Of a stretch of 64,000 bases of DNA, positions 1-64,000 are shown one piece after another. Numbering within the stretch: position 1 is the first letter of the stretch; each line of letters opens with the position of its first letter. Both the position numbers and the translations under genes were made by a program. The DNA is from Altererythrobacter sp. C41. Lineage in GTDB: Bacteria; Pseudomonadota; Alphaproteobacteria; Sphingomonadales; Sphingomonadaceae. The stretch spans positions 496,001 through 560,000 of the forward strand of contig NZ_JAEVFE010000001.1 of assembly GCF_016803135.1 (NCBI RefSeq). The letters run 5' to 3'. A model generated the notes under the pieces. The model was not told where the DNA came from. It worked only from the letters and a program-made list of their open reading frames with translations, and did not search any database.

Positions 1-2821
1 GCTTGGTGCCGATCCTAAGCGGCGTTTCGACATAGCCGAAATCGCCTTCCCGGTTCTTTGCAAGCGACCAGTATTCGAACGCGGTGGGTTCGCCCGAGAC
101 GCCCTCAATCCCGCCGGCTCGCGCCATCGTGCCGATCAGACCGAGCTGGAGCGCGAAACCCTCCTGGACCATGGCCCAGCTCGGCGGCTTGCCGGTCTTG
201 TAGTCGACAATCGCGAGCTCGCCGCCCGGCAAGCGATCGATCCGGTCGGCGCGACCGTGGATTCGCACACCGTCGACGATCATCTCACCCTTGCGCTCGA
301 CCGCGATCACCTCGCGTTCGGGCTCGGCATCGATCTGCGCCTCGACCCACTCGAGCGCGGCCATCAGCCGGGGGCGCCACAGCCCCCGCATCAACGGATG
401 GGCGTTCATCTCCTCCAGCACGCTCTCGGCGACGGGCGTGAGCGCCGCCTTCGGGTCATCCTTGCGGGCGAGGTGCCATCGTTCGAGGATTTCATGCGCT
501 GCCGTCCCCTGCCATGCGGCGGACGGTTCGGCGTCGAGCGTATCGAGCCTGCGCAGGCCGAGGATCGCGCCCGCGTAGAACTGGTAGGGATCGCCCAGCA
601 GCCGGTCGAGCGCAGTGACGGCGATCGGCACGTCGCGCTGCTCGGCGCTGGGGCGCGGCGCCGGGCGCGGATAGGGCGACGGCTCGTCGGTCGCGGCATC
701 GAGCGCCCGCGCCAGTTCCACCGTGGCCGTCTCCCGGTGCGATTCGAGCAGCGTCTCGCCCAGCAGCGCCTTGACCCGCAGCAGGAAGCGCGAGGGGATC
801 GCCGGACCGCTCTCGTCCCGCGCGGCCCGGCTCAGCACGACTTCCGGCGCGCCGAGAGCGCCGGCGAGATCATGCGCCGACAGGCCGATACGGAAGTCCG
901 CACCGGGAACGCCCAGCGCCCGCATCACCGCCGGTGCGAGCAGCGGATCGGGCGCGGGGCGTGGCGGCCAGCTCCCCTCGTTGAGCCCGCCGCAGATCAC
1001 CAGGTCCGCGCGGCTCATGCGCGATTCGAGCAGTCCGTAGATCGCGACGCGCGGGTGCCCGCCGTAGGGAGGGCGCACCGCGACGCGCTCCATCGCCTCA
1101 CGCAGCACGGTGGGGAGATCGGCGGATGCAAGGCCAAGGCCCGCCTCGCGCGCATGCAGGCGCAGATCGTCGATGAAGGCGGAAAGCGCGCGTCCATCCT
1201 CGCGCGCCCAGAGCTGCTCCCCGCACAGCGCCTCTCCGGCCGTCGCCAGCGCGTCGAGCTGATCGGCGAGCGGTGGTTCGTCGCCATCGCGCGGGAGCAG
1301 CGGGGCGAGGATGGTTTCGACCTCCGCCCACCAGTCGGCGATCCGCGGTTTATCGCCGAGACGCAACACCACCTGGCGCAGGGGACCAAGGCCCGGCGCC
1401 GGTCGCGGCCCGCGTAGCGCCAGTTCAAGCGCGCGTGCATGGTCGAGCCAGTCGGCGCGGCCGAAGGGCAGCCCGGCCAGCGGATGCTCCAGCAGCGCCA
1501 TCAGCGGGACCGGTGCGGCCTGCTCGGCGGCAACTTCGGCGAGCAGGAGGAGGAGCCGCCCGGCCGGGGTTTTCGAAAGAGGCCGACCGGCGGAGTCGTC
1601 CGCCTCGATATTCCAGCGCCGCAGGTGCGCCGCGACGCGCGCGGCGAGGCCGCGGTCGGGCGTCACCACCGCCACCCGCTTGCCGGGCACCTCCAGCGCC
1701 TCGCGCACGAGCAGCGCGATCGCCTGCGCCTCCTCTTCCGGATTGGCGCTTTCCATGATCCGTACGCCTGTGAGCCGGCGCTTCTCGGGCGGTAGGTCGA
1801 CCCAGCCCGTGCTCGCCTGCGGCGGCAGGAAGAGGCTGGAGATCGCATGGCTGCGCTCGGGTTCGGCCGCGCCGAGCCCTCTGCGATGCCACGGCCGGAC
1901 CTCGCCGCGCGCGATGCCCATGCGGTTGAGCAGCAGCTTGAGGTGATACTGCGGATGGGTCACCGCATCGCCGCGCGCCAACGCGGTATCCTCCGGACTG
2001 TCGCCCCGGCCCGCGCGTCCGAGCTCGTCCCACACCGCGTCGTCCAATGCGAGGTCGAAATCGGGCAACACGACAGCGCCGTTGGGCAGATCGGCAACCA
2101 CTCTCAACAGCTTGGCGAGTTCAGGCGCGGCGCTGGTCACACCGGCCGCAACGATGGCACTTGCCGGCGGATGGTTCCGCCAGTGCGTCGCCGCGCGGGC
2201 GAACAGCATGTTCCGGCGCATGGCGGCGTCCACCATGCCGAGCCGCTCGAGCTCCGCCAGCCACATCGTCTGCACGGTGTAGAAAAGCTTGGTGTTCTCG
2301 CTCCAGTGCGCGGCGACTTCGGCGAGCGCCTGCATCACCGGCTCGTTCCACAGATCGTCGGGTGCGACGCCTTCGACGAGCAGCCGGTCCATCGTCTGCC
2401 CGATCTCGTGCGCGAGCCGCAGCCGGCCTGCAGGCGTCGGGCGCGGATCGCGTCCCAGCGCCGCCATCGCCTGATCGACGAGTTGCGCCAGCGTCAGCCA
2501 GCGCCGTGTCGACTCCACCGCCGGAGGAATATCGCTCGCGCCCAGCGGGTCGAGCAGCATCCCGAGCGTCTCATCGAGATCGAGGTCGCCGACCACCGCC
2601 ATGCGCGGCATCAGCATTCCAGGCTGACTTTCGGCGCCAAAGTGGCGAATGAACGCTTCGGTGACGGTGCGCACCGCCCGCGTGCTCGGGAGCAACAGCG
2701 TCAGGCGCGCGAGGCCGAGATCGGGTTCGGCGTAGCGCGGGGCGAGACCCGCCACCAGTGCATCGGCGAAACCGCGGTGCGCGGCGATCGAATAGACGCT
2801 CGGCCCGCTGCGTTCAGCCAC
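1..2821 (-). CDS. addB: Double-strand break repair protein AddB, alphaproteobacterial type (partial, C-terminus outside window)
   Basis: AddB is the helicase-like/nuclease partner of AddA in the AddAB enzyme that resects double-strand breaks for RecA loading. The minus-strand frame stays open to base 1, so about 940 residues are present and the last few dozen are missing. The N-terminus reads VYSIAAHRGFADALVAGL followed by LTLLLPSTRA, typical of alphaproteobacterial AddB. Near bases 190-240 the frame encodes RADRIDRLPGGELAIVDYKTG, the core of the PD-(D/E)XK nuclease domain. The GTG start at 2821 overlaps the stop of the murU gene by 8 bases, which implies translational coupling. addA would be expected just beyond the left edge. 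Confidence 0.9.
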   Translation of the reverse strand, partial: MAERSGPSVYSIAAHRGFADALVAGLAPRYAEPDLGLARLTLLLPSTRAVRTVTEAFIRHFGAESQPGMLMPRMAVVGDLDLDETLGMLLDPLGASDIPPAVESTRRWLTLAQLVDQAMAALGRDPRPTPAGRLRLAHEIGQTMDRLLVEGVAPDDLWNEPVMQALAEVAAHWSENTKLFYTVQTMWLAELERLGMVDAAMRRNMLFARAATHWRNHPPASAIVAAGVTSAAPELAKLLRVVADLPNGAVVLPDFDLALDDAVWDELGRAGRGDSPEDTALARGDAVTHPQYHLKLLLNRMGIARGEVRPWHRRGLGAAEPERSHAISSLFLPPQASTGWVDLPPEKRRLTGVRIMESANPEEEAQAIALLVREALEVPGKRVAVVTPDRGLAARVAAHLRRWNIEADDSAGRPLSKTPAGRLLLLLAEVAAEQAAPVPLMALLEHPLAGLPFGRADWLDHARALELALRGPRPAPGLGPLRQVVLRLGDKPRIADWWAEVETILAPLLPRDGDEPPLADQLDALATAGEALCGEQLWAREDGRALSAFIDDLRLHAREAGLGLASADLPTVLREAMERVAVRPPYGGHPRVAIYGLLESRMSRADLVICGGLNEGSWPPRPAPDPLLAPAVMRALGVPGADFRIGLSAHDLAGALGAPEVVLSRAARDESGPAIPSRFLLRVKALLGETLLESHRETATVELARALDAATDEPSPYPRPAPRPSAEQRDVPIAVTALDRLLGDPYQFYAGAILGLRRLDTLDAEPSAAWQGTAAHEILERWHLARKDDPKAALTPVAESVLEEMNAHPLMRGLWRPRLMAALEWVEAQIDAEPEREVIAVERKGEMIVDGVRIHGRADRIDRLPGGELAIVDYKTGKPPSWAMVQEGFALQLGLIGTMARAGGIEGVSGEPTAFEYWSLAKNREGDFGYVETPLRIGTK

Positions 2822-3530
2822 GCCTGAGCGCTTCTTCGGTCGGCTTTATAGCCTCCGGTGTCCCTACCTCGAACCACAAGCCAGTGAAGACGGCGCCGTA
2901 CAGCCGCCCCTCGGCAATCGCGCGCTCCCACAGCACCATGGTGCCGAACGGTCCTTCCGGCGCATCGCGCAGCAGGCGGTGCGACACGAGCTGGATACCG
3001 GTGTAGATGAACGGCGCGACACGGCCCGGCAGGCGCCGTTTCAACCGGCCCACCGGGTCCATGTGGAAGTCCCCGAGGCCGCGGAAATTGCTCGCCCGCG
3101 CATGGGGAACCACCAGCAGCAGCGCGTCCATCTCGTCCGCGTTCCACAGTTCCGACAGGTCGGCGAAGGCGTCGCGCGGCCCGTCGAGCCAGATGTTGTC
3201 GGCGTTAAGGCAGAAGAACGGGTCCGGCAGGTGCGGCCGCGCCTTCGCCATACCGCCGCCCGTCTCGAGTAGCAGATCGCGCTCGTCCGAGATCGTAACC
3301 TTCGGCCTGGCGCGCTCTTTCAAATGCGCTTCGAGCGAATCGGCGAGGTAATGGACGTTGACCACCGCCTTCGCCACACCGGCTTCGGCGAGCCGATCGA
3401 GTGTGTGGTCGATCAACGGCTTGCCGGCGACGCGCACCATCGGCTTAGGCTGGCTCGCCGTCAGCGGCCGCATGCGCTTGCCGAGGCCCGCCGCCATGAC
3501 CATCGCGGTGTCGGAAGCGAGCCCGGTCAC
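2814..3530 (-). CDS. murU: N-acetylmuramate alpha-1-phosphate uridylyltransferase MurU
   Basis: This 238-residue GT-A fold nucleotidyltransferase is expected to convert MurNAc-1-P and UTP to UDP-MurNAc in the peptidoglycan recycling route that bypasses de novo synthesis. The nucleotide-binding loop MAAGLGKRMRPLT lies at about residues 11-23 and the metal-binding LNADNIW at about 108-114. It follows the amgK kinase with a GTGA overlap (GTG start at 3530, kinase stop at 3527-3529). A kinase and uridylyltransferase side by side is the AmgK-MurU arrangement described in pseudomonads and Caulobacter. A generic sugar-phosphate nucleotidyltransferase is the alternative, but the neighbour makes MurU the best call. 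Confidence 0.86.
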   Translation of the reverse strand: MTGLASDTAMVMAAGLGKRMRPLTASQPKPMVRVAGKPLIDHTLDRLAEAGVAKAVVNVHYLADSLEAHLKERARPKVTISDERDLLLETGGGMAKARPHLPDPFFCLNADNIWLDGPRDAFADLSELWNADEMDALLLVVPHARASNFRGLGDFHMDPVGRLKRRLPGRVAPFIYTGIQLVSHRLLRDAPEGPFGTMVLWERAIAEGRLYGAVFTGLWFEVGTPEAIKPTEEALRRG

Positions 3531-4516
3531 TGGATCTCTCCGCCGAACGTATCGCGGATATTGCGCGGGATGTTGAGATCGAACCAGCTAGCGACCGGCG
3601 CGAGCGCGGGATGCGCGAGATCGCGCTCCATCGCTTCCCACACACGCGGGATCATTGCGAGATAGCGCGCCTTGCCGTCGCGCTTCCACAAGCGGGTGAA
3701 GATGCCGACGATCTTCGCGTTCCGCTGCGCGCCGAGCCGGGCGTAATCGGCCTCGAACTCGTCGCCGGGCGCCGCGCGCGCGATATAGCGGTCGAGCATG
3801 GTCCGTTCGAGCTCGACCGAAACGTCGCGGCGGGCGTCCTGCAGCAGCGAGACGAGGTCGTAGGCACGATGGCCGACGAGCGCGTCCTGGAAATCGATCA
3901 GCCCCTGCGCACCGGTGCCGTCCTGCGCGGGCCCGAGCAGCATGATGTTTTCCGCATGATAGTCGCGCAGAACCGTCACGCCGGGCTGCTGGCGGGCGAG
4001 CAGCGGGCGCAGCGTCTCCGTCCATACAGCGGCATAGCCCTCGGCATCGACCGCCAATCCCATCGCCGGGCAATACCACTCGGTCAGCAGCGCGGCTTCG
4101 CGTTGATAGACCGGCATGTCGTAGGGATCGAACGGCCCCGGAGGCGCGCGATGCAGCTCCACCAAGGCATCGATCGCTGCCGCATAGGCATTCGCCTCGC
4201 CCTCGGGGTTCTCGTCCAGCCAGTCGCGCATCCGGTCGACGCCGAAATCCTCCAGCAGGATCCAGCCCGCCTCGGCATCCTCTGCGATGATCTCGGGCGC
4301 GCGCTGACCGTGCGCGGCAAGCCAGTGCGCAACGTCGAGGAAGGGGCGCGGGTCTTCCTCGGGCGGCGGCGCGTGCATCAGCATGGCTTTGCGACCACCC
4401 GCGCGGACGCGGAAATAGCGACGGAACGAGGCATCGCCAGGGATCGGATCAACCGCGGCCCCTCCCCATCCTGCGCTTTCGAGGAATTGAATCAGGCCAT
4501 CGGGCAGTTCGCTCAT
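3527..4516 (-). CDS. amgK: N-acetylmuramate/N-acetylglucosamine anomeric kinase AmgK
   Basis: A 329-residue aminoglycoside-phosphotransferase-fold kinase that supplies MurNAc-1-phosphate to the adjacent MurU. The catalytic loop DYHAENIM and the metal-binding LIDFQDALVG are visible in the second half, as in the APH family. The frame extends upstream, but the start MSELPDGLIQF at 4516 is chosen because its ATG overlaps the tsaE stop as ATGA and the upstream extension is arginine-rich shadow sequence. It sits inside a coupled string (divL, tsaE, amgK, murU, addB). The molecular role rests on the family and the pairing with murU. Confidence 0.86.
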   Translation of the reverse strand: MSELPDGLIQFLESAGWGGAAVDPIPGDASFRRYFRVRAGGRKAMLMHAPPPEEDPRPFLDVAHWLAAHGQRAPEIIAEDAEAGWILLEDFGVDRMRDWLDENPEGEANAYAAAIDALVELHRAPPGPFDPYDMPVYQREAALLTEWYCPAMGLAVDAEGYAAVWTETLRPLLARQQPGVTVLRDYHAENIMLLGPAQDGTGAQGLIDFQDALVGHRAYDLVSLLQDARRDVSVELERTMLDRYIARAAPGDEFEADYARLGAQRNAKIVGIFTRLWKRDGKARYLAMIPRVWEAMERDLAHPALAPVASWFDLNIPRNIRDTFGGEIQ

Positions 4517-4944
4517 GGCAGGCGCCCTAGCCAATCCGCGCCGGGTTCGACAATCGCCTTGCGCCCGCTCCCGGCAATTTCGAGCGTGATGGAGAGGCAG
4601 CCCGGCTCGTGCGCAAAGCCGCCGGCGTTTTCGGGCCATTCGGCGATCAGGGCCGCACCCTCGCGATAGTCGTCGAGGCCGATTTCCTCCGTCTCGTCCG
4701 GATGTTCGAGCCGGTAGAAATCGGCGTGAACGAGGGGCGGATCCAGTGCGTCGTAAGTCTCGACGATGGTAAAGGTCGGTGACGGCACCTCCCCCTCATG
4801 ACCCAGCGCCGAGACGATCGAGCGCGCCAGCGTGGTCTTGCCCGCCCCGAGCCCACCGGAGAGTGCGACGACATCACCTGCGCGCAACCGGGCGGCGATG
4901 CGATTGCCGAACGTCTCCATCGCGGAGAGATCGGGAAGGTCCAT
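4513..4944 (-). CDS. tsaE: tRNA t6A biosynthesis ATPase TsaE
   Basis: TsaE is the P-loop ATPase that cycles the TsaB-TsaD complex making N6-threonylcarbamoyladenosine at position 37 of ANN-decoding tRNAs. The Walker A motif GGLGAGKTTLAR lies near the N-terminus, followed by the family signature VPSPTFTIVETY and LVHADFYRL. About 143 residues, normal for the family. I chose ATG 4944 because GAGG sits six bases upstream; the alternative GTG at 4956 would overlap the divL stop as GTGA and add four residues. Its stop overlaps the amgK start. Confidence 0.93.
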   Translation of the reverse strand: MDLPDLSAMETFGNRIAARLRAGDVVALSGGLGAGKTTLARSIVSALGHEGEVPSPTFTIVETYDALDPPLVHADFYRLEHPDETEEIGLDDYREGAALIAEWPENAGGFAHEPGCLSITLEIAGSGRKAIVEPGADWLGRLP

Positions 4945-4952
4945 TTCGAACC

Positions 4953-7295
4953 TCACGGCAGCTCGATCGTCACGGTCGTGCCCGCGCCTTCGCGCGAGAC
5001 GATCTCGAGCGTGCCACCGTGCGCCTCGATGAGTTGGCGCGCGAGCGGGATGCCAAGCCCCTGGCGCCGCACCAGCCCGTTCCCGTCGGACGTGGTGCGG
5101 AGCCCGTCGAGTGCATGGGCGAGCTCCCTCGTCGTCATCCCCTTCCCGTTGTCGGAGATCACGATGCGTGCACCCTCGGCCTTGCGCGTGAGGTCGACCG
5201 CGATCTTGCCGCCCTTGCCGGTCGCGGCGATCGCGTTGTCGAGCAGGTGCCCGATCGCGCGACCGAGCTGGCGGGGATCCGCATCGACCTTACCCGCCGC
5301 ACTGCCGCGCAAGTCGAGGCTCAACCCGCCGCCAAGGATCGCCTGCTCCCGCTCGCGCACAATCCTGGTGACGAACGGCATCAGCGCGATCAGCTCCTTG
5401 GCGATCGGCAATAGCCCGGCCTCGCTCTGCGATAGGTCGAGTACGTTCTCGACCTGATCGGAAAGCCGTGCGACCGAATCCAGAATCGCGCGAACATAGT
5501 CCCTGCCCTGGTCCGAAAGTTCGCCTGCCGCGCCGCTCTCCAGCAGTTCGGCGAACCCGCCGATCGAGGTGAGCGGAGTGCGGAACTCGTAGGACATGTT
5601 GGCAAGGAAACGAGTCTTGACCTGATCGGCTTCCTCCAGCGCCATGTTCCGCTCCCGCAGTGCCTCCTCAGCCTTCTGCGAATCGGTGATGTCGAGCACC
5701 GTCAGCAGCCCGTTGCCGTCGGGCAAGGGAACGCCGGCAAATTCGAGCGTTCGTCCGTCCGCGAGCTGGATGCGCCCGCCCTGCTCCTTGCGATCGAGCG
5801 TCGCGGCCCGGATTACCTCGCCGACCGCCTTCTCCTGGCCAGGCTTCGCCAGGTTCGGCGCGATCGCCTCGAGCAGCCGGTCGGCGGAAGGATGCGTGTC
5901 CATCAGGTCCGGATCGAGACCCCAGCTCCCGGCAAAGCCGCGGTTCCAGAGCTGCAGATGCCCATCGGGCGCGAAAACAGCGAGCGCTTCGAACAGGCTG
6001 TCGAACGTGGCGGTCCGGGTGCGCAGCAGCGTGTCCCGGGTCGCGGAAAGCGCGAGCTGCTCGGTCCGGTCCTCGGCGATCAGCACCAGCCCCCCGTCGG
6101 GCATCGGGTTGGCAACGACGCGCAAGTGGGTCTTGTCCGCCAGCGGCCAGGCTTCCTCGCGCGGTGCGCCGGCGCTGAACCATTCCGCATGCTCGCGTCG
6201 CCATGCAGGGAAATCGCGCACTTCGGGAGTCTTCCCGGCGTCGCGCGCGTCGCTGAGGAAACGCTCGAAATCGAGCCCGGTCGCCACGGAGCCCGGCGCT
6301 ACGCCGAAAATCCGGCGGAATGGCTGATTGGCAAAAGTCAGACGGCGGCGCGCGTCGAACTGGGCGACGCCGACGGAAAGCTGGTCCAGGATCGATCGCT
6401 GAGCTTCGCGGAAGGCCCGAAACTCGCGGGCGAGCTCCTCCTGATCCTCGATGTCGATTGCATAGCCGGCGATTCCCTCCTGCCCGAGAGGTAAGTCGCT
6501 GACCCGCAACGAGCGCCGCTCGCCCGCGACCGTCGTGGCCACGATCCGTTCGATCGGGGTCTTCTGGTCGGCGGAATGGCGCGCGATCTGCGCTGCGGTT
6601 AGGCCGTCGACCGCTTCGATCAGCTCGAGCTGACGCTCGATCGCGTCGGCAGCGCTGGCCGCCCCGACCGCCTCGACATAGGCCGCATTGACCAGTTGCA
6701 GCCGTGCGTCGGGCCCGCGGAACCACATCGGCATCGGCGCCCCTTCGATCAGGCCGACCAGTGCCGCGAAATCGCCCCGCGCGCGCGCTGCCTCCTCCCG
6801 CAGAAGCGCCAGTTCGCTTTCGCTTTCGCTGAAGTCGAAGACCCAGACGAGCGCGGCGCCACCCGGCGAGACCTGCGGATCCGCAAGCGCTCCGCGCAGC
6901 GCCAGGCTGCGCTGCGAGCCCGGCGGCGTCACGGCCATGCGGAAGGGCGCGGCTGTCTTCTGCGCGCGGCGCACGTTCTCGGTCAGCTCCGCGAGTTGCC
7001 CTTCGGACAGGCCCTCGCCGCTCCGGCCGGCCAGCTCACTCAAGTATGCAGGCAGCTTGGCAAGCCCGAGCCAGGCGGCGAGCCGTTCCGATGCCTCGAT
7101 CCGCATGTCGGCACGCACCAGCAGTGGAATAGCCGGCGCTTCGTCGATCATGCGGGCCATGCGCCGTGCGGCGCGGCGGCTGGTTTCGGCCCCCCTGGCC
7201 TTCCCGGCGGCCGCGATCATCAGCCACGCAGCGCCGGCAGTCCAGGCTGCGAGCAGCAGTCCGATCAGAGCCAGCGCGGTGGGGGAAAGGTCCAT
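4953..7295 (-). CDS. divL: DivL-type tyrosine pseudo-histidine kinase (PAS/HisKA/HATPase)
   Basis: A 780-residue membrane-anchored sensor kinase. An N-terminal membrane helix (about residues 7-30) is followed by PAS-like regions (about 180-290, 300-400 and 430-535), a HisKA dimerisation helix and a HATPase_c domain with LLDNAIAAT (N box, about 684), DNGKGM (about 715) and GLGIPLA (about 746). The H box reads NMSYEFRTPLTS: the phospho-accepting histidine is tyrosine 569, codon TAC at 5589-5591. That substitution, the PAS layout and the length (Caulobacter DivL is about 769 residues) identify DivL, the CckA-controlling cell-cycle regulator that binds phospho-DivK. The adjacent tsaE supports this. 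Confidence 0.88.
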   Translation of the reverse strand: MDLSPTALALIGLLLAAWTAGAAWLMIAAAGKARGAETSRRAARRMARMIDEAPAIPLLVRADMRIEASERLAAWLGLAKLPAYLSELAGRSGEGLSEGQLAELTENVRRAQKTAAPFRMAVTPPGSQRSLALRGALADPQVSPGGAALVWVFDFSESESELALLREEAARARGDFAALVGLIEGAPMPMWFRGPDARLQLVNAAYVEAVGAASAADAIERQLELIEAVDGLTAAQIARHSADQKTPIERIVATTVAGERRSLRVSDLPLGQEGIAGYAIDIEDQEELAREFRAFREAQRSILDQLSVGVAQFDARRRLTFANQPFRRIFGVAPGSVATGLDFERFLSDARDAGKTPEVRDFPAWRREHAEWFSAGAPREEAWPLADKTHLRVVANPMPDGGLVLIAEDRTEQLALSATRDTLLRTRTATFDSLFEALAVFAPDGHLQLWNRGFAGSWGLDPDLMDTHPSADRLLEAIAPNLAKPGQEKAVGEVIRAATLDRKEQGGRIQLADGRTLEFAGVPLPDGNGLLTVLDITDSQKAEEALRERNMALEEADQVKTRFLANMSYEFRTPLTSIGGFAELLESGAAGELSDQGRDYVRAILDSVARLSDQVENVLDLSQSEAGLLPIAKELIALMPFVTRIVREREQAILGGGLSLDLRGSAAGKVDADPRQLGRAIGHLLDNAIAATGKGGKIAVDLTRKAEGARIVISDNGKGMTTRELAHALDGLRTTSDGNGLVRRQGLGIPLARQLIEAHGGTLEIVSREGAGTTVTIELP

Positions 7296-7353
7296 GCCGA
7301 CCAGCTATGCGGCATGCGGAAAGGATGCAACGGCTATCCCGGTGCAGATGCCC

Positions 7354-7386
7354 GCTGCCGGACACCCGCCTTCGGTGTCCGGCAGC
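7354..7386 (-). terminator. Strong hairpin after ahcY
   Basis: A perfect 13-bp inverted repeat (GCTGCCGGACACC, arms 7354-7366 and 7374-7386) with a 7-base loop lies 17 bases past the ahcY stop in an otherwise short gap before divL. No clear U tract follows on the minus strand, so it may act as an mRNA 3'-end stabiliser or partial terminator rather than a classical intrinsic terminator. Confidence 0.5.
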
Positions 7387-7402
7387 GGAAACTCGTATTA
7401 GC

Positions 7403-8815
7403 TCAATAGCGGTAGTGATCCGGCTTGAACGGACCGTTCTGCGGGACGCCGATATAGTCAGCCTGCTTCTTGCTGAGCTGCGTCAGCGCCACGCCGAGCT
7501 TCTCAAGGTGCAGCGCCGCGACCTTCTCGTCGAGGTGCTTGGGCAGGACGTAGACGTCGTTCTGATACTCTTCCGACTTGGTGAACAGCTCGATCTGCGC
7601 CAGCGTCTGGTTGGTGAAGCTGCTGCTCATGACGAAGCTCGGATGGCCGGTCGCGCAGCCGAGGTTCACCAGGCGGCCTTTGGCAAGCACGATGATCGAC
7701 TTGTCGTCGGGGAAAGTCACCAGATCGGTGCCCGGCTTCACTTCCTTCCAGGTATAGTTGTCGAGCGCCGAGATCTGGATCTCGCTGTCGAAGTGGCCGA
7801 TGTTGCACACGATCGCCATGTGCTTCATCGCCTTCATGTGCTCGGCGGTGATCACGTCCTCGTTGCCGGTGGCGGTGACGAAGATGTCGCAGCGCTTCAC
7901 GGCGTCTTCCATCGTCACGACCTCGAACCCGTCCATCGCCGCCTGGAGCGCGCAGATGGGGTCGATCTCGGTCACCATCACGCGCGCGCCGCCGTTGCGC
8001 AGCGAGGCTGCCGAGCCCTTGCCGACATCGCCGTAGCCCGCGACGCACGCGACCTTGCCCGCCAGCATCACGTCGGTCGCGCGGCGGATCGCGTCGACCA
8101 GCGATTCCTTGCAGCCGTAGAGATTGTCGAACTTCGACTTGGTCACCGAATCGTTCACGTTGATCGCAGGGAACGGAAGCTTGCCCTTCTTGGCGATCTG
8201 GTAGAGCCGCATGACACCCGTGGTCGTCTCTTCGGACACGCCCTTGATGTTCTCGACCGACTTGGTGAGGTAACCCGGCTTCGCCTTGACGAACGCCTTC
8301 AGTGCGCGCTGGAATTCGATCTCCTCGGCGTTCTGCGGCTCGGGCAGTTCCTCGCCCGCCTCGATCCGCGCGCCCCACAGGGCGAACATCGTGGCATCGC
8401 CGCCGTCGTCGAGGATCATATTGGCGGTGCGATCGGCATCGTCGGCGGTCGACCAGTCGAAGATCCGGCCGACATAATCCCAATAGTCCGCCAGGCTCTC
8501 GCCCTTCACCGCGAACACCGGAATGCCCTGTGCCGCGATCGCGGCGGCGGCATGGTCCTGGGTCGAGAAGATGTTGCAGGTCGCCCAGCGCACTTCCGCT
8601 CCGAGCGCGACCAGCGTTTCGATCAGCACGGCGGTCTGGATCGTCATGTGCAGGCTGCCGGTCACCCGGGCGCCCTTGAGCGGCTGGGCGCGGCCGTATT
8701 CCTCGCGCAGCGCCATCAGGCCCGGCATCTCGGTTTCGGCGATTCCGATCTCGTCGCGCCCGTATTCGGCGAGCGCGATATCCTTGATGATGTAGTCCTG
8801 CTTGGCGTCGGCCAC
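7403..8815 (-). CDS. ahcY: Adenosylhomocysteinase
   Basis: S-adenosylhomocysteine hydrolase, which splits SAH to adenosine and homocysteine and so relieves product inhibition of methyltransferases. It has 470 residues with the bacterial-type insert. The NAD-binding motif [11 protein letters not shown] lies in the middle, preceded by [17 protein letters not shown], and the C-terminus KPDHYRY is the family's conserved end. The start is GTG at 8815, supported by AGGAGA about eight bases upstream. A palindrome about 95 bases upstream is a candidate operator. It is followed after a strong hairpin by divL. Confidence 0.97.
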
Positions 8816-8909
8816 GAATGATCTCCTGCAATTCTGCTACGTCCGGCCCCCGTGCGAAGGGGCACCTCGTGATCGATCGCGATGTAACGATCGGTCCGTT
8901 TCGAGGCAA

Positions 8910-8929
8910 ATATAAAGCGATCTTTATAT
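8910..8929. promoter_or_regulatory. Palindromic operator candidate upstream of ahcY
   Basis: Two perfect 8-bp half-sites, ATATAAAG and CTTTATAT, are separated by four bases in the divergent region between ahcY and a peroxiredoxin gene. The AT-rich block stands out in GC-rich surroundings. Its form and position suit a dimeric ArsR-type repressor. SAH-responsive SahR regulators control ahcY in many Proteobacteria, but assigning this site to SahR is inference. Confidence 0.6.
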
Positions 8930-9004
8930 GATGCCATATTGCCGTGCAGGACGCAGGCTCTATATCGAGCGCGAACGGACGGGGTGACGAAAGGAAATTT
9001 CCCG

Positions 9005-9487
9005 ATGACGATTTCGGTAGGCGACAGAATTCCCGATGTGACGCTGGTCAAGGCGACCGAGAACGGGCCCGAGAAGGTCCAGTCGAGCGACTACTTCAAG
9101 GGCAAGAAGGTGGCGCTGTTCTCCGTCCCCGGCGCTTTCACCCCGACCTGCTCGGCCCGGCATCTGCCCGGCTATGTCGAGAAGGCCCAGGACCTGAAGG
9201 CCAAGGGCGTCGACGAGATCGCCTGCACCGCCGTCAACGACGCCTTCGTGATGGGCGCCTGGAACAAGAATGCGGGTTCGGAAGACATCACCATGCTTGC
9301 AGACGGCAACGGCGAATTCGCCGAAGCCGTGGGCCTGACCATGGACGGCAGCGGCTTCGGCCTCGGCCAGCGCGGCCAGCGTTACTCGATGATTGTCGAG
9401 GACGGCGTGGTCAAGGAACTGAACGTCGAGCAGCCGGGCGACTTCTCGGTCTCGAGCGCGGAGCATATGCTCGGCCAACTCGGCTGA
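9005..9487 (+). CDS. Peroxiredoxin (Prx5-type, glutaredoxin/glutathione-dependent)
   Basis: A 160-residue cytoplasmic thiol peroxidase that reduces hydrogen peroxide and alkyl hydroperoxides. The active-site signature PGAFTPTCSARHLPGY with the peroxidatic cysteine at about residue 48 is the Prx5/hybrid-Prx form. The start MTISVGDRIPD at 9005 is the family start; the upstream in-frame extension crosses the promoter region. It diverges from ahcY across about 190 bases that hold the palindrome. Expression may therefore share a regulator with ahcY, but this is not shown. Confidence 0.94.
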   Translation: MTISVGDRIPDVTLVKATENGPEKVQSSDYFKGKKVALFSVPGAFTPTCSARHLPGYVEKAQDLKAKGVDEIACTAVNDAFVMGAWNKNAGSEDITMLADGNGEFAEAVGLTMDGSGFGLGQRGQRYSMIVEDGVVKELNVEQPGDFSVSSAEHMLGQLG

Positions 9488-9626
9488 CGCCCCTCCTCGT
9501 TCCGGCTCGCGCCGGGCATGACGAAATTACCGGCCGGGGCGTCCTGCGACGTCCCGGCTATTTCGTTCCGGGCCAGCACTCCACTGGTTATCCGGCGCGA
9601 TGAGCGACTGGCTGAGAAACAGGCTC

Positions 9627-10235
9627 TCAATAGCCCATCAGCTTGAGCACTTCCTCGCGGCTGCGGGGGTCGTCCAGGAAAGTGCCCATCATGCGGCTGG
9701 TGGTCATGGTGACGCCGGGCGTGCGGACGCCGCGGGCGGTCATGCAGCTATGGCTGGCCTCGATCACGACGGCGACGCCCTGCGGATGGAGGTGTTCCCA
9801 GATGCAGTCGGCGACTTCGGCAGTGAGGCGCTCCTGGACCTGCAGGCGGCGGGCGAAACCATGGAGTACCCGGGCGAGCTTGGAGATGCCGACCACGCGG
9901 TCGGTCGGCAGATAGGCGATCGCGGCCTTGCCGATGATCGGCGCCATATGATGTTCGCAATGGCTCTGAAACGGGATATCCCGGAGCAGGACGATCTCGT
10001 TGTAGCCGCCGACTTCCTCGAACACGCGGCTGAGATGGATCGAGGGATCCTCCCCGTAGCCGAGACAGTATTCCTTCCACGCCCGCGCCACGCGCTTGGG
10101 CGTATCGAGCAGGCCCTCCCGCGTCGGATCGTCGCCAGTCCAACGGATCAGAGTGCGGATCGCCTCCTGCACCTCTTCGGGCACCGGCGGCTTTCCATCC
10201 GATACGTCTTCGTCGGGTCCGACCAGGCTGCTCAT
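9627..10235 (-). CDS. folE: GTP cyclohydrolase I
   Basis: FolE opens the GTP imidazole ring to form 7,8-dihydroneopterin triphosphate, the first step of tetrahydrofolate synthesis. It has 202 residues, with zinc-binding HCEHHMAP in the middle and SCMTARGVRTPG near the C-terminus, both diagnostic of type IA enzymes. Its ATG at 10235 overlaps the stop of the phospholipase D-like gene as ATGA, so the two are translationally coupled although not obviously related in function. folB, a later pathway enzyme, lies at 61.2 kb. Confidence 0.97.
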   Translation of the reverse strand: MSSLVGPDEDVSDGKPPVPEEVQEAIRTLIRWTGDDPTREGLLDTPKRVARAWKEYCLGYGEDPSIHLSRVFEEVGGYNEIVLLRDIPFQSHCEHHMAPIIGKAAIAYLPTDRVVGISKLARVLHGFARRLQVQERLTAEVADCIWEHLHPQGVAVVIEASHSCMTARGVRTPGVTMTTSRMMGTFLDDPRSREEVLKLMGY

Positions 10236-11770
10236 TTCCCCATCCTCTTTTTCGCCCCGCGGAAGGCGCGGCCCAGAGGGCTTCCCTTACGGAAAAGTCC
10301 GCCTTTGGCAAACGGCTCGAACATCTCGTCGGGCCGCTCGGGATCGAGCAGGTTGGACCCCGCCAGAGTCTCTTCGATGCTGCCGATTTCGGGCGGATCA
10401 TAGCGCCGCAGCGAGCGCCCATCGCCCTGCCCGTGCGCCGCGATCAGGGCATGCATCGACGGATCGGCGGAGAGCAGCCGGGCCACCTCTTCCCCCTCGA
10501 TTCCGCAGTGTTCGCCGAGCAGCGAGTGGCGCAGCGCGGCGATGCCGTCACAAGCGTGATCGTTGCCCGGTCGGTCGCAATCGACGAACACGTCGCACTC
10601 CGAATCCAGACCCATCGACCGGTTGTTGAAGTTGGCCGAACCGATCCGCAAAATGCGATCGTCCACGATCATCAACTTTGCGTGCACATAGATCGGCGTA
10701 TCGCCGGCGTGCGGGACATAGACCTTGAAGCGGCGCTTGTGGTCCAGTTCGGCCAGGCTATGGAGCAGGCAATTGCGCGCGTGATCCATCGCCTGCTGCT
10801 CCAGCCACCCTTCGGCCGTCTGCGGCTGGACCATGACGATTTCGGGCGGATCGTCCTCCTTCAGACGCTCGCCGATCGCCTCCGCGATCTTGCGCGAGGT
10901 GAAATACTGGTTCTCGCTGTAGATGAAGCGCCGGGCGCGAGCGATCTGGGCGAGCAGCAACTGCTCGATCTCGTTCACCTGCGGCGAACCGTCGTGTTTG
11001 GCGCGCGTCCGCGCGATGCCGATCTCGATATTCTCGAACTGGACCGGCAGATCATCGGGCCAGAGGCTTTCGTCGGGAATCGGTACCTGCTCGAGCCGCT
11101 CGCCGCCCGCTCGCTCCCACCGGTTGCGGCCGAGGGCGCCCAGGACGCGCGCCGCGTCGCCTTCGAACATCATCGTTGCGTCATGCCAGGGGCCGTAGCG
11201 CCTGCCGTGCGGCCGCCGCCGGCGCCGGTCGTGCTCCAGATGCTCGCGCGTGTCCCACCGGTCCTGCGTCATGTCGATCCCGCCGCAGACGGCCAGCTTG
11301 TCGTCCAGCACCGCGATCTTCTGGTGATGCGAGCAGCCGACCGGATGGTGAGTATCGAACTTGAAAGTGATCCCGCGGTGCGAAGCCATGCGCGCCAGAT
11401 CCACCAGCATATAGCCGCGCAGCATGAACTGGAGCAGGCCCAGGCTCCATTTGAGGACCCGAATCTCCATCCCCGGCCGATGGCGCGCTAACCACATGAG
11501 GAAACTGCCGAGCCGGCGCGGATACTTGCGGCGCAGGATCCGGTGGAACCAGCGGCGGCCCAGAGCGAGGTGAATGCGCGTGTCGAAATCCCACCCCACC
11601 AGGAATATCCGGTGGCGGGCCTTGAGCATCGCCTGCTGCATCAGCGCGAAATAGGCCGCCGCGTCGACGATCACGCTCGCGCGATCGACGCGGGCATAAC
11701 GCCAGACGCCCGGTTCTTCCGCGCGGTCGTCGAACTCCGGCTCGCTCAAGTCTTCCTCGGCCGCGCCCAC
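10232..11770 (-). CDS. Phospholipase D-like / cardiolipin-synthase-family protein
   Basis: A 512-residue protein with two HKD catalytic motifs: HHQKIAVLDD from about residue 148 and HAKLMIVDD from about residue 363, the latter followed by GSANFNNRSMGLDSECDV. This layout is that of phosphatidyltransferases such as cardiolipin synthases and of bacterial PLDs. The absence of convincing N-terminal membrane helices favours a PLD or ClsB/C-like enzyme over ClsA. The start is GTG at 11770. It is coupled to folE downstream and lies 16 bases after the hemerythrin gene. Confidence 0.85.
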   Translation of the reverse strand: MGAAEEDLSEPEFDDRAEEPGVWRYARVDRASVIVDAAAYFALMQQAMLKARHRIFLVGWDFDTRIHLALGRRWFHRILRRKYPRRLGSFLMWLARHRPGMEIRVLKWSLGLLQFMLRGYMLVDLARMASHRGITFKFDTHHPVGCSHHQKIAVLDDKLAVCGGIDMTQDRWDTREHLEHDRRRRRPHGRRYGPWHDATMMFEGDAARVLGALGRNRWERAGGERLEQVPIPDESLWPDDLPVQFENIEIGIARTRAKHDGSPQVNEIEQLLLAQIARARRFIYSENQYFTSRKIAEAIGERLKEDDPPEIVMVQPQTAEGWLEQQAMDHARNCLLHSLAELDHKRRFKVYVPHAGDTPIYVHAKLMIVDDRILRIGSANFNNRSMGLDSECDVFVDCDRPGNDHACDGIAALRHSLLGEHCGIEGEEVARLLSADPSMHALIAAHGQGDGRSLRRYDPPEIGSIEETLAGSNLLDPERPDEMFEPFAKGGLFRKGSPLGRAFRGAKKRMGK

Positions 11771-11786
11771 CCCTCCCTCGCTTTCG

Positions 11787-12278
11787 CTATTCCTTGGCGT
11801 CTTCCATCTTCTCGGGCGTTACCTCGGCCTCGGCCTTCTCCGCGCGCTTGCGGCGCTCGAAGACGGATTCCATGTACACCTCGTCCTCCTCAGTGAGGTA
11901 TTTTTCGAAGTCGGGGAAGTGCTCGTCCTCCTCTTCTTCGATGTGATGACGATAGCGGTGATCGAGGGCCTCGAACTTCGTCATCCAGTCGCCGCTCGTC
12001 ATCTCGGTTGCGGCAAGATCGTTGAGCATCTCATCGATCTCGTGATGCTCGGCAACCGAGTGGCGAGTTTCGTCGGTGGTCTCCGGCTTGCGCAGCATTG
12101 TCGAATAGAGCGCTTGCTCCTCCGCCGCTGCGTGGCTTTTCAGTTCCTTGGTCAGCTCGGTAAAGAGGGTTTCGCGTTCTCGGCTCTCGCCCTGGGTGCC
12201 GAGAATCCGGTCGAGCAGTTCGCGGTGCTTGTCATGATCCTGCTTCAGACGCGCAAAAATCGCTTCGGCTGCTGCCAT
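11787..12278 (-). CDS. Hemerythrin domain-containing protein
   Basis: A 163-residue all-helical protein with the hemerythrin HHE histidine and carboxylate pattern: the first helix has KQDHDKHREL, then LKSHAAAEEQALY, VAEHHEIDEML and HHIEEEEDEHFPDFEKY. Such proteins bind an oxo-bridged di-iron site and are linked to oxygen, NO or iron sensing and storage. The start MAAAEAIF at 12278 is chosen because the longer frame runs into arginine-rich shadow sequence. The C-terminal tail is highly charged. A specific function cannot be inferred from the neighbours. Confidence 0.88.
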   Translation of the reverse strand: MAAAEAIFARLKQDHDKHRELLDRILGTQGESRERETLFTELTKELKSHAAAEEQALYSTMLRKPETTDETRHSVAEHHEIDEMLNDLAATEMTSGDWMTKFEALDHRYRHHIEEEEDEHFPDFEKYLTEEDEVYMESVFERRKRAEKAEAEVTPEKMEDAKE

Positions 12279-12391
12279 ATCGGAGATCCCCTGTTGGTTG
12301 ATGTTCCATCGGAAAATGGCCGAATCCCAGCATAGTTCCTCGCGTGGCCGGCGGGGGTGACGAAGTCGCGGGCGCACGCCATATTCACGCC

Positions 12392-12808
12392 ATGGACGCA
12401 TTCAGGCAGACCCCGCCAACCGCCGAGGACATGGAGCGCATGGCGCAGGCGGTGATCGACTCGCTACCCGAGGAATTCCGCGAACCGCTGCGTCAGGTCG
12501 TCGTGCGGATCGAGGAGTTCGCCACCCGCGAGCAACTCGATTCGGTCGACATCCGAAGCAAGTGGAATTTGACCGGTCTCTACGAAGGGCGTCCGCTCGG
12601 CGAGCAGTCGAGCTGGGATTCCGGCGAACTGCCCCCGGTCATCAGCCTGTTCCGCCGGCCCCTGGTGCGAGAATGGCGCGAAACGGGCGTCGATTTCGGC
12701 GATCTGGTGCGGCACGTGGTGGTTCACGAAGCCGGGCATCACTTCGGCTTTTCCGACGAGGAGATGCACTGGCTCGAAGACAGCGTGGACGACGAACTCG
12801 CGCCCTAG
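12392..12808 (+). CDS. Metallopeptidase family protein (zincin-like)
   Basis: A 138-residue cytoplasmic protein of the minimal zincin family (formerly DUF1025). The zinc motif HEAGHHFGFSDEE lies at about residues 111-123, with HEXXH and a downstream acidic residue. Substrates of this family are largely unknown. The start MDAFRQTPPT at 12392 gives the usual length; an upstream in-frame methionine lies in the region divergent from the hemerythrin gene. It converges on the pilZ gene: the two stop codons share the CTAG at 12805-12808. Confidence 0.85.
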   Translation: MDAFRQTPPTAEDMERMAQAVIDSLPEEFREPLRQVVVRIEEFATREQLDSVDIRSKWNLTGLYEGRPLGEQSSWDSGELPPVISLFRRPLVREWRETGVDFGDLVRHVVVHEAGHHFGFSDEEMHWLEDSVDDELAP

Positions 12809-13122
12809 TCGCCGGGATTCCGGGCGAGCTCGTTGCGGATGTGATCGAGTACGGGGCCGTAGATCGGGTTCTCGAATTCGACACCGACCACCTGGCGCTC
12901 GGCCCACTTCACCGTCGCCGCGATCGGCCCGATCGGCCCGATGCGGACCGTGATCTGCGCACCGGGTATTAGGCTGCCGAACTTGTCGAAGAAGCGGCAG
13001 CCGCGTTCCGAGATATCGAGCACGCTGACGTCCTTGGGCACGCCGCTGCCGGTGCGGTAACGCCCCTCGACCGCGACATGGTGACGCTGCTCGCGCCGGG
13101 CCTCCTCGTCCTCCTGCCCCAT
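12805..13122 (-). CDS. PilZ domain-containing protein
   Basis: A 105-residue single-domain protein with the PilZ c-di-GMP-binding elements: the basic stretch RREQRHHVAVEGRYR in place of the usual RxxxR loop and VLDISERGCRFF in place of D/NxSxxG. A short protein of this type could act as a c-di-GMP effector in motility or envelope control. ATG 13122 is preferred to the TTG seven codons upstream. The last base pairs overlap the convergent metallopeptidase stop. Confidence 0.85.
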   Translation of the reverse strand: MGQEDEEARREQRHHVAVEGRYRTGSGVPKDVSVLDISERGCRFFDKFGSLIPGAQITVRIGPIGPIAATVKWAERQVVGVEFENPIYGPVLDHIRNELARNPGD

Positions 13123-13209
13123 GCTACCGAAACTACGCTGCAACGCATGCGAAGCAATAGGGATTCGCCAGAGGTGAGAGTGAGCGGTGATCGCTAGCCC
13201 CCATAAGCA

Positions 13210-13243
13210 AACAGGCCCACCCCCGGATGGGAACGGGCCTGTT
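13210..13243 (-). terminator. Second copy of the tRNA-Arg terminator
   Basis: An imperfect duplicate of the tRNA terminator: stem AACAGGCCC (13210-13218) pairs with GGGCCTGTT (13235-13243), followed on the minus strand by TGCTTATGG. It lies next to a 20-bp copy of the tRNA 3' end and shows compensatory differences from the first hairpin, so it folds as well as the original. Confidence 0.6.
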
Positions 13244-13245
13244 CG

Positions 13246-13265
13246 TTGGCGCGCCCGAAAGGATT
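13246..13265 (-). repeat. Duplicated 3' end of tRNA-Arg (possible att remnant)
   Basis: Twenty bases identical to 13385-13404, covering the CCA end, the 3' acceptor strand and the 3' half of the T arm of tRNA-Arg. The sequence then diverges completely. This is what a decayed integration event at the tRNA 3' end, or a decayed tandem tRNA copy, would leave. Confidence 0.65.
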
Positions 13266-13347
13266 ACTCCGCACCTGCGGTGCTTCGTCATCTCCGCGCC
13301 TGCGGCGCTCCGATTCCGAAAATCCGAACCTTCCATGGCCCACAAAC

Positions 13348-13383
13348 AAACAGGGCCGCCCCCCGGTGGGGACGGCCCTGTTT
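13348..13383 (-). terminator. Intrinsic terminator of tRNA-Arg
   Basis: Stem AAACAGGGCCG (13348-13358) pairs with CGGCCCTGTTT (13373-13383), followed on the minus strand by GTTTGTGG. It starts three bases past the tRNA 3' end. Confidence 0.8.
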
Positions 13384-13385
13384 AT

Positions 13386-13462
13386 TGGCGCGCCCGAAAG
13401 GATTCGAACCTCTGACCCCCAGATTCGTAGTCTGGTGCTCTATCCAGCTGAGCTACGGGCGC
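13386..13462 (-). tRNA. tRNA-Arg (anticodon ACG)
   Basis: The reverse complement folds as a 77-base tRNA including an encoded CCA. The acceptor strands are GCGCCCG and CGGGCGC, the D arm contains GCTCAGCTGGATAGAGC, the anticodon stem-loop is CCAGA-CTACGAA-TCTGG (anticodon ACG, read as ICG), and the T arm is AGAGG-TTCGAAT-CCTTT. It is followed by a strong terminator. Confidence 0.96.
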
Positions 13463-13507
13463 GCTTGGAGGGCGCCACATAAGGGGGGCGGCAGAGCTTG
13501 GCAATCC

Positions 13508-13942
13508 CTATTGGACCGGTTTTTCGGACAAGCTTCCGAACAGCGCCCGGCAGAGCGCGACGTCCAGCGGAGGCTTGGGCAGCGGCGCGATTTCCTCGGG
13601 CGTGAGCCAAGCGACCTCTCCACCCTCGAGCGCGCGCGGATCGCCGGTCCAGTGGTCCGTGCGGTAGAGAAGTATCACGATGCCTGGTGCGCCGTTGCTC
13701 GGTGCGGACTGGGCGAAGCTGGCGGGCCGGAGCCGGTCGCAGCGGATCGCAATGCCGAGTTCCTCGCGGATTTCCCGCTCCAGCGCGCGATCGGGCAGTT
13801 CGTCCGGCTCGACCTTGCCGCCAGGGAATTCCCACAGCCCCCCATGATGCTTTTCCGGCGGCCGACGGTGCATCAGCCAGCGACCATTGCCTCCGCGCAA
13901 TGCCAGCGCGACGACCGTGATCCATTTCGGCTCCTGTTCCAT
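13508..13942 (-). CDS. mutT: 8-oxo-dGTP pyrophosphohydrolase MutT
   Basis: A 144-residue Nudix hydrolase that sanitises oxidised nucleotides or a related (deoxy)nucleoside triphosphate. The Nudix box GKVEPDELPDRALEREIREE continues into LGI and matches GX5EX7REUXEEXGU with all catalytic residues. WLMHRRPPEKHHGGLWEFPG before the box is the MutT-type pattern for 8-oxo-dGTP enzymes. It lies just upstream of tRNA-Arg and diverges from the Flp pilin genes. Confidence 0.9.
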   Translation of the reverse strand: MEQEPKWITVVALALRGGNGRWLMHRRPPEKHHGGLWEFPGGKVEPDELPDRALEREIREELGIAIRCDRLRPASFAQSAPSNGAPGIVILLYRTDHWTGDPRALEGGEVAWLTPEEIAPLPKPPLDVALCRALFGSLSEKPVQ

Positions 13943-14021
13943 CTCGCGGACCTATCAGAACTTTTTCTTAATGGAGACGGTGCATTGTCCGCCCTCAGGA
14001 CCGTACCGGGGGGAAACGTCC

Positions 14022-14204
14022 ATGCAGCAGACGAATCTTCTGGCGCGCATCGGACGCGACACCCGCGGCGCTACTGCCATCGAGTACGGCCTGATCGTGG
14101 CCTTGATCGTGATCGCCTGCATGGGCGCTCTCCAGCTCGTCGTGGGGGAGACCATCGAGATGTGGGACTGGGTTTCGAGCGAGGTCACCAAGGAGAGGGG
14201 ATAG
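14022..14204 (+). CDS. Flp family type IVb pilin (first copy)
   Basis: A 60-residue Flp-type pilin subunit. The basic leader MQQTNLLARIGRDTRG ends before the prepilin segment ATAIEYGLIVALIVIACMG, with the Glu5-Tyr6-like EY pair of Flp pilins in a hydrophobic helix. The C-terminal part (VVGETIEMWDWVSSEV) differs from the downstream copy. GGGGGGAAA lies about seven bases before the ATG. No tad/cpa assembly genes are in the window, so assembly and TadV-type processing must come from elsewhere. Confidence 0.85.
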   Translation: MQQTNLLARIGRDTRGATAIEYGLIVALIVIACMGALQLVVGETIEMWDWVSSEVTKERG

Positions 14205-14324
14205 GATGGTCGGCCAGTCCCGACCTTTAGCACTTTATAAAGCCATTCCCCTTATTCCGCTCACTGCTCGTTCCCGCGTTGCAGGAAAGAGTTCGGGTAT
14301 CGAAGACTGAACCAGGAGACTGAC

Positions 14325-14498
14325 ATGAAGTTCATCAACAAGCTGCTCCGCGACGAGCAGGGCGCCACCGCCATCGAATACGGCCTGATTGCAGCGCTTA
14401 TCGCTGTTGCTGCGATTGGTGCGATGGGTGCACTCGGCGACCAGCTGATCGGGACTTTCGGTGAAGTTTCATCGGCGATGGAAAATGGCGCCCCCTGA
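14325..14498 (+). CDS. Flp family type IVb pilin (second copy)
   Basis: A 57-residue Flp pilin reading MKFINKLLRDEQG followed by ATAIEYGLIAALIAVAAIG and a short tail ending MENGAP. The G/A-EY processing context and helix match canonical Flp1/PilA. AGGAG lies about seven bases upstream of the ATG. This copy is closer to the major-pilin consensus than the one 120 bases upstream, and it is followed directly by a strong terminator, so it is probably the more highly expressed subunit. Confidence 0.85.
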   Translation: MKFINKLLRDEQGATAIEYGLIAALIAVAAIGAMGALGDQLIGTFGEVSSAMENGAP

Positions 14499-14529
14499 TG
14501 AAAGGTAAGCTCGGCAATCGCCGATAGAC

Positions 14530-14565
14530 AGGGCGGCGGGAGCGATCTCGCCGCCCTTTCTGTTT
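14530..14565 (+). terminator. Intrinsic terminator after the Flp pilin genes
   Basis: The 9-bp stem AGGGCGGCG / CGCCGCCCT (14530-14538 and 14549-14557) with a 10-base loop is followed by TTCTGTTT. It starts about 30 bases past the second pilin stop. Confidence 0.85.
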
Positions 14566-14582
14566 ACATGGCCAGCAAGCGT

Positions 14583-16055
14583 TTAGCTCCCCCGGACCAC
14601 GATCTTCACCTTCTGCCCGGCCTGTAGCGTGTCGCCCGAGCCGACGCCGTTGAGCACCCGGAAACGTTGCTCCTGTGCGTTATCGTAGGCCATGCGCCGC
14701 GCCAGCGAGGAGATCGTGTCACCGCTGCGCACCGTCACCACATCGATCCGCCGCGGCACGACCTGATTCGCTTCGGACTGGCTGATCCTGCGCATTGAGT
14801 TGAACATCGGCGTAAACACTCCCGACCGCCCGGCCTGGCTGATCGCGGCGAAGTGGAACGCCTGATTGTTCGAGAACTCGTAGGCGAACACCACCACATC
14901 CACTTGACCGTTCCCGCTGTTGACGCGCGCAATGCCGTAAGCGGCCGGGATGCCATTCACCGTCGTCTGCTCCATGCTTGCCGGCGCCAGCGTCTGCTGG
15001 TTGCCGCCGAGCGCACGGAAAACGCTGCGGATGTAGTTGCCGAGATTGCCGTCGTAAGCGCCGGTGCTGAGCTGCGCCTGTCCGCTCTGCCCATTGATCG
15101 ACACCGCGCGCGTGCCGTTGACCATGTAGAAACCCTGCGGCGCGGTGAACGAGAGGCGGAACACCGGATGGATGAATTGCCGTCCCTCGATGATCCCCTG
15201 CGCCGGATCGTCGCCGTAGACCAATCCGTCGATCCGCGTGAGGAAGGTATCGCGATTGGTGACGCCGGTGCCGCCCGCCGCCCTCTGCAGCGCCGTCTGA
15301 ACGCGGCTCGCGGGGTCGGGGTGGGTGGAAGCCCATTCGGGCACCGTCGCATCGTCACGCCCCTGCAGCGAGGCATCGAGTGCATTCTGCGCGGCGAGGC
15401 TCTGCAGCACGGTCGCCATGGCCCGGGGGTCGTAGCCGGCGCGATTGAGGTACTGAATGCCGAGGTCGTCAGCCTGCAATTCCTGATCGCGCGAGAAGCG
15501 CAATGTCAGCATCTGCGATCCCTGCAGGATGCCGCGCGAGATCTGCTGGCCGATGCCGCTGTCGCCCAGCAGGATGCCCGAGAGAATAGCCCCCGCCGCG
15601 CCGAGCAGCGTGTTCTGCTGCGCCCTTGCCTGTCGACGCTGCGAGTGCCGGGCGGCGACGTGGCCGACCTCATGCCCGAGCACGCCCGCAAGTTCCGCCT
15701 CGTTGTTCATCAGAGCGACGAGCTGGCGCGTGGTGTACACGTAGCCGCCAGGGATCGCGAAGGCGTTGTTGACCGAACTGTTGAGTAGCGTGACGGTGAA
15801 ATCCGACTGCGCATTCCCCAGCCCCGACTGGACCGCGATATTCTTGCCGACCTGCGCGACATACTGCGCCTGCGGCCCCGTCATCGCGCCTCCGAACTCG
15901 GCGAGAAGCTGAGGATGCGCTTCGGCGCCCATTTGCGCTTCGGATTGGGTGATCGGCGTCGACGCGCTCGGAATGTTGCCCATCGAGGTGCACGAACCGA
16001 GCGTCATGGAAAGCGTGGCGACCGACGCCAGCGCAAGCGGTTTCAGGCGAAGCAT
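14583..16055 (-). CDS. M48 family metalloprotease lipoprotein with LysM domain
   Basis: A 490-residue envelope protease. The signal peptide ends in lipobox TLGSC (Cys at about residue 22), so it is lipidated. The M48 zinc motif LGHEVGHVAARHS lies at about 130-142, with the third ligand region RDQELQADDLG further on, as in BepA/LoiP-type outer-membrane quality-control proteases. The C-terminus carries a LysM peptidoglycan-binding domain (VVTVRSGDTISSLARRMA). ATG 16055 is preferred to an upstream TTG because GGAGGAG lies just before it. Likely role: periplasmic protein quality control at the outer membrane. Confidence 0.9.
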   Translation of the reverse strand: MLRLKPLALASVATLSMTLGSCTSMGNIPSASTPITQSEAQMGAEAHPQLLAEFGGAMTGPQAQYVAQVGKNIAVQSGLGNAQSDFTVTLLNSSVNNAFAIPGGYVYTTRQLVALMNNEAELAGVLGHEVGHVAARHSQRRQARAQQNTLLGAAGAILSGILLGDSGIGQQISRGILQGSQMLTLRFSRDQELQADDLGIQYLNRAGYDPRAMATVLQSLAAQNALDASLQGRDDATVPEWASTHPDPASRVQTALQRAAGGTGVTNRDTFLTRIDGLVYGDDPAQGIIEGRQFIHPVFRLSFTAPQGFYMVNGTRAVSINGQSGQAQLSTGAYDGNLGNYIRSVFRALGGNQQTLAPASMEQTTVNGIPAAYGIARVNSGNGQVDVVVFAYEFSNNQAFHFAAISQAGRSGVFTPMFNSMRRISQSEANQVVPRRIDVVTVRSGDTISSLARRMAYDNAQEQRFRVLNGVGSGDTLQAGQKVKIVVRGS

Positions 16056-16191
16056 TTGCGGTGTCTCCTCCAAGCATGCGCGACGCTGCGCTCGCCGCTG
16101 CGGTTGATTCTATGCGAGAAACCCGGCGCGCACACGCTTGGTTCCCGCTTCTCGCGCAACCGTCATTTCAGACAAATCCATCGGGAACCCG

Positions 16192-16210
16192 CGACGGCGA
16201 GTCGCCGTCG
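16192..16210 (-). terminator. Hairpin following accA
   Basis: The perfect inverted repeat CGACGGCGA / TCGCCGTCG with a single-base spacer lies six bases past the accA stop, and weaker pairing (GGGAAC/GTTCCC) extends it on both sides. There is no clear U tract. Confidence 0.5.
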
Positions 16211-16215
16211 TTCCC

Positions 16216-17163
16216 TCAAGCGCCGCCGATCCGGAGAAAGCGTTCTTCGCGCATGCGCCGGAGCTCGTCGGGCGCGAGTGCGGAAAGGGCGTCCAGTTCT
16301 TCGCCGATCGCGTGCGCGAGAGCTTGCGCGGTTGCGACGGGATCGCGATGGGCGCCGCCGACGGGTTCGGGCACGATGCGGTCGATCACGCCCAGCCGCT
16401 CGAGGTGCTGGGCGGTGACTTTCATCGCTTCGGCCGCGTCGGGAGCCTTCTCGGCCGTGCGCCAGAGGATCGAGGCGCATCCTTCGGGCGAGATCACCGA
16501 ATAGACCGCGTGCTCGAGCATGAGCACGCGCTCGGCACTGGCCAGTGCCACCGCCCCACCCGAACCGCCTTCGCCAACGATCGTCGCAACCATCGGCACG
16601 GGCAGCGCAAGGCAGGCTTCGGTCGAGCGCGCGATCGCCTCGGCCTGGCCGCGCTCTTCCGCCTCGACGCCGGGAAAGGCTCCCGAGGTATCGACCAGCG
16701 TCACGACCGGCAGGCCAAAGCGCCCCGCCATCTCCATCAGGCGGATCGCCTTGCGGTACCCCTCGGGCTTGCCCATGCCGAAGTTGTGTCGCAGGCGGCT
16801 TTCGGTGTCGTTGCCCTTCTCGTGCCCGATCAACATGACGCGCCGATCGCCCAGCTTCGCAAATCCGCCGAGAATCGCCTCGTCCTCGCCGTAGAAGCGA
16901 TCCCCGCCGAGAGGGATGAACTCTTCGAACGCATGTTCGACGAAATCGCGAAAGTGCGGCCGCGCCGGATGGCGAGCCACCTGCGTCTTCTGCCACGGGG
17001 TCAACGCGGCATAGGTGCTGGACAGCAAATCGGCGCTCTTCTGCTCGAGCCGCTGAAGTTCGCCCGAGATATCGACGTCGTCGCCCTCGGCTGCGGTGCG
17101 CAGTTCCGCGATCCGCGCCTCGAGCTGCGCGACGGGCTTCTCGAATTCGAGATAGGAAATCAT
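16216..17163 (-). CDS. accA: Acetyl-CoA carboxylase carboxyltransferase subunit alpha
   Basis: AccA with AccD transfers CO2 from carboxybiotin to acetyl-CoA, the committed step of fatty acid synthesis. It has 315 residues, starting MISYLEFEKPV at 17163. VTLVDTSGAFPGVEAEERGQ and IVGEGGSGGAVALASAERVL are the AccA crotonase-fold motifs. The longer upstream frame is only the shadow of xerD. xerD ends 11 bases upstream on the same strand, so the two are probably cotranscribed, as often seen in alphaproteobacteria. Confidence 0.97.
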   Translation of the reverse strand: MISYLEFEKPVAQLEARIAELRTAAEGDDVDISGELQRLEQKSADLLSSTYAALTPWQKTQVARHPARPHFRDFVEHAFEEFIPLGGDRFYGEDEAILGGFAKLGDRRVMLIGHEKGNDTESRLRHNFGMGKPEGYRKAIRLMEMAGRFGLPVVTLVDTSGAFPGVEAEERGQAEAIARSTEACLALPVPMVATIVGEGGSGGAVALASAERVLMLEHAVYSVISPEGCASILWRTAEKAPDAAEAMKVTAQHLERLGVIDRIVPEPVGGAHRDPVATAQALAHAIGEELDALSALAPDELRRMREERFLRIGGA

Positions 17164-17173
17164 CGCAGAGCGC

Positions 17174-18052
17174 CTAGTCCGCGCGGCGGCGGACGGCAAG
17201 AGGATGCCGTTCGTTGACCAGTGCAACCAGCCGGGCGCTGTCGACGTGGGTGTATATCTGCGTAGTCGCGATATCGGCATGGCCGAGCAGGGTCTGGAGC
17301 ACGCGCAAGTCCGCCCCGCCCTCCAGCAGATGCGTCGCGAAGGCATGGCGCAGCACGTGCGGACTGAGCTTTTCTGCCGCCAGCCCGGCGCGCGTCGCGA
17401 GTGCCTTCAGGAGCTGGAAGAGCCGCACGCGCGTCAGATGCTTGCCTCCGCGCGAGGGAAAGAGGTGCTTCGATCCCTCCGGCCGCAGCGGCAGCCAGCG
17501 CGACAGAACCGCCCCGGCCCGGCCGCTGACCGGCACCATACGCGCCTGTCCGCCCTTGCCGGTCACCGTCAGGAACGGCGCATCTCGGGGAACGGCCGAG
17601 AGGGGCAACGAGACGAGCTCGGTCGCGCGCAGCCCGGATCCGTAAAGGAGTTCCAGCAGCGCCAGGAGCCGCACCGCACGCGGATCGTCGCCCCGAGCTT
17701 CCTCCTCCGCCGTGGAGAAAAGCGTCTCGATCTCGCCGTGCGAGAGAATCTTCGGCAGCGGGCGCCGCATCGCAGGCTGGGGCAGCGCGGCGGAAGGGTC
17801 GTCGCTGCGCTGCCCTTCGTCGACGAGGAAGCCGTAGAACTGCCGCAGCGCCGAGGATTTTCGCGCCACGCTCGATGGGGCGAGCATCGCCCACGCCTGC
17901 CCCAGACGCGCCAGATCGTCCCGCCCAGCGCGATCGAGCGAGCCGATCGCTTCCTCCGCCCCTTCGAGATCGCGTCGGTACGCTGCCAGCGTATTCGCTG
18001 CCGCACCGCGTTCCGCCGCCAGCATCGCGAGGAAATCCTCGATCGCGGACAC
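17174..18052 (-). CDS. xerD: Site-specific tyrosine recombinase XerD
   Basis: A 292-residue recombinase that with XerC resolves chromosome dimers at dif. The N-terminal SAM-like DNA-binding domain is followed by a catalytic domain with Arg in YGSGLRATEL, Lys in VTGKGGQARMVPV, HVLRH, and LLGHADIATTQIYTHV with the nucleophile Tyr near residue 270. I chose GTG 18052 (reading VSAIEDFLAML) because GGGGG lies five bases upstream and the length fits the family; in-frame sequence extends 29 codons further without family similarity. Confidence 0.92.
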   Translation of the reverse strand: MSAIEDFLAMLAAERGAAANTLAAYRRDLEGAEEAIGSLDRAGRDDLARLGQAWAMLAPSSVARKSSALRQFYGFLVDEGQRSDDPSAALPQPAMRRPLPKILSHGEIETLFSTAEEEARGDDPRAVRLLALLELLYGSGLRATELVSLPLSAVPRDAPFLTVTGKGGQARMVPVSGRAGAVLSRWLPLRPEGSKHLFPSRGGKHLTRVRLFQLLKALATRAGLAAEKLSPHVLRHAFATHLLEGGADLRVLQTLLGHADIATTQIYTHVDSARLVALVNERHPLAVRRRAD

Positions 18053-18151
18053 TACGCCCCCTTCGACTTGCAGGAGGGGATCGGACAGCACAGCCTGAGC
18101 ATGGACGGCATTCTGGCCCACCCCCGGCCCCTCCCGCAAGCGGGAGAGGCG

Positions 18152-19975
18152 TTAACCGCGCGCCACGGCCTCCGCCGCGATCATCCGCGCTTCCGCCGAA
18201 AGCCCCACGCGGTTGAGCGCGGATACGATGTGGAACAGGTGCCGTGCGGTCATCCGCTCCCACCCTTCGCCTTGCATCCCGAGTCCCGCGAGCAACGCCA
18301 CGAGCGCCGGATTGTCGACGTCGGCGGCGCGCTCGATCATGCGCATCCACTTCGTCTCGCGCGAGAGATCGATGCCCACCCGTTCCGAATAGGACTGCGC
18401 CGTATCGCCGTCGATCCGCCCCAGTGCCGCCAGCGCGGCGACGAGGAAGCGCGATTTGCGCTGTCCGGCGCTTTCGTCGGCATCGATGAACGTATCGAGT
18501 GGCCCGCCGCCGATAGAATCCTGCGGATCCGGCTGCGCCAGCGCAAGCAGCGCCCAGGCCTGGCTTCCCTGCTCGACCACCGGCGCCCATTCCATCGCGT
18601 CCCGGTCGAGCCCTGCTGCGAGCATCGATGCGATCAACTGCGCCGCCGCCTCGGTGAGATCCTCGCTCGGCCGCAGGCGTGCCGCCGCATAGGCTGTAAG
18701 GACCAGGCGGCCATAGGCGGGCGAGTTGGACGAGCCCCAAATCTCCCGAATTGCAGGAAGCCGCGCGGCGGGTTGGCCGACATAGGCCTCCCGCAAGCTC
18801 GCGGCAGTCGCGGCGGCCGGTCCCTCGGCGCCCTCGATCGCATAGATCTGGCTGTAGAGATCGACCATCGCGGAGGCGGAGAGAATGCCCTCACGCGCCG
18901 CCCGGTCGGCACCTTCCGCGCGGGCTATGGGGGCGAGCATTGGCGCGATGGCGGTGACTCGCTGGTAGTAGGGTTCGGGGTCCGCAAGCAGGTTCTCGGG
19001 AATTTCCGCGCCGACCGCCGTCGCAAGTGCGAAACGCCAGGGCGTGATCTCGTTCACCTCTTCCCATTCGAGGTTGACGGCTCGCCGCCCGGATCCCGCG
19101 GCGCCGGCGTAGCGCTGCGCCAGCAGCACGTCGATCGCCGGCGCGGTTCCGCGCGAGAGCGCGCGGCTGAGTTCGGTTCCGGCCCGTACGCCCTGGCCCG
19201 CAAAGGCCGAGCAGATCGAGCGCCAGAGCTGCCAGCGCGCTTCGTCGCGGTCGCTGCCCTGAAGCTGGACTGCCGGACAGGCCCCGACGATGTCGCCGGT
19301 GGCGATATAGGCGTCGAGCGCAGCACCCGTCAGGGCGCCGTTCCAGTTGCTCGTGTCGACATCCTGCGCGATCGCGCGCGCGGCGGTGTATTCGCCGATG
19401 GAGTTGAGCGTCGCGGCGCGGAGCGCTGCGAAGTCGACCGGATCCATCCCTTCCGGTGCCGCAAGGCGGCTCGCGAGCGCGCGGCGGAGCAGAATATGGC
19501 CCCAGCGCGAGACCAGCGGCCCGCGCGTTCCAGCCAGCGCCGCGCGCACCAGCGAGGCAGGTTGTGCCGCAAGCGACCCCGTCGCGAAACCGCCTTCGTC
19601 CGGCGCGAGCACGCCGACTTCGGCGAGCGAGCGGCGCGCGGCCCGCGGAATGTCGTCTCGCGGCTTGAGCCCGAGCAGTTCGTCGAGTTCATCGGTGTCC
19701 ATCGCCTCCAGCTCTTCGAGCGAGGGCAGATCCGGCGGCAGCTCGATATCCGCGACGTCGAGCTCGGGCAGCGGCTGGATGACGGGCGTGTTGGTCGCGC
19801 TCGGCGCGGGGGCGGCCGTGCTCGTGGCTGTGGGACGCGGAGTGGGCGTGGGACTTGGCGCCGGCGCCGGATCGTCGAACCCCGGCGGCAGCAGCGATTC
19901 GGGTGCGCTCTGCGCGAGCACGAACGAGGAACTCAGCGCGAGCGCCGCACCTCCGACGAAGAGGGCCGCCTTCAT
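18152..19975 (-). CDS. Exported protein of unknown function with Pro/Thr-rich linker
   Basis: A 607-residue protein I do not recognise by name. An N-terminal signal peptide (about residues 1-22, ending FVLAQS) is followed by a low-complexity Pro/Thr/Ala segment (about 33-66), an acidic stretch rich in Glu, Asp and Leu (about 75-105), and a long Ala/Leu/Arg-rich helical region that looks like degenerate TPR-type repeats. The ATG at 19975 overlaps the stop of a 44-residue membrane protein as ATGA. It ends about 100 bases before xerD. Position and layout suggest a periplasmic scaffold, but no function can be assigned. Confidence 0.8.
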   Translation of the reverse strand: MKAALFVGGAALALSSSFVLAQSAPESLLPPGFDDPAPAPSPTPTPRPTATSTAAPAPSATNTPVIQPLPELDVADIELPPDLPSLEELEAMDTDELDELLGLKPRDDIPRAARRSLAEVGVLAPDEGGFATGSLAAQPASLVRAALAGTRGPLVSRWGHILLRRALASRLAAPEGMDPVDFAALRAATLNSIGEYTAARAIAQDVDTSNWNGALTGAALDAYIATGDIVGACPAVQLQGSDRDEARWQLWRSICSAFAGQGVRAGTELSRALSRGTAPAIDVLLAQRYAGAAGSGRRAVNLEWEEVNEITPWRFALATAVGAEIPENLLADPEPYYQRVTAIAPMLAPIARAEGADRAAREGILSASAMVDLYSQIYAIEGAEGPAAATAASLREAYVGQPAARLPAIREIWGSSNSPAYGRLVLTAYAAARLRPSEDLTEAAAQLIASMLAAGLDRDAMEWAPVVEQGSQAWALLALAQPDPQDSIGGGPLDTFIDADESAGQRKSRFLVAALAALGRIDGDTAQSYSERVGIDLSRETKWMRMIERAADVDNPALVALLAGLGMQGEGWERMTARHLFHIVSALNRVGLSAEARMIAAEAVARG

Positions 19976-20106
19976 TCCGCCGTCTCCGGCAGGTCGATCG
20001 GCTCGGCGATGGGGCGTATCGGCTCCTCCCCTCCATCGATCCAGGCATAGAGCAGCAGCGCGGCGACCAGCACCACTACCGCCCATACGACACGCCTACC
20101 TGTCAT
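19972..20106 (-). CDS. Small single-span membrane protein
   Basis: A 44-residue protein reading MTGRRVVWAVVVLVAALLLY and then a polar acidic tail containing two Ile-Glu/Ala-Glu-Pro-Ile repeats. The Arg-Arg pair before the helix predicts N-in, C-out topology. It overlaps the start of the exported 607-residue protein by four bases (ATGA), so the two are likely made together. It diverges from aroK with about 75 bases between starts. Confidence 0.7.
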   Translation of the reverse strand: MTGRRVVWAVVVLVAALLLYAWIDGGEEPIRPIAEPIDLPETAE

Positions 20107-20183
20107 TGCCAAGCCAGCAGACCCTTCTTTGCCCGTCCTTGCACAGTTGCGCCGCACCTAGCCCATCTATAGGCGAAGCGGCA

Positions 20184-20753
20184 ATGACCCAGCAGTCCGA
20201 AACATGGAACGACGCAGAAATCGCCCGCGTCGCACGGCGGATAGATCGCCCGGTCGTGCTCGTCGGCCTCATGGGTGTGGGCAAGTCAACCGTCGGGCGC
20301 AAGCTCGCGGCGCTACTGGGCAAGAGCTTCGTCGACGCGGACGAGGCGATAGAGGATGCGGCACAGATGCCGATCACGGAAATCTTCGACCGCTTCGGTG
20401 AAGGTTACTTCCGCGACGGGGAGCGGCGCGTGATCGCGCGGCTGATCGAGGAACGGCACGGGGTGATTGCCACCGGCGGAGGCGCGTTCGTCAACGATGT
20501 CACACGCGCGCTGATTCTCGAAAAGGCGATCGCCGTGTGGATCGACTGCGACGTCGAAACGCTGGTCGAGCGCACCGCGCGGCGCAACGTCCGCCCGCTA
20601 CTGCGCGACGGTGACCCGCACGAAATTCTCACGCGGCTCCATCGCGAGCGCATGCCGTGCTACGCCGAAGCGCCGATCCGCGTCGCAGGGGAAGACGGTC
20701 CGCATCTCGACACCGCAATGGCCATAGTGGAGGCAATCGATCGATGGCTGTAG
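20184..20753 (+). CDS. aroK: Shikimate kinase
   Basis: AroK phosphorylates shikimate at the 3-hydroxyl with ATP in aromatic amino acid synthesis. It has 189 residues with Walker A GLMGVGKSTVGRKL at about 28-41, shikimate-binding FVDADEAIE and IFDRFGEGYFRDGERRV, and GGGAF at about 97-101. The start is ATG 20184; the much longer open frame upstream is antisense to the neighbouring gene. Its stop overlaps the aroB start (aroB ATG at 20744), so the two genes are translationally coupled. Confidence 0.96.
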   Translation: MTQQSETWNDAEIARVARRIDRPVVLVGLMGVGKSTVGRKLAALLGKSFVDADEAIEDAAQMPITEIFDRFGEGYFRDGERRVIARLIEERHGVIATGGGAFVNDVTRALILEKAIAVWIDCDVETLVERTARRNVRPLLRDGDPHEILTRLHRERMPCYAEAPIRVAGEDGPHLDTAMAIVEAIDRWL

Positions 20754-21853
20754 TGCCGGTGGAACTGGGCGGCCGATCCTACGAGGTTCGCATCGGCAAG
20801 GACCTGCTGCGCGATGCCGCGCGCCAGTGCGCGCCGCTGCTCCGCAAGAGCTCGGTGCCGATCGTGACCGACGCCAACGTGGCGCGGCACTGGCGCGAGC
20901 CGGTCGACACATCGTTCGCGCGTGAGGGCCTTGAGCCGCGCTGGCTGGTGCTCGACCCCGGCGAAGCGTCGAAGAGTTGGGAGAACCTGCAGCGCGTCAC
21001 CGACTGGCTGCTGGCCGAGCAGGTCGAGCGCGGCGATCACGTCCTCGCGCTGGGCGGCGGAGTGATCGGCGATCTCGTCGGATTCGCGGCAGCGATCCTC
21101 AAGCGCGGATGCGGCTTCATCCAGTTGCCGACCACGTTGCTGGCGCAAGTCGATAGCTCGGTAGGGGGCAAGACCGCGATCAACACCGGTGCGGGCAAGA
21201 ACCTGATCGGCGCGTTTCACCAGCCCTCGCTGGTGCTGGCCGACCTCGGCGCGCTCGCCACCCTGCCCGATCGCGAGATGCGCGCTGGTTATGCCGAGGT
21301 GCTCAAGTACGGCGTGCTCGGCGACGCGCAGTTCTTCGACTGGCTCTCGGCCCATGGCGCGGCGGTCCTCGCGCGCGAGGAAGCGCCGCTCGAACACGCC
21401 GTCGCCACCAGCGTCGCAGCCAAGGCGCGGATCGTCGCCGAGGACGAACGCGAGACCGCCGACCGACGTGCGTTGCTCAATCTCGGCCACACGTTCGGCC
21501 ATGCGCTCGAGGCGGAGACCGGCTTTTCCGACCGCCTTCTGCATGGCGAAGCCGTCGCGCTCGGCATGGTGCTCGCCGCACGCTATTCCGCGCGGCGGGG
21601 TCAGATCGGTGATGCCGATGCGGAGCGGGTAACGCGCGTCGTGGATGCGGCGGGCCTGCCGAGCGAGATCGCCACCCTCGGCCTCGACTGCGACGGACGC
21701 CGGCTCGCGGAACATATGCTTCACGACAAGAAGATGGATGCCGGTACCCTCCCCTTCGTCCTCCTGCAAGCGATCGGCGACGCCTATGTGGCGCGTGATG
21801 TGGAGTTGACTGATATCACCGAGTTTTTGAACGAAGAGCTGCGGGCGGATTGA
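20744..21853 (+). CDS. aroB: 3-dehydroquinate synthase
   Basis: AroB cyclises DAHP to 3-dehydroquinate using NAD+ and a divalent metal. It has 369 residues. The NAD-binding LGGGVIGDLVGFAAA, the substrate-binding DSSVGGKTAINTGAGKN, and the metal ligands in LNLGHTFGHALE are all intact. It starts 10 bases before the aroK stop. A hairpin-rich repeat element follows within 10 bases and may end the transcript. Confidence 0.97.
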   Translation: MAVVPVELGGRSYEVRIGKDLLRDAARQCAPLLRKSSVPIVTDANVARHWREPVDTSFAREGLEPRWLVLDPGEASKSWENLQRVTDWLLAEQVERGDHVLALGGGVIGDLVGFAAAILKRGCGFIQLPTTLLAQVDSSVGGKTAINTGAGKNLIGAFHQPSLVLADLGALATLPDREMRAGYAEVLKYGVLGDAQFFDWLSAHGAAVLAREEAPLEHAVATSVAAKARIVAEDERETADRRALLNLGHTFGHALEAETGFSDRLLHGEAVALGMVLAARYSARRGQIGDADAERVTRVVDAAGLPSEIATLGLDCDGRRLAEHMLHDKKMDAGTLPFVLLQAIGDAYVARDVELTDITEFLNEELRAD

Positions 21854-21860
21854 TCGTGAT

Positions 21861-22012
21861 CCTCCCCATTTTGCGCCGCAGGCGCAAATGGGGAGGGGAA
21901 CCGCGAGACGCGAAGCGGCTCGTGGTGGAGGGGTTTCTGCACTCCAAGCCCCTCCGTCAGCCGCCTGCGGCGTCTGCCACCTCCCCATTTGTGCTGCGCA
22001 AAAATGGGGAGG
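21861..22012. repeat. MITE-like element with terminal inverted repeats
   Basis: A 152-bp intergenic element. Its ends are inverted copies of CCTCCCCATTTTGCGC (left, 21861) and GCGCAAAAATGGGGAGG (right, ending 22012). Each end is itself a hairpin, and a third hairpin (GGAGGGG 21927-21933 with CCCCTCC 21949-21955) lies in the middle. The dinucleotide AT flanks both ends. No open frame lies inside. Confidence 0.75.
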
Positions 22013-22048
22013 ATTGACGGTGCCTCCCGGTCGACGCACTCTCGTCAT

Positions 22049-22819
22049 ATGACCCGCTTCATCGACCTCTCGATCCCGATCACCAACGACGTGATCTCCG
22101 ACCCGGAGGTCATGCGCCCGAAGATCACCTACATGACGCACGAGGCCACCTGGCAGCAGATCGCCATGTTCTTCCCCGGCCTTGAAAAGAATGACCTCCC
22201 CGACGGAGAAGGCTGGGCCGTCGAAATGCTCGAACTCTCGACGCACAACGGCACGCACATGGACGCCCCGTGGCATTACCACTCGACCACCGGCGAAGGC
22301 GCCCTGCCCGCCCCGAGCATCGACGAGGCACCGCTCGACCGCTTCTTCCGCCCGGGGGTGAAACTCGATTTCAGCCATTTGCCGCACGGACACGTGGTGA
22401 GTGCGGCAGAAGTCGAGACGGAGCTCGACCGGATCGGCTACGAACTCAAGCCGCTCGACATCGTGCTCGTGCAATCGGGCGCAGTCTATGGAACCGAGAA
22501 CTTCACCGACCAGGGCGTCGGCCTCGGGGCGGAAGCGACGTTATGGCTGACCGAGCGCGGCGTCGAAGTGGTCGGCACAGACGCCTGGAGCTGGGACGCG
22601 CCCTTCAGCCATACCGCGCGCCGCTGGGCGGAAAACCGCGATCCCTCGATCATCTGGGAAGGCCACAAGGCCGGCCGCGTCCGGCCCTATTATCAGATCG
22701 AGAAGCTCACCAACCTCGAAAGCCTGCCGGGCCACGGCTTCACGCTAAGCTGCTTCCCGGTGAAGATCGAGCGCGCCAGCGCCGGCTGGATCAGGGCCGT
22801 GGCGCTGATCGAGGACTAG
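22049..22819 (+). CDS. Cyclase family protein (KynB-like metal-dependent hydrolase)
   Basis: A 256-residue protein of the cyclase/kynurenine-formamidase superfamily. LSTHNGTHMDAPWHYH at about residues 64-79 is the family's HxGTHxDxPxH metal-binding signature, and WSWDAPFSHTARRW and WEGHKAGR are further conserved positions. Members hydrolyse amide or lactone bonds (for example N-formylkynurenine); the substrate here is unknown because no tryptophan or other pathway gene is adjacent. It starts at ATG 22049 just past the repeat element and converges on csaA, with stops overlapping by 4 bases. Confidence 0.88.
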   Translation: MTRFIDLSIPITNDVISDPEVMRPKITYMTHEATWQQIAMFFPGLEKNDLPDGEGWAVEMLELSTHNGTHMDAPWHYHSTTGEGALPAPSIDEAPLDRFFRPGVKLDFSHLPHGHVVSAAEVETELDRIGYELKPLDIVLVQSGAVYGTENFTDQGVGLGAEATLWLTERGVEVVGTDAWSWDAPFSHTARRWAENRDPSIIWEGHKAGRVRPYYQIEKLTNLESLPGHGFTLSCFPVKIERASAGWIRAVALIED

Positions 22820-23186
22820 AAAAGGCGCGATCCGTTCGGCACCGGCTTGTCGGGCGCGAACAGCACGACCTCGCCAGTTTCATCGGCAAAGCCCAGCGTC
22901 AGCACTTCGGACATCGCAGGACCGATCTGCCGCGGCGGAAAGTTGACCACCGCCGCGACCTGCCGTCCGGGAAGCTCCTCCAGCGTATAGTTCGCTGCGA
23001 TCTGCGCGCAGCTCTTCTTCTCGCCGATCGCCGGCCCGAAATTGATGCGCAGCCGATAACTCGGCTTGCGCGCCTCGGGAAACGCCTCGGCTGCGACGAT
23101 CGTGCCGACGCGGATGTCCACCTTGAGGAACGTCTCGAAGTCGATCGGCTCCGCAGCAGGAGCATCGGGCGAATGGTGGAGATGCA

Positions 23187-23187
<1 letters not shown>
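22816..23187 (-). CDS. csaA: tRNA-binding protein CsaA
   Basis: A 123-residue homodimeric OB-fold protein of the CsaA/Trbp111 type. FETFLKVDIRVGTIVAAEAF and YRLRINFGPAIGEKKSCAQI are the diagnostic segments, and the C-terminus carries PDKPVPNGSRLF. CsaA binds tRNA in vitro and has been proposed as an export-related chaperone; its role in proteobacteria is not settled. The GTG start at 23187 shares one base with the pccA stop (TAGTG), so it is probably translated from the pccA message. Confidence 0.92.
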
Positions 23188-25237
<2,050 letters not shown>

Positions 25238-25238
<1 letters not shown>

Positions 25239-25489
25239 CAATCTCGATCTTTCATCATATGTCGCGCCAGCAGAATCCCACCGGCAAGAATCACAATAAG
25301 GGTTCCCGGAAACATGGCGAATTTGACGAGGCCATCGTGACGGCAGCCATAACCGCCAGGACTAGAGGCACAATCGCCTAACGCCGCACCGATTAGTCCG
25401 GTGAATGTGATCAAAGCTCCCAGCGCCATGTAAGCAAAACAACCCGCCATCTGCCATACAGTCAGTGTCGGCCGATCGCTAAAGCTCAC
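25238..25489 (-). CDS. Small two-span membrane protein between bioB and pccA
   Basis: An 83-residue protein with two hydrophobic helices (about residues 16-36 and 60-76) joined by a loop containing [10 protein letters not shown], whose two cysteines could form a disulfide outside the membrane. I do not recognise the family. The GTG start at 25489 overlaps the bioB stop as GTGA, and its stop overlaps the pccA start as TGATG, so it is coupled on both sides. Codon use is less biased to G/C at third positions than in its neighbours. Confidence 0.65.
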
Positions 25490-26508
25490 TCCGCAGCCTC
25501 CGCCACGCGGCACGCGCGCCCAGAAGCTCTCAGGGGCTCCTCGCCCTGCAGCGCCGTCAGGCCCAGCTTCGCGAACAGCGCTCCGTCGCTATCGTCGCCC
25601 GCATTCGGCGCGGTCAGCAGCTTGTCGCCGGTGAAGATCGAGTTGGCGCCGGCGAGGAAGCAAAGCGCCTGCGTCGCCTCGCTCATCGACTCGCGGCCCG
25701 CGGAGAGGCGGACCATGCTCAGCGGCATGGTGATCCGCGCCACCGCGACGGTGCGGACGAATTCGATGTCGTCGATCTTGGCGAGCGGCGTATCGGCCAG
25801 CATGTCGCCCAGCACCGTGCCCTTGACCGGCACCAGCGCGTTGACCGGCACGCTTTCCGGATGCTGGTCCAGCGTCGCGAGCGTGTGGATGAAGCCGACG
25901 CGGTCGGCGCGCGTCTCGCCCATGCCGACGATCCCGCCCGAGCAGACGTTGATCCCGGCTTGCCGCACATTGTCGAGCGTCTCCAGCCGCTCGTCCATCG
26001 TGCGCGTGCTGATGACGCGCTCGTAATATTCCGGGCTGCTGTCGATGTTATGGTTGTAGTAGTCGAGCCCGGCTTCGGCGAGCATGTCGGCCTGCTTCGG
26101 CGTCAGCATGCCGAGCGTCATGCAGGTCTCCAGCCCCATGGCCCGCACACCCTTCACGATCTCGACGATCTTGGGCATGTCGCGGTCCTTGGGGTTACGC
26201 CAGGCGGCACCCATGCAGAACCGCTGACTGCCATGATCCTTGGCCTGCGCCGCCGACTGGAGCACGGCCTGCACGTCCATCAGCTTTGTCGCCTCCACGC
26301 CGCTGTCGGCATGGACGCTCTGCGAGCAATAGCCGCAATCCTCCGGGCATCCGCCGGTCTTGATCGAGAGCAGGGTGCAAAGCTGCACTTCGGCGGGCGG
26401 ATGGTTCTCCCGATGCACCGAGGCCGCGCGGAACACGAGTTCGGTGAAAGGCAGGTCGAACAGCTCGGCGATTTCCTCGCGGGTCCAGTCGTTGCGGATT
26501 TCGGTCAT
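25486..26508 (-). CDS. bioB: Biotin synthase
   Basis: BioB is the radical SAM enzyme that inserts sulfur into dethiobiotin. It has 340 residues. The radical SAM cysteines lie in [11 protein letters not shown] at about 54-64, and the second Fe-S cluster ligands are in the [19 protein letters not shown] and SMVRLSAGR segments. The other biotin genes are not adjacent; instead it lies between metY and pccA, whose product carries biotin. Its ATG at 26508 shares one base with the metY stop (TGATG). Confidence 0.97.
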
Positions 26509-27782
26509 CAGATAGCGTCCAGTGCCTGCGAGAGATCGGCGATGATGTCGTCGATATGTTCGATGCCGACCGATACCCGCACCACGTCCGGCCCGGCGCC
26601 GGTCGCCTCCAGCGCCTCGCCCTCGAGCTGGCTGTGGGTGGTCGAGGCCGGGTGGATGATCAGCGAGCGCGTGTCGCCGAGATTGGCGAGGTGGCTGAAC
26701 ATCTTCACGGAGGAGACCAGCTTCACACCCGCGTCGTATCCGCCCTTCAGGCCGAAGGTGAACACCGCCCCGCCCTTGCCGCCGAGATAGCGCTGGGCGA
26801 GCGCGTGATAGCGGTCGTCCTCCAGGCCGGCGTAGGAGACCCAGTCCACTTTCGGATGTTCCTTCAACCACTTGGCGAGCGCGAGAGCGTTGCTGCAGTG
26901 CCGCTCCATACGAAGCGCCAGCGTCTCCATGCCAGTAAGTGCCAGAAAGGCGTTCATCGGTGCCAGAGCGGGTCCGAGATCGCGCAGACCCAGCGTACGC
27001 GCGGCAAGAATGAAGGCGAGATTGCCGAAATTCTCGGTGAACCTGATACCGTGATAGGAATCGTTCGGCTCGCTGAGCGTCGGATACTTGCCATCCTTCG
27101 CCCAGTCGAAGCTGCCTGCATCGACGATCACGCCGCCGATGGCGTTGCCATGGCCGTTGAGAAACTTGGTGGTCGAATGGACGACGATGTCCGCGCCGTA
27201 TTCGATCGGGCGGCAGAGAACCGGGGTCGCCATCGTGTTGTCGACGATCAGCGGAACGCCGGCGTCGTGCGCGACTTTCGCGATCGCCTCGATATCCTGC
27301 ACCACGCCGCCGGGGTTGGCGAGGCTTTCGATAAACACTGCGCGGGTCTTGTCGGTGATCGCGGCGGCGACGTTGCCCGCATCATCGGCGTCGACGAAGT
27401 GGGTGGTCCACGCCATCTTGCGGAAGCTCTGGCCGAGCTGGTTCTGCGAACCGCCGTAGAGCTTCTGTGCGGCGACGATCTCGCACCCGGGCTCCATCAG
27501 CGTGTGGAACGCGAGGAACTGCGCGGCGTGACCCGACGCCACTGCAAGTGCCCCGGCCCCGCCTTCGAGCGCCGCGATCTTGCCTTCCAGCGCCCCGTTC
27601 GTCGGGTTCATGATCCGGGTGTAGATGTTCCCGAATTCCTGCAGGTTGAACAGGCGCGAGGCATGTTCGACGCTGTCGAAGACGTAGGACGAGGTCTGGT
27701 AGATCGGGGTGATCCGCGCCTTGGTGGTCGGATCGGGTTCGGTCCCTGCGTGGACGGCGAGGGTTTCGGGTTTCTGTGTCAT
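26508..27782 (-). CDS. metY: O-acetylhomoserine aminocarboxypropyltransferase (sulfhydrylase) MetY
   Basis: A 424-residue PLP enzyme of the Cys/Met metabolism family that makes homocysteine from O-acetylhomoserine and sulfide (or methionine from methanethiol). The PLP lysine lies in [18 protein letters not shown] at about 208, and [13 protein letters not shown]-like residues ([18 protein letters not shown]) at about 50-67 are typical of O-acetylhomoserine sulfhydrylases. It is coupled by ATGA to the upstream DUF3445 gene and by TGATG to bioB, which needs sulfur and SAM. Confidence 0.93.
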
Positions 27783-28585
27783 ACGGGGCTTCCGATAGCG
27801 GCCTCGCGCGTTTGCGCAAACCCTTGCAGTGCGACGGCGTAACAGGGCGCGCCGCGGCGATCCCCCTCGCCTGCCAGCAGCTTCTCCATCGCACCGGCGA
27901 GCCGCGTCACGTTCGCGTGGGACAGGGCGCCGAGCGGTGCGACATAGACCCCGATGGTGAACAGGATCGCGCCGGTTTCCGGCAGGCGCCGCAGCGTCTG
28001 GCGCTCGGAACGGACGAACAGCGTCTCGCCCGCGTTCTCGGGTGTGACATGGGCGAAGGCCTGCTCGGGCGGCTCGGCAACCCAGCGCAGCGCGGGCGTC
28101 GCGGCGATGAACCAGTTGCAGCGCCCGAATATACGCCCGGGAGCGAGCCCGGCGATGAAGCGATCCACGCCGCTCGCGAGCTGCTCCGCATAGCCCTGGA
28201 TCGGCGCGTGCATCCCGGCGAGCGGCAGGCCCATCTTCTCCGCCGGACGCCAGTCGCTCGGGAAGGCGACCGCGGCGCCGATGAGGCGGTAGAAGTCCTC
28301 ATCCTCGCGGCGCGTGAGCAGGCACATGTCCTCCCACCGCGCTTTCGCTGCTTCGGGGAGCCCGCCACCGATGCCGAGCATCGCTGCGAGCTCACGCCCC
28401 GGCGCTTCGCCTTCGGGAACGAGCTGAATGGCTTCGGGATAAGCCGCAAAGCCCGCCTCGCGCGCCGCGAGATCGGGATCTGGATCGAGCCATTCATTCT
28501 CCGACAGCGCGGCGAGCCCCATCTTGAGCACACCCCCGCCGCGAGCACGGGGCAGAAGCGCGTCGACGGAGAAGCCGAGAGTCAC
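27779..28585 (-). CDS. Haem-dependent oxidative N-demethylase family protein (DUF3445)
   Basis: A 268-residue protein of the family that includes DmmD of dimethylamine monooxygenase. Family-typical segments are MHAPIQGYAEQLASGVDRF, PGRIFGRCNWFI, FVRSERQTLRRLPETGAILF and TIGVYVAPLGAL. Known members oxidatively demethylate secondary amines with haem; the substrate here is unknown. GTG 28585 is chosen because GAGGGG lies seven bases upstream. It is coupled by ATGA to metY. No DmmABC-like partner genes are present. Confidence 0.78.
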   Translation of the reverse strand: MTLGFSVDALLPRARGGGVLKMGLAALSENEWLDPDPDLAAREAGFAAYPEAIQLVPEGEAPGRELAAMLGIGGGLPEAAKARWEDMCLLTRREDEDFYRLIGAAVAFPSDWRPAEKMGLPLAGMHAPIQGYAEQLASGVDRFIAGLAPGRIFGRCNWFIAATPALRWVAEPPEQAFAHVTPENAGETLFVRSERQTLRRLPETGAILFTIGVYVAPLGALSHANVTRLAGAMEKLLAGEGDRRGAPCYAVALQGFAQTREAAIGSPV

Positions 28586-28603
28586 GCGCAAACCCCTCTT
28601 GTC

Positions 28604-28685
28604 GTCATCCTCGCGAAGGCGGGGATCCAGCTCGCGTTCCCAGCCGCGACGAGGTTAGCTGGGCCCCCGCCTTCGCGGGGGTGAC
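28604..28685. repeat. Paired-hairpin intergenic repeat element, copy 1
   Basis: An imperfect inverted repeat of about 28 bp, starting GTCATCCTCGCGAAGGCGGG and ending with its complement (CCCGCCTTCGCGGGGGTGAC), around a short spacer. It lies between scpA and the DUF3445 gene. Related elements occur at 28728, 57450 and 58502. Confidence 0.75.
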
Positions 28686-28727
28686 GGGAGACGTTTCCGG
28701 CATCGAGCGACACCTGCCAAAAATCTA

Positions 28728-28814
28728 CCCCGTCGCCCCAGCGGAAGCTGGGATCGCTTGCCGCATGCTCCGACCGGGCGGAGAGCGATCCCAGCTTCCG
28801 CCGGGATGACGGGG
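28728..28814. repeat. Paired-hairpin intergenic repeat element, copy 2
   Basis: An inverted repeat of about 30 bp with the arm core GCGGAAGCTGGGATCGCT at one end and its exact complement at the other, bounded by CCCCGTC and GACGGGG. It lies immediately before the scpA stop and next to copy 1 in a back-to-back arrangement. Confidence 0.75.
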
Positions 28815-28820
28815 GTTCGA

Positions 28821-30998
28821 TCACTCCGCCGCCTCGGCGCGGTCGTCGCCGGTGTCCTCACCCGCGGGCGGCATATTGTGGCCCAGCAGGCGCAGCAGGT
28901 CGGCGGCGCATTCGACGACGTTGGAGCCGGGGCCGTAGATGCCCTGCACGCCGGCCTTGCGCAGGAACTCGTAGTCGCTCGGCGGGATCACGCCGCCGGC
29001 GACCACCTTGATGTCCGCGCGCCCGGCATCCTTCAGGAGCTGGATCAGCTCGGGGATCAGCGTCTTGTGACCGGCGGCAAGGCTCGAGGCCCCGATCGCG
29101 TCGACGTCCGCCTCCAGCGCCATCTCCATCGTCTCGCGCGGGGTCTGGAACAGCGGGCCGCTCAGCACCTCGAAGCCCATGTCGGCGAAGGCGCTGGCGA
29201 TCACGTTGGCGCCGCGGTCGTGGCCGTCCTGCCCCATCTTGGCGACCATGACCCTGGGCTTGCGGTCCAGACGGCGCGCGACCGCCTCGACCCCGCGCAC
29301 GACCTGCGCATAGCGCTCGTCGTCCTTGTAGGCGGCACCGTAGATGCCCTTCACCGGGCGCGGCATCGTGTCGTAGCGGCCGAAGGCTTCCTCCATCGCG
29401 GAAGAGATCTCGCCCAGCGTCGCCCGCTCGCGCGCGGCATCGACCGCCAGAGCGAGCAGGTTGCCCTTGCCCTTCGCGCCCTCGGCCAATGCCTTGAGCG
29501 CCGCCTGGCACTTCGCCTCATCGCGGCCGGCGCGGACGCGCTCGATCCGCGCGATCTGGCTCTGGCGGACCTTCGTGTTGTCGATGTCGAGCGTCTCGAT
29601 CGGGTCCTCGTCCTTGAGGCGGAACCGGTTGACGCCGACGATCACGTCCTCGCCCCGGTCGACCCGCGCCTGGCGCCCGGCGGCGGCTTCCTCGATCATG
29701 CCCTTGGGCCAGCCCGCGGCGACCGCCTTGGCCATGCCGCCCTCGCTCTCTACCCGCTCGATGATCGCCCAGGCCTCGTCCACGAGCTGCTTGGTCAGCG
29801 CCTCGACGTAGTACGAGCCGCCGAGCGGATCGACCACGTTGGTCATCCCGGTCTCTTCCTGCAGCACGATCTGCGTGTTGCGCGCGATGCGGGCGGAGAA
29901 GTCGGTCGGCAGCGCGATCGCTTCGTCGAGCGCATTCGTATGCAGGGACTGCGTGCCACCGAGCATCGCGGCCATCGCCTCGATCGTCGTGCGGATGACG
30001 TTGTTGTACGGGTCCTGCTCGGTCAGCGAGACGCCGCTCGTCTGGCAGTGCGTGCGCAGCATCTTGCTGCGTTCGCTCTTGGCGCCGAGCTCGGTCATCG
30101 CACGATGCCACAGCGTGCGCGCGGCGCGCAGCTTGGCGACTTCCATGAAGAAGTTCATGCCGATCGCGAAGAAGAAGCTGAGCCGCCCGGCGAACTTGTC
30201 GATATCGAGACCGCTGGCGACGCCGTACTTCACATATTCCATGCCGTCGGCGATGGTGAAGGCGAGCTCCTGCACCTGCGTCGCCCCGGCTTCCTGCATG
30301 TGGTAGCCGGAGATCGAGATCGAGTTGAACTTCGGCATGTGATCCGCCGTGTAAGCGAAGATGTCGGAGATGATCCGCATGCTCGGCTCGGGCGGGTAGA
30401 TGTAGGTGTTGCGGACCATGAACTCCTTGAGGATGTCGTTCTGGATGGTCCCGGTAAGCTGATCGGGGCCGACCCCCTGCTCCTCCGCCGCGATGATGTA
30501 GAACGCAAGGCACGGGATGACCGCGCCGTTCATCGTCATCGACACGCTCATTTCATCGAGCGGGATGCCGTCGAAGAGGATCTTCATGTCCTCGACCGTA
30601 TCGATCGCCACCCCCGCCTTGCCGACGTCGCCGACGACGCGCGGATGGTCGCTGTCGTAGCCGCGATGGGTCGCAAGGTCGAAGGCGACCGACAGGCCCT
30701 TCTGCCCCGCCGCGAGATTGCGGCGATAGAAAGCGTTCGATTCCTCGGCGGTCGAGAAGCCCGCGTATTGCCGGATCGTCCAAGGCCGCCCGGCATACAT
30801 GCTCGCCTTCACGCCGCGGGTGTAGGGCGCGAAACCGGGCAGGCCCGGGTCCCAGCCCTCGACATCCGCCTCGGTATAAAGCGGCTTCACATCGATCCCC
30901 TCCGGCGTATGCCAGGTGAGATCGCGGCCTTTCACTTCCTTCTCGGCGAGGTTTTGCCAGTCGGAGAGGGTGGGCCGGATGTCTTTGTCGTCGGTCAT
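28821..30998 (-). CDS. scpA: Methylmalonyl-CoA mutase (large single-chain form)
   Basis: A 725-residue adenosylcobalamin enzyme that isomerises methylmalonyl-CoA to succinyl-CoA. The N-terminal TIM barrel binds CoA ([36 protein letters not shown]). The C-terminal B12 domain has [11 protein letters not shown], the DxHxxG cobalt-ligand motif. The start [11 protein letters not shown] at 30998 removes an upstream extension unrelated to the family. It completes the propionyl-CoA route with pccA 4 kb downstream on the same strand, although repeat elements separate it from the next gene. Confidence 0.95.
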
Positions 30999-31066
30999 GG
31001 GGACGCCGATCCACCATTCCGGCGGAAATTTCAATGCGAGCTTAGCTTGACCTCGGCCAACATTCG

Positions 31067-31678
31067 TCAGGCATCCGCACTCGGACGGGCCGACACGCGG
31101 GTGTGCCAAGCGGTAAGGTGGGTGCAGCTTTCCGGCGGGGGGCAACCGGCAAAAACAGCAAAATCGACCGTCGTCAGCAACAGGATGTCGGCGAAGGTGA
31201 AGCGCTCCCCAGCAAGGAATTCACGGTCCACCAGCGCCTCGTCGAAGAAGCCGAAGGCCTTCGCCACTGCCGCGCGATTGGCCTCGCCCCAGGCTTCGTT
31301 GCGGCCCGGCAGCGCGGCAGTGAAACGGTGCGTGTGAACCCAAACCGCGCCGATCGGATACATTGCGATCATCTCGACGCGGCGATTCCACATCTCGACC
31401 AGCGCGATCTCCTCGGGCGTCGTTCCGAACAGGTTGGGCTCGGGATGCAATGCCTCGAGATAGCGGCAGATCGCCACGCTCTCGGCGATCACGGTGCCAT
31501 CATCCAGCTGAAGCGCAGGCGTCTGTCCACGCGGATTGATCGCGAGATACTCGGGCGACTTCTGCTCTCGCTCGAGAATCGAAACTTCGCGGGTCGGCAA
31601 CTCGATGCCCTTCTCCGCCGCGAAGATGCGCACACGCCGCGGATTGGGCGCGGGGTTGGGGCTGTCGTAGAACAGCAT
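31067..31678 (-). CDS. Glutathione S-transferase family protein
   Basis: A 203-residue GST: the N-terminal thioredoxin-like domain [20 protein letters not shown] with cis-Pro segment [17 protein letters not shown], and an all-helical C-terminal domain with [14 protein letters not shown]. The specific class and substrate are not clear; a reductive or isomerase role in acyl or aromatic catabolism is possible given the neighbour. ATG 31678 shares a base with the stop of the enoyl-CoA hydratase gene (TGATG), so the two are coupled. Confidence 0.9.
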
Positions 31679-32460
31679 CAGCAGCCCTTGAACGCGGGCT
31701 TGCGCTTCTGGAGGAAGGCCATGCCGCCCTCGCGCGCGTCCTCGGTCGAGGCTGCGGTGCGCTGCCCCTCGGCTTCGGCCAGCAGCGCCTGAGCGTAGCT
31801 GTTCTCGAGCGCGGTAAGAATATTCTTGCGCATCGTGGCGTAGGAAACGGTCGGTCCGTTCGCGAGCCGGGCGGCGAGCGTCTCGACTTCGCCGGCCAGC
31901 GATTCGTCGGCCACGGCCTTGTAGATCATGCCCCACTCGTACGCCTTTTCGGCGCCGATCTTTTCGCCCAGCATCATCATCTCGGTCGCTCGCGCCTTGC
32001 CGACGAGGCGTGGGAGCATCCAGCTCGCGCCGCCGTCGGGCACCAGCCCGATGTTGACGAAGGCCTGCAGGAAATAGGCGCTGCCCCCCGCGATCACGAA
32101 ATCCCCCGCCAGCGCGATCGAGCAGCCGATGCCCGCCGCGGGGCCATTGACGGCGCAGACGACCGGCACGTCCAGCCGCGCGAGCTTCATCATCAGCGGA
32201 TTGTACTTCTCGGTCAGCGCCATGTAGCTGCCCTGCGCCCCGGTCACCGGCCGCTCGCCACTCGCAGCAAGGTCCGCACCCGAGCAGAACGCCCGCCCCT
32301 CGCCCGTGAGCACCAGCACGCGCGCATCGCCGAGGTGGTCGAGCGCCATCAGCATCTCGCCCGCCATCTCCAGCGAGCAGGCGTTGAGCCGCTCGGGCCG
32401 GTTCAGCGTGATCGTGGCGACGCGCTCGTCCACCGCGAACCTGATTGTCTTGAAGTCCAT
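31678..32460 (-). CDS. Enoyl-CoA hydratase/isomerase family protein (PaaG-like)
   Basis: A 260-residue crotonase-fold enzyme starting MDFKTIRFAVDERV at 32460. The oxyanion-hole segments are FCSGADLAASG (about 60-70) and NGPAAGIGCSIALAGDF (about 104-120). LVPDGGASWMLPRLVG carries an Asp in place of one hydratase glutamate, as in PaaG-type isomerases. It may act in beta-oxidation or in ring-opened aromatic CoA metabolism. The gene is coupled to the downstream GST. Confidence 0.88.
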   Translation of the reverse strand: MDFKTIRFAVDERVATITLNRPERLNACSLEMAGEMLMALDHLGDARVLVLTGEGRAFCSGADLAASGERPVTGAQGSYMALTEKYNPLMMKLARLDVPVVCAVNGPAAGIGCSIALAGDFVIAGGSAYFLQAFVNIGLVPDGGASWMLPRLVGKARATEMMMLGEKIGAEKAYEWGMIYKAVADESLAGEVETLAARLANGPTVSYATMRKNILTALENSYAQALLAEAEGQRTAASTEDAREGGMAFLQKRKPAFKGC

Positions 32461-32564
32461 GCACCCTCCCAAGCGTTGCGTTTCGCAACCGAGCTTGGCC
32501 GCGCCCCCGCGGGGAGGCAAGCCTCAATTCTCGCGATTGCCGAGCTTCGCGCGGCGCCCGGCTG

Positions 32565-33035
32565 TCAGGGTTTGCCCGCGCCCCAGAGGCGTTCGGCCTT
32601 TACCCAGCCCACCCGGCCCTCGACGTCGAAGCTGCACCAGTCGTTCTCGCACTCGCCCAGCTTGCCGACCACGCCGGGTTCGGCATTCCACCTGAGCTTT
32701 GCATTGTCCGACGGCTCCTCCCGCAAGGCCGCAAGCCCCTCGCCCACGACGACGGCGCTGCGGTCGGCATCGAGCAGACGGGCGACGACCCAGCCTTCCG
32801 CACCATCGGGATCGCGGATCAGGCGCCATCCGTCGACGACGCGGACCACTTTCACCGGCAGCCCTTCGCGCTTGTAGACCCATGCGATCCGGTAGTTGAC
32901 GCTCGGCCCCACGCGCATGTTGAGCTTGCTCGTCCCGATCGTCGCCCAGTAGGGCACCTCACGCTCCTGCGCCGCGGCGGGCACGGAAACTAAGGTGAAA
33001 AGGGCGAAGACGGCGGCGAGGAGGAAGCTGCGCAT
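32565..33035 (-). CDS. Exported SH3-domain protein
   Basis: A 156-residue protein with a signal peptide (cleavage predicted after PAAAQ, about residue 23) and two bacterial SH3-like repeats: KLNMRVGPSVNYRIAWVYKREG and LRWNAEPGVVGKLGECENDWCSFDVEGRVGW. The second has two cysteines. SH3b domains commonly bind cell wall; a periplasmic structural or peptidoglycan-associated role is likely. ATG 33035 is preferred over the GTG three codons upstream, which falls inside the ribosome-binding region. It diverges from the glycerate dehydrogenase gene. Confidence 0.83.
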   Translation of the reverse strand: MRSFLLAAVFALFTLVSVPAAAQEREVPYWATIGTSKLNMRVGPSVNYRIAWVYKREGLPVKVVRVVDGWRLIRDPDGAEGWVVARLLDADRSAVVVGEGLAALREEPSDNAKLRWNAEPGVVGKLGECENDWCSFDVEGRVGWVKAERLWGAGKP

Positions 33036-33127
33036 GGGTTCCACCCTTAAATCGTGGAGCGCCCTTGCTTCAAGCCGTCTCGCACGCGGCTTGACCGCGG
33101 CGCATCCGCCATCCTAGCGCGGCATAT

Positions 33128-34144
33128 ATGGAGAATGCGGGAGACACCTCGACTCGGCGTGTGGCGGGCAAGCCGCGGGTCATCGTGACGCGGCACTTGT
33201 TGCCCTCGATCGAAGCGCGGATGGAAGAGCTCTTCGAAACGCGCCTCAACCGCGACGATCTGCCGATGACGCGGGACGAACTCGCGGCCGCGATGCGCGA
33301 ATGCGACGTGCTCGTCCCCACCGTGACCGACCGGATAGACGCCGAGCTGATCGTGCAGGCCGGCGAGCGGCTGGGCCTGATCGCGAGCTTCGGCACCGGC
33401 ACCGATCACATCGATCTCGGCGCGGCCGCCGCACGCAAGATCATGGTGACCAACACCCCTGGCGTCTTCACCGAGGACACCGCGGATCTCACCATGGCGC
33501 TGATCATCGGCGTGCCGCGCCGTGTGCGCGAAGGCACCGCGTTGATCCGGCAAGGGCAATGGACGGGCTGGGCGCCGCTCGCGATGCTCGGGCGCAAGCT
33601 CGGCGGGAAAGTGCTGGGGATCGTCGGCCTGGGCCGCATCGGCCAGGCGGTCGCCTTCCGCGCGCGCGCCTTCGGCCTGCAGATCCGCTACCACAATCGT
33701 CATCGCCTGCCGCCCGCAGTCGAATCGATGTTCGGCGCCGAATATGTCGAGGATCTCGACAGGCTTCTGGCCGATTCGGACATCGTCACCCTGCACTGCC
33801 CCGCCACGGCCGCGACGCGCGGGCTGATCGATGCGCGGCGGATCGCGCTGATGAAGCCCGGGGCGGCGCTGATCAACACGGCGCGCGCGGACCTGATCGA
33901 TTACGAGGCGATGATCGACGCACTCGAGAGCGGCCACCTGGGCGGCGCGGGGCTCGACGTCTTTCCCGACGAGCCGCAGGTGGACCCGCGGCTGATCGCA
34001 CTGCCGAACGTCATCGCGCAGCCGCATATCGGCAGCGCCACTATCGAGGGCCGCGAAGCCTCGGGCGAGAAGGTGATCGCCAACATCCGCTTCTGGGCCG
34101 ACGGCCATCGCCCGCCCGATCAGGTGCTGGAAGCGCTGGTCTGA
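33128..34144 (+). CDS. D-glycerate dehydrogenase / 2-hydroxyacid reductase
   Basis: A 338-residue NAD(P)-dependent D-2-hydroxyacid dehydrogenase that interconverts D-glycerate and hydroxypyruvate, or glyoxylate and glycolate. The Rossmann motif VGLGRIGQAVAFRARAFG lies at about 163-180. Catalytic Arg, Glu and His lie in NTARADLID, PDEPQVDP and AQPHIGSAT. The exact substrate (GyaR- or GhrB-type) cannot be told from sequence. It converges on the flavin oxidoreductase gene across a short palindrome-containing gap. Confidence 0.88.
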   Translation: MENAGDTSTRRVAGKPRVIVTRHLLPSIEARMEELFETRLNRDDLPMTRDELAAAMRECDVLVPTVTDRIDAELIVQAGERLGLIASFGTGTDHIDLGAAAARKIMVTNTPGVFTEDTADLTMALIIGVPRRVREGTALIRQGQWTGWAPLAMLGRKLGGKVLGIVGLGRIGQAVAFRARAFGLQIRYHNRHRLPPAVESMFGAEYVEDLDRLLADSDIVTLHCPATAATRGLIDARRIALMKPGAALINTARADLIDYEAMIDALESGHLGGAGLDVFPDEPQVDPRLIALPNVIAQPHIGSATIEGREASGEKVIANIRFWADGHRPPDQVLEALV

Positions 34145-34180
34145 TTTGCATCGTCCCGGCTTGCGCCGGGATGAGGCCCA

Positions 34181-35587
34181 TCAATCCCCGGTCAGGATGC
34201 GGTCGACCAGTTGCTTCACCGTCGGGGTGAAGTTGTTCGAATAGAACGGATCCTGCTTGAAACGGTAGGCCGCGTGGCCCGCGAAGGCGAGGTTCTGTTC
34301 GACCGGGCCGCCGTGGGCGATATCCTGCAGGGTCTTCTGGATGCAGAAGCTGCGCGGATCGGCGAGGCGGCCGGTGGTGTAGTCGTCGTGATCCTTCCAC
34401 GACGAGAACCCGCAGTGCGACAGGCAGCCCATGCAGTCGGCCTGGTCCTTGCGGATTTCGGCGCGGCTTTCCGGCGTGACGAAGACGACCGTGTCGTCGG
34501 GGGTCTTGAGCGCTTCGGTGAAGCCCTCGCCGACCCAGCCGCGGGCGCGTTCGCGATCCTTCGGCGTGACCCAGAAGTTCTTGCCCTTGATGCCGACGTC
34601 GAGCTGCACCGTGTGCTCGCCCGCCTCGACCTTCGAATAGGGGATCTGCCGCTCACTGCGGTGGATGAGGTCCCACAGGAACGGGTTCTTGACGGCGGAC
34701 GAATAAAAGCCCGTGGGCGAGAACTTGTGCAGGAGCACGTCGCCCGGCTCGATCGTGCGGAGCATGTCCTTCCACCCTTGCGGGATCGGGCTTTCCTCGG
34801 TCAGCAGCGGGCGCGTGCCGAACTGGAAGGCAATCTTGCCCAGCTCGGGGTTGTCGATCCAGTCGTCCCACTCGCGCAGGAACCAGACGCCGCCGGCCAT
34901 GACGATCGGCACGTCCTCGCTCACGCCTTCGGCACGCATCGTCTCGCGCAGCGCCTTCACGCGGGGATAGGGATCCTCCGGCTTCTCCGGATCCTCGGCA
35001 TTCGAAAGGCCGTTGTGCCCGCCGGCGAGCCACGGGTCCTCGTAGACGACCGCGGCCATCAGCTCGCTCACCTTGTGGTAGCTGCGCTTCCACAGTGCGC
35101 GGAAGGCACGGGCGGAGCTGATGATCGGCAGGTAGCTGACGTTGAAGCGCGCGGCGATCTCGGCCAGCTTGTAGGGCATGCCCGCCCCGCAGGTGACGCC
35201 GGTGACGAGGCCTCTGGTGCGTTCGAGAACGCCTTCCAGCACCTCCTGCGCCCCGCCCATTTCCCACAGCACGTTGATGTTGATCGCGCCCATGCCGTTC
35301 GAAACCTCGTAGGCGCGCTTGACCTGTTCGGTGGCGCCGTCGATGGCGTAGCGGACGAGCTGCTCATGCCGTTCCTTGCGGGTGAGCTGATCGTAGATCT
35401 GCGGGATGATCTTGCCTTCGGCGTCGTAGCTGTCTGCATTGACCGCGCTGACCGTGCCGATGCCCCCGGCAGCCGCCCAGGCGCCCGAGCTCATGTGATT
35501 GGTCGCGGAGACGCCCTTGCCGCCCTCGATGAGCGGCCAGACCTCGCGGCCACCATATACGATCGGGCTGAGCCCCTTGAATGCCAT
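34181..35587 (-). CDS. NAD(P)H-dependent flavin oxidoreductase, nitronate monooxygenase-like, with C-terminal cysteine cluster
   Basis: A 468-residue FMN-dependent TIM-barrel protein of the nitronate monooxygenase superfamily; GLVTGVTCGAGMPYK, YLPIISSARA and IVMAGGVWF resemble the flavin-binding segments. It is longer than typical nitronate monooxygenases (about 320-380). Beyond the barrel, residues 385-415 carry C-X2-C-X3-C-X22-C (core DCMGCLSHCGFSSW), which resembles an iron-sulfur ligand set. Substrate unknown. The start is ATG 35587. It is neighboured by an exported methyltransferase-like lipoprotein. Confidence 0.82.
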   Translation of the reverse strand: MAFKGLSPIVYGGREVWPLIEGGKGVSATNHMSSGAWAAAGGIGTVSAVNADSYDAEGKIIPQIYDQLTRKERHEQLVRYAIDGATEQVKRAYEVSNGMGAININVLWEMGGAQEVLEGVLERTRGLVTGVTCGAGMPYKLAEIAARFNVSYLPIISSARAFRALWKRSYHKVSELMAAVVYEDPWLAGGHNGLSNAEDPEKPEDPYPRVKALRETMRAEGVSEDVPIVMAGGVWFLREWDDWIDNPELGKIAFQFGTRPLLTEESPIPQGWKDMLRTIEPGDVLLHKFSPTGFYSSAVKNPFLWDLIHRSERQIPYSKVEAGEHTVQLDVGIKGKNFWVTPKDRERARGWVGEGFTEALKTPDDTVVFVTPESRAEIRKDQADCMGCLSHCGFSSWKDHDDYTTGRLADPRSFCIQKTLQDIAHGGPVEQNLAFAGHAAYRFKQDPFYSNNFTPTVKQLVDRILTGD

Positions 35588-35613
35588 TGAACTGCTAATC
35601 CTCGTGAGCGGCC

Positions 35614-36354
35614 TTATCGCGCCGCATTGTCTGCCTTGACCGGCGTTCCCCGGCAGGGCTTGATCTCTTCCGGTTCGGGCCTCTTAGCGGCCCGCTTGAA
35701 CTGTGCATAGTACCCGGCCAGCTCGGGCGCGTCACGGAACGTCACCAGCTCGAAACCGACCTGCGTGAACTCGCACGCCAGCAGCAGCGGATCGATCCCG
35801 TGCTGGTCGGCCGGCCGGTCGATGTCCACCACGATCACCTGGCCGCCCTCGCGCAGCGCGGGCCACATGCGCCACAGGAACGCGTAGGGCTCGCTGATCT
35901 CATGGTACATGTGCACCATGAAGATACGATCGAAGCTGTTTTCGGGCAACTTGGGATCGTCGATCTCGCCCAGCTTGATCGAGACGTTGTCGAGCCGCTC
36001 GCGCTCGACGCGGCGCGCCAGGCGGTCGAGCGCGTCGCGATCGATGTCCTGCGCGAGCACGCGGCCGCTCTCCCCCACGCGGTCGGCGAGACGCACGGTA
36101 TAGTAGCCCTCACCCGCGCCGATGTCCGCGACGCTCATGCCCGGTTCGATCGCGGCGAAATCCATCACCTTGCGCGCCTCGCCCACGCTGTCGCGCGCGT
36201 CTTCCGACGAGAACTCGTTCGCGCCGAGGCCGGAGACGGGCCGGTCGGGGACCGGGAAGTCGCGCGCGGTTTCGAGCCGGCCGTCGTCGACCGGCTCGCA
36301 GGCCGCAAGGCTAAGCGCCAGCGCGGCGCAGAGGAGGGAGAGGAGGCTCTTCAT
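35614..36354 (-). CDS. Class I SAM-dependent methyltransferase-like lipoprotein
   Basis: A 246-residue protein with a signal peptide and lipobox LSLAAC (lipidated Cys at about residue 19), followed by a complete class I methyltransferase fold. Motif I VADIGAGEGYYTVRLADRV is at about 75-93, the acidic residue after strand 2 lies in LAQDIDRDALDRLARRV, and motif IV is replaced by DRIFMVHMYHEI. An export signal on a SAM-type domain is odd because SAM is cytoplasmic. Start ATG 36354; the 14-codon upstream extension lacks similarity. Function unknown. Confidence 0.82.
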   Translation of the reverse strand: MKSLLSLLCAALALSLAACEPVDDGRLETARDFPVPDRPVSGLGANEFSSEDARDSVGEARKVMDFAAIEPGMSVADIGAGEGYYTVRLADRVGESGRVLAQDIDRDALDRLARRVERERLDNVSIKLGEIDDPKLPENSFDRIFMVHMYHEISEPYAFLWRMWPALREGGQVIVVDIDRPADQHGIDPLLLACEFTQVGFELVTFRDAPELAGYYAQFKRAAKRPEPEEIKPCRGTPVKADNAAR

Positions 36355-36411
36355 CTGGTCCTGAGACGCCCCTAGCGGAACGGAAGGGCCCGGCAAAGCC
36401 GCCGAACGTCC

Positions 36412-37539
36412 CTACTCGACGTCCTCGACCTCGACCGTCTCGCCAGTGACGCGCTGGGCCAGCGCGGCGGAGATGAACGGGTCGAGCGCGCCGTCGAGCA
36501 CGTCGTCGGGCGAGCTCGAGGTCGCGCCGGTGCGCAGGTCCTTGACCATCTGGTAGGGCTGCAGGACGTAGCTCCTGATCTGGTGCCCCCAGCCGATCTC
36601 GGTCTTGCTCGCATGCTCGGCGCTGGCGGCTTCCTCGCGCTTGCGCATCTCCTCCTCGAACAGCCGCGCCTTGAGCATGTTCATCGCGATGTCGCGGTTC
36701 TTGTGCTGGCTGCGGTCCATCTGGCTGGCGACGATGATCCCGCTGGGAACGTGGGTGATGCGCACCGCCGAATCGGTCGTGTTGACGTGCTGCCCGCCAG
36801 CACCGCTCGCCCGGTAGGTGTCGATCTTGAGGTCGGCCGGGTTGATCTCGATGTCGATGTTGTCGTCGATCACCGGATAGACCCAGACCGAGCTGAAGCT
36901 CGTGTGCCGCCGCGCCGCGCTGTCATAGGGGCTGATGCGCACGAGGCGGTGCACGCCGCTTTCGGTCTTGGCGTAGCCGTAGGCGTTCTCGCCCTTGATC
37001 AGCAGGGTCGCGGCCTTGATCCCGGCCTGTTCGCCGGCGTGATAGTCGACCAGCTCGACCTTGAAGCCGCGCCGCTCGGCCCAGCGGGTGTACATCCGCT
37101 GAAGCATCTCGGCCCAGTCCTGGCTTTCCGTCCCGCCCGCGCCGGCATGGATTTCGAGATAAGTGTCGTTCGCATCCGCCTCGCCGCCGAGGAGCGCCTG
37201 GACCTTGTCCGCGTCGGCCCGTTCGGCAAGCCGCGCGAGACTGGTGAGGCCTTCCGCCACGACGTCGTCGTCACCCTCGGCCTCACCCATCTCCACGAAC
37301 TCGATCGCGTCGTCCTTTTCGGACCCGATCTGCCGCACCGTGCCGATCGCGCTTTCGAGCCGCTTCTGTTCGCGCGTGATCGCCTGCGCTTCCTTGGGAT
37401 CGTCCCACAGTGCGGGGTCCTGGACGCGCGCATTCAGCTCGTCGAGCCGGCGCAACGCGCGCTCCCAGTCGAGCGATTGCCGCACCAGCGCCAGCGCGGC
37501 GTCGATACGGTCGATATGGGCCTGCCCTTCGGCACGCAT
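36412..37539 (-). CDS. prfB: Peptide chain release factor 2
   Basis: RF2 terminates translation at UGA and UAA. It has 375 residues, with the peptidyl-hydrolysis GGQ in SGAGGQHVNTTDSAVR and the codon-recognition loop in RISPYDSAARRHTSF, where SPY stands for the SPF of E. coli; SPY is usual in alphaproteobacteria. The frame is continuous, so the programmed +1 frameshift of E. coli prfB is absent. ATG 37539 is chosen; GGAG at the upstream TTG serves as its ribosome-binding site. Confidence 0.97.
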   Translation of the reverse strand: MRAEGQAHIDRIDAALALVRQSLDWERALRRLDELNARVQDPALWDDPKEAQAITREQKRLESAIGTVRQIGSEKDDAIEFVEMGEAEGDDDVVAEGLTSLARLAERADADKVQALLGGEADANDTYLEIHAGAGGTESQDWAEMLQRMYTRWAERRGFKVELVDYHAGEQAGIKAATLLIKGENAYGYAKTESGVHRLVRISPYDSAARRHTSFSSVWVYPVIDDNIDIEINPADLKIDTYRASGAGGQHVNTTDSAVRITHVPSGIIVASQMDRSQHKNRDIAMNMLKARLFEEEMRKREEAASAEHASKTEIGWGHQIRSYVLQPYQMVKDLRTGATSSSPDDVLDGALDPFISAALAQRVTGETVEVEDVE

Positions 37540-37617
37540 AAATTGATTCTCCAAAGGATTTGGCCGCCCGCTTAGCGGAGGGGCGTGCGAAGCGAAAGGG
37601 ACGCCCGAAAGCGGGCG

Positions 37618-38157
37618 TCAGCCGCCCCGCTCGAGCTTCTTCACCGCGGCGAGCGTAAGGCGGACGTGATTGCGGTAGTCGAGGTCCGAATGGACGAACA
37701 CGATCCGGCCGCTCTGGTCGATGACGTAGCTTGTGCGCTCGGTCATCCCGGTGTCCTTGCCGTCGCGGACGAGCGCGGCGTCGTATGCCTCGATGATCTT
37801 AGGCGTCGCGGCGCCAACGGCGAACTTGTCGCGGCATTCCTCTCGCGAGAAGCGCTTGAGCGTGTCGATATCGTCGGCCGACATCCCGATCACCGTCGCG
37901 CCCGCGGCGGCGAACTCGTCCGACGCCTCGGCAAACTGGCGCGCCTCCAGAGTGCAGCCCTTGGTGAAGGCCTTGGGGTAGAAATAGAGGACGACCGGTC
38001 CTTTCGCGAGGGCGGCGCGCAAGTTGAAGGCGAAGGCCTTGCCAGCAAGCGCGGCGTCGGTCGCGAACAGCGGCGCTTTCGCCCCGACCGGCAGCTCGGC
38101 CGATGCCGGCGCGGCCAGAAGCGCGGCGAATACGGCGGCCATGGCAAGTTTCCTCAT
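37618..38157 (-). CDS. Periplasmic peroxiredoxin (AhpC/TSA, Bcp-like)
   Basis: A 179-residue peroxiredoxin with a signal peptide (MRKLAMAAVFAALLAAPASA). The active-site segment VVLYFYPKAFTKGCTLEARQF holds the peroxidatic cysteine at about residue 70; in Bcp proteins this reads PxxxTxGC. A second cysteine lies in REECRDKF. Export suggests defence against peroxides in the periplasm. AAGGAG lies before ATG 38157. It sits between mrcA and prfB on the same strand, and about 20 bases separate it from mrcA. Confidence 0.88.
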   Translation of the reverse strand: MRKLAMAAVFAALLAAPASAELPVGAKAPLFATDAALAGKAFAFNLRAALAKGPVVLYFYPKAFTKGCTLEARQFAEASDEFAAAGATVIGMSADDIDTLKRFSREECRDKFAVGAATPKIIEAYDAALVRDGKDTGMTERTSYVIDQSGRIVFVHSDLDYRNHVRLTLAAVKKLERGG

Positions 38158-38178
38158 CGCGCTCTCCTTACCCAAACG

Positions 38179-40695
38179 TCAGTAGATTCCGCCCTGGTCC
38201 TCGACGAAGTCCGAAGGTTCGCCGTGACGCCCGGTGCCGGACCCGGCGTTGCGCCGCGCCAGCTCGCCCCGGCGGATCAGATCCAGGAACTCGCGGCGCT
38301 TGGCCTCGATCGCGTCGGCGCGCGTGCGCCGCGGCGGCTCGGTATCGGGCTTGAATGCCTCCCAGATGATCGAGCTGAGGGGGTCGTCGGTCGGCCAGCC
38401 ATCGAGCACGCGCTTGCCGGAGCGCCGGTCGATCCGCACCATTCGCACACCCTGCGGCGCGATGAATGGCTCCTCCGACCAGCGATCGCGCGTCTCCTGC
38501 ACGAATTCCTTGAACATCGGCGCGGCGGTGTTCCCGCCCTGGACCCAGCCGCCCATGTTCCGGGGCTGGTCGAAGCCGAGATACATGCCCGCGATGATGT
38601 CCGGGGATCCGCCCACGAACCAGGCGTTCGTCGGACCGGTAGTCGTGCCGGTCTTGCCGAACAGCGGCAGGTCGAGGTCGCGCAAGCGCACCGCCGTACC
38701 GCGCGTCACCACGCCTTCAAGCATGTGGACGACCTGATAGGCAGTGCGCGGGTCGAGCACCTGCTTGCCGCTGCGGCCGAGCCGCGGCATCGGCTTGCCG
38801 TCCCATTCGGGCATGTCGCATCGCTCGCAGCTACGGGTGTCGGCGCGCCAGATCACCTTGCCATGACGGTCCTGCACGTAGTCGATCAGCGTCGCATTGT
38901 TCTGCCGCCCGTGATTGACCAGCGCCGCATAAGCGTTGACCATCTTGAGCACGGTGGTGTCGCCCGCGCCCAGCGCGAAGGCCGGGTAGGGCTCGTAACT
39001 GCCGATCCCGACCCGCTCGAAGGTGTCGATGACCTTGGGCATCCCCGCGTCCATCGCGACGTGCACCGTCATCAGGTTGCGGCTCTGCTCCAGGCCCCAG
39101 CGCATGGTGTGGACCCCGCCGCCGCCGCCGCCGAAGTTGCGGAAGCACTTCTCGCCCAGCGCCGCGCCCTGATAGAAGCAGAACGTCTGGTCGGGCACTT
39201 GCGTCGCGGGGGTCATGCCGTTGTCGAGGCCGGTGGCATAGACGAACGGCTTGATCGTCGATCCGGGCTGGCGTTCGGCCTGGGTCGCGCGGTTGAAATC
39301 GCTCAGGCCGCTGTCGAACCCGCCCTGCATGGCGAGCACACGGCTCGACTGCGGGGCCATGGCCACGAAACCGCCCGAAACCTCGGGTACGGAGCGCAGG
39401 CGGTAACCGTTGCCCGAACGCTCGACCGCGACCACATCGCCGACCTTCACCGCATCGGGAAAGCCGGTCAGCGGATAAGTCTCACCGTCGGTGAGCCCCA
39501 CAGTCGCGGACGATCCGCTGCGTTCGGTCACGACGCCAACGCGCCAGTCGCGGAAGTCGAGGTTGAGGTTGGACGAACGGAGCTGTGCGACGAGATCGCC
39601 GTTGTCCGGATCGATCGTCGCTACCGGACCGGGCCAGCCGCGATTCCCGTGGTAGCGCAGCATGCCATTCCGCAGCGCGTCGCGCGCCGCTTCCTGCAGC
39701 ACGGGATCGAGCGAAGTGCGGACCCACAGCCCACCGGCATAGACGCTGTTGCGCCCATCCTCCGCCGTTTCGCCGAACTTCTCGATCAGCGTGCGCCGGA
39801 CTTCCTCGAAGAAATAGCCGGCATCGACCGTCTCGTGCTGCGCGCGCATGGGCTTGAGGCCAAGCGGTTGGCTTTTTGCTTCGGTTGCCTCGGCCGCGGT
39901 GACGAAATCGTTCTCGACCATCTGGTCGAGCACGAAATTGCGCCGCTCCAGCGCCAACTCGGCGTGCTGCTTGCGCCCGTAGCGCTCCGGCGCCTTGGGA
40001 AGGATCGCGAGGAAGGCCATCTCGTGCAGTTCGAGATCGCCCACGTCTTTGTCGAAATAGGCGCGCGAGGCGGCCTGCACGCCGAAGCTGCGCCGGCCGA
40101 GCGGGATCTCGTTGAGGTAGAGCTCGAGGATCTGCTGCTTGGTCAGCACCCCTTCGATGCGCCGCGCGAGGATCATTTCCTTGAGCTTGCGGGTGATCGA
40201 ATATTCGTTCGACAGCAGGATGTTCTTCGCCACCTGCTGGGTGATCGTCGAACCGCCGACCGCACGCTCGCCCGAGCCGAGCTTGCTGACATAGTCGATC
40301 ACCGCCCCGGCAAGACCGCCGGCGTCGATCCCGCCATGGCTGAAGAACGTCTTGTCCTCTGCCGCGAGATAGGCCTCGATCAGTTCGACCGGAAAGTCGG
40401 CGTACTGCAACTGGACGCGGCGCTCGCGGGCATAGGAATAGACGATGTCCCCGTCGATTCCGCGCACCATCGTGGGCAGGGGCGGTTCGTATTCGAGCAG
40501 GGTTTCCGCATCGGGCAGGTCGCGCGCAAGCAATGCCCAGACGACGAGCCACAGCGCCAGGAACACCCCCAGCAGAATCGTCGTCCAGCGGAACCAGCGC
40601 TTTTCGCGCCAGTTCGTCCTGAACCAGTTCAACGCGCCGGACGCATCGCGGCGGATCCGGTAGCGGAAATACTCGGTGGTAGACTGTTCGGCCAT
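38179..40695 (-). CDS. mrcA: Penicillin-binding protein 1A (bifunctional class A PBP)
   Basis: An 838-residue inner-membrane enzyme that polymerises and crosslinks peptidoglycan. The membrane anchor is at about 37-58. The GT51 glycosyltransferase domain has AAEDKTFFSHGGIDAGG (catalytic Glu) and GGSTITQQVAKN. An OB-like domain follows, then the transpeptidase with SxxK in RQPGSTIKPF, SxN in EQSRNLM, and KTGTT. A Gly-rich run FGGGGGGVH precedes the SRN motif. It diverges from rsmE across about 105 bases. Confidence 0.96.
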   Translation of the reverse strand: MAEQSTTEYFRYRIRRDASGALNWFRTNWREKRWFRWTTILLGVFLALWLVVWALLARDLPDAETLLEYEPPLPTMVRGIDGDIVYSYARERRVQLQYADFPVELIEAYLAAEDKTFFSHGGIDAGGLAGAVIDYVSKLGSGERAVGGSTITQQVAKNILLSNEYSITRKLKEMILARRIEGVLTKQQILELYLNEIPLGRRSFGVQAASRAYFDKDVGDLELHEMAFLAILPKAPERYGRKQHAELALERRNFVLDQMVENDFVTAAEATEAKSQPLGLKPMRAQHETVDAGYFFEEVRRTLIEKFGETAEDGRNSVYAGGLWVRTSLDPVLQEAARDALRNGMLRYHGNRGWPGPVATIDPDNGDLVAQLRSSNLNLDFRDWRVGVVTERSGSSATVGLTDGETYPLTGFPDAVKVGDVVAVERSGNGYRLRSVPEVSGGFVAMAPQSSRVLAMQGGFDSGLSDFNRATQAERQPGSTIKPFVYATGLDNGMTPATQVPDQTFCFYQGAALGEKCFRNFGGGGGGVHTMRWGLEQSRNLMTVHVAMDAGMPKVIDTFERVGIGSYEPYPAFALGAGDTTVLKMVNAYAALVNHGRQNNATLIDYVQDRHGKVIWRADTRSCERCDMPEWDGKPMPRLGRSGKQVLDPRTAYQVVHMLEGVVTRGTAVRLRDLDLPLFGKTGTTTGPTNAWFVGGSPDIIAGMYLGFDQPRNMGGWVQGGNTAAPMFKEFVQETRDRWSEEPFIAPQGVRMVRIDRRSGKRVLDGWPTDDPLSSIIWEAFKPDTEPPRRTRADAIEAKRREFLDLIRRGELARRNAGSGTGRHGEPSDFVEDQGGIY

Positions 40696-40800
40696 GGTCT
40701 GGACGCGTCCCTAGCACGCGGATTCCGTCTTGCGCCATATCGATTAGGTCGGCAGCGCCACAAACCTTCTCCGTTCGACCCGCAAAGCGAGAGGATTGCG

Positions 40801-41550
40801 ATGCCCGCCACCCCCGCCTGGCCGCCCAAATCGACCCCGCGTCTCTATCTCGAGGAGCGGATAGAGGCCGGTGCCACGATCGAGCTCGACCAGGCCCAGT
40901 CGCGTTATCTGCTCGGCGTGATGCGGCGCGGCGACGACGATGTCGTGCGGCTGTTCGACGACCGGACGGGCGAGTATCTCGCCCGGCTGGCGGCTGCCGG
41001 GGGCGGACGCTGCCTCGCCACGGTCGAGGAGAAGCTGGCGCCGCGCGAAGAGGTGCCGGACCTGTGGCTCTGTGCTTCCCCGCTCCAGCGCGACAACTTC
41101 GCACTCGTGGCGGAGAAGGCCTGCGAGCTGGGCGTGCGGCGGTTCGTTCCGGTCGAGATGCGCCGCTCGGTCGTGCGCAAGATCAACGACGCGCGGTTGC
41201 AGAAGCGGATGATCGAGGCTGCCGAGCAGTGCGAACGCACCGCCCTGCCCGAGCTCGCACCGCTGACGAAGCTCGACCGGCTCTTGCGAGACTGGCCGGC
41301 CGACCGCGCGCTGTTCTTCGCCGACGAGATGGGCGGCGAAGCGCCGGCGGAGGCGCTGGCGAACCATGCCGGCCCGGCAGCCCTGCTGATCGGTCCCGAG
41401 GGCGGCTTCGACAATGCCGAGCGCGCTGCGATTCGCGGCCTGCCGCAGGCGCGCCCGATCTCGCTGGGCCCGCGAATCCTGCGCGCCGAAACGGCCGCGA
41501 TCGCCGCGACCGCGCTCTGGATGGCGGTCGCCGGGGACTGGCGCAATTAG
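40801..41550 (+). CDS. rsmE: 16S rRNA (uracil-1498-N3)-methyltransferase RsmE
   Basis: A SPOUT-fold methyltransferase that methylates U1498 of 16S rRNA. It has 249 residues, with an N-terminal PUA-like domain (PRLYLEERIEAGATIELD) and C-terminal trefoil knot residues LLIGPEGGFDNAERAAI and ISLGPRILRAETAAIAAT. The start is ATG 40801. The very long open frame extending upstream of it is an antisense artefact over mrcA. gshA follows 39 bases downstream, an order common in alphaproteobacteria. Confidence 0.95.
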   Translation: MPATPAWPPKSTPRLYLEERIEAGATIELDQAQSRYLLGVMRRGDDDVVRLFDDRTGEYLARLAAAGGGRCLATVEEKLAPREEVPDLWLCASPLQRDNFALVAEKACELGVRRFVPVEMRRSVVRKINDARLQKRMIEAAEQCERTALPELAPLTKLDRLLRDWPADRALFFADEMGGEAPAEALANHAGPAALLIGPEGGFDNAERAAIRGLPQARPISLGPRILRAETAAIAATALWMAVAGDWRN

Positions 41551-41589
41551 CGCTTTCCTCCCCTTCACCGGTTGCCTATCGCAACGGGC

Positions 41590-42960
41590 ATGAGCACCCG
41601 CGAAGCCTCGGCCGCCGACGATCCGACCATCGAGAGCCGCGACCAGCTGGTCGCGCCGATTGCCGCCGGCGAGAAGCCGAAACATGCCTGGCGCATCGGC
41701 ACCGAGCACGAGAAACTCGTCTACAAGCGGGACGATTTCCACGCCCCCGCCTATGACGAATCATGCGGCATCCGCGACCTCCTGCTCAACCTGCGCAAGT
41801 TCGGGTGGGAGCCGGTCGAGGAGGGCGGCAAGGTCATCGCCATGCGCGGCGCGGACGGCACCGTCAGCCTGGAGCCGGCGGGGCAGCTCGAGCTCTCGGG
41901 CGCACCGCTCGAGAACCTGCATCAGACCTGCGACGAGACGGGCCGGCATCTCCAGCAGGTCAAGGCGATCGGCGAATGCTGCGGCGTCGGCTTTCTCGGT
42001 CTCGGCATGTGGCCAGACAAGACCCGCGAGGCGCTGCCGGTGATGCCCAAGGGCCGCTACGAGATCATGATGCGGCACATGCCGCGCGTGGGTTCGCTCG
42101 GCCTCGACATGATGCTGCGGACCTGCACGATCCAGGTGAACCTCGACTACGGCAGCGAGGCGGACATGGTGAAGAAGTTCCGCGTCGGGCTGGCGCTGCA
42201 GCCGCTCGCCACCGCGCTGTTCGCCAATTCACCGTTCACCGAGGGCAAGCCCAACGGCTACCTCTCCTACCGCAGCCATATCTGGTCGGACACCGACCCG
42301 CACCGCACGGGCATGCTGCCGTTCGTGTTCGAGGACGGCTTCGGTTACGAGCGGTGGGTCGACTACATGCTCGACGTGCCGATGTACTTCGTGTTCCGCG
42401 ACGGGAAATACATCGACGCCGCCGGGCAGAGCTTCCGCGACTTCCTCGAAGGCAAGCTGCCCGCGCTGCCCGGCGAGAAGCCGCGCGAGAGCGATTGGTG
42501 GGATCACCTCTCCACCGCCTTTCCCGAAGTGCGGCTCAAGAGCTTCCTCGAGATGCGCGGCGCGGACGGCGGGCCGTGGAACCGGATCTGCGCCCTGCCC
42601 GCCTTCTGGGTCGGCCTGCTCTACGACGAAGCCGCGCTCGATGCGGCGTGGGACGTCGTGAAGGACTGGACGATGGAGGAGCGCGAGGCGCTGCGGGGGG
42701 CCGTTCCGAAGCTCGCTCTCGATGCGCCGCTCCCGAACGGCGGCAGGTTGCACGACATCGCGCGCGAGGTGCTGGCGATCTCCCGTTCGGGCCTCGCAGC
42801 GCGCGCCCGGGTCAGCAGCGGGGGCGACAACGAGACGGGCTTCCTCGAAACGCTCGACGAAATCGTGGCCAGCGGCAAGGTTCCGGCGCAGCGCCTGCTC
42901 GACCTCTACCACGGCGAATGGAACGGCGACGTCTCGCGGGTCTACGAGCAGAGCTTCTAG
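41590..42960 (+). CDS. gshA: Glutamate-cysteine ligase, plant/alphaproteobacterial type
   Basis: GshA forms gamma-glutamylcysteine, the first and limiting step of glutathione synthesis. It has 456 residues of the plant-type (class II) family: WRIGTEHEKLVYKRDDF near the N-terminus, MMLRTCTIQVNLDYGSEADM and SYRSHIWSDTDPHRTGMLPF. The start is ATG 41590; a TTG six codons upstream is less likely. Its product serves the GST and glutathione-linked peroxiredoxin found elsewhere in the window. Confidence 0.96.
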   Translation: MSTREASAADDPTIESRDQLVAPIAAGEKPKHAWRIGTEHEKLVYKRDDFHAPAYDESCGIRDLLLNLRKFGWEPVEEGGKVIAMRGADGTVSLEPAGQLELSGAPLENLHQTCDETGRHLQQVKAIGECCGVGFLGLGMWPDKTREALPVMPKGRYEIMMRHMPRVGSLGLDMMLRTCTIQVNLDYGSEADMVKKFRVGLALQPLATALFANSPFTEGKPNGYLSYRSHIWSDTDPHRTGMLPFVFEDGFGYERWVDYMLDVPMYFVFRDGKYIDAAGQSFRDFLEGKLPALPGEKPRESDWWDHLSTAFPEVRLKSFLEMRGADGGPWNRICALPAFWVGLLYDEAALDAAWDVVKDWTMEEREALRGAVPKLALDAPLPNGGRLHDIAREVLAISRSGLAARARVSSGGDNETGFLETLDEIVASGKVPAQRLLDLYHGEWNGDVSRVYEQSF

Positions 42961-42963
42961 CAC

Positions 42964-44319
42964 CTACTCCGCGGGCTGCTGCACGGTAGACCTGCGCCGC
43001 CGCAGCCCCCGCCCCAGCGCCGCGAGCGGCCGGGTGACCAGCCCATGGCGCTCCATCCATGCGTGATACGCGCGATATTTCTCATCTTCCCCCAGCAAGT
43101 GCGCCTCCTCGGTCCTCGCCCGCCAGTAATAGATCGCGCTTACGCAGCCGAGGAAGAAGGTATTGCGCACCACGTCCACCGCCGAACCGCTGGAGACGAG
43201 AAACGGCAGCGTCGAGCACCACCAGAAGAGGTTCTTCGACAGGTATGCCGGGTGCCGCGTGAAGCGGTAGGGCCCGTTCGTCAGCACGCCGCGGTAGGTC
43301 AGATTGGAAAAGCGCACCCCGAATGCGAGCGTCGCCCAGGCGTAGATCGCGGTCAGGAACACGAGCCACACCGCCCAGACCGAAGCCAGGACGGAATGAT
43401 CTCCGAACCAGAAACCCCAGCCAGGCGTGTTGACCTCGTACGCCAGCACCCCTTCGGCCCCCATGAAGGCGAAAACGAACGGAGGATAGCAAATCAACGC
43501 CGCCAGCCATCCCGCCAGGAACGGGTTGCCGCTGCGGATATGCGCATCGAGCGGGCGGAAGGTGACGAGATAGCCGACCGTGCCGATATGCACGTCGATC
43601 ACGAACAGGAGTTGGACCAGCAGCATGCCGAGCGCGACCGGGTTGGCGGCGACCTGTGCAAGGTCCGTTTCCACCACCGCCGCAAAGCCGGCGGGCAGGA
43701 TCGAGATCATGAAAGCGCCAAAGAACGCCTTGATGATCCAGGCCCGCCAGTGCTTCTTCACTTCATCCGGATCGAAGGCCTCGCGCCCGAGGAGCATGGC
43801 GCCGAAATGCCAGGCGTGATCGCGCGGGTTCACCAGGTAGCGGTCGAGCCAGAGCACATAGGGCACCGACAGCACGAGCAGAGGGATCGCCGCCGCGGCG
43901 ATCACGTCCATCGCAAAGAGATATTGCCCTCGCCAGTACCAGCGCGCGACGCAGTAGAGGAAACCTAGGATCGCCCAGGTGACCCAGAGGCCGGCGATCT
44001 TCACCATCGAGGCGCCGATCACTTCGGACAGAGGACGCTTGCGGCTCCAGTCGATCCCGGTGGAGGGATTGCGATGAACCTTGTCGACGAAGATCGACCA
44101 AAGGACCATCGGCGCCGCGGAGAAGAACAGCGCCGTCAGCGCCGCGTGCGGCCCGGAGAGCGGCTCTCGCGGCCCCGGCAGAGCGAAAGCGTCTGCAAAG
44201 TGCGGCCAGTTGCGGCAGAAAACGATCCACGCAAGCAACCCGAGCAGCCCGGCAAGGCCCACGCCCGCCGAGACGTCGCTTGCCGGAAGCCCCTTTGCCG
44301 AGATCGGGTGCGCGCTCAT
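42964..44319 (-). CDS. Polytopic membrane protein with isoprenylcysteine methyltransferase-like C-terminus
   Basis: A 451-residue integral membrane protein with about nine or ten hydrophobic helices. The C-terminal part contains NGPYRFTRHPAYLSKNLFWW and YYWRARTEEAHLLGEDEKYRAY, the SAM-binding pattern of ICMT/PEMT-type membrane methyltransferases. The N-terminal half lacks a recognised domain. The methyl acceptor is unknown; bacterial members may modify lipids or sterol-like compounds. It converges with gshA, whose stop lies three bases away. Confidence 0.8.
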   Translation of the reverse strand: MSAHPISAKGLPASDVSAGVGLAGLLGLLAWIVFCRNWPHFADAFALPGPREPLSGPHAALTALFFSAAPMVLWSIFVDKVHRNPSTGIDWSRKRPLSEVIGASMVKIAGLWVTWAILGFLYCVARWYWRGQYLFAMDVIAAAAIPLLVLSVPYVLWLDRYLVNPRDHAWHFGAMLLGREAFDPDEVKKHWRAWIIKAFFGAFMISILPAGFAAVVETDLAQVAANPVALGMLLVQLLFVIDVHIGTVGYLVTFRPLDAHIRSGNPFLAGWLAALICYPPFVFAFMGAEGVLAYEVNTPGWGFWFGDHSVLASVWAVWLVFLTAIYAWATLAFGVRFSNLTYRGVLTNGPYRFTRHPAYLSKNLFWWCSTLPFLVSSGSAVDVVRNTFFLGCVSAIYYWRARTEEAHLLGEDEKYRAYHAWMERHGLVTRPLAALGRGLRRRRSTVQQPAE

Positions 44320-44378
44320 GACGAGTCGCGCGATAGCGGCAAAGGGTTAAGCGCGTGGTAAGAGCCCAGGCGGCGCGA

Positions 44379-45722
44379 TTACCGGAAGGCGTGGATCGTG
44401 CCGCCGTCGTCGAGCAGGTAGAGGGTGTTGTTGGCCACTACCGGCGGCAGCGACACGGCCGTCTCCAGATCGGTGAACAGGCTCGCCGATCCTTCGCCGA
44501 CGCTGATCTTGTAGATCTCGCCCTGCGTGCTGGCGACCCACAGGTTGTTGCCCGCAAGGACGGGGCCGGTCCAAAAGATCGGGTCTTCCTTGTCCTCTTC
44601 GTCGCGATAGCGCTGCAACTGCGTGATCCACCGCACCTTGCCGGTCGCGCGCGCGATCGCGAGCAGGCGGGCATCGTCGGTGAGCGCGAAAATCCATTCG
44701 CCGGCCACCGCCGGGGTGGAGATACCCGCGACGTTCAGTTCCCACTGTCGCTGCCCGGTCACGAGCTCGTAAGCGGCCATGCGGCCGCCCTGGCCCAGAG
44801 CGTAAACACTTCCGGAATCGATGATGGGATCGGCGTCGATGTCGGTCAGCGAGCCGACCTCGGTCGAGATCGAGGTCCGCGCGAGAGCGTCCGACCACAG
44901 GACCCGGCCGTTCTCGTAGCGGTAGGCCGCCAGTTCGCCCGAGCTGTAGCCGGCGATCACGGTGCCCTGCCCCGCCGCCGGGGTCGCCACGCCGAACACA
45001 CCCGCTTGCGCCTGTGAGCCGGATTCGTTCCACTGCGTTTCGCCGGTCGCGGCGTTCAGCGCATGGATCTGGTTGTCCTGCGTCATCACGTAGACCGAGT
45101 TGAACGCGATCGTCGGCGCGCCGCGCAGCGGCCCTGCAGGCTGCTTCTTCCAGATCTCCGCGCCCGTTTCGGCGTCGAGCGCGATCACCTGGCCGACACC
45201 GTTGGTCGCATAGACACGGCCCGCGTTGTAGCTCGCCCCGCCGCCGAACGCCGCGTTGCGCACGTTACCGGCGAGCTCCATCCGGTGGGTCCAGCGCCGC
45301 GCGCCGGTCTGTGCGTCGAACGCGTGGATCACCCCTTCCGTGTCAACGGCAAACAGGGCGCCGCCGCCGATCACAGGAGCGGAAGCGAGTTTGCGGCGTT
45401 CGCCACCGCCCGCGATCTGCACGGTCCATGCCGACACCGGATGATCCGCCAGCGTCAGGTGGCCGTAAGCTTTGTCGGCCGTGCCGCCGGCCTGGGCCCA
45501 TTCGCTGTTCGTCTGCGCCGTGGGTAGAACGACAGCCACGCCTGCCAGCGCCGGGTCGACCTTTGCCCCGCTCTCGATCCGCGAAAGCACCGGCTTGCGC
45601 TCGCCGATCGTGGGGGTTGTCTTGGTTTCGCTGCCACCGAAAATGCCGCACGCACCGAGCATGCCGGCAAGCGCCGCCACGGCAACGCCGCGGCCAAGAA
45701 TGGAAATGCGATTCGACTTCAT
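44379..45722 (-). CDS. bamB: Outer membrane protein assembly factor BamB
   Basis: A 447-residue lipoprotein of the BAM complex that helps fold beta-barrel outer-membrane proteins. The signal peptide ends in lipobox MLGAC (Cys about 25). The rest is a PQQ-type eight-bladed beta-propeller with repeats such as VYATNGVGQVIALDAETGAEIW, VYVMTQDNQIHALNAATGETQW and LWVASTQGEIYKISV. It follows the TPR gene after 19 bases, a conserved alphaproteobacterial pair. Confidence 0.93.
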   Translation of the reverse strand: MKSNRISILGRGVAVAALAGMLGACGIFGGSETKTTPTIGERKPVLSRIESGAKVDPALAGVAVVLPTAQTNSEWAQAGGTADKAYGHLTLADHPVSAWTVQIAGGGERRKLASAPVIGGGALFAVDTEGVIHAFDAQTGARRWTHRMELAGNVRNAAFGGGASYNAGRVYATNGVGQVIALDAETGAEIWKKQPAGPLRGAPTIAFNSVYVMTQDNQIHALNAATGETQWNESGSQAQAGVFGVATPAAGQGTVIAGYSSGELAAYRYENGRVLWSDALARTSISTEVGSLTDIDADPIIDSGSVYALGQGGRMAAYELVTGQRQWELNVAGISTPAVAGEWIFALTDDARLLAIARATGKVRWITQLQRYRDEEDKEDPIFWTGPVLAGNNLWVASTQGEIYKISVGEGSASLFTDLETAVSLPPVVANNTLYLLDDGGTIHAFR

Positions 45723-45741
45723 CGGTTAGGCCCGTCCTGAC

Positions 45742-46509
45742 TTATTGCTGCGCTTGCGGCGCGGCCGCGGGTTCTCGAATTCCGTCCAGCACTGCATCGA
45801 CGTCTTCGATGGCGTCCACACCGAGGACGCCCGCCATCTGCCGTGCACGAGAGCGGAGGCTGTCGGGCTGGGTTTCGTCCTTCGCGATCGATGCGAAGAG
45901 CGTTCCCGCTTCCTGGTTCTTGCCCTGCTCGAGGTAGGCCATCGCGACGAGTTCGCCCGCGCTGCCGAAGTAGGGGTTACCCGGCACCGCCAGCGGCTTG
46001 AGCCGGGTGACGACCTCACCCGGCTCCTGGCTGTCGAACGTCGCCGCGACCTCGCGAACCGTGGCCAGGTCGCGGAGCAGTTGCGGCACGTCGCCGTCGG
46101 CTGCGACTTCCGCGTAGATCTTGGCTGCATCCTCGCTGCGGCCCTGCTCCATCGCAATGCCTGCCTTGAGCAGCGCCGCCTGTGTCGCCGCACCGCCCTC
46201 GTCGGCCAAGAGCGGCTCGAGACGTTCGGTTGCGCTGCCGAGATTGCCGGACTGAAGCTGATCGAGCGCGCCCACGAGCGTTTCGGATTCAGTTTCCAGT
46301 GCCGCTTCCTGCCGGTGATCCCAGAACAGGTAACCACCGAACGCCACGAGCCCGAGCACGACGGCGGCGATGATGGGCTTGCCGTAGCGCTGTGCGAAGT
46401 TCGCCAACTGGTCCTGCCGGACCGCTTCGTCGACTTCGCGCATCAGCACGTCTTCTTCCGAAGCGCGGCGCTGGTCGGGGTTCTGCTTGGAAAGAGGGTT
46501 CAGGGCCAA
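45742..46509 (-). CDS. Tetratricopeptide-repeat membrane protein (YfgM-like)
   Basis: A 255-residue protein with a cytoplasmic N-terminus (SEEDVLMREVDEAVRQDQL), one membrane helix (PIIAAVVLGLVAFGGYLFW, about 45-63) and a periplasmic domain with TPR-like helices and an Ala/Pro-rich end. It resembles the YfgM/TPR_21 proteins that occur beside bamB and associate with the Sec translocon and periplasmic chaperones. The start is uncertain: TTG 46509 fits family length; ATG 46443 with GGAAGAAG upstream is the alternative. Confidence 0.82.
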   Translation of the reverse strand: MALNPLSKQNPDQRRASEEDVLMREVDEAVRQDQLANFAQRYGKPIIAAVVLGLVAFGGYLFWDHRQEAALETESETLVGALDQLQSGNLGSATERLEPLLADEGGAATQAALLKAGIAMEQGRSEDAAKIYAEVAADGDVPQLLRDLATVREVAATFDSQEPGEVVTRLKPLAVPGNPYFGSAGELVAMAYLEQGKNQEAGTLFASIAKDETQPDSLRSRARQMAGVLGVDAIEDVDAVLDGIREPAAAPQAQQ

Positions 46510-46640
46510 GACGTGGCACTTTCGATCATTCGAGTGAAGGTTCGCCGGGCTGTTTAGCGGATGACCGCGCCAATTCAACTTGGAAACCCGCCTGTCCCCC
46601 GCCGCGTGAACCCGAGGTGAAGCGGGGCCGGAGTGGACAT

Positions 46641-47792
46641 TCAGCTCAGCGCATCGTTGTCCATCGCGGAGGAATAGAGGCGGCGATAGGCGGCGATCAT
46701 CGGTTTCTCGTCGTAACTGGCGCGCGCCTTCTCCCGGTTCGCATACCCGATCCGCTCGCGCAGGGCCGCGTCGCCGGCGAGCTGCGCGAGGCCCTGGGCC
46801 AGCGCGCTCTCGTCGCCGGCGGGGCCGATCAGCGGAGCATTGGCCTCGGACACCATATCAGCCACGTCACCCACCGCCGGGGCGACGACCGGTACGCCGG
46901 CTGCCATCGCCTCGACCAGCGAGACCGGAAACTGCTCGCTGTCGGAGGAGAGCGCGAATATGTCTAACAGACCGACATAGCGCTCCGGATGAGGTGCGAA
47001 GCCGGGCAGATGGACCCGGTGGCCGATGTTGTATTCGTCGGCTTCGGCGCGAATGGCGTCCCGCTCGGGCCCTTCGCCAACGATCACCAGGTGCCAATCC
47101 TCGGGCAGATGGCGGAATGCGCGGACCAGCCGCGGCAGGTTCTTGACCGGGCGCAGACCGGCGAGTGTGCCGACCCAGAATTCGCCTTTCCGCTTCACCA
47201 CGCCGCGCAGAGCGTCCGGCTTCGGGCGCTTGGCGAAGGCCTTGGTGTCGATGCCGTTGGGGATGTGCTTCACCCGCCCGATCGGCTGTTCCCATACCTG
47301 CAGCGCGATACCTTCGAGCGTCTCCGAGGGTACGACGAGGCCGTTCGCGCGCCCGAGCGCGATCTTGCGAAACCAGTTGCGAATGGGCTTGAGGCGTTTG
47401 CGTTCGTCTTCGTTGAAGCCGTCTTCGTGATGGATCAGCGCAGGCAGCCGGAAAGCGTCCCTGAACGCCGTATGCGCCATCACCGCGTTCATCGCGCCCC
47501 AGTTGTAGGTCAGTACGAGATCGTAGCCCTGCATGGCGCGGGCGAGACGCTGCAGGCGGCCCGGTGTCGGCTTTCCCTTCAGCGCGGGGAAATCGCGCGG
47601 GTAGGTGACGGGGATCTGCCGCAGGATGTGCTGCGCGGCCTCCATCCGCTCCGGTTCCGCCGAGACGATCGTATGTGAGACCTTCGGGCCAAAGGCGTTG
47701 ATCAGCCGAACCGAACGCAGTTCCTTGCCGCCGGCGGCGAAGGTCGAATGAAGATGCAGGATCCGCGCCTTGCCGCGCCCTGCGGCGCTCAT
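46641..47792 (-). CDS. Glycosyltransferase family 4 protein
   Basis: A 383-residue GT-B glycosyltransferase. The N-terminal domain starts ARILHLHSTFAAGGKELRSV. The C-terminal donor-binding domain has VGTLAGLRPVKNLPRLVRAF, IVGEGPERDAI and the EX7E region SSDSEQFPVSLVEAMAAGVP. The donor and acceptor are unknown; envelope polysaccharide or glycolipid synthesis is likely. Its ATG at 47792 overlaps the stop of the alpha/beta hydrolase gene as ATGA, so the two are coupled. Confidence 0.88.
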   Translation of the reverse strand: MSAAGRGKARILHLHSTFAAGGKELRSVRLINAFGPKVSHTIVSAEPERMEAAQHILRQIPVTYPRDFPALKGKPTPGRLQRLARAMQGYDLVLTYNWGAMNAVMAHTAFRDAFRLPALIHHEDGFNEDERKRLKPIRNWFRKIALGRANGLVVPSETLEGIALQVWEQPIGRVKHIPNGIDTKAFAKRPKPDALRGVVKRKGEFWVGTLAGLRPVKNLPRLVRAFRHLPEDWHLVIVGEGPERDAIRAEADEYNIGHRVHLPGFAPHPERYVGLLDIFALSSDSEQFPVSLVEAMAAGVPVVAPAVGDVADMVSEANAPLIGPAGDESALAQGLAQLAGDAALRERIGYANREKARASYDEKPMIAAYRRLYSSAMDNDALS

Positions 47793-48649
47793 GCCGCCTT
47801 CGCCATCAGCCGGTCGATCGCAGCCACGACGGCAGGCTCATCGAGCAGCGGCGCATGGCCTACGCCAGGCACCGTGACGAGCTCCGCATCGGGATGCCGC
47901 GCCAGCATGTTCCGGGCGGTCTCTTCGGAAAGCAGGTCGGAGAGCCCGCCGCGCACGATCAGCAGCGGTCCGCCCTGCAGCGCGTCATAGGCAGGCCAGA
48001 GGTCGGGCGGCGCAGCGCCGCCGCCTGCCTGGAACGGCTCGGCGATGCTCATGTCGTAATCGAAGGCGATGCGGCCGTTCTGCTGCACGGTCATCGTGCG
48101 CTTGGCCATGGCGATCCAGTCTTCAGTGTCGAAGCCCGGATGGGCCGCCGAATGCACTTCCTCGAGTGCGCGGGCTGCGTGCATCCAGGTCGGGAAATTG
48201 CGGCCCTGACCAACGTATTCCGCGATACGCGCCAGCCCCGCGGCCTGGAGCTCGGGGCCCACGTCATTGAGCACCGCGCCGACGATCCGGTCTGGCTCGG
48301 CCGCGGCCAGCATCATAGTCATCAGCCCGCCGAGCGAGGTCCCGACCGCGACGAAGCGGGAGATACCTTCCTGCGCCAGCAGAACGGACACGTCCGCGAC
48401 ATATGTCGCCGGCGTGTAAGTCGCCGGGTCGCGCGCATATTCGCTGTCGCCCCGCCCGCGCATCTCGGGCACGAGCACACGGCGCTCCCCCGCCAGATGC
48501 TCGGCGAGCGCCGCGAAGTCGCGCGCGTTGCGCGTCAGGCCATGCATGCAGACGACCGGCACACGGTCCTCACGCCCCGGATAGTCGCGGAAATGCAGCT
48601 TCAGACCGTCCGGGCTTTCCCAGAAACGGTCGCTAAATCCTGTGTCCAT
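47789..48649 (-). CDS. Alpha/beta-fold hydrolase
   Basis: A 286-residue hydrolase starting MDTGFSDRFWESPDGLKLHF. The oxyanion loop lies in VVCMHGLTRNARDF, the nucleophile elbow is VGTSLGGLMTMMLA (Ser about 102), and the catalytic His is in VPGVGHAPLLDEP near the C-terminus. An esterase or similar role is likely; the substrate is unknown. The much longer upstream frame is antisense to selO. It is coupled to the glycosyltransferase downstream and diverges from selO with 87 bases between starts. Confidence 0.87.
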   Translation of the reverse strand: MDTGFSDRFWESPDGLKLHFRDYPGREDRVPVVCMHGLTRNARDFAALAEHLAGERRVLVPEMRGRGDSEYARDPATYTPATYVADVSVLLAQEGISRFVAVGTSLGGLMTMMLAAAEPDRIVGAVLNDVGPELQAAGLARIAEYVGQGRNFPTWMHAARALEEVHSAAHPGFDTEDWIAMAKRTMTVQQNGRIAFDYDMSIAEPFQAGGGAAPPDLWPAYDALQGGPLLIVRGGLSDLLSEETARNMLARHPDAELVTVPGVGHAPLLDEPAVVAAIDRLMAKAA

Positions 48650-48736
48650 CGGCTTCGGAGAGTTTCCTGTGTCCAAGTTGCTGCATCTCCGGACGGCCGC
48701 ATTGCCAGCGCCGCCCGCGCAGCCCACTATCGCCCG

Positions 48737-50131
48737 ATGCGCGAAGAACCGCAAGCGTCGCCCTATCGGCCCGATCCCGCGATCCTGCCGCTCTCGGACT
48801 GGATTGCGGACGAAGTGACCGCCGCACAATTCCCCCGCGCCACGCTGCGCTTCCGCAATCGCAGATGGGACCGCGCGGTCGGCCTGGACGGTCTCGACGA
48901 CCGGCAGTGGACCACACACTTCGCGCGGTTCGAACCCCTCGCGGACAACCTGCTGCATCCGCTCGCCTTGCGGTACCACGGCCATCAGTTCCGAGTGTAC
49001 AATCCGGACATCGGCGACGGGCGGGGCTTTCTGTTTGCGCAGATGCGCGATGCGGAGGAGCGGCTGCTCGACCTCGGTACCAAGGGCTCCGGTCTCACCC
49101 CCTACAGCCGCACCGCCGACGGGCGGCTGACGCTGAAGGGCGCAGTGCGCGAGATCCTCGCGACCGAGATGCTCGAGGCGCTGGGTGTCTACACCTCGAA
49201 GACTTTCTCGGTGATCGAAACCGGCGAGGAGTTGTGGCGGGGGGATGAGCCCTCCCCGACCCGCTCGGCAGTCATGGTGCGGCTGAGCCACGGGCATATC
49301 CGCATCGGCACGTTCCAGCGCCTCCTCGCGCTCGAGGAACGCGAGCACATGGCGGAACTGGTCGACTATTGCCTCAGCCAATTTCCGGGCCCGCAGCCGC
49401 CGGCGGATGCGCCCGGGCGGGACGAGCCGGCGATCGTCCTGATGCATCAGGTGGTCGATCGGCTTGCCGACCTTGCGGCCGCGTGGATGGTGGCAGGCTT
49501 CGTCCACGGCGTGCTCAACACCGATAACATGAACGTGACGGGCGAGAGCTTCGACTACGGCCCATGGCGCTGGCTGCCCCAGTGGGATTCCGCCTTCACT
49601 GCGGCCTATTTCGATCATGCGGGACTCTATGCGTTCGGCCGCCAGCCGGAAGCGCTGCACTGGAACCTCGGACAGTTCGCGGTCGCGCTGCGTCTCCTCG
49701 CCGATGCTCCGCCCCTGATCGCGGCGCTGGAGCGGTTCGGGCCGCTCTACATGGAAGCCGTGGCGCGGCGATGGTGCTGGCGTCTGGGCGTCGAATCCCG
49801 CGGACCGGAGAGCGACGGCGCGCTCGTCGCGGCCAGTGAGAAGGCGATGCGGGAAAGCGGGGTTCAGCCGGACGGCTTCTTCCATCGTCACCGCGGCGGG
49901 CGCGGTGCAGAGGGCGAACTGGCCGAGGCGCTCGAGGGTTACCGCGCTATTCCGTCGGACGATCCGTACTGGAACCTGCCGACGCCGGAAACGATGCTGA
50001 TCGAGGAGGTCGAGGCAATCTGGTCCGCGATCGACCAGCGCGACGACTGGGCGCTGCTCCACGACAAGGTCGAAGCGATCCGCCGCATGGGCCGTGCGCA
50101 TGGGCCACCGCCGCCGCCTCGGGGACACTGA
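48737..50131 (+). CDS. selO: Protein adenylyltransferase SelO (YdiU family)
   Basis: A 464-residue pseudokinase-fold enzyme that transfers AMP from ATP to hydroxyl side chains of proteins, linked to redox control. Diagnostic segments are YHGHQFRVYNPDIGDGRGFL, DLGTKGSGLTPYSRTADGRL, TLKGAVREILATEMLEALGV and GVLNTDNMNVTGESFDYGPW. The C-terminus is shorter than in eukaryotic SelO and lacks selenocysteine, as usual in bacteria. The start is ATG 48737. astD begins 43 bases downstream. Confidence 0.93.
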   Translation: MREEPQASPYRPDPAILPLSDWIADEVTAAQFPRATLRFRNRRWDRAVGLDGLDDRQWTTHFARFEPLADNLLHPLALRYHGHQFRVYNPDIGDGRGFLFAQMRDAEERLLDLGTKGSGLTPYSRTADGRLTLKGAVREILATEMLEALGVYTSKTFSVIETGEELWRGDEPSPTRSAVMVRLSHGHIRIGTFQRLLALEEREHMAELVDYCLSQFPGPQPPADAPGRDEPAIVLMHQVVDRLADLAAAWMVAGFVHGVLNTDNMNVTGESFDYGPWRWLPQWDSAFTAAYFDHAGLYAFGRQPEALHWNLGQFAVALRLLADAPPLIAALERFGPLYMEAVARRWCWRLGVESRGPESDGALVAASEKAMRESGVQPDGFFHRHRGGRGAEGELAEALEGYRAIPSDDPYWNLPTPETMLIEEVEAIWSAIDQRDDWALLHDKVEAIRRMGRAHGPPPPPRGH

Positions 50132-50174
50132 GGCACCGACTGGCAGACAATCGGTTTGTTACTACCTTGGGCCT

Positions 50175-51635
50175 ATGGCATTGGCCCCGACATTCAGGAA
50201 CGCAGGGATACCCGCTCCAGTGAGCAGCAATGAAATCGTGTCTTTCGAACCCGCGACGGGCGAGGAGCTGTGGCGCAGCCCCGCCGGCAACGTCGAGGAA
50301 ACGGTCGATCGCGCGCGCCGCGCCTGGCCCGCCTGGGCCGCGCAGCCGCTGGCGACCCGCATCGAGCTCTGCCGCCGCTTCGCCAACGAGGTGCGCAAGC
50401 AGTCGGATCGCTTCGCCGAGCTGATCGCACGCGAGACCGGCAAGCCGCTGTGGGAAGCGCTCACCGAAGTCGACAGCGTGATCAAGAAGGTCGACATCTC
50501 GGTCACCGCCTACGCGGAGCGAACCGGGCAGAAGAAGCTCGACAGTGCACTTCAGGGCACAGCGGCCGTGCGACACAAGCCGCACGGCGTGATGGCCGTG
50601 CTCGGCCCGTACAACTTCCCGGCGCACCTGCCGAACGGCCACATCGTCCCCGCGCTGATTGCCGGCAACGCGGTGATCTTCAAGCCGAGCGAGAAGACGC
50701 CGGCAGTGGGCGAGTTCCTGGTCGAATGTTTCCACCGCGCCGGCATTTCGGCGGCGGTCGTGCAACTGCTCGTCGGCGGGCCGGAGGAAGGCAAGGAACT
50801 GGTCGCCCACCGCGGAGTGGACGGGGTGCTCTTCACCGGCTCGGCGCAGGCGGGGATCGCGATCAACCGCAAGCTCGCGACCAGCCCGGGCAAGATCGTC
50901 GCGCTCGAAATGGGTGGCAACAATCCCATTCTAGTACTTGATACGCCGAAGATTCCTGATACGGCGACACTGATCATCCAGTCCGCCTTCACCTCGGCCG
51001 GGCAGCGCTGCACGGCGGCACGCAGGCTGATCGTCAAGGCGAGCATGTACGATGCGATCGTCGGCGAGGTGAAAGCCCTCGCCAGCCGCATCATCGTCGG
51101 ACAGCCTTTCGCCGATCCCGCACCCTTCATGGGGCCGGTGATCGACAACCAGGCAGCCGACCAGTTGATGGAGAGCTTCCTCTATCTGCTGTCGAACGGC
51201 GGCAAGGCGATCCGGCACATGACTCGGCCCGACGACGACCTGCCGTTTCTCTCTCCGGCGATGATCGATACGACCGCGATGGCCGATCGGCCCGACGTCG
51301 AGTTGTTCGGCCCGCTGCTGCAGGTCATCAAGGTGGAGGATCTCGACGAAGGAATTGCGGAGGCGAACAACACGCGTTTCGGCCTCTCCGCCTCGTTGAT
51401 CGGCGGAACGCCCCAAGATTACAACAGGTTCTGGGCCAATGTTCGTGCAGGCATCGTCAACTGGAACCGCCCGACCAACGGCGCATCCTCGAACGCTCCC
51501 TTCGGCGGCATCGGCCTGTCGGGCAATCACCGCCCCGCCGCCTACTACGCCGCAGACTACTGCGCCTATCCAGTGGCGAGCACCGAGATGGACCAGCCGC
51601 GCGCGAGCGTGGGCGTCGGCTTCAAGGACGCCTGA
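50175..51635 (+). CDS. astD: Succinylglutamate-semialdehyde dehydrogenase
   Basis: A 486-residue aldehyde dehydrogenase. The AstD-type signature includes AERTGQKKLDSALQGTAAVR, GPYNFPAHLPNGHIVPALIA, catalytic Glu in VALEMGGNNPILV and the nucleophile Cys in SAFTSAGQRCTAARR. AstD oxidises N-succinylglutamate semialdehyde in the AST arginine pathway, yet astA, astB and astE are not adjacent, so the physiological substrate remains open. The start is ATG 50175; GTG 50220 (VSSNEIVSF) is a credible alternative. Confidence 0.86.
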   Translation: MALAPTFRNAGIPAPVSSNEIVSFEPATGEELWRSPAGNVEETVDRARRAWPAWAAQPLATRIELCRRFANEVRKQSDRFAELIARETGKPLWEALTEVDSVIKKVDISVTAYAERTGQKKLDSALQGTAAVRHKPHGVMAVLGPYNFPAHLPNGHIVPALIAGNAVIFKPSEKTPAVGEFLVECFHRAGISAAVVQLLVGGPEEGKELVAHRGVDGVLFTGSAQAGIAINRKLATSPGKIVALEMGGNNPILVLDTPKIPDTATLIIQSAFTSAGQRCTAARRLIVKASMYDAIVGEVKALASRIIVGQPFADPAPFMGPVIDNQAADQLMESFLYLLSNGGKAIRHMTRPDDDLPFLSPAMIDTTAMADRPDVELFGPLLQVIKVEDLDEGIAEANNTRFGLSASLIGGTPQDYNRFWANVRAGIVNWNRPTNGASSNAPFGGIGLSGNHRPAAYYAADYCAYPVASTEMDQPRASVGVGFKDA

Positions 51636-51641
51636 GGCGCC

Positions 51642-52355
51642 TCACAGCCCACGCGTGACGAGATCGGCTTCCGTAAGGCCGGCGGCATCGGTGCGTGCGT
51701 AGAGGGCGAAAGAACCGCCCCCATATTCGCCAAGCAGGACCGATTCATCGCCTGCCGTGGCGAGGGTCGAGGTGAAGCCCGTGTCGAGTGCGCGGGTGTG
51801 GTAGAAGGCAAGCACCTCCTCGAGCGGTACGGGTGTTCGGAAATTGACGGCGCGCAGCGCGCATCCCGCTGCGTCGCTGCCCGCCGCCTCCTGCGTCGCG
51901 CCGCGGGGATAGACGGGAAACGCCGCCGGCATGCGGGCGGCCCAGATGAAGCCAGGGTCGAGCGAACCGACGCAGGCCTGACTCGCGCCCGCATAGGCGG
52001 CGCGCGCGGTAACCGTGATGCGGCTTTCCAGCGGAATTTCCGCTTGGCGCTCCCCCGCCGAGGGCAATCGACGGAAACGATCGCGCCCGCCGACAAGCGC
52101 CCGTGCCTCCTCGCGCGCGGCGTCGATGGCACGGGGACTGTCGTTCACCAGAGGAAGGGCATGGTCGATGCCGCCCGTGAGCGCAGCGTTGCCCTCGTTC
52201 TGGCGCGAAAGGTCGGGGTCGGTGAGGATCTGATCGTTGATCGCGGCAATCACGGCGGGGTCGATCTCGTCGAGCACCGGCTCGGGACGTTCACCGTCAC
52301 ATGCGGCGAGGACACAGGCGAGCAGCGCGCAGAATGCGATGCGGTGCGTCGCCAT
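51642..52355 (-). CDS. Putative lipoprotein of unknown function
   Basis: A 237-residue protein with signal peptide and lipobox VLAACDG (Cys at about 19). No domain is recognised. The mature part contains three cysteines (ASQACVG, AAGCALR and the lipidated one), and a C-terminal half with TPVPLEEVLAFYHTRALDTGF, reminiscent of small alpha/beta envelope domains. It ends six bases after the convergent astD stop. Confidence 0.75.
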   Translation of the reverse strand: MATHRIAFCALLACVLAACDGERPEPVLDEIDPAVIAAINDQILTDPDLSRQNEGNAALTGGIDHALPLVNDSPRAIDAAREEARALVGGRDRFRRLPSAGERQAEIPLESRITVTARAAYAGASQACVGSLDPGFIWAARMPAAFPVYPRGATQEAAGSDAAGCALRAVNFRTPVPLEEVLAFYHTRALDTGFTSTLATAGDESVLLGEYGGGSFALYARTDAAGLTEADLVTRGL

Positions 52356-52549
52356 GTCAATGCCCCTTTCCAGCCACCTGCCTGAAACGACCTGCGGGTT
52401 AGCGGCAAGAGGGAAGAATAGGGTTAACCGGTCGCCAGAAAAGTTGAAGGCGCCCGTCGCCAGGTGGCAAACGGAGCGCCTTCCGCGGCACGGTGGAGCC
52501 GCGCTGCGACTGCAGGTGGGTGCAGCCGAAGCTCTTCAGTCAGATCGGA

Positions 52550-52984
52550 TCAGCGGCAACGCGATCCGCTGCGGTCGATCTCGCGGCCCAGGAGGGCACC
52601 ACCCGCCGCGCCGAGAATGGCGCCGAGGGTGCGGTCGCCGCGGCCGGCAACTTCATGACCGACCAGGCCGCCGACTGCGCCGCCGATCAGGAGACCGGTC
52701 GTGCCGTCATCCTTGCGGCAGTAGTAGCGTCCGTCACGGCCGCGCCACGTGCGCCGGTCGCGATAGTCGCGGTCCCGATAGCGATCGTAGCGGCCGCGGT
52801 CGTAGCGGCGATAGTCGCGGTCGCGATAGCGGTCGCGCCACTGGTTGCTGCTCTCGATCTCGTAAGTCGCCGCATGGACCGCCTGGTGGGTGGCGGTCGG
52901 CACCGCTGCCTGCGCGGGCATTGCCATCGCCAGGCCCGGGGCGGCAATCGCCAGCGCCGCGATCTTGAAAGTCTTCATGGTCAT
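52550..52984 (-). CDS. Glycine zipper 2TM domain protein with Arg/Asp/Tyr repeats
   Basis: A 144-residue exported protein. The signal peptide ends near PAQAAVP (about 28). The middle is a low-complexity RDRYRDRDYRRYDRGRYDRY block, and YYCRKDDGTTG leads into a glycine zipper (LLIGGAVGGLVGHEVAGRG) of the Rick_17kDa_Anti type found in small outer-membrane lipoproteins such as SlyB. This copy lacks a lipobox. AAAGGA lies seven bases before ATG 52984. Confidence 0.83.
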   Translation of the reverse strand: MTMKTFKIAALAIAAPGLAMAMPAQAAVPTATHQAVHAATYEIESSNQWRDRYRDRDYRRYDRGRYDRYRDRDYRDRRTWRGRDGRYYCRKDDGTTGLLIGGAVGGLVGHEVAGRGDRTLGAILGAAGGALLGREIDRSGSRCR

Positions 52985-53174
52985 CGCTCGGTCCTTTCTT
53001 GTCTCGCCGGATCCCGACTCGATGGGTTATCCGCTCGATGCATTCATGTTTAAGACGTGTTTTCTGAACAGACTGCAACGCGAGATACAGAATTCGAATT
53101 TGCGACAAAGCGAGTGATTTCGGCCGCCGAAATGCCCCCTTGCCGGTCTTCCTCGCCCCACCTAATGCCCTTGG

Positions 53175-54083
53175 GTGACCGATGCACAGCCTCAGACCCG
53201 GCAGTCGGGCTTCGCCGCGGCGCTCGCTGCCTACTTCATCTGGGGCTTCCTGCCGCTCTACCTGCTTCTCGTGCGAGAGGTGCCGGCTTTCGAATTCGTC
53301 GGCTGGCGAATCATCTGGACACTCCCGATCTGCCTGCTGATCGTGGCGGTTCGCAAGCAGGGCCCGCAGATCCGGGAGGCGCTCTCCAACCGCCGCAGCC
53401 TGGCCACCCTGACCGCGAGCGCGATGCTGATCGGCACCAACTGGTTCGTCTACGTCTGGGCGATCCAGCACGATCACGTCTACGCCGCGAGCCTCGGCTA
53501 CTACATCAACCCACTGATCAACGTGCTTCTCGGCACCTTCGTTCTGGGCGAGCGGCTGAGCGGGCGGCAATGGCTTGCGGTCGCGATTTCCGCCTGCGGT
53601 GTCGCGCTCCTTCTCGGCGGCGCGCTGACGACGCTGTGGATCAGCCTCGCACTGGCGGTGACGTTCGGGGCTTACGGCCTGCTGCGCAAGCAGGTCGACG
53701 TCGGCGCCCTTCCCGGCCTGACCATCGAATCGGCGCTGCTGCTCATCCCGGCCGGCGCCATCGCCTGGTGGTATGCCGCGTCACCCGCGGGTTCGTCGTT
53801 CGGCCAGTCGGCCGAACTCAGCCTCGCAATCGTGCTCGGCGGGATCGTGACCGCGATCCCGCTGCTGCTGTTCGCCATCGCAGCGCGGCGGATGGACTAT
53901 TCGACGCTGGGCTTCCTGCAATTCCTCGCACCGACGATCGTGTTCATCCTGGGCCTGACGGTGTTCGATCAGCCGCTCCAGCCGGTGCAGCTCGCCTGTT
54001 TCGTGCTGATCTGGATAGCGATCGCGATTTTCGTGTGGGACATTCTCGCGCGGCGCCAGGCGGACAAGGTCCTCCAGGCTTAG
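53175..54083 (+). CDS. rarD: RarD-like EamA family transporter
   Basis: A 302-residue inner-membrane protein with ten predicted helices in two EamA repeats ([20 protein letters not shown] at the first; [20 protein letters not shown] in the second). RarD proteins are drug/metabolite-superfamily permeases of uncertain substrate, first noted for chloramphenicol sensitivity. The start is GTG 53175, with a weak ribosome-binding site; no better ATG exists. It converges with pyrC, stops overlapping by four bases. Confidence 0.88.
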
Positions 54084-55126
54084 GCGCGCAGCCTCCAGCG
54101 CAGAGTCTCGCCGGCATGGAACGGGACGATCGCCGCGCCACCCGCGTCGATCTCCTCCGCGACATCGATGCCGGTCCGCTCCAGCGTGATCCGTTCCTCG
54201 TTGAGCGGTAATCCATAGAAGCGGGGGCCGTTTTCCGAAGCGAAGCTCTCGAAACGGTCGAGCGCGCCTTCCTCGTCGAATACCTGCAGATAGCTCTCCA
54301 GCGCGTAGGGTGCGTTGAAGATGCCTGCGCAGCCGCAGGCGTTTTCCTTTGTATGGCGCGCATGGGGCGCGCTGTCGGTGCCGAGGAAGTATTTCGCCGA
54401 CCCGGAGGTCGCCGCCTTGCGCAGGGCCAGCCGGTGCTTCTCGCGCTTCGCGACCGGCAGGCAGTAGGCATGCGGCCGAATGCCGCCGACAAGCATGGCA
54501 TTGCGGTTGATGTGGAGGTGCTGCGGCGTGATCGTCGCGCCGACGTTCGCGCTGCCTGCGTCCACGAACTGCACGGCGTCCTCCGTGGTGATATGTTCGA
54601 AGATCACCTTGAGCTCGGGCAGCTCGCGCAGCAGCGGCGCGAGAACGCGGTCGATGAACACCTTCTCGCGGTCGAACACGTCGATCTCGGCATCGGTGAC
54701 TTCGCCATGGACGCAGAGCGGCATGCCGATCGCGGCCATCCGCTCCAGCCCTCCGCGGATATTCGCGACATCGGTGACGCCATGCGCCGAATTCGTGGTG
54801 GCGTTGGCAGGGTAGAGCTTGGCCGCGGTGAACACGCCATCGCGGTGGCCGCGTTCGAGTTCGTTCGGATCGGTGTGATCGGTGAGATAGCAGGTCATCA
54901 GCGGCGTGAAGCTCACGCCTTCCGGCACCGCAGCCAGAATGCGATCACGGTACGCGTCGGCCGCCTCCACCGTCACGACCGGCGGCGAGAGGTTCGGCAT
55001 CACGATCGCACGCGCGAACTGGCGCGCGGTGAAGGGCGCGACCCCGCGCAGCACGTCGCCGTCGCGCAAGTGGACATGCCAGTCGTCGGGGCGGCGGATG
55101 GTGAGGGATTCGGGCGCGTCGGTCAT
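54080..55126 (-). CDS. pyrC: Dihydroorotase (class II, PyrC)
   Basis: PyrC cyclises carbamoyl aspartate to dihydroorotate in pyrimidine synthesis. It has 348 residues of the homodimeric E. coli type: zinc ligands in [10 protein letters not shown] at the N-terminus, the carboxylated lysine in [14 protein letters not shown] (about 101), His in [11 protein letters not shown] and [10 protein letters not shown], and Asp in [14 protein letters not shown]. It diverges from ygfZ with about 40 bases between starts. Confidence 0.96.
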
Positions 55127-55165
55127 GGGGCTTCCCTTAGGCGCGCCGCTGCCTATCTGTCACCC

Positions 55166-55906
55166 ATGACCGCGACCCGCTTGTTCGACCGCGCCGTAGT
55201 GCGCCTGAGCCCGCTCGATGAAGGGGAAAACGTGACCGGCTTCCTCCAGGGCTTGCTGACCAACGACGTCGCGGGGCCGCTGCCCGCCTATGCCGCGCTG
55301 CTCTCCGCCCAGGGCAAGACGCTGTTCGACCTGATCGTCTGGCAGGGCGGCCAAGGCGAGATCCTGCTCGATTGCGAGGCCACATATGCGGAGGAACTGG
55401 TCAGGCGGCTGTCGCTCTACCGCTTGCGGCGCAAGATCGACATTCGGATCGACGACACGGTCGGCGTCCATTGGCGCAAGCAGAGCGGCGACGGCGCCGC
55501 GCCCGACCCGAGGCTCGCGGATCTCGGCGAGCGTTGGCTGGCGCCCGTTTCGGGCGACGACGTGGCTGCGGACGCCGAATGGCATGCGCACCGCCTCGCG
55601 CTCGGCGTTCCCGAGGGACGCGACGAGCTCGGCGACGTGCTGTGGCTCGAGACCAATGCCGTGGAGCTTCACGGCGTGAGCTTCTCCAAGGGCTGCTACG
55701 TCGGGCAGGAGAACACCGCACGGATGAACTGGCGGCAGAAGGTCAATCGCCGCCTCGTGGTCGTTCCGCTCGACAGTTCGGAGGAGAAGCGGCGCAAGGC
55801 GGCCTACCCCGCACTCGGCCTCGCGGTCGATCACCTGAGGCTCGAAGCGATCGATCCCGCGTGGGCGCCCGCCTGGCTTGCGGGATCGCTCAGCCCGGTT
55901 GAGTAG
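55166..55906 (+). CDS. ygfZ: Folate-binding protein YgfZ
   Basis: A 246-residue GcvT-fold protein that helps assemble or repair some Fe-S enzymes (for example MiaB) using tetrahydrofolate. The diagnostic KGCYVGQENTARM lies at about 176-188; its cysteine is essential in E. coli. The N-terminal half LQGLLTNDVAGPLPAYAALL SAQGK region matches the aminomethyltransferase fold. It converges with the tetR gene, whose last codons overlap by 17 bases. Confidence 0.92.
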   Translation: MTATRLFDRAVVRLSPLDEGENVTGFLQGLLTNDVAGPLPAYAALLSAQGKTLFDLIVWQGGQGEILLDCEATYAEELVRRLSLYRLRRKIDIRIDDTVGVHWRKQSGDGAAPDPRLADLGERWLAPVSGDDVAADAEWHAHRLALGVPEGRDELGDVLWLETNAVELHGVSFSKGCYVGQENTARMNWRQKVNRRLVVVPLDSSEEKRRKAAYPALGLAVDHLRLEAIDPAWAPAWLAGSLSPVE

Positions 55907-56489
55907 CCGCCGCGATCGAGTTCAGCAGCATTCGCTCGGCCCGGTCGCGGGCGGCAGTATCGGGCAGCTTGAGCGAGCGTGCGAGCGCGGAACCGATCAG
56001 CGCGTCCCCCATCGCCAGAAGAACGAGCGCCAGCGTATCCTCGTGCACCCGCGCCAGATCGCCATGCGATCCCGCTTCTTCGGGCGCGATTTCGTCCACC
56101 AGTTGATGGATCGCCTCGACGATCGGGGTCAGCGCATCCTCGTTGCCGGTCAGGATCATCCAGCTTGCGAGCGCTCCCGCCCCTTCCTTGTCGAAGGCAT
56201 CGAACGCAAGATCGACCACTTCACGCGGCGATCCGAGGCCGGCGCGGCTCGCGCGGACGGCATCCTTGATGCTCTCGCACACGGTTTCGGCCAGATGCCG
56301 TGCGAGTTCCTTCTGCAGGCCCGACGCCGATCCGAAATGATGCAGCAAGTTGGCATGCGTCCGCCCAATCCGCGCCGAGACGGCTTTCAGCGTCACGGAT
56401 TGCGGGCCGGCTTCTATAAGTAATGCGCGCGCCGCTTCGAGCGCAGATTTGCGGCTTTCCTCGGGGCTGAGACGCTTGCGACTTGCCAT
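55890..56489 (-). CDS. TetR/AcrR family transcriptional regulator
   Basis: A 199-residue repressor. The N-terminal helix-turn-helix is SVTLKAVSARIGRTHANLLHHFGSASG (described here by its ends, about residues 31-57), and the C-terminal ligand domain is helical. It diverges from the first of two PF10118 genes with only 29 bases between the chosen starts, so it probably controls them. The long upstream extension is not used; ATG 56489 gives the normal length. Ligand unknown. Confidence 0.87.
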   Translation of the reverse strand: MASRKRLSPEESRKSALEAARALLIEAGPQSVTLKAVSARIGRTHANLLHHFGSASGLQKELARHLAETVCESIKDAVRASRAGLGSPREVVDLAFDAFDKEGAGALASWMILTGNEDALTPIVEAIHQLVDEIAPEEAGSHGDLARVHEDTLALVLLAMGDALIGSALARSLKLPDTAARDRAERMLLNSIAAATQPG

Positions 56490-56518
56490 GCGATTCCCTG
56501 AACAATAAAAGATTAACC

Positions 56519-57427
56519 ATGCGGGGGGATCAAACAATCGGGGTAGAGCGCGGGAGCGCTGCCGGCAAGTCGCCGCGCACCAGCGGTAGCGTGACGCCTG
56601 CCGATCATGCGCTGAATATTCGCGACCAGAAGTTCTGCCGGGGGGAGCGGCCGGCGCGCTGGTGGCACTCGGGCGATCCGGTGGCGACGGCCTGGTATAA
56701 TTCGGTTTCCGCCAGTCTGCCCCGCGGGGAAAAGTTCTTCATCCAGGTGATGAAGTACTACGACGACAAGGTTCCGCCCGCCATGGCGGCGGAACTGCGC
56801 GCCTTCACGCGGCAGGAATCGAACCACGCGCGCGAGCATGTGGCGTTCAACAATCTCGCGCAGAGCCATGGTTACGACATCGAGAGCATCGACAAGGGCA
56901 TCGAGGAGATGCTCGCGCTGACCCAGGGACGGCCGGTCGAATTCAATCTCGCGATCACCATCGCGCTGGAGCATTTCGCCGCGTCGATCAGCCACTGCCT
57001 GCTGACCGATCCGCGCTACCTCGCGGGCGTGGACGAGGAAATCGCCGAGATGTGGCGCTGGCACTCGATCGAGGAGATCGAGCACAAGGGCATCACCTAC
57101 GACGTCTGGCTTCACGCCACGCGCGAGTGGAGCGCGTGGAAGCGGTACCGCGTGCGCGCGCTGCTGACGCTGCTGATCACTCGTCGCTATTACAACAACA
57201 GGGTGCGCGACGCGCTGGGCCTGCTGCGGCAGGACGGGATCACAGGTCTGCGGGCCAAGTGGCTGCTTTTCAGGCATTTATGGATCGCCCCCGGCATGAT
57301 GCGGCGGATGTTCTTCGACTGGGCGAAAATTCTGCTGCCGGGCTTCCATCCCTGGAAGCAGGACGACCGGGCACTGATCCGCAAGTTCGACAGCCCTTAC
57401 GCCGATGCGGTGATGCCGGCGGAATAA
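56519..57427 (+). CDS. PF10118 family protein (annotated metal-dependent hydrolase), copy 1, with di-iron motif
   Basis: A 302-residue mostly helical protein of the COG3687/PF10118 family, named predicted metal-dependent hydrolase. It contains E71, E100-x-x-H103, E151 and E186-x-x-H189 (segments RGEKFF, RQESNHAREH, ALEHFAA, IEEIEHKG). The order and spacing of 29 and 35 residues match the four-helix di-iron carboxylate proteins. ATG 56519 has no clear ribosome-binding site; GTG 56591 is an alternative that would leave a 101-base divergent promoter region with tetR. Function unknown; an oxidative di-iron enzyme is more likely than a hydrolase. Confidence 0.8.
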   Translation: MRGDQTIGVERGSAAGKSPRTSGSVTPADHALNIRDQKFCRGERPARWWHSGDPVATAWYNSVSASLPRGEKFFIQVMKYYDDKVPPAMAAELRAFTRQESNHAREHVAFNNLAQSHGYDIESIDKGIEEMLALTQGRPVEFNLAITIALEHFAASISHCLLTDPRYLAGVDEEIAEMWRWHSIEEIEHKGITYDVWLHATREWSAWKRYRVRALLTLLITRRYYNNRVRDALGLLRQDGITGLRAKWLLFRHLWIAPGMMRRMFFDWAKILLPGFHPWKQDDRALIRKFDSPYADAVMPAE

Positions 57428-57449
57428 AACCGGTATTTCGCGTTCTTGT

Positions 57450-57554
57450 GAGCTCCCGCGAAGGCGGGAGCCTTGGGCCGCTCGGCCGTCCGGTGCGGCT
57501 TTCCCGTCGAGGAGCGCCGGTGGCCTGAGGTCCCTGCCTTCGCAGGGACTCTAG
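57450..57554. repeat. Paired-hairpin intergenic repeat element, copy 3
   Basis: Two hairpins (CTCCCGCGAAGGCGGGAG and TCCCTGCCTTCGCAGGGA) sit at the ends of a larger inverted repeat whose arms start GAGCTCCCGCGAAGGCGGG. It fills most of the gap between the two PF10118 genes. Confidence 0.75.
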
Positions 57555-57560
57555 CCATAT

Positions 57561-57606
57561 TGACACGAATGTCAGCGGATACTACTTACAAGAGTGTCAG
57601 TAAGTA
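57561..57606 (+). promoter_or_regulatory. Palindromes upstream of the second PF10118 gene
   Basis: TGACA-CGAA-TGTCA (57561-57574) and TACTTAC-N10-GTAAGTA (57583-57606) lie in the 60 bases before the start. The first overlaps a consensus -35 hexamer TTGACA (57560-57565). A third TGTCA falls inside the second palindrome. Binding by the nearby TetR protein is plausible but not shown. Confidence 0.5.
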
Positions 57607-57616
57607 CGAGCGAATC

Positions 57617-58495
57617 ATGAACGCCCCTCAGACATTCCCCTTCGACCGCGCTTCGGCGAGCCCCACACCACCCGATCTCGCGATCACCGTGCGCGACGAG
57701 CGCTTCAACCGCGAGGGCAAGCCGCGCCGCTGGTGGGCCGGCGAACCGTTCGGCACCGCCTGGCACAACGCGCTTTCCGCCACTTTCCCCCGCGGCGAAG
57801 CTTTCTTTATCGAAGCGGTCAAGGCGCACCGAGCCGGCGCGGACCCGAAGCTGGACGCCGAAATCCGCGCGTTCGTGAAGCAGGAAATCAACCACACCCG
57901 CGAACACATCGCCTTCAACAAGTTGGCGGAGAACGCCGGCTACGACATCAAGGCGATCGACAAGCGGGTCGAGGAGTTGCTCGCGCTGACCAAGGACCGT
58001 CCGGCGATCGCCAACCTCGCCGTGACCATGGCGCTCGAGCACTACACTGCGATGATGGCGCACGAGTTCCTCGCCAATCCGCAGCATTTCGAGAACGCCG
58101 ACGCCGAGGTGCGGGCGATGTGGCGCTGGCATGCGGTCGAGGAGATCGAGCACAAGGGCGTCGCATTCGACACCTGGAATCACGCGACGCGAGACTGGTC
58201 GAAGTGGCAGCGCTGGAAAGTCCGCAGCCTGGTGATGCTCTCGGTCACGGGCAGGTTCTTCAAGAACCGCTGGATCGATTCGATGAACCTGCTCGCGCAG
58301 GACGGGATCACCGGCTGGAACGCGCGCTGGGGTCTGCTCAAGTATCTCGTGGCCAGCCCGGGCGTCCTGCGCCGGATCTTCCCGGCATGGCTCGCCTACT
58401 TCAAGCCCGGCTTCCACCCGTGGGAACACGACGACCGCGAGCTGATCGGCCTCTACGAAGGCGAGTTCGAGGACGCGCTGCTGCCGGCGGAGTGA
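57617..58495 (+). CDS. PF10118 family protein (annotated metal-dependent hydrolase), copy 2, with di-iron motif
   Basis: A 292-residue paralogue of the preceding gene. The residues E61, E90-x-x-H93, E141 and E176-x-x-H179 repeat the E, ExxH, E, ExxH pattern with the same 29- and 35-residue spacing, and segments such as MWRWHAVEEIEHKG and PGFHPWEHDDREL are shared with copy 1. ATG 57617 (MNAPQTFPFD) is chosen because palindromes and a -35-like hexamer lie just upstream. Paired-hairpin repeats bracket the gene on both sides. Function unknown. Confidence 0.85.
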   Translation: MNAPQTFPFDRASASPTPPDLAITVRDERFNREGKPRRWWAGEPFGTAWHNALSATFPRGEAFFIEAVKAHRAGADPKLDAEIRAFVKQEINHTREHIAFNKLAENAGYDIKAIDKRVEELLALTKDRPAIANLAVTMALEHYTAMMAHEFLANPQHFENADAEVRAMWRWHAVEEIEHKGVAFDTWNHATRDWSKWQRWKVRSLVMLSVTGRFFKNRWIDSMNLLAQDGITGWNARWGLLKYLVASPGVLRRIFPAWLAYFKPGFHPWEHDDRELIGLYEGEFEDALLPAE

Positions 58496-58501
58496 TTGCC
58501 G

Positions 58502-58582
58502 GGAGTCCCCGCGAAAGCGGGGACCTCAGGCAGCACCGGACGACCAGATGGCCTGAGGCCCCCGCCTGCGCGGGGGCTCACG
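58502..58582. repeat. Paired-hairpin intergenic repeat element, copy 4
   Basis: An inverted repeat with left arm GGAGTCCCCGCGAAAGCGGG continuing into GACCTCAGGC and right arm GCCTGAGGCCCCCGCCTGCG continuing into CGGGGGCTCA. It shares its CCTCAGGC boundary with copy 3 and lies between the second PF10118 gene and the acetyltransferase. Confidence 0.75.
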
Positions 58583-59116
58583 CTATGCCGCACGCATGTC
58601 CGGCTCGACCTCGCCCGCCAGTTCCAGCGCGTACTCGGCCGCCAGCGCCTGCTCGCCTCGCCCGCGACTATACCGCGGACGGATGCGGCCGACGGGCGCG
58701 AAGCCGAGCTTGCGCAGGACGGCGCCTGAAGCGGGATTGTCGAGGAAGTGGCTCGCGACGATCCGCGGGTGTCCGAGCATGCGCGCGATCTCGATCATCG
58801 CGCTTCCCGCTTCGGTTGCATAGCCCTGCCCCCAGTGATCCCGGGCGATCCAGTAGCCCAGCTCGATCTCCCGGCCTTCCGGATTGATCCCGATGCAGCC
58901 GATCAGCGCAGCGTCGTCCGCGCGTGTGATCAGGAACCTGGGGAAACAGGGATCGAACGGGCGCGAGACGAATTCGCGCGCATCCGCCACGCCGTACGGC
59001 CACGGCGCGCGCGCCAGATTGCGCACCACACCTTCGTCGGCGATGGCGCTGAAGACCTGGCCCGAATCCTCGGGCCATGGCGGTCTCAGGAGCAGTCTCT
59101 GGCTGCGATGGAACAC
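58583..59116 (-). CDS. GNAT family N-acetyltransferase (RimJ/RimL-like)
   Basis: A 177-residue acetyltransferase. It begins FHRSQRLLLRPPWPEDSGQV, typical of the RimJ/RimL branch, and the acetyl-CoA loop reads RDHWGQGYATEAGSAMI, with NPASGAVLRKLGF before the C-terminal strand. It may acetylate a protein N-terminus or a small molecule; the substrate is unknown. The start is GTG 59116 with GGAGAG nine bases upstream. It converges with the second PF10118 gene across repeat copy 4. Confidence 0.88.
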   Translation of the reverse strand: MFHRSQRLLLRPPWPEDSGQVFSAIADEGVVRNLARAPWPYGVADAREFVSRPFDPCFPRFLITRADDAALIGCIGINPEGREIELGYWIARDHWGQGYATEAGSAMIEIARMLGHPRIVASHFLDNPASGAVLRKLGFAPVGRIRPRYSRGRGEQALAAEYALELAGEVEPDMRAA

Positions 59117-59219
59117 GGCGATCTCTCCTCATTCGCCCCGCAGCGCCCCGTTACGGGCGATGCGTGACAGTGCGATGGCGGCGAAAGAATATTTCGCCAG
59201 CGGGAGAGGGAGAAACGAC

Positions 59220-59252
59220 AAGAGGGAGACGGGTCGGCCCCATCTCCCTCTT
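59220..59252 (-). terminator. Intrinsic terminator of the rplU-rpmA operon
   Basis: Stem AAGAGGGAGA / TCTCCCTCTT with extra GGG/CCC pairs around a small loop lies about 65 bases past the rpmA stop and is followed on the minus strand by GTCGTTTCTCCC. Confidence 0.65.
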
Positions 59253-59318
59253 CGTCTGCCGGCGTTCAACCGGGCTGGGACCGTCCCGTGAGGACGATCC
59301 CGTCATCGGATCGTCCGG

Positions 59319-59588
59319 TTATTCGGCAGCTTCCGCGAGCATGTCGACCGACACGTACTTGCGGCCGAGTTTGCCGGTGTGGAATCGGACGACGCCTTGC
59401 GCGAGCGCGAACAGCGTGTGGTCCTTGCCCATCCCGACATTGGTGCCCGGATAGAACTTGGTGCCGCGCTGGCGCACGATAATGTTGCCCGGAATCACGC
59501 CCTGGCTGCCGAACTTCTTCACGCCGAGGCGACGGCCGGCCGAATCGCGACCGTTGCGGGATGAACCGCCTGCTTTCTTATGTGCCAT
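59319..59588 (-). CDS. rpmA: 50S ribosomal protein L27
   Basis: An 89-residue ribosomal protein whose N-terminus reaches the peptidyl transferase centre. It starts directly [20 protein letters not shown], so no N-terminal pre-peptide is present, unlike in Firmicutes. It follows rplU after 12 bases in the standard rplU-rpmA operon. Confidence 0.98.
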
Positions 59589-59600
59589 CGTTCGTGGTCC

Positions 59601-60131
59601 TTACTTCTTCTCGGCCTTCTTGGCCGGGGCTTTCTTGGCCGGCGCCTTGTCGGTGGCGCCTTCCTTCTTCGGCGCAGCCTTCTTGGCGGCCGGCTTCTTC
59701 TCGGCAGTGTCGGCCTTCGCAGCCGGGGCAGCCGTCTTCGCGGGTGCCGCCTTCTTCGGCGCAGCTTCTTCCTTCGCAGGAGCGGCCTTGGCCTCTTCCT
59801 TCTTGGGAGCAGCAGCCTTCTTCTCGGCCTTCGAATCGCCCACCGCGGTGATGCGCAGCAGGGTCAACTGCTGGCGGTGACCCGCCTTGCGGCGATAGTT
59901 GTGGCGGCGACGCTTCTTGAAGACGACGACCTTCTCGCTCTTCGCCTGTGCGATGATCTCCGCCGAAACGGCAACCTTCGAGGCGTCGGCGATCTTGTCG
60001 CCTTCGCCAGCGAGCAGGACGTCGCCCAGCGTCACCGTGTCGCCGGCTTCGCCAGCGAGCTTTTCGACCGCGATCTTGTCTCCGGCGGCAACCCGGTATT
60101 GCTTGCCGCCCGTGCGCACTACTGCGAACAT
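59601..60131 (-). CDS. rplU: 50S ribosomal protein L21 with Ala/Lys/Pro-rich C-terminal extension
   Basis: The first about 100 residues are a complete L21 ([20 protein letters not shown], then [17 protein letters not shown] and LTLLRITAV). About 75 further residues form a low-complexity tail of Ala, Lys, Pro and Glu, with repeats such as [14 protein letters not shown] at the end. Such tails recur in sphingomonad L21 proteins; their role is unknown, though they may contact rRNA or other factors. The start is ATG 60131 with GGAAG upstream. A promoter and leader lie upstream. Confidence 0.96.
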
Positions 60132-60224
60132 GGTGGTAACTTCCATTCTCATTGCTGTGCCCCTGCCGTGGTGGAAGGGGCGCGACCGAAATGCCGCCAA
60201 TGGCGGTGTCCGGAAAGATGGGTG

Positions 60225-60253
60225 CCGTTAAGGGAAGCGCCCGCGCAAGTCAA
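60225..60253 (-). promoter_or_regulatory. Predicted promoter of rplU-rpmA
   Basis: On the minus strand TTGACT (60253-60248) and TTAACG (60230-60225) are spaced by 17 bases. The resulting leader of about 90 bases contains the hairpin CCGCCATTGGCGG, a possible site for autoregulation. Prediction from consensus only. Confidence 0.5.
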
Positions 60254-60318
60254 CGGCGGAAATCCGCCTGCGCGCGCCATCTGGCGCCGCGCGGGGTGCA
60301 TGCTATGAGCCTTGCAGA

Positions 60319-60828
60319 ATGAAGCAAGCCCTCATCCGCCTCGTACCACTCGTTCTGGCCGCCCCGCTGGCCGCCTGCGCTGGCGGCAGCGCCGACTACC
60401 CGTCGCTGGCGATCCGCGACGCGGAGCGTGTCGAGGGCACGTTCGAGCCTGCTCCGGCAACCGAAGCCCCGGCCCCGCCAGCGGTGCCGAGCGCCGATCT
60501 GCTCCAGCGGCTTTCGCAGCTACGGACCGAGGCAGCGAGTGCCCATCGGGCGTTTACGCAAGCCGTGCCGGGCGCGCGCCGCACGATCGAGGCCGCTCGC
60601 GGGGCAGGCGTTGAAACCAATAGCTGGGCCGCCGCGCAGGTCGCGCTGGCCGATCTCGATTCGCATCGCAGCAGGACTGCGGTCGCGCTGGGCGATCTCG
60701 ACCTGATATTCGCCGATGCGACACTCGCCTTCGAGCTGCGAGAGCCGATCGCCGACGCACACGGCCAGGTCGCCGACATGATCGCGCAAGAGGATGCGAT
60801 TCTGGCGGAGCTGCGCGGCGCCTTCTAG
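60319..60828 (+). CDS. Putative lipoprotein of unknown function
   Basis: A 169-residue protein with signal peptide and lipobox LAAC (Cys at about 20), a short Ala/Pro-rich linker (about 45-58), and a helical domain (LLQRLSQLRTEAASAHRAF onward) that looks coiled-coil forming. No family recognised. It diverges from rplU and converges with the folB-linked gene, ending 10 bases from it. Confidence 0.75.
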   Translation: MKQALIRLVPLVLAAPLAACAGGSADYPSLAIRDAERVEGTFEPAPATEAPAPPAVPSADLLQRLSQLRTEAASAHRAFTQAVPGARRTIEAARGAGVETNSWAAAQVALADLDSHRSRTAVALGDLDLIFADATLAFELREPIADAHGQVADMIAQEDAILAELRGAF

Positions 60829-60838
60829 CGGGCTGCGC

Positions 60839-61162
60839 TTACCGCCTTCGCGAGCCTTCCTCGCCCAGGGGCAGATATTGCCCGGTCACGCCGGGCGCAG
60901 CGGCCAGGTATCGCTCTGCTTCCGCAATCGCGTCACCCTGTCCCGCCACGGCATTGACGCGCAGCGGCGCATGCTTTCGCGCCAGCCCGGCCACCGCTGC
61001 AATCCGCCAGGCACGGTGCGTATGATCGGCCGGAGCGAAGACGAGCAGCAGATCGTCGCCCCCGGCAAGCGCGTCCTCGGCATAAGGCAGCCAGTGCTGG
61101 TGGAACACGCTCGCGGCGGACAGGGGATCTTCCGGCAGATCGTCCACCGCGATCCGCTTCAT
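60839..61162 (-). CDS. Small Rossmann-like protein coupled to folB, function unknown
   Basis: A 107-residue protein starting MKRIAVDDLPEDPLSAASVF. An alpha/beta pattern with the strand DDLLLVFAPADHTHRAWRIA and the second unit PLRVNAVAGQGDAIAEAERY suggests a small Rossmann-like fold. Its ATG at 61162 shares a base with the folB stop (TGATG), so the two are co-translated. I do not recognise the family beyond that; a link to folate or pterin metabolism is guessed from position only. Confidence 0.72.
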   Translation of the reverse strand: MKRIAVDDLPEDPLSAASVFHQHWLPYAEDALAGGDDLLLVFAPADHTHRAWRIAAVAGLARKHAPLRVNAVAGQGDAIAEAERYLAAAPGVTGQYLPLGEEGSRRR

Positions 61163-61533
61163 CAGCGGCGCTCGCGGGTCAGCGTGATGCCGATCTTCTC
61201 GTTGCCTTCCGCGATAGCGAGCTTGACGATCTTCACCGTGACCGCCTCGACCCGGTCGTCCTGCAGGAACAGGGTTTCGCAGATGTGGTCCGCAACCGCC
61301 TCGATCAGCTTGAAGTGCACGCCGGGCGGCAGGGCTTCCGTGGCGGCGAACTTCAGGTCCATGTAGTTCTTGCTCGCGTCGAGCGGCGTATCGGGCGCGT
61401 AGCGGGCCGCGCACTTGAGCCGCGCGCTGATCGAGATGCGCAGCGGCTGCGGCTTGCCGGTCTCCTCCGAGTAGATGCCCGTGAGGACATCGTGCTCGAG
61501 ATCGGCGACTTCGAGGATCAGCGAATCGGCCAT
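61162..61533 (-). CDS. folB: Dihydroneopterin aldolase
   Basis: FolB cleaves dihydroneopterin to 6-hydroxymethyl-dihydropterin and glycolaldehyde in folate synthesis. It has 123 residues with LTGIYSEETGKPQPLRISIS near the N-terminus (catalytic Glu), the YMDLKFAATE segment and the catalytic Lys region VTVKIVKLAIA. It follows the RlmI-like methyltransferase by nine bases and is coupled to the small Rossmann-like gene. Confidence 0.94.
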   Translation of the reverse strand: MADSLILEVADLEHDVLTGIYSEETGKPQPLRISISARLKCAARYAPDTPLDASKNYMDLKFAATEALPPGVHFKLIEAVADHICETLFLQDDRVEAVTVKIVKLAIAEGNEKIGITLTRERR

Positions 61534-61542
61534 GTGCTGCGC

Positions 61543-62433
61543 TTAGCCCCGATTCGACCAGCGGGCGAAGATTGCGGTGGGGAGGAGGCGGGGATCTTCG
61601 CTATCTTCGCGCACAGAAAGGTCGCCGTGTTGGATTTCCCCCGGCAGATCCTGCAGAACTTCAGCCAGCAGTCCGGCGAGCGCGAGGCTGCTCATGCGCA
61701 CCGCGTAGACGGTGAGGAAGAGGAAGCGGCTGCGGCCATCGAGCAGCTTTCGGCAATCGCGGACGAGGCCGGGCAGCCCCTCTTCGATCCGCCAGACTTC
61801 CCCGTTCGGGCCGCGCCCGAACTTGGGCGGATCGAGGATGATCCCGTCATAGCGCCGCCCGCGCCGCACCTCGCGCGCGGCGAACTTGACCGCGTCGTCG
61901 ACGAGCCAGCGAACCGGCCGCTCCTCCATGCCCGAGAGCGCCGCGTTCTCGCGCGCCTGAGCGACGGACTTCTTCGAGGCGTCGACATGCGCGACCTGCC
62001 CGAAGCGGCTGAGCGCCAGGGTTCCGACGCCGGTATAGCCGAAGAGATTGAGGAGCTGCGCATCCTCGGCCGCGCCGAGTTGCGCGCCCATCCACTCCCA
62101 CACAGGGGCCATGTCGGGAAAAAACCCGAGATGGCGGAAAGGCGTGCATTGCGCGGTGAAGCGCACCTCGTTCCAGGAAAGCGGCCAGCCCTCGGCCGGC
62201 ACCGGCTCGGCGAACTGCCAGCGGCCGCCGCCGTCCTCGTCCGAACCGGGCACGAACTCGCCGTGCGCCCGCCAGTCGGCACTGCGCGGGGTCCACATGG
62301 CCTGCGGCTCGGGCCGGATGAAGCGGTAGCGGCCGTAGCGCTCGAGCTTGCGGCCGTTACCGCTGTCGACGAGCCCGTAGTCGGCCCAGGGTTCGCCGAT
62401 CATGACCTGAGGGTTTTCGATCAGGCGGGCCAT
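61543..62433 (-). CDS. Class I SAM-dependent methyltransferase, RlmI-like (putative rRNA m5C)
   Basis: A 296-residue methyltransferase. SAM-binding motif I LLNLFGYTGVGTLALSRFG is followed by AHVDASKKSVAQARENAAL, VDDAVKFAAREVRRGRRYDG and the catalytic IILDPPKFGRG, the DPP(K/R)F motif of the RlmI/RlmK and related YccW families. It lacks the N-terminal PUA domain of E. coli RlmI. The target is likely RNA, but the exact site is unknown. It lies between thrC and folB on the same strand. Confidence 0.85.
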   Translation of the reverse strand: MARLIENPQVMIGEPWADYGLVDSGNGRKLERYGRYRFIRPEPQAMWTPRSADWRAHGEFVPGSDEDGGGRWQFAEPVPAEGWPLSWNEVRFTAQCTPFRHLGFFPDMAPVWEWMGAQLGAAEDAQLLNLFGYTGVGTLALSRFGQVAHVDASKKSVAQARENAALSGMEERPVRWLVDDAVKFAAREVRRGRRYDGIILDPPKFGRGPNGEVWRIEEGLPGLVRDCRKLLDGRSRFLFLTVYAVRMSSLALAGLLAEVLQDLPGEIQHGDLSVREDSEDPRLLPTAIFARWSNRG

Positions 62434-62467
62434 GCCGGACCTTGTCGTTCACGCGCAGAGGCCACGA

Positions 62468-63871
62468 TCACACGCTCGCATGCTCGGTGATGTACGTGGC
62501 TACCGCATCATAGTCGCCGGGCAGTTCGGTAAAGCGTTCCTCGCGCGCAAACAGGTCGCCGACGCGTGGGGGCAGCGGCGGGCGGGTCCCGGTCGCGCGC
62601 TCCACGGCATCGCGGAACTTGGCAGGATGGGCAGTAGCAAGCGTCACGACCGGCGCATCGACGTCCTGCAGGCGCGCCGCGTGGAGGCCGATTGCGGTAT
62701 GCGGATCGACGGTCTCGCCGCAATGCTCCCACGCCCAGCGCATCGCCTGGGCCATCTCGTCCTGATCGGCGCGCGCGCTGGTGAAAAGCGCAGCGGCCCC
62801 TTCGCGCTGCGCGTTGGTGAGCCGCATCGCCTTCGTCGCCTCGAACCCGCGCATCTGTTCGGCCAGCGCCGCGCCGTCGCGCCCGCCGCAGTCGAACAGC
62901 AGCCGCTCGAAATTGGAGCTGACCTGAATGTCCATCGAAGGCGCCGCGGTCGGCGTCACCTCGCCGGCCGAATAGTCGCCGTCGGACAGCGCGCGGTGGA
63001 GGATGTCGTTGACGTTGGTGGCCACGATCAGCCGCTCGACCGGCAGGCCCATCTTCGCGGCGACATAGCCGGCGAAGACGTCGCCGAAATTGCCGGTCGG
63101 CACGCTGAAGGCGACCTTGCGCCGGGGCGCGCCGAGCTGCAGCGCGGCGGCGAAGTAATAGACGACCTGCGCCATGAGCCGCGCCCAATTGATCGAGTTC
63201 ACCGCGCCGAGCCGCACGCGGCCGGTCAGCGCGGTATCGGCGAACATGCGCTTCACCATCGCCTGCGCGTCGTCGAAGCTGCCCTCGATCGCGATATTGT
63301 GCACGTTGGGCGCAAGCACGGTGGTCATCTGGCGGCGCTGCACGTCGCTGACGCGGCCCTTCGGATGGAGCATGAAGATCTCGACGCCCTCGCGGCCCGC
63401 AACCGCATCGATCGCAGCCGAGCCGGTATCGCCGCTGGTCGCGCCGACGATCGTCAGCCTCTCTTCGCGGCGACCGAGGAATTCCTCGAACAGCAGCCCG
63501 AGCAGTTGCAGCGCGACATCCTTGAACGCCAGCGTGGGCCCATGGAACAGCTCGAGCAGCCAGTTGCGCTGATCGAGCTGGACCAGCGGCGTCACCGCCT
63601 TGTGCGCGAAGCGGGCATAGGCCTCCTCGCACAGCTCGCGCAGGCGCTCGGGCGTCAGGCTGTCGCCGACGAACGGCTGCATCACCCGCGCGGCAAGCTC
63701 GGCGTAAGGGAGACCGGCCAGTGCCGCGATCTCGCCATGCGAGAACTGCGGCCATTCGCGCGGCAGGTAGAGCCCGCCGTCGTTCGCCAGACCGGCGAGC
63801 GTGACGCCTTCGAAATCGAGCGGCCCGCCATTGGGGTTTTGGGCGCTTCCGCGGGTGGATAGGTATTCCAT
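62468..63871 (-). CDS. thrC: Threonine synthase
   Basis: A 467-residue PLP enzyme that converts O-phosphohomoserine to threonine. The PLP lysine lies in HGPTLAFKDVALQLLG at about 114, and the phosphate loop GATSGDTGSAAIDAV follows. VEIFMLHPKGRVSDVQRRQM and SINWARLMAQVVYYF are typical of the proteobacterial class. The start is ATG 63871. The remaining 129 bases to the window end hold no gene I can support. Confidence 0.97.
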   Translation of the reverse strand: MEYLSTRGSAQNPNGGPLDFEGVTLAGLANDGGLYLPREWPQFSHGEIAALAGLPYAELAARVMQPFVGDSLTPERLRELCEEAYARFAHKAVTPLVQLDQRNWLLELFHGPTLAFKDVALQLLGLLFEEFLGRREERLTIVGATSGDTGSAAIDAVAGREGVEIFMLHPKGRVSDVQRRQMTTVLAPNVHNIAIEGSFDDAQAMVKRMFADTALTGRVRLGAVNSINWARLMAQVVYYFAAALQLGAPRRKVAFSVPTGNFGDVFAGYVAAKMGLPVERLIVATNVNDILHRALSDGDYSAGEVTPTAAPSMDIQVSSNFERLLFDCGGRDGAALAEQMRGFEATKAMRLTNAQREGAAALFTSARADQDEMAQAMRWAWEHCGETVDPHTAIGLHAARLQDVDAPVVTLATAHPAKFRDAVERATGTRPPLPPRVGDLFAREERFTELPGDYDAVATYITEHASV

Positions 63872-64000
63872 CGACCGGAGCGACTAGCCGCGCGCAGGGC
63901 GGCGAGCAAGCAAGCGGCGCTTATCGGTTCAAAAGCCTCCGTTCGTGGTGCGGGGAATATCCTCTCCGCGTTCTCTGCGGACTCTGCGCGAAACTTAAAC

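Follow-up and report, generated by a model that had tools for sequence, protein, structure and literature searches.

Two tandem genes on the forward strand of Altererythrobacter sp. C41 probably encode inducible ferritin-like dimetal oxidases or oxygenases, most likely di-iron enzymes, with an AurF/CylC-type active site and a lipid-like substrate; we put the probability of this reading at roughly 0.8. Both genes lie in the 64,000-nucleotide stretch of contig NZ_JAEVFE010000001.1 that we analysed (the window; Table 1). Gene 2 most plausibly starts at the ATG at 57617, although its frame stays open further upstream. The two proteins score 224 and 262 bits against PF10118 (Metal_hydrol; curated cut-off 33.2), cover positions 2-247 of the 247 in the profile, and are 50% identical to each other. 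The preliminary description had reported two tandem PF10118 paralogues; both indeed match over the full profile length, and the genome adds a third copy (G000:C7:60377-61123). An NCBIfam scan gave no function for either protein, and no dedicated reductase was seen near the pair.

Table 1 Features of the PF10118 locus, in positions of the window
Feature	Position	Strand	Remark
TetR-family regulator, 199 aa, divergent from gene 1	55890..56489	-	homologue on opposite strand in 78/80 loci
Gene 1, PF10118 protein, 302 aa	56519..57427	+	PF10118 E 3e-66
Gene 1 E71, candidate first-helix ligand	56729..56731	+	invariant
Gene 1 Q99-E100-xx-H103 (QExxH)	56813..56827	+	invariant
Gene 1 E151, candidate third-helix ligand	56969..56971	+	invariant
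Gene 1 H182-xx-E185-E186-x-E188-H189, third His included	57062..57085	+	invariant
Putative promoter TTGACA-17-TACTTA, overlapping the palindrome	57560..57588	+	read by eye
Palindrome TGACACGAATGTCA, probable TetR site before gene 2	57561..57574	.	at most one mismatch in 78/80 loci
Gene 2, PF10118 protein, 292 aa	57617..58495	+	PF10118 E 8e-78
Gene 2 E61, candidate first-helix ligand	57797..57799	+	invariant
Gene 2 Q89-E90-xx-H93 (QExxH)	57881..57895	+	invariant
Gene 2 E141, candidate third-helix ligand	58037..58039	+	invariant
Gene 2 H172-xx-E175-E176-x-E178-H179, third His included	58130..58153	+	invariant

The residues of the putative metal site are conserved throughout the family. With these gene starts, the six residues first proposed as ligands (E71/E61, E100-H103/E90-H93, E151/E141 and E186-H189/E176-H179 in genes 1/2) all stand at the positions given for them, with spacings of 29 and 35 residues that are identical in the two paralogues. 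These spacings had also been said to match those of known di-iron proteins; they come close to those of AurF but do not equal them (E101-E136, 35; E196-E227, 31; taken from the sequence of the PDB chain, with the position of E101 counted from alignments). Among 158 aligned sequences, 55 representatives share less than 70% identity with one another; all six residues are invariant in 55/55 of these, and they also form invariant columns in an 87-sequence alignment (A1), a degree of conservation that is, at the level of sequence, far beyond chance. Further invariant residues had been overlooked, namely R35/R26, Q99/Q89, H182/H172, E185/E175 and E188/E178. In open-frame numbering, from which gene 2 numbering follows by subtracting 16, the residues invariant in 55/55 are R42, E77, Q105, E106, H109, E157, H188, E191, E192, E194 and H195. 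The nine positions E, Q-E-xx-H, E and H-xx-E-E-xx-H are complete in 157 of the 158 homologues, the sole exception being truncated before the last five. Gln precedes the first ExxH in all 157 sequences that reach that position, the third histidine (H172/H182) is invariant (158/158), and the residue before the Glu ligand of the second motif (E175/E185) is Glu in 158/158.

Structure prediction places these residues in a helical bundle. AlphaFold2 models built from the locus alignments are confident for both gene 1 (mean pLDDT 91.7, pTM 0.87) and gene 2 (93.5 and 0.90), and in each the residues sit on four long helices with block-mean pLDDT of about 92-98 away from the termini. In gene 2 these are helices 44-69 (E61), 77-106 (E90, H93), 130-153 (E141) and 163-190 (H172, E176, H179). 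The arrangement of E-ExxH-E-ExxH on four bundle helices, as modelled, argues for a ferritin-like protein, and of the proposal that the six residues converge in a four-helix bundle, the helices are borne out by the models and the residues would cluster in space. Foldseek returned no match at E 0.001 or better (0/299; best E 0.044), and its list comprises aldehyde-deformylating oxygenase, R2, R2lox, desaturase, the azoxy synthase VlmB, AurF and a few off-type chains; we took the off-type chains among the matches listed (two TENA/THI-4 proteins, formiminotetrahydrofolate cyclodeaminase 1o5h and SV2A 8yf0) as helical noise. A second-look structural alignment of gene 2 ranked CmlI first (5hyg, Z 14.8, rmsd 4.3, 238 aligned residues), then AurF (3chh, Z 14.1), and R2 proteins followed from 13.8 downwards; the gene 1 list was headed by a putative R2 protein (2rcc, Z 15.2), ahead of CmlI (15.1) and AurF (14.6). 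The 50 rows listed from this second look are ferritin-like proteins, among them R2, AurF/CmlI, R2lox and methane monooxygenase; these VIA-align lists draw on the top 1000 Foldseek chains only, so the absence of other folds from them means nothing. Similarity to R2 proteins, at Z of about 13-15, indicates a common fold only, and because AurF/CmlI lie within 1 Z of R2 proteins, which amounts to a tie, the fold alone does not pick the subclass. Neither single-sequence nor profile searches yielded a credible solved relative of PF10118, and none was found by sequence with the bridging protein L097 alone as query; one lysozyme match (E 0.005) was discarded since it covers 27 residues and is absent from the profile search.

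Profile comparisons point to the AurF class. Ribonucleotide reductase R2 proteins hold their metals with an E-ExxH-E-ExxH core, and COQ7 (PF03232) and the soluble acyl-ACP desaturases are members of the same ferritin-like class with only the six classical ligands. Aligned by hhalign with nine AurF-like proteins (E 5.2e-5, probability 67%), the PF10118 family places Q89-E90-H93, E141 and H172-E175-E176-H179 on the equivalents of AurF D135-E136-H139, E196 and H223-D226-E227-H230; comparison with L097 alone gave E 3.6e-4 and probability 37%. A weaker alignment that includes AurF and CmlI fragments (probability 16%, E 0.0016) sets E61 on AurF E101 and holds both motifs in register, with E141 one residue off E196. 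The AurF letters at 136, 139, 196, 223, 227 and 230 were verified on the PDB chain. The set of three histidines and four carboxylates of AurF is thus present at the level of sequence, six of the seven by profile alignment and E61 in the weaker alignment. Two bridging proteins, L096 and L097, fall just below the cut-off of PF11583, the family of the arylamine N-oxygenases AurF and CmlI (28.9 and 28.3 bits; cut-off 29.6) and further below that of PF10118 (22.3 and 20.8 bits; cut-off 33.2), whereas genes 1 and 2 themselves have no PF11583 match up to E 1. Alongside the shared fold, ligand equivalents, Hxx[DE]ExxH motif and bridging sequences, PF10118 differs from AurF in having Gln instead of the second-sphere Asp (D135) before the first ExxH, Glu instead of Asp in the second motif, spacings of 29/35 in genes 1 and 2 instead of 35/31, another gene context and low pairwise similarity. 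Several weaker PF11583 matches carry V at the third-His position, so the third histidine is not universal among AurF-like proteins.

That genes 1 and 2 are canonical six-ligand oxidases of the R2/desaturase type, with H172/H182 and the Gln in structural roles outside the site, is unlikely, although it is the strongest of the alternatives. The six classical ligands are invariant, the four-helix bundle and E-ExxH-E-ExxH core are those of R2 and R2-like ligand-binding oxidases, and R2 proteins (Z 13.8-15.2) tie with AurF/CmlI. Against it, H172 is spaced as in the H-xxx-E-xx-H of AurF, four residues ahead of E176 and seven ahead of H179; it is invariant in 158/158, and falls on the AurF H223 position in the profile alignment; no sequence match to R2 or R2-like oxidases was found. 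COQ7 and the acyl-ACP desaturases differ in size and partners; one COQ7 protein (L098) scores weakly against the PF10118 profile (20.6 bits, cut-off 33.2), and the desaturases appear among the Foldseek matches. The canonical R2-type site of the preliminary description therefore holds for its six ligands and is incomplete, since it leaves out the third histidine seen in AurF/CmlI and the Gln reported for CylC-type halogenases. On sequence grounds, the site is AurF/CylC-like rather than plain R2-like.

The Gln raises the question of halogenation. A Gln before the first ExxH, invariant in PF10118, is reported for CylC-type di-iron halogenases in the excerpts of PMC12101540. According to the excerpted descriptions (PMC12101540, PMC8406957), CylC/NocO dimetal halogenases act on acyl chains and share with PF10118 the QExxH, the Hxx(D/E)ExxH and three histidines; they have Asp in the second motif (HxxDExxH), where PF10118 has Glu in 158/158, and their counterpart of E141, invariant here, sometimes varies (PMC12101540). 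A CylC/NocO-like halogenase that puts chlorine onto an unactivated acyl-chain carbon would draw on this resemblance, on the combination of motifs in PMC12101540 as far as excerpted, and on the lipid-type regulon described below. Yet the second-motif Glu and the unvarying E141 depart from the reported enzymes, the ligand set fits oxygenases too, and the regulon and neighbours look catabolic, which makes halogenation very improbable. The excerpts of PMC12101540 contain no description of a third His combined with the CylC Gln and a Glu for D226, and the members of the AurF/CylC di-iron class that they name are natural-product enzymes.

A TetR gene and a palindrome accompany the PF10118 genes. Locus counts use the best 80 of 90 loci from one genome scan, nearly all from Erythrobacteraceae or other Sphingomonadales, with two assigned to Alphaproteobacteria only, one to Caulobacteraceae and one to Povalibacter. 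The TetR neighbour noted at the outset proved conserved, with a homologue on the opposite strand in 78/80 of these loci; the two others are L053, where the first copy lies near the locus edge, and L054, on a truncated contig. The palindrome TGACA-N4-TGTCA (consensus TGACAYYRRTGTMA) precedes the gene-2 orthologue with at most one mismatch in 78/80 loci, exactly in 32, compared with 0/353 control windows and 1/80 shuffled windows (220-base windows around the approximate gene start); because the loci are relatives and the motif came to light in the window itself, they do not amount to 80 independent trials. A linked TetR gene and a conserved promoter palindrome, each in 78/80, mark gene 2 as a probable TetR-regulated gene, and the TetR protein probably binds the palindrome. 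The putative promoter of Table 1 is unlisted by a consensus scan. Two PF10118 copies occur in 23/80 loci (best 80 of 90), and in the 21 tandem loci that show the TetR gene the extra copy sits between it and the original gene. This first copy keeps the nine signature positions in 22/23 tandem loci, the remaining one being truncated, and so is not decaying. The palindrome is absent before gene 1, where one of the 23 tandem loci has a site with at most one mismatch, another a site with two, and the others three or four mismatches. The single match belongs to L054, the truncated contig, where the scan window falls elsewhere. A TetR gene also diverges from the third genomic PF10118 copy, and a site of this kind lies in the interval between the two.

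The motif extends to a small set of genes elsewhere. The strict pattern TKACAYNNRTGTMA occurs at 7 sites in the C41 genome and at 38 in 7/8 relatives, 45 sites in 8/9 genomes altogether, with no site in one of the eight relatives; the reversed pattern has 0 matches in any of the nine. A looser own-genome motif allowing one mismatch (19 sites, 1 in the control) was set aside for the strict one. Twelve of the 45 sites precede PF10118 genes (three assigned by coordinates), six the gene for a 103-aa protein, five TonB-receptor-like genes (one a weak match; the TonB models score below their cut-offs), two putatively secreted proteins of 167-189 aa, two P450 genes, both in relatives, and one an SDR gene, also in a relative. 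Eight more lie at acyl-CoA ligase genes and six at a thioesterase gene divergent from leuC, which count for less because they overlap start codons and half of each is coding, and 3/45 fall outside these classes. CYP153 operons are of the ferredoxin-P450-reductase kind; family libraries did not identify the motif-linked P450 as CYP153. The hydrophobic substrate that the TetR protein was suggested to sense gains indirect support only, from this regulon and from some of the neighbourhoods described below.

The computations show the residues and their conservation, the class of fold, the resemblance to AurF-like proteins by profile and the linkage of the TetR gene and the palindrome; from these we infer the metals, their ligands, the class of substrate, binding of the palindrome by the TetR protein and what that protein would respond to. 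Numbered as in gene 2, the two irons would be bridged by E90 and E176, with E61, E141, H93, H172 and H179 as terminal ligands and with hydrogen bonds from Q89 and E175 to the histidines on the metals. Once reduced, the iron pair would bind O2 and give an activated species that attacks a C-H bond or some other oxidisable group. The substrate would be lipid-like, probably a fatty acid, an acyl thioester or a hydrocarbon-derived intermediate that products of the same regulon may take up and activate; our guess at the reaction is hydroxylation or desaturation as most likely. The TetR protein would bind the promoter palindrome and so repress gene 2, and the presence of the substrate or its acyl-CoA would lift this repression.

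PF10118 occurs in many other genomes, and its neighbourhoods include regulators. A whole-genome search of the class found a match in 16/142 genomes, 13 over the cut-off, with up to nine matches per genome, and PF10118 exceeds the cut-off in 44/299 genomes sampled from the phylum. The family occurs in Acinetobacter, Burkholderia, Pseudomonas, mycobacteria and Nostoc; no viral relatives were confirmed. In a tally of 40 loci, a simple gene caller found no PF10118 gene in five (L224, L243, L248, L249, L255), one (L258) had no neighbour after filters, and of 106 neighbours that passed, 90 from 34 loci were scanned. These 90, all within two genes of PF10118, include seven AraC-type and seven TetR-type domains, five SDRs, three alpha/beta hydrolases, three GntR proteins, and two each of AMP-binding, thiolase and acyl-CoA dehydrogenase proteins, in 122 families overall. 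Among 78 plasmid records with a PF10118 relative, nine regions were chosen by hand, and lipid- or P450-oxidation genes lie beside PF10118 in four. An Acinetobacter plasmid has AraC, ferredoxin, P450 and FAD oxidoreductase genes before PF10118, with a transposase between, and TetR, BtrH and two thioesterase genes after it. In two Mycolicibacterium plasmids PF10118 and a TetR gene diverge; after PF10118 come genes for an SDR, for another protein of 307 aa that weakly matches AurF, for two NAD(P)/FAD-dependent oxidoreductases (the one tested is FMO-like) and for an alpha/beta hydrolase, and lipid genes, including one for an acyl-CoA ligase, flank PF10118 on its opposite side. A Mycobacterium avium plasmid carries genes for an acyl-CoA ligase, an alcohol dehydrogenase and an R2-like oxidase in the vicinity of PF10118. 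A lipid context is not evident in 5/9 regions, which carry OmpA-type genes, an OruR regulator with an alpha/beta hydrolase, a DNA-repair gene, nitrogen-starvation genes and translation genes.

These surroundings bear on the remaining alternatives. Iron or peroxide storage or detoxification in the manner of ferritins, or an R2lox-like ligand-binding oxidase that does not turn over a substrate, would suit the ferritin-like fold and the R2-like ligand-binding oxidase gene found in the neighbourhood of PF10118 on one mycobacterial plasmid; the linked TetR or AraC genes and the multi-copy expansion in some genomes fit substrate use better, and we give this alternative only a slim chance. Least probable of all is a genuine metal-dependent hydrolase with a dinuclear site, for which the Pfam name and database label speak, and against which stand the paired ExxH motifs on a helical bundle, the structural resemblance to ferritin-like oxidases and oxygenases, and the fact that PF10118's own name is the only hydrolase family matched. 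The earlier proposal of a ferritin-like di-iron oxidase or oxygenase instead of a hydrolase is supported by conservation, helical-bundle models, structural matches and profile links, AurF-like and, weakly, COQ7. The label 'metal-dependent hydrolase' points experimenters to the wrong chemistry. With the active site and the palindrome defined, and only a few kinds of gene sharing the motif, the metal, the substrate and the regulator can be tested directly.

More tentatively, at somewhat less than even odds, PF10118 as a whole may be a branch of the AurF/CylC class that is widespread but has gone unrecognised. Its second sphere would be a hybrid (a halogenase-like Gln, and Glu for Asp), and its di-iron enzymes would functionalise lipid or hydrocarbon C-H bonds as part of ordinary catabolism, in many cases under the control of linked TetR or AraC sensors. 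If so, 'predicted metal-dependent hydrolase' would be a large misannotation and AurF/CylC-type chemistry would be placed in primary lipid metabolism; C-H chemistry on lipids, if true, would link hydrocarbon and fatty acid breakdown to this di-iron class. In open-licence PMC papers, as far as excerpted, the sole mention of PF10118 found is of a protease group in lanthipeptide work; there we found no mention of COG3687, no paper joining 'predicted metal-dependent hydrolase', 'di-iron' and 'ferritin-like', and no AurF residue numbers. Among the open-licence PMC matches listed for UCP07580, PIRSF007580, IPR016516, pfam10118 and 'metal hydrol', only the last matched; no title or abstract opening among those listed concerns the family, and a few of the listed papers contain 'metal-dependent hydrolase'. 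The cyanobacterial match on a Nostoc plasmid turned out to be a typical member of PF10118, carrying QExxH and HxxEExEH.

Intermediate between the AurF N-oxygenase family PF11583 and PF10118, the family of the two tandem genes, is a set of AurF-like proteins roughly 300 aa long (L096, L097, L105, L151 and L165) that carry HWMEEAQH-type motifs (HWMEEAGH in L096, HWKEECQH in L165). Four members (L096, L097, L151 and L165) have PF11583 scores below the cut-off. In the Mycolicibacterium plasmid regions L269 and L266, the gene run that includes PF10118 also encodes another protein that matches AurF weakly and, in L269, bears the label ferritin-like; its gene is followed in both by two genes for NAD(P)/FAD-dependent oxidoreductases.

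The palindrome TGACA-N4-TGTCA also precedes a gene for a 103-aa protein in the C41 genome (L187). Scans of this protein against Pfam and NCBIfam gave no match. The protein is conserved: orthologues whose genes also follow the motif occur in L190, L202, L211, L213 and L221, which with C41 makes six genomes. It is likely an uncharacterized member of the motif regulon. Of two receptor-type loci behind the motif, one encodes a TonB-receptor-like protein and the other an 865-aa protein that, judged by eye, resembles a TonB receptor. Each adjoins a gene for a putatively secreted protein of 167–185 aa; these two proteins are related and without known family in family scans.

Locations of the features described.
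Feature	Location	Remark
103-aa protein gene, C41 genome	G000:C3:234361 = L187:3513-3824	preceded by motif
Receptor-type locus	L142:6202-9888	motif in front
Receptor-type locus	L141:970-4100	motif in front
Second protein, weak AurF match	L269:8675-9595	same mycobacterial gene run as PF10118
Second protein, weak AurF match	L266:9579-10499	same mycobacterial gene run as PF10118
TetR gene–gene 1 gap	window 56490-56518	
Terminator-like hairpin	window 57419-57441	gene 1–gene 2 gap
TGTCA half-site	window 57595-57599	gene 1–gene 2 gap

Just 29 bases lie between the start of gene 1, the first PF10118 gene, and that of the TetR gene divergent from it, and searches of this gap found neither the palindrome nor a consensus promoter. 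Between gene 1 and gene 2 lie a terminator-like hairpin (0.7 expected by chance) and, downstream of the palindrome, a TGTCA half-site.
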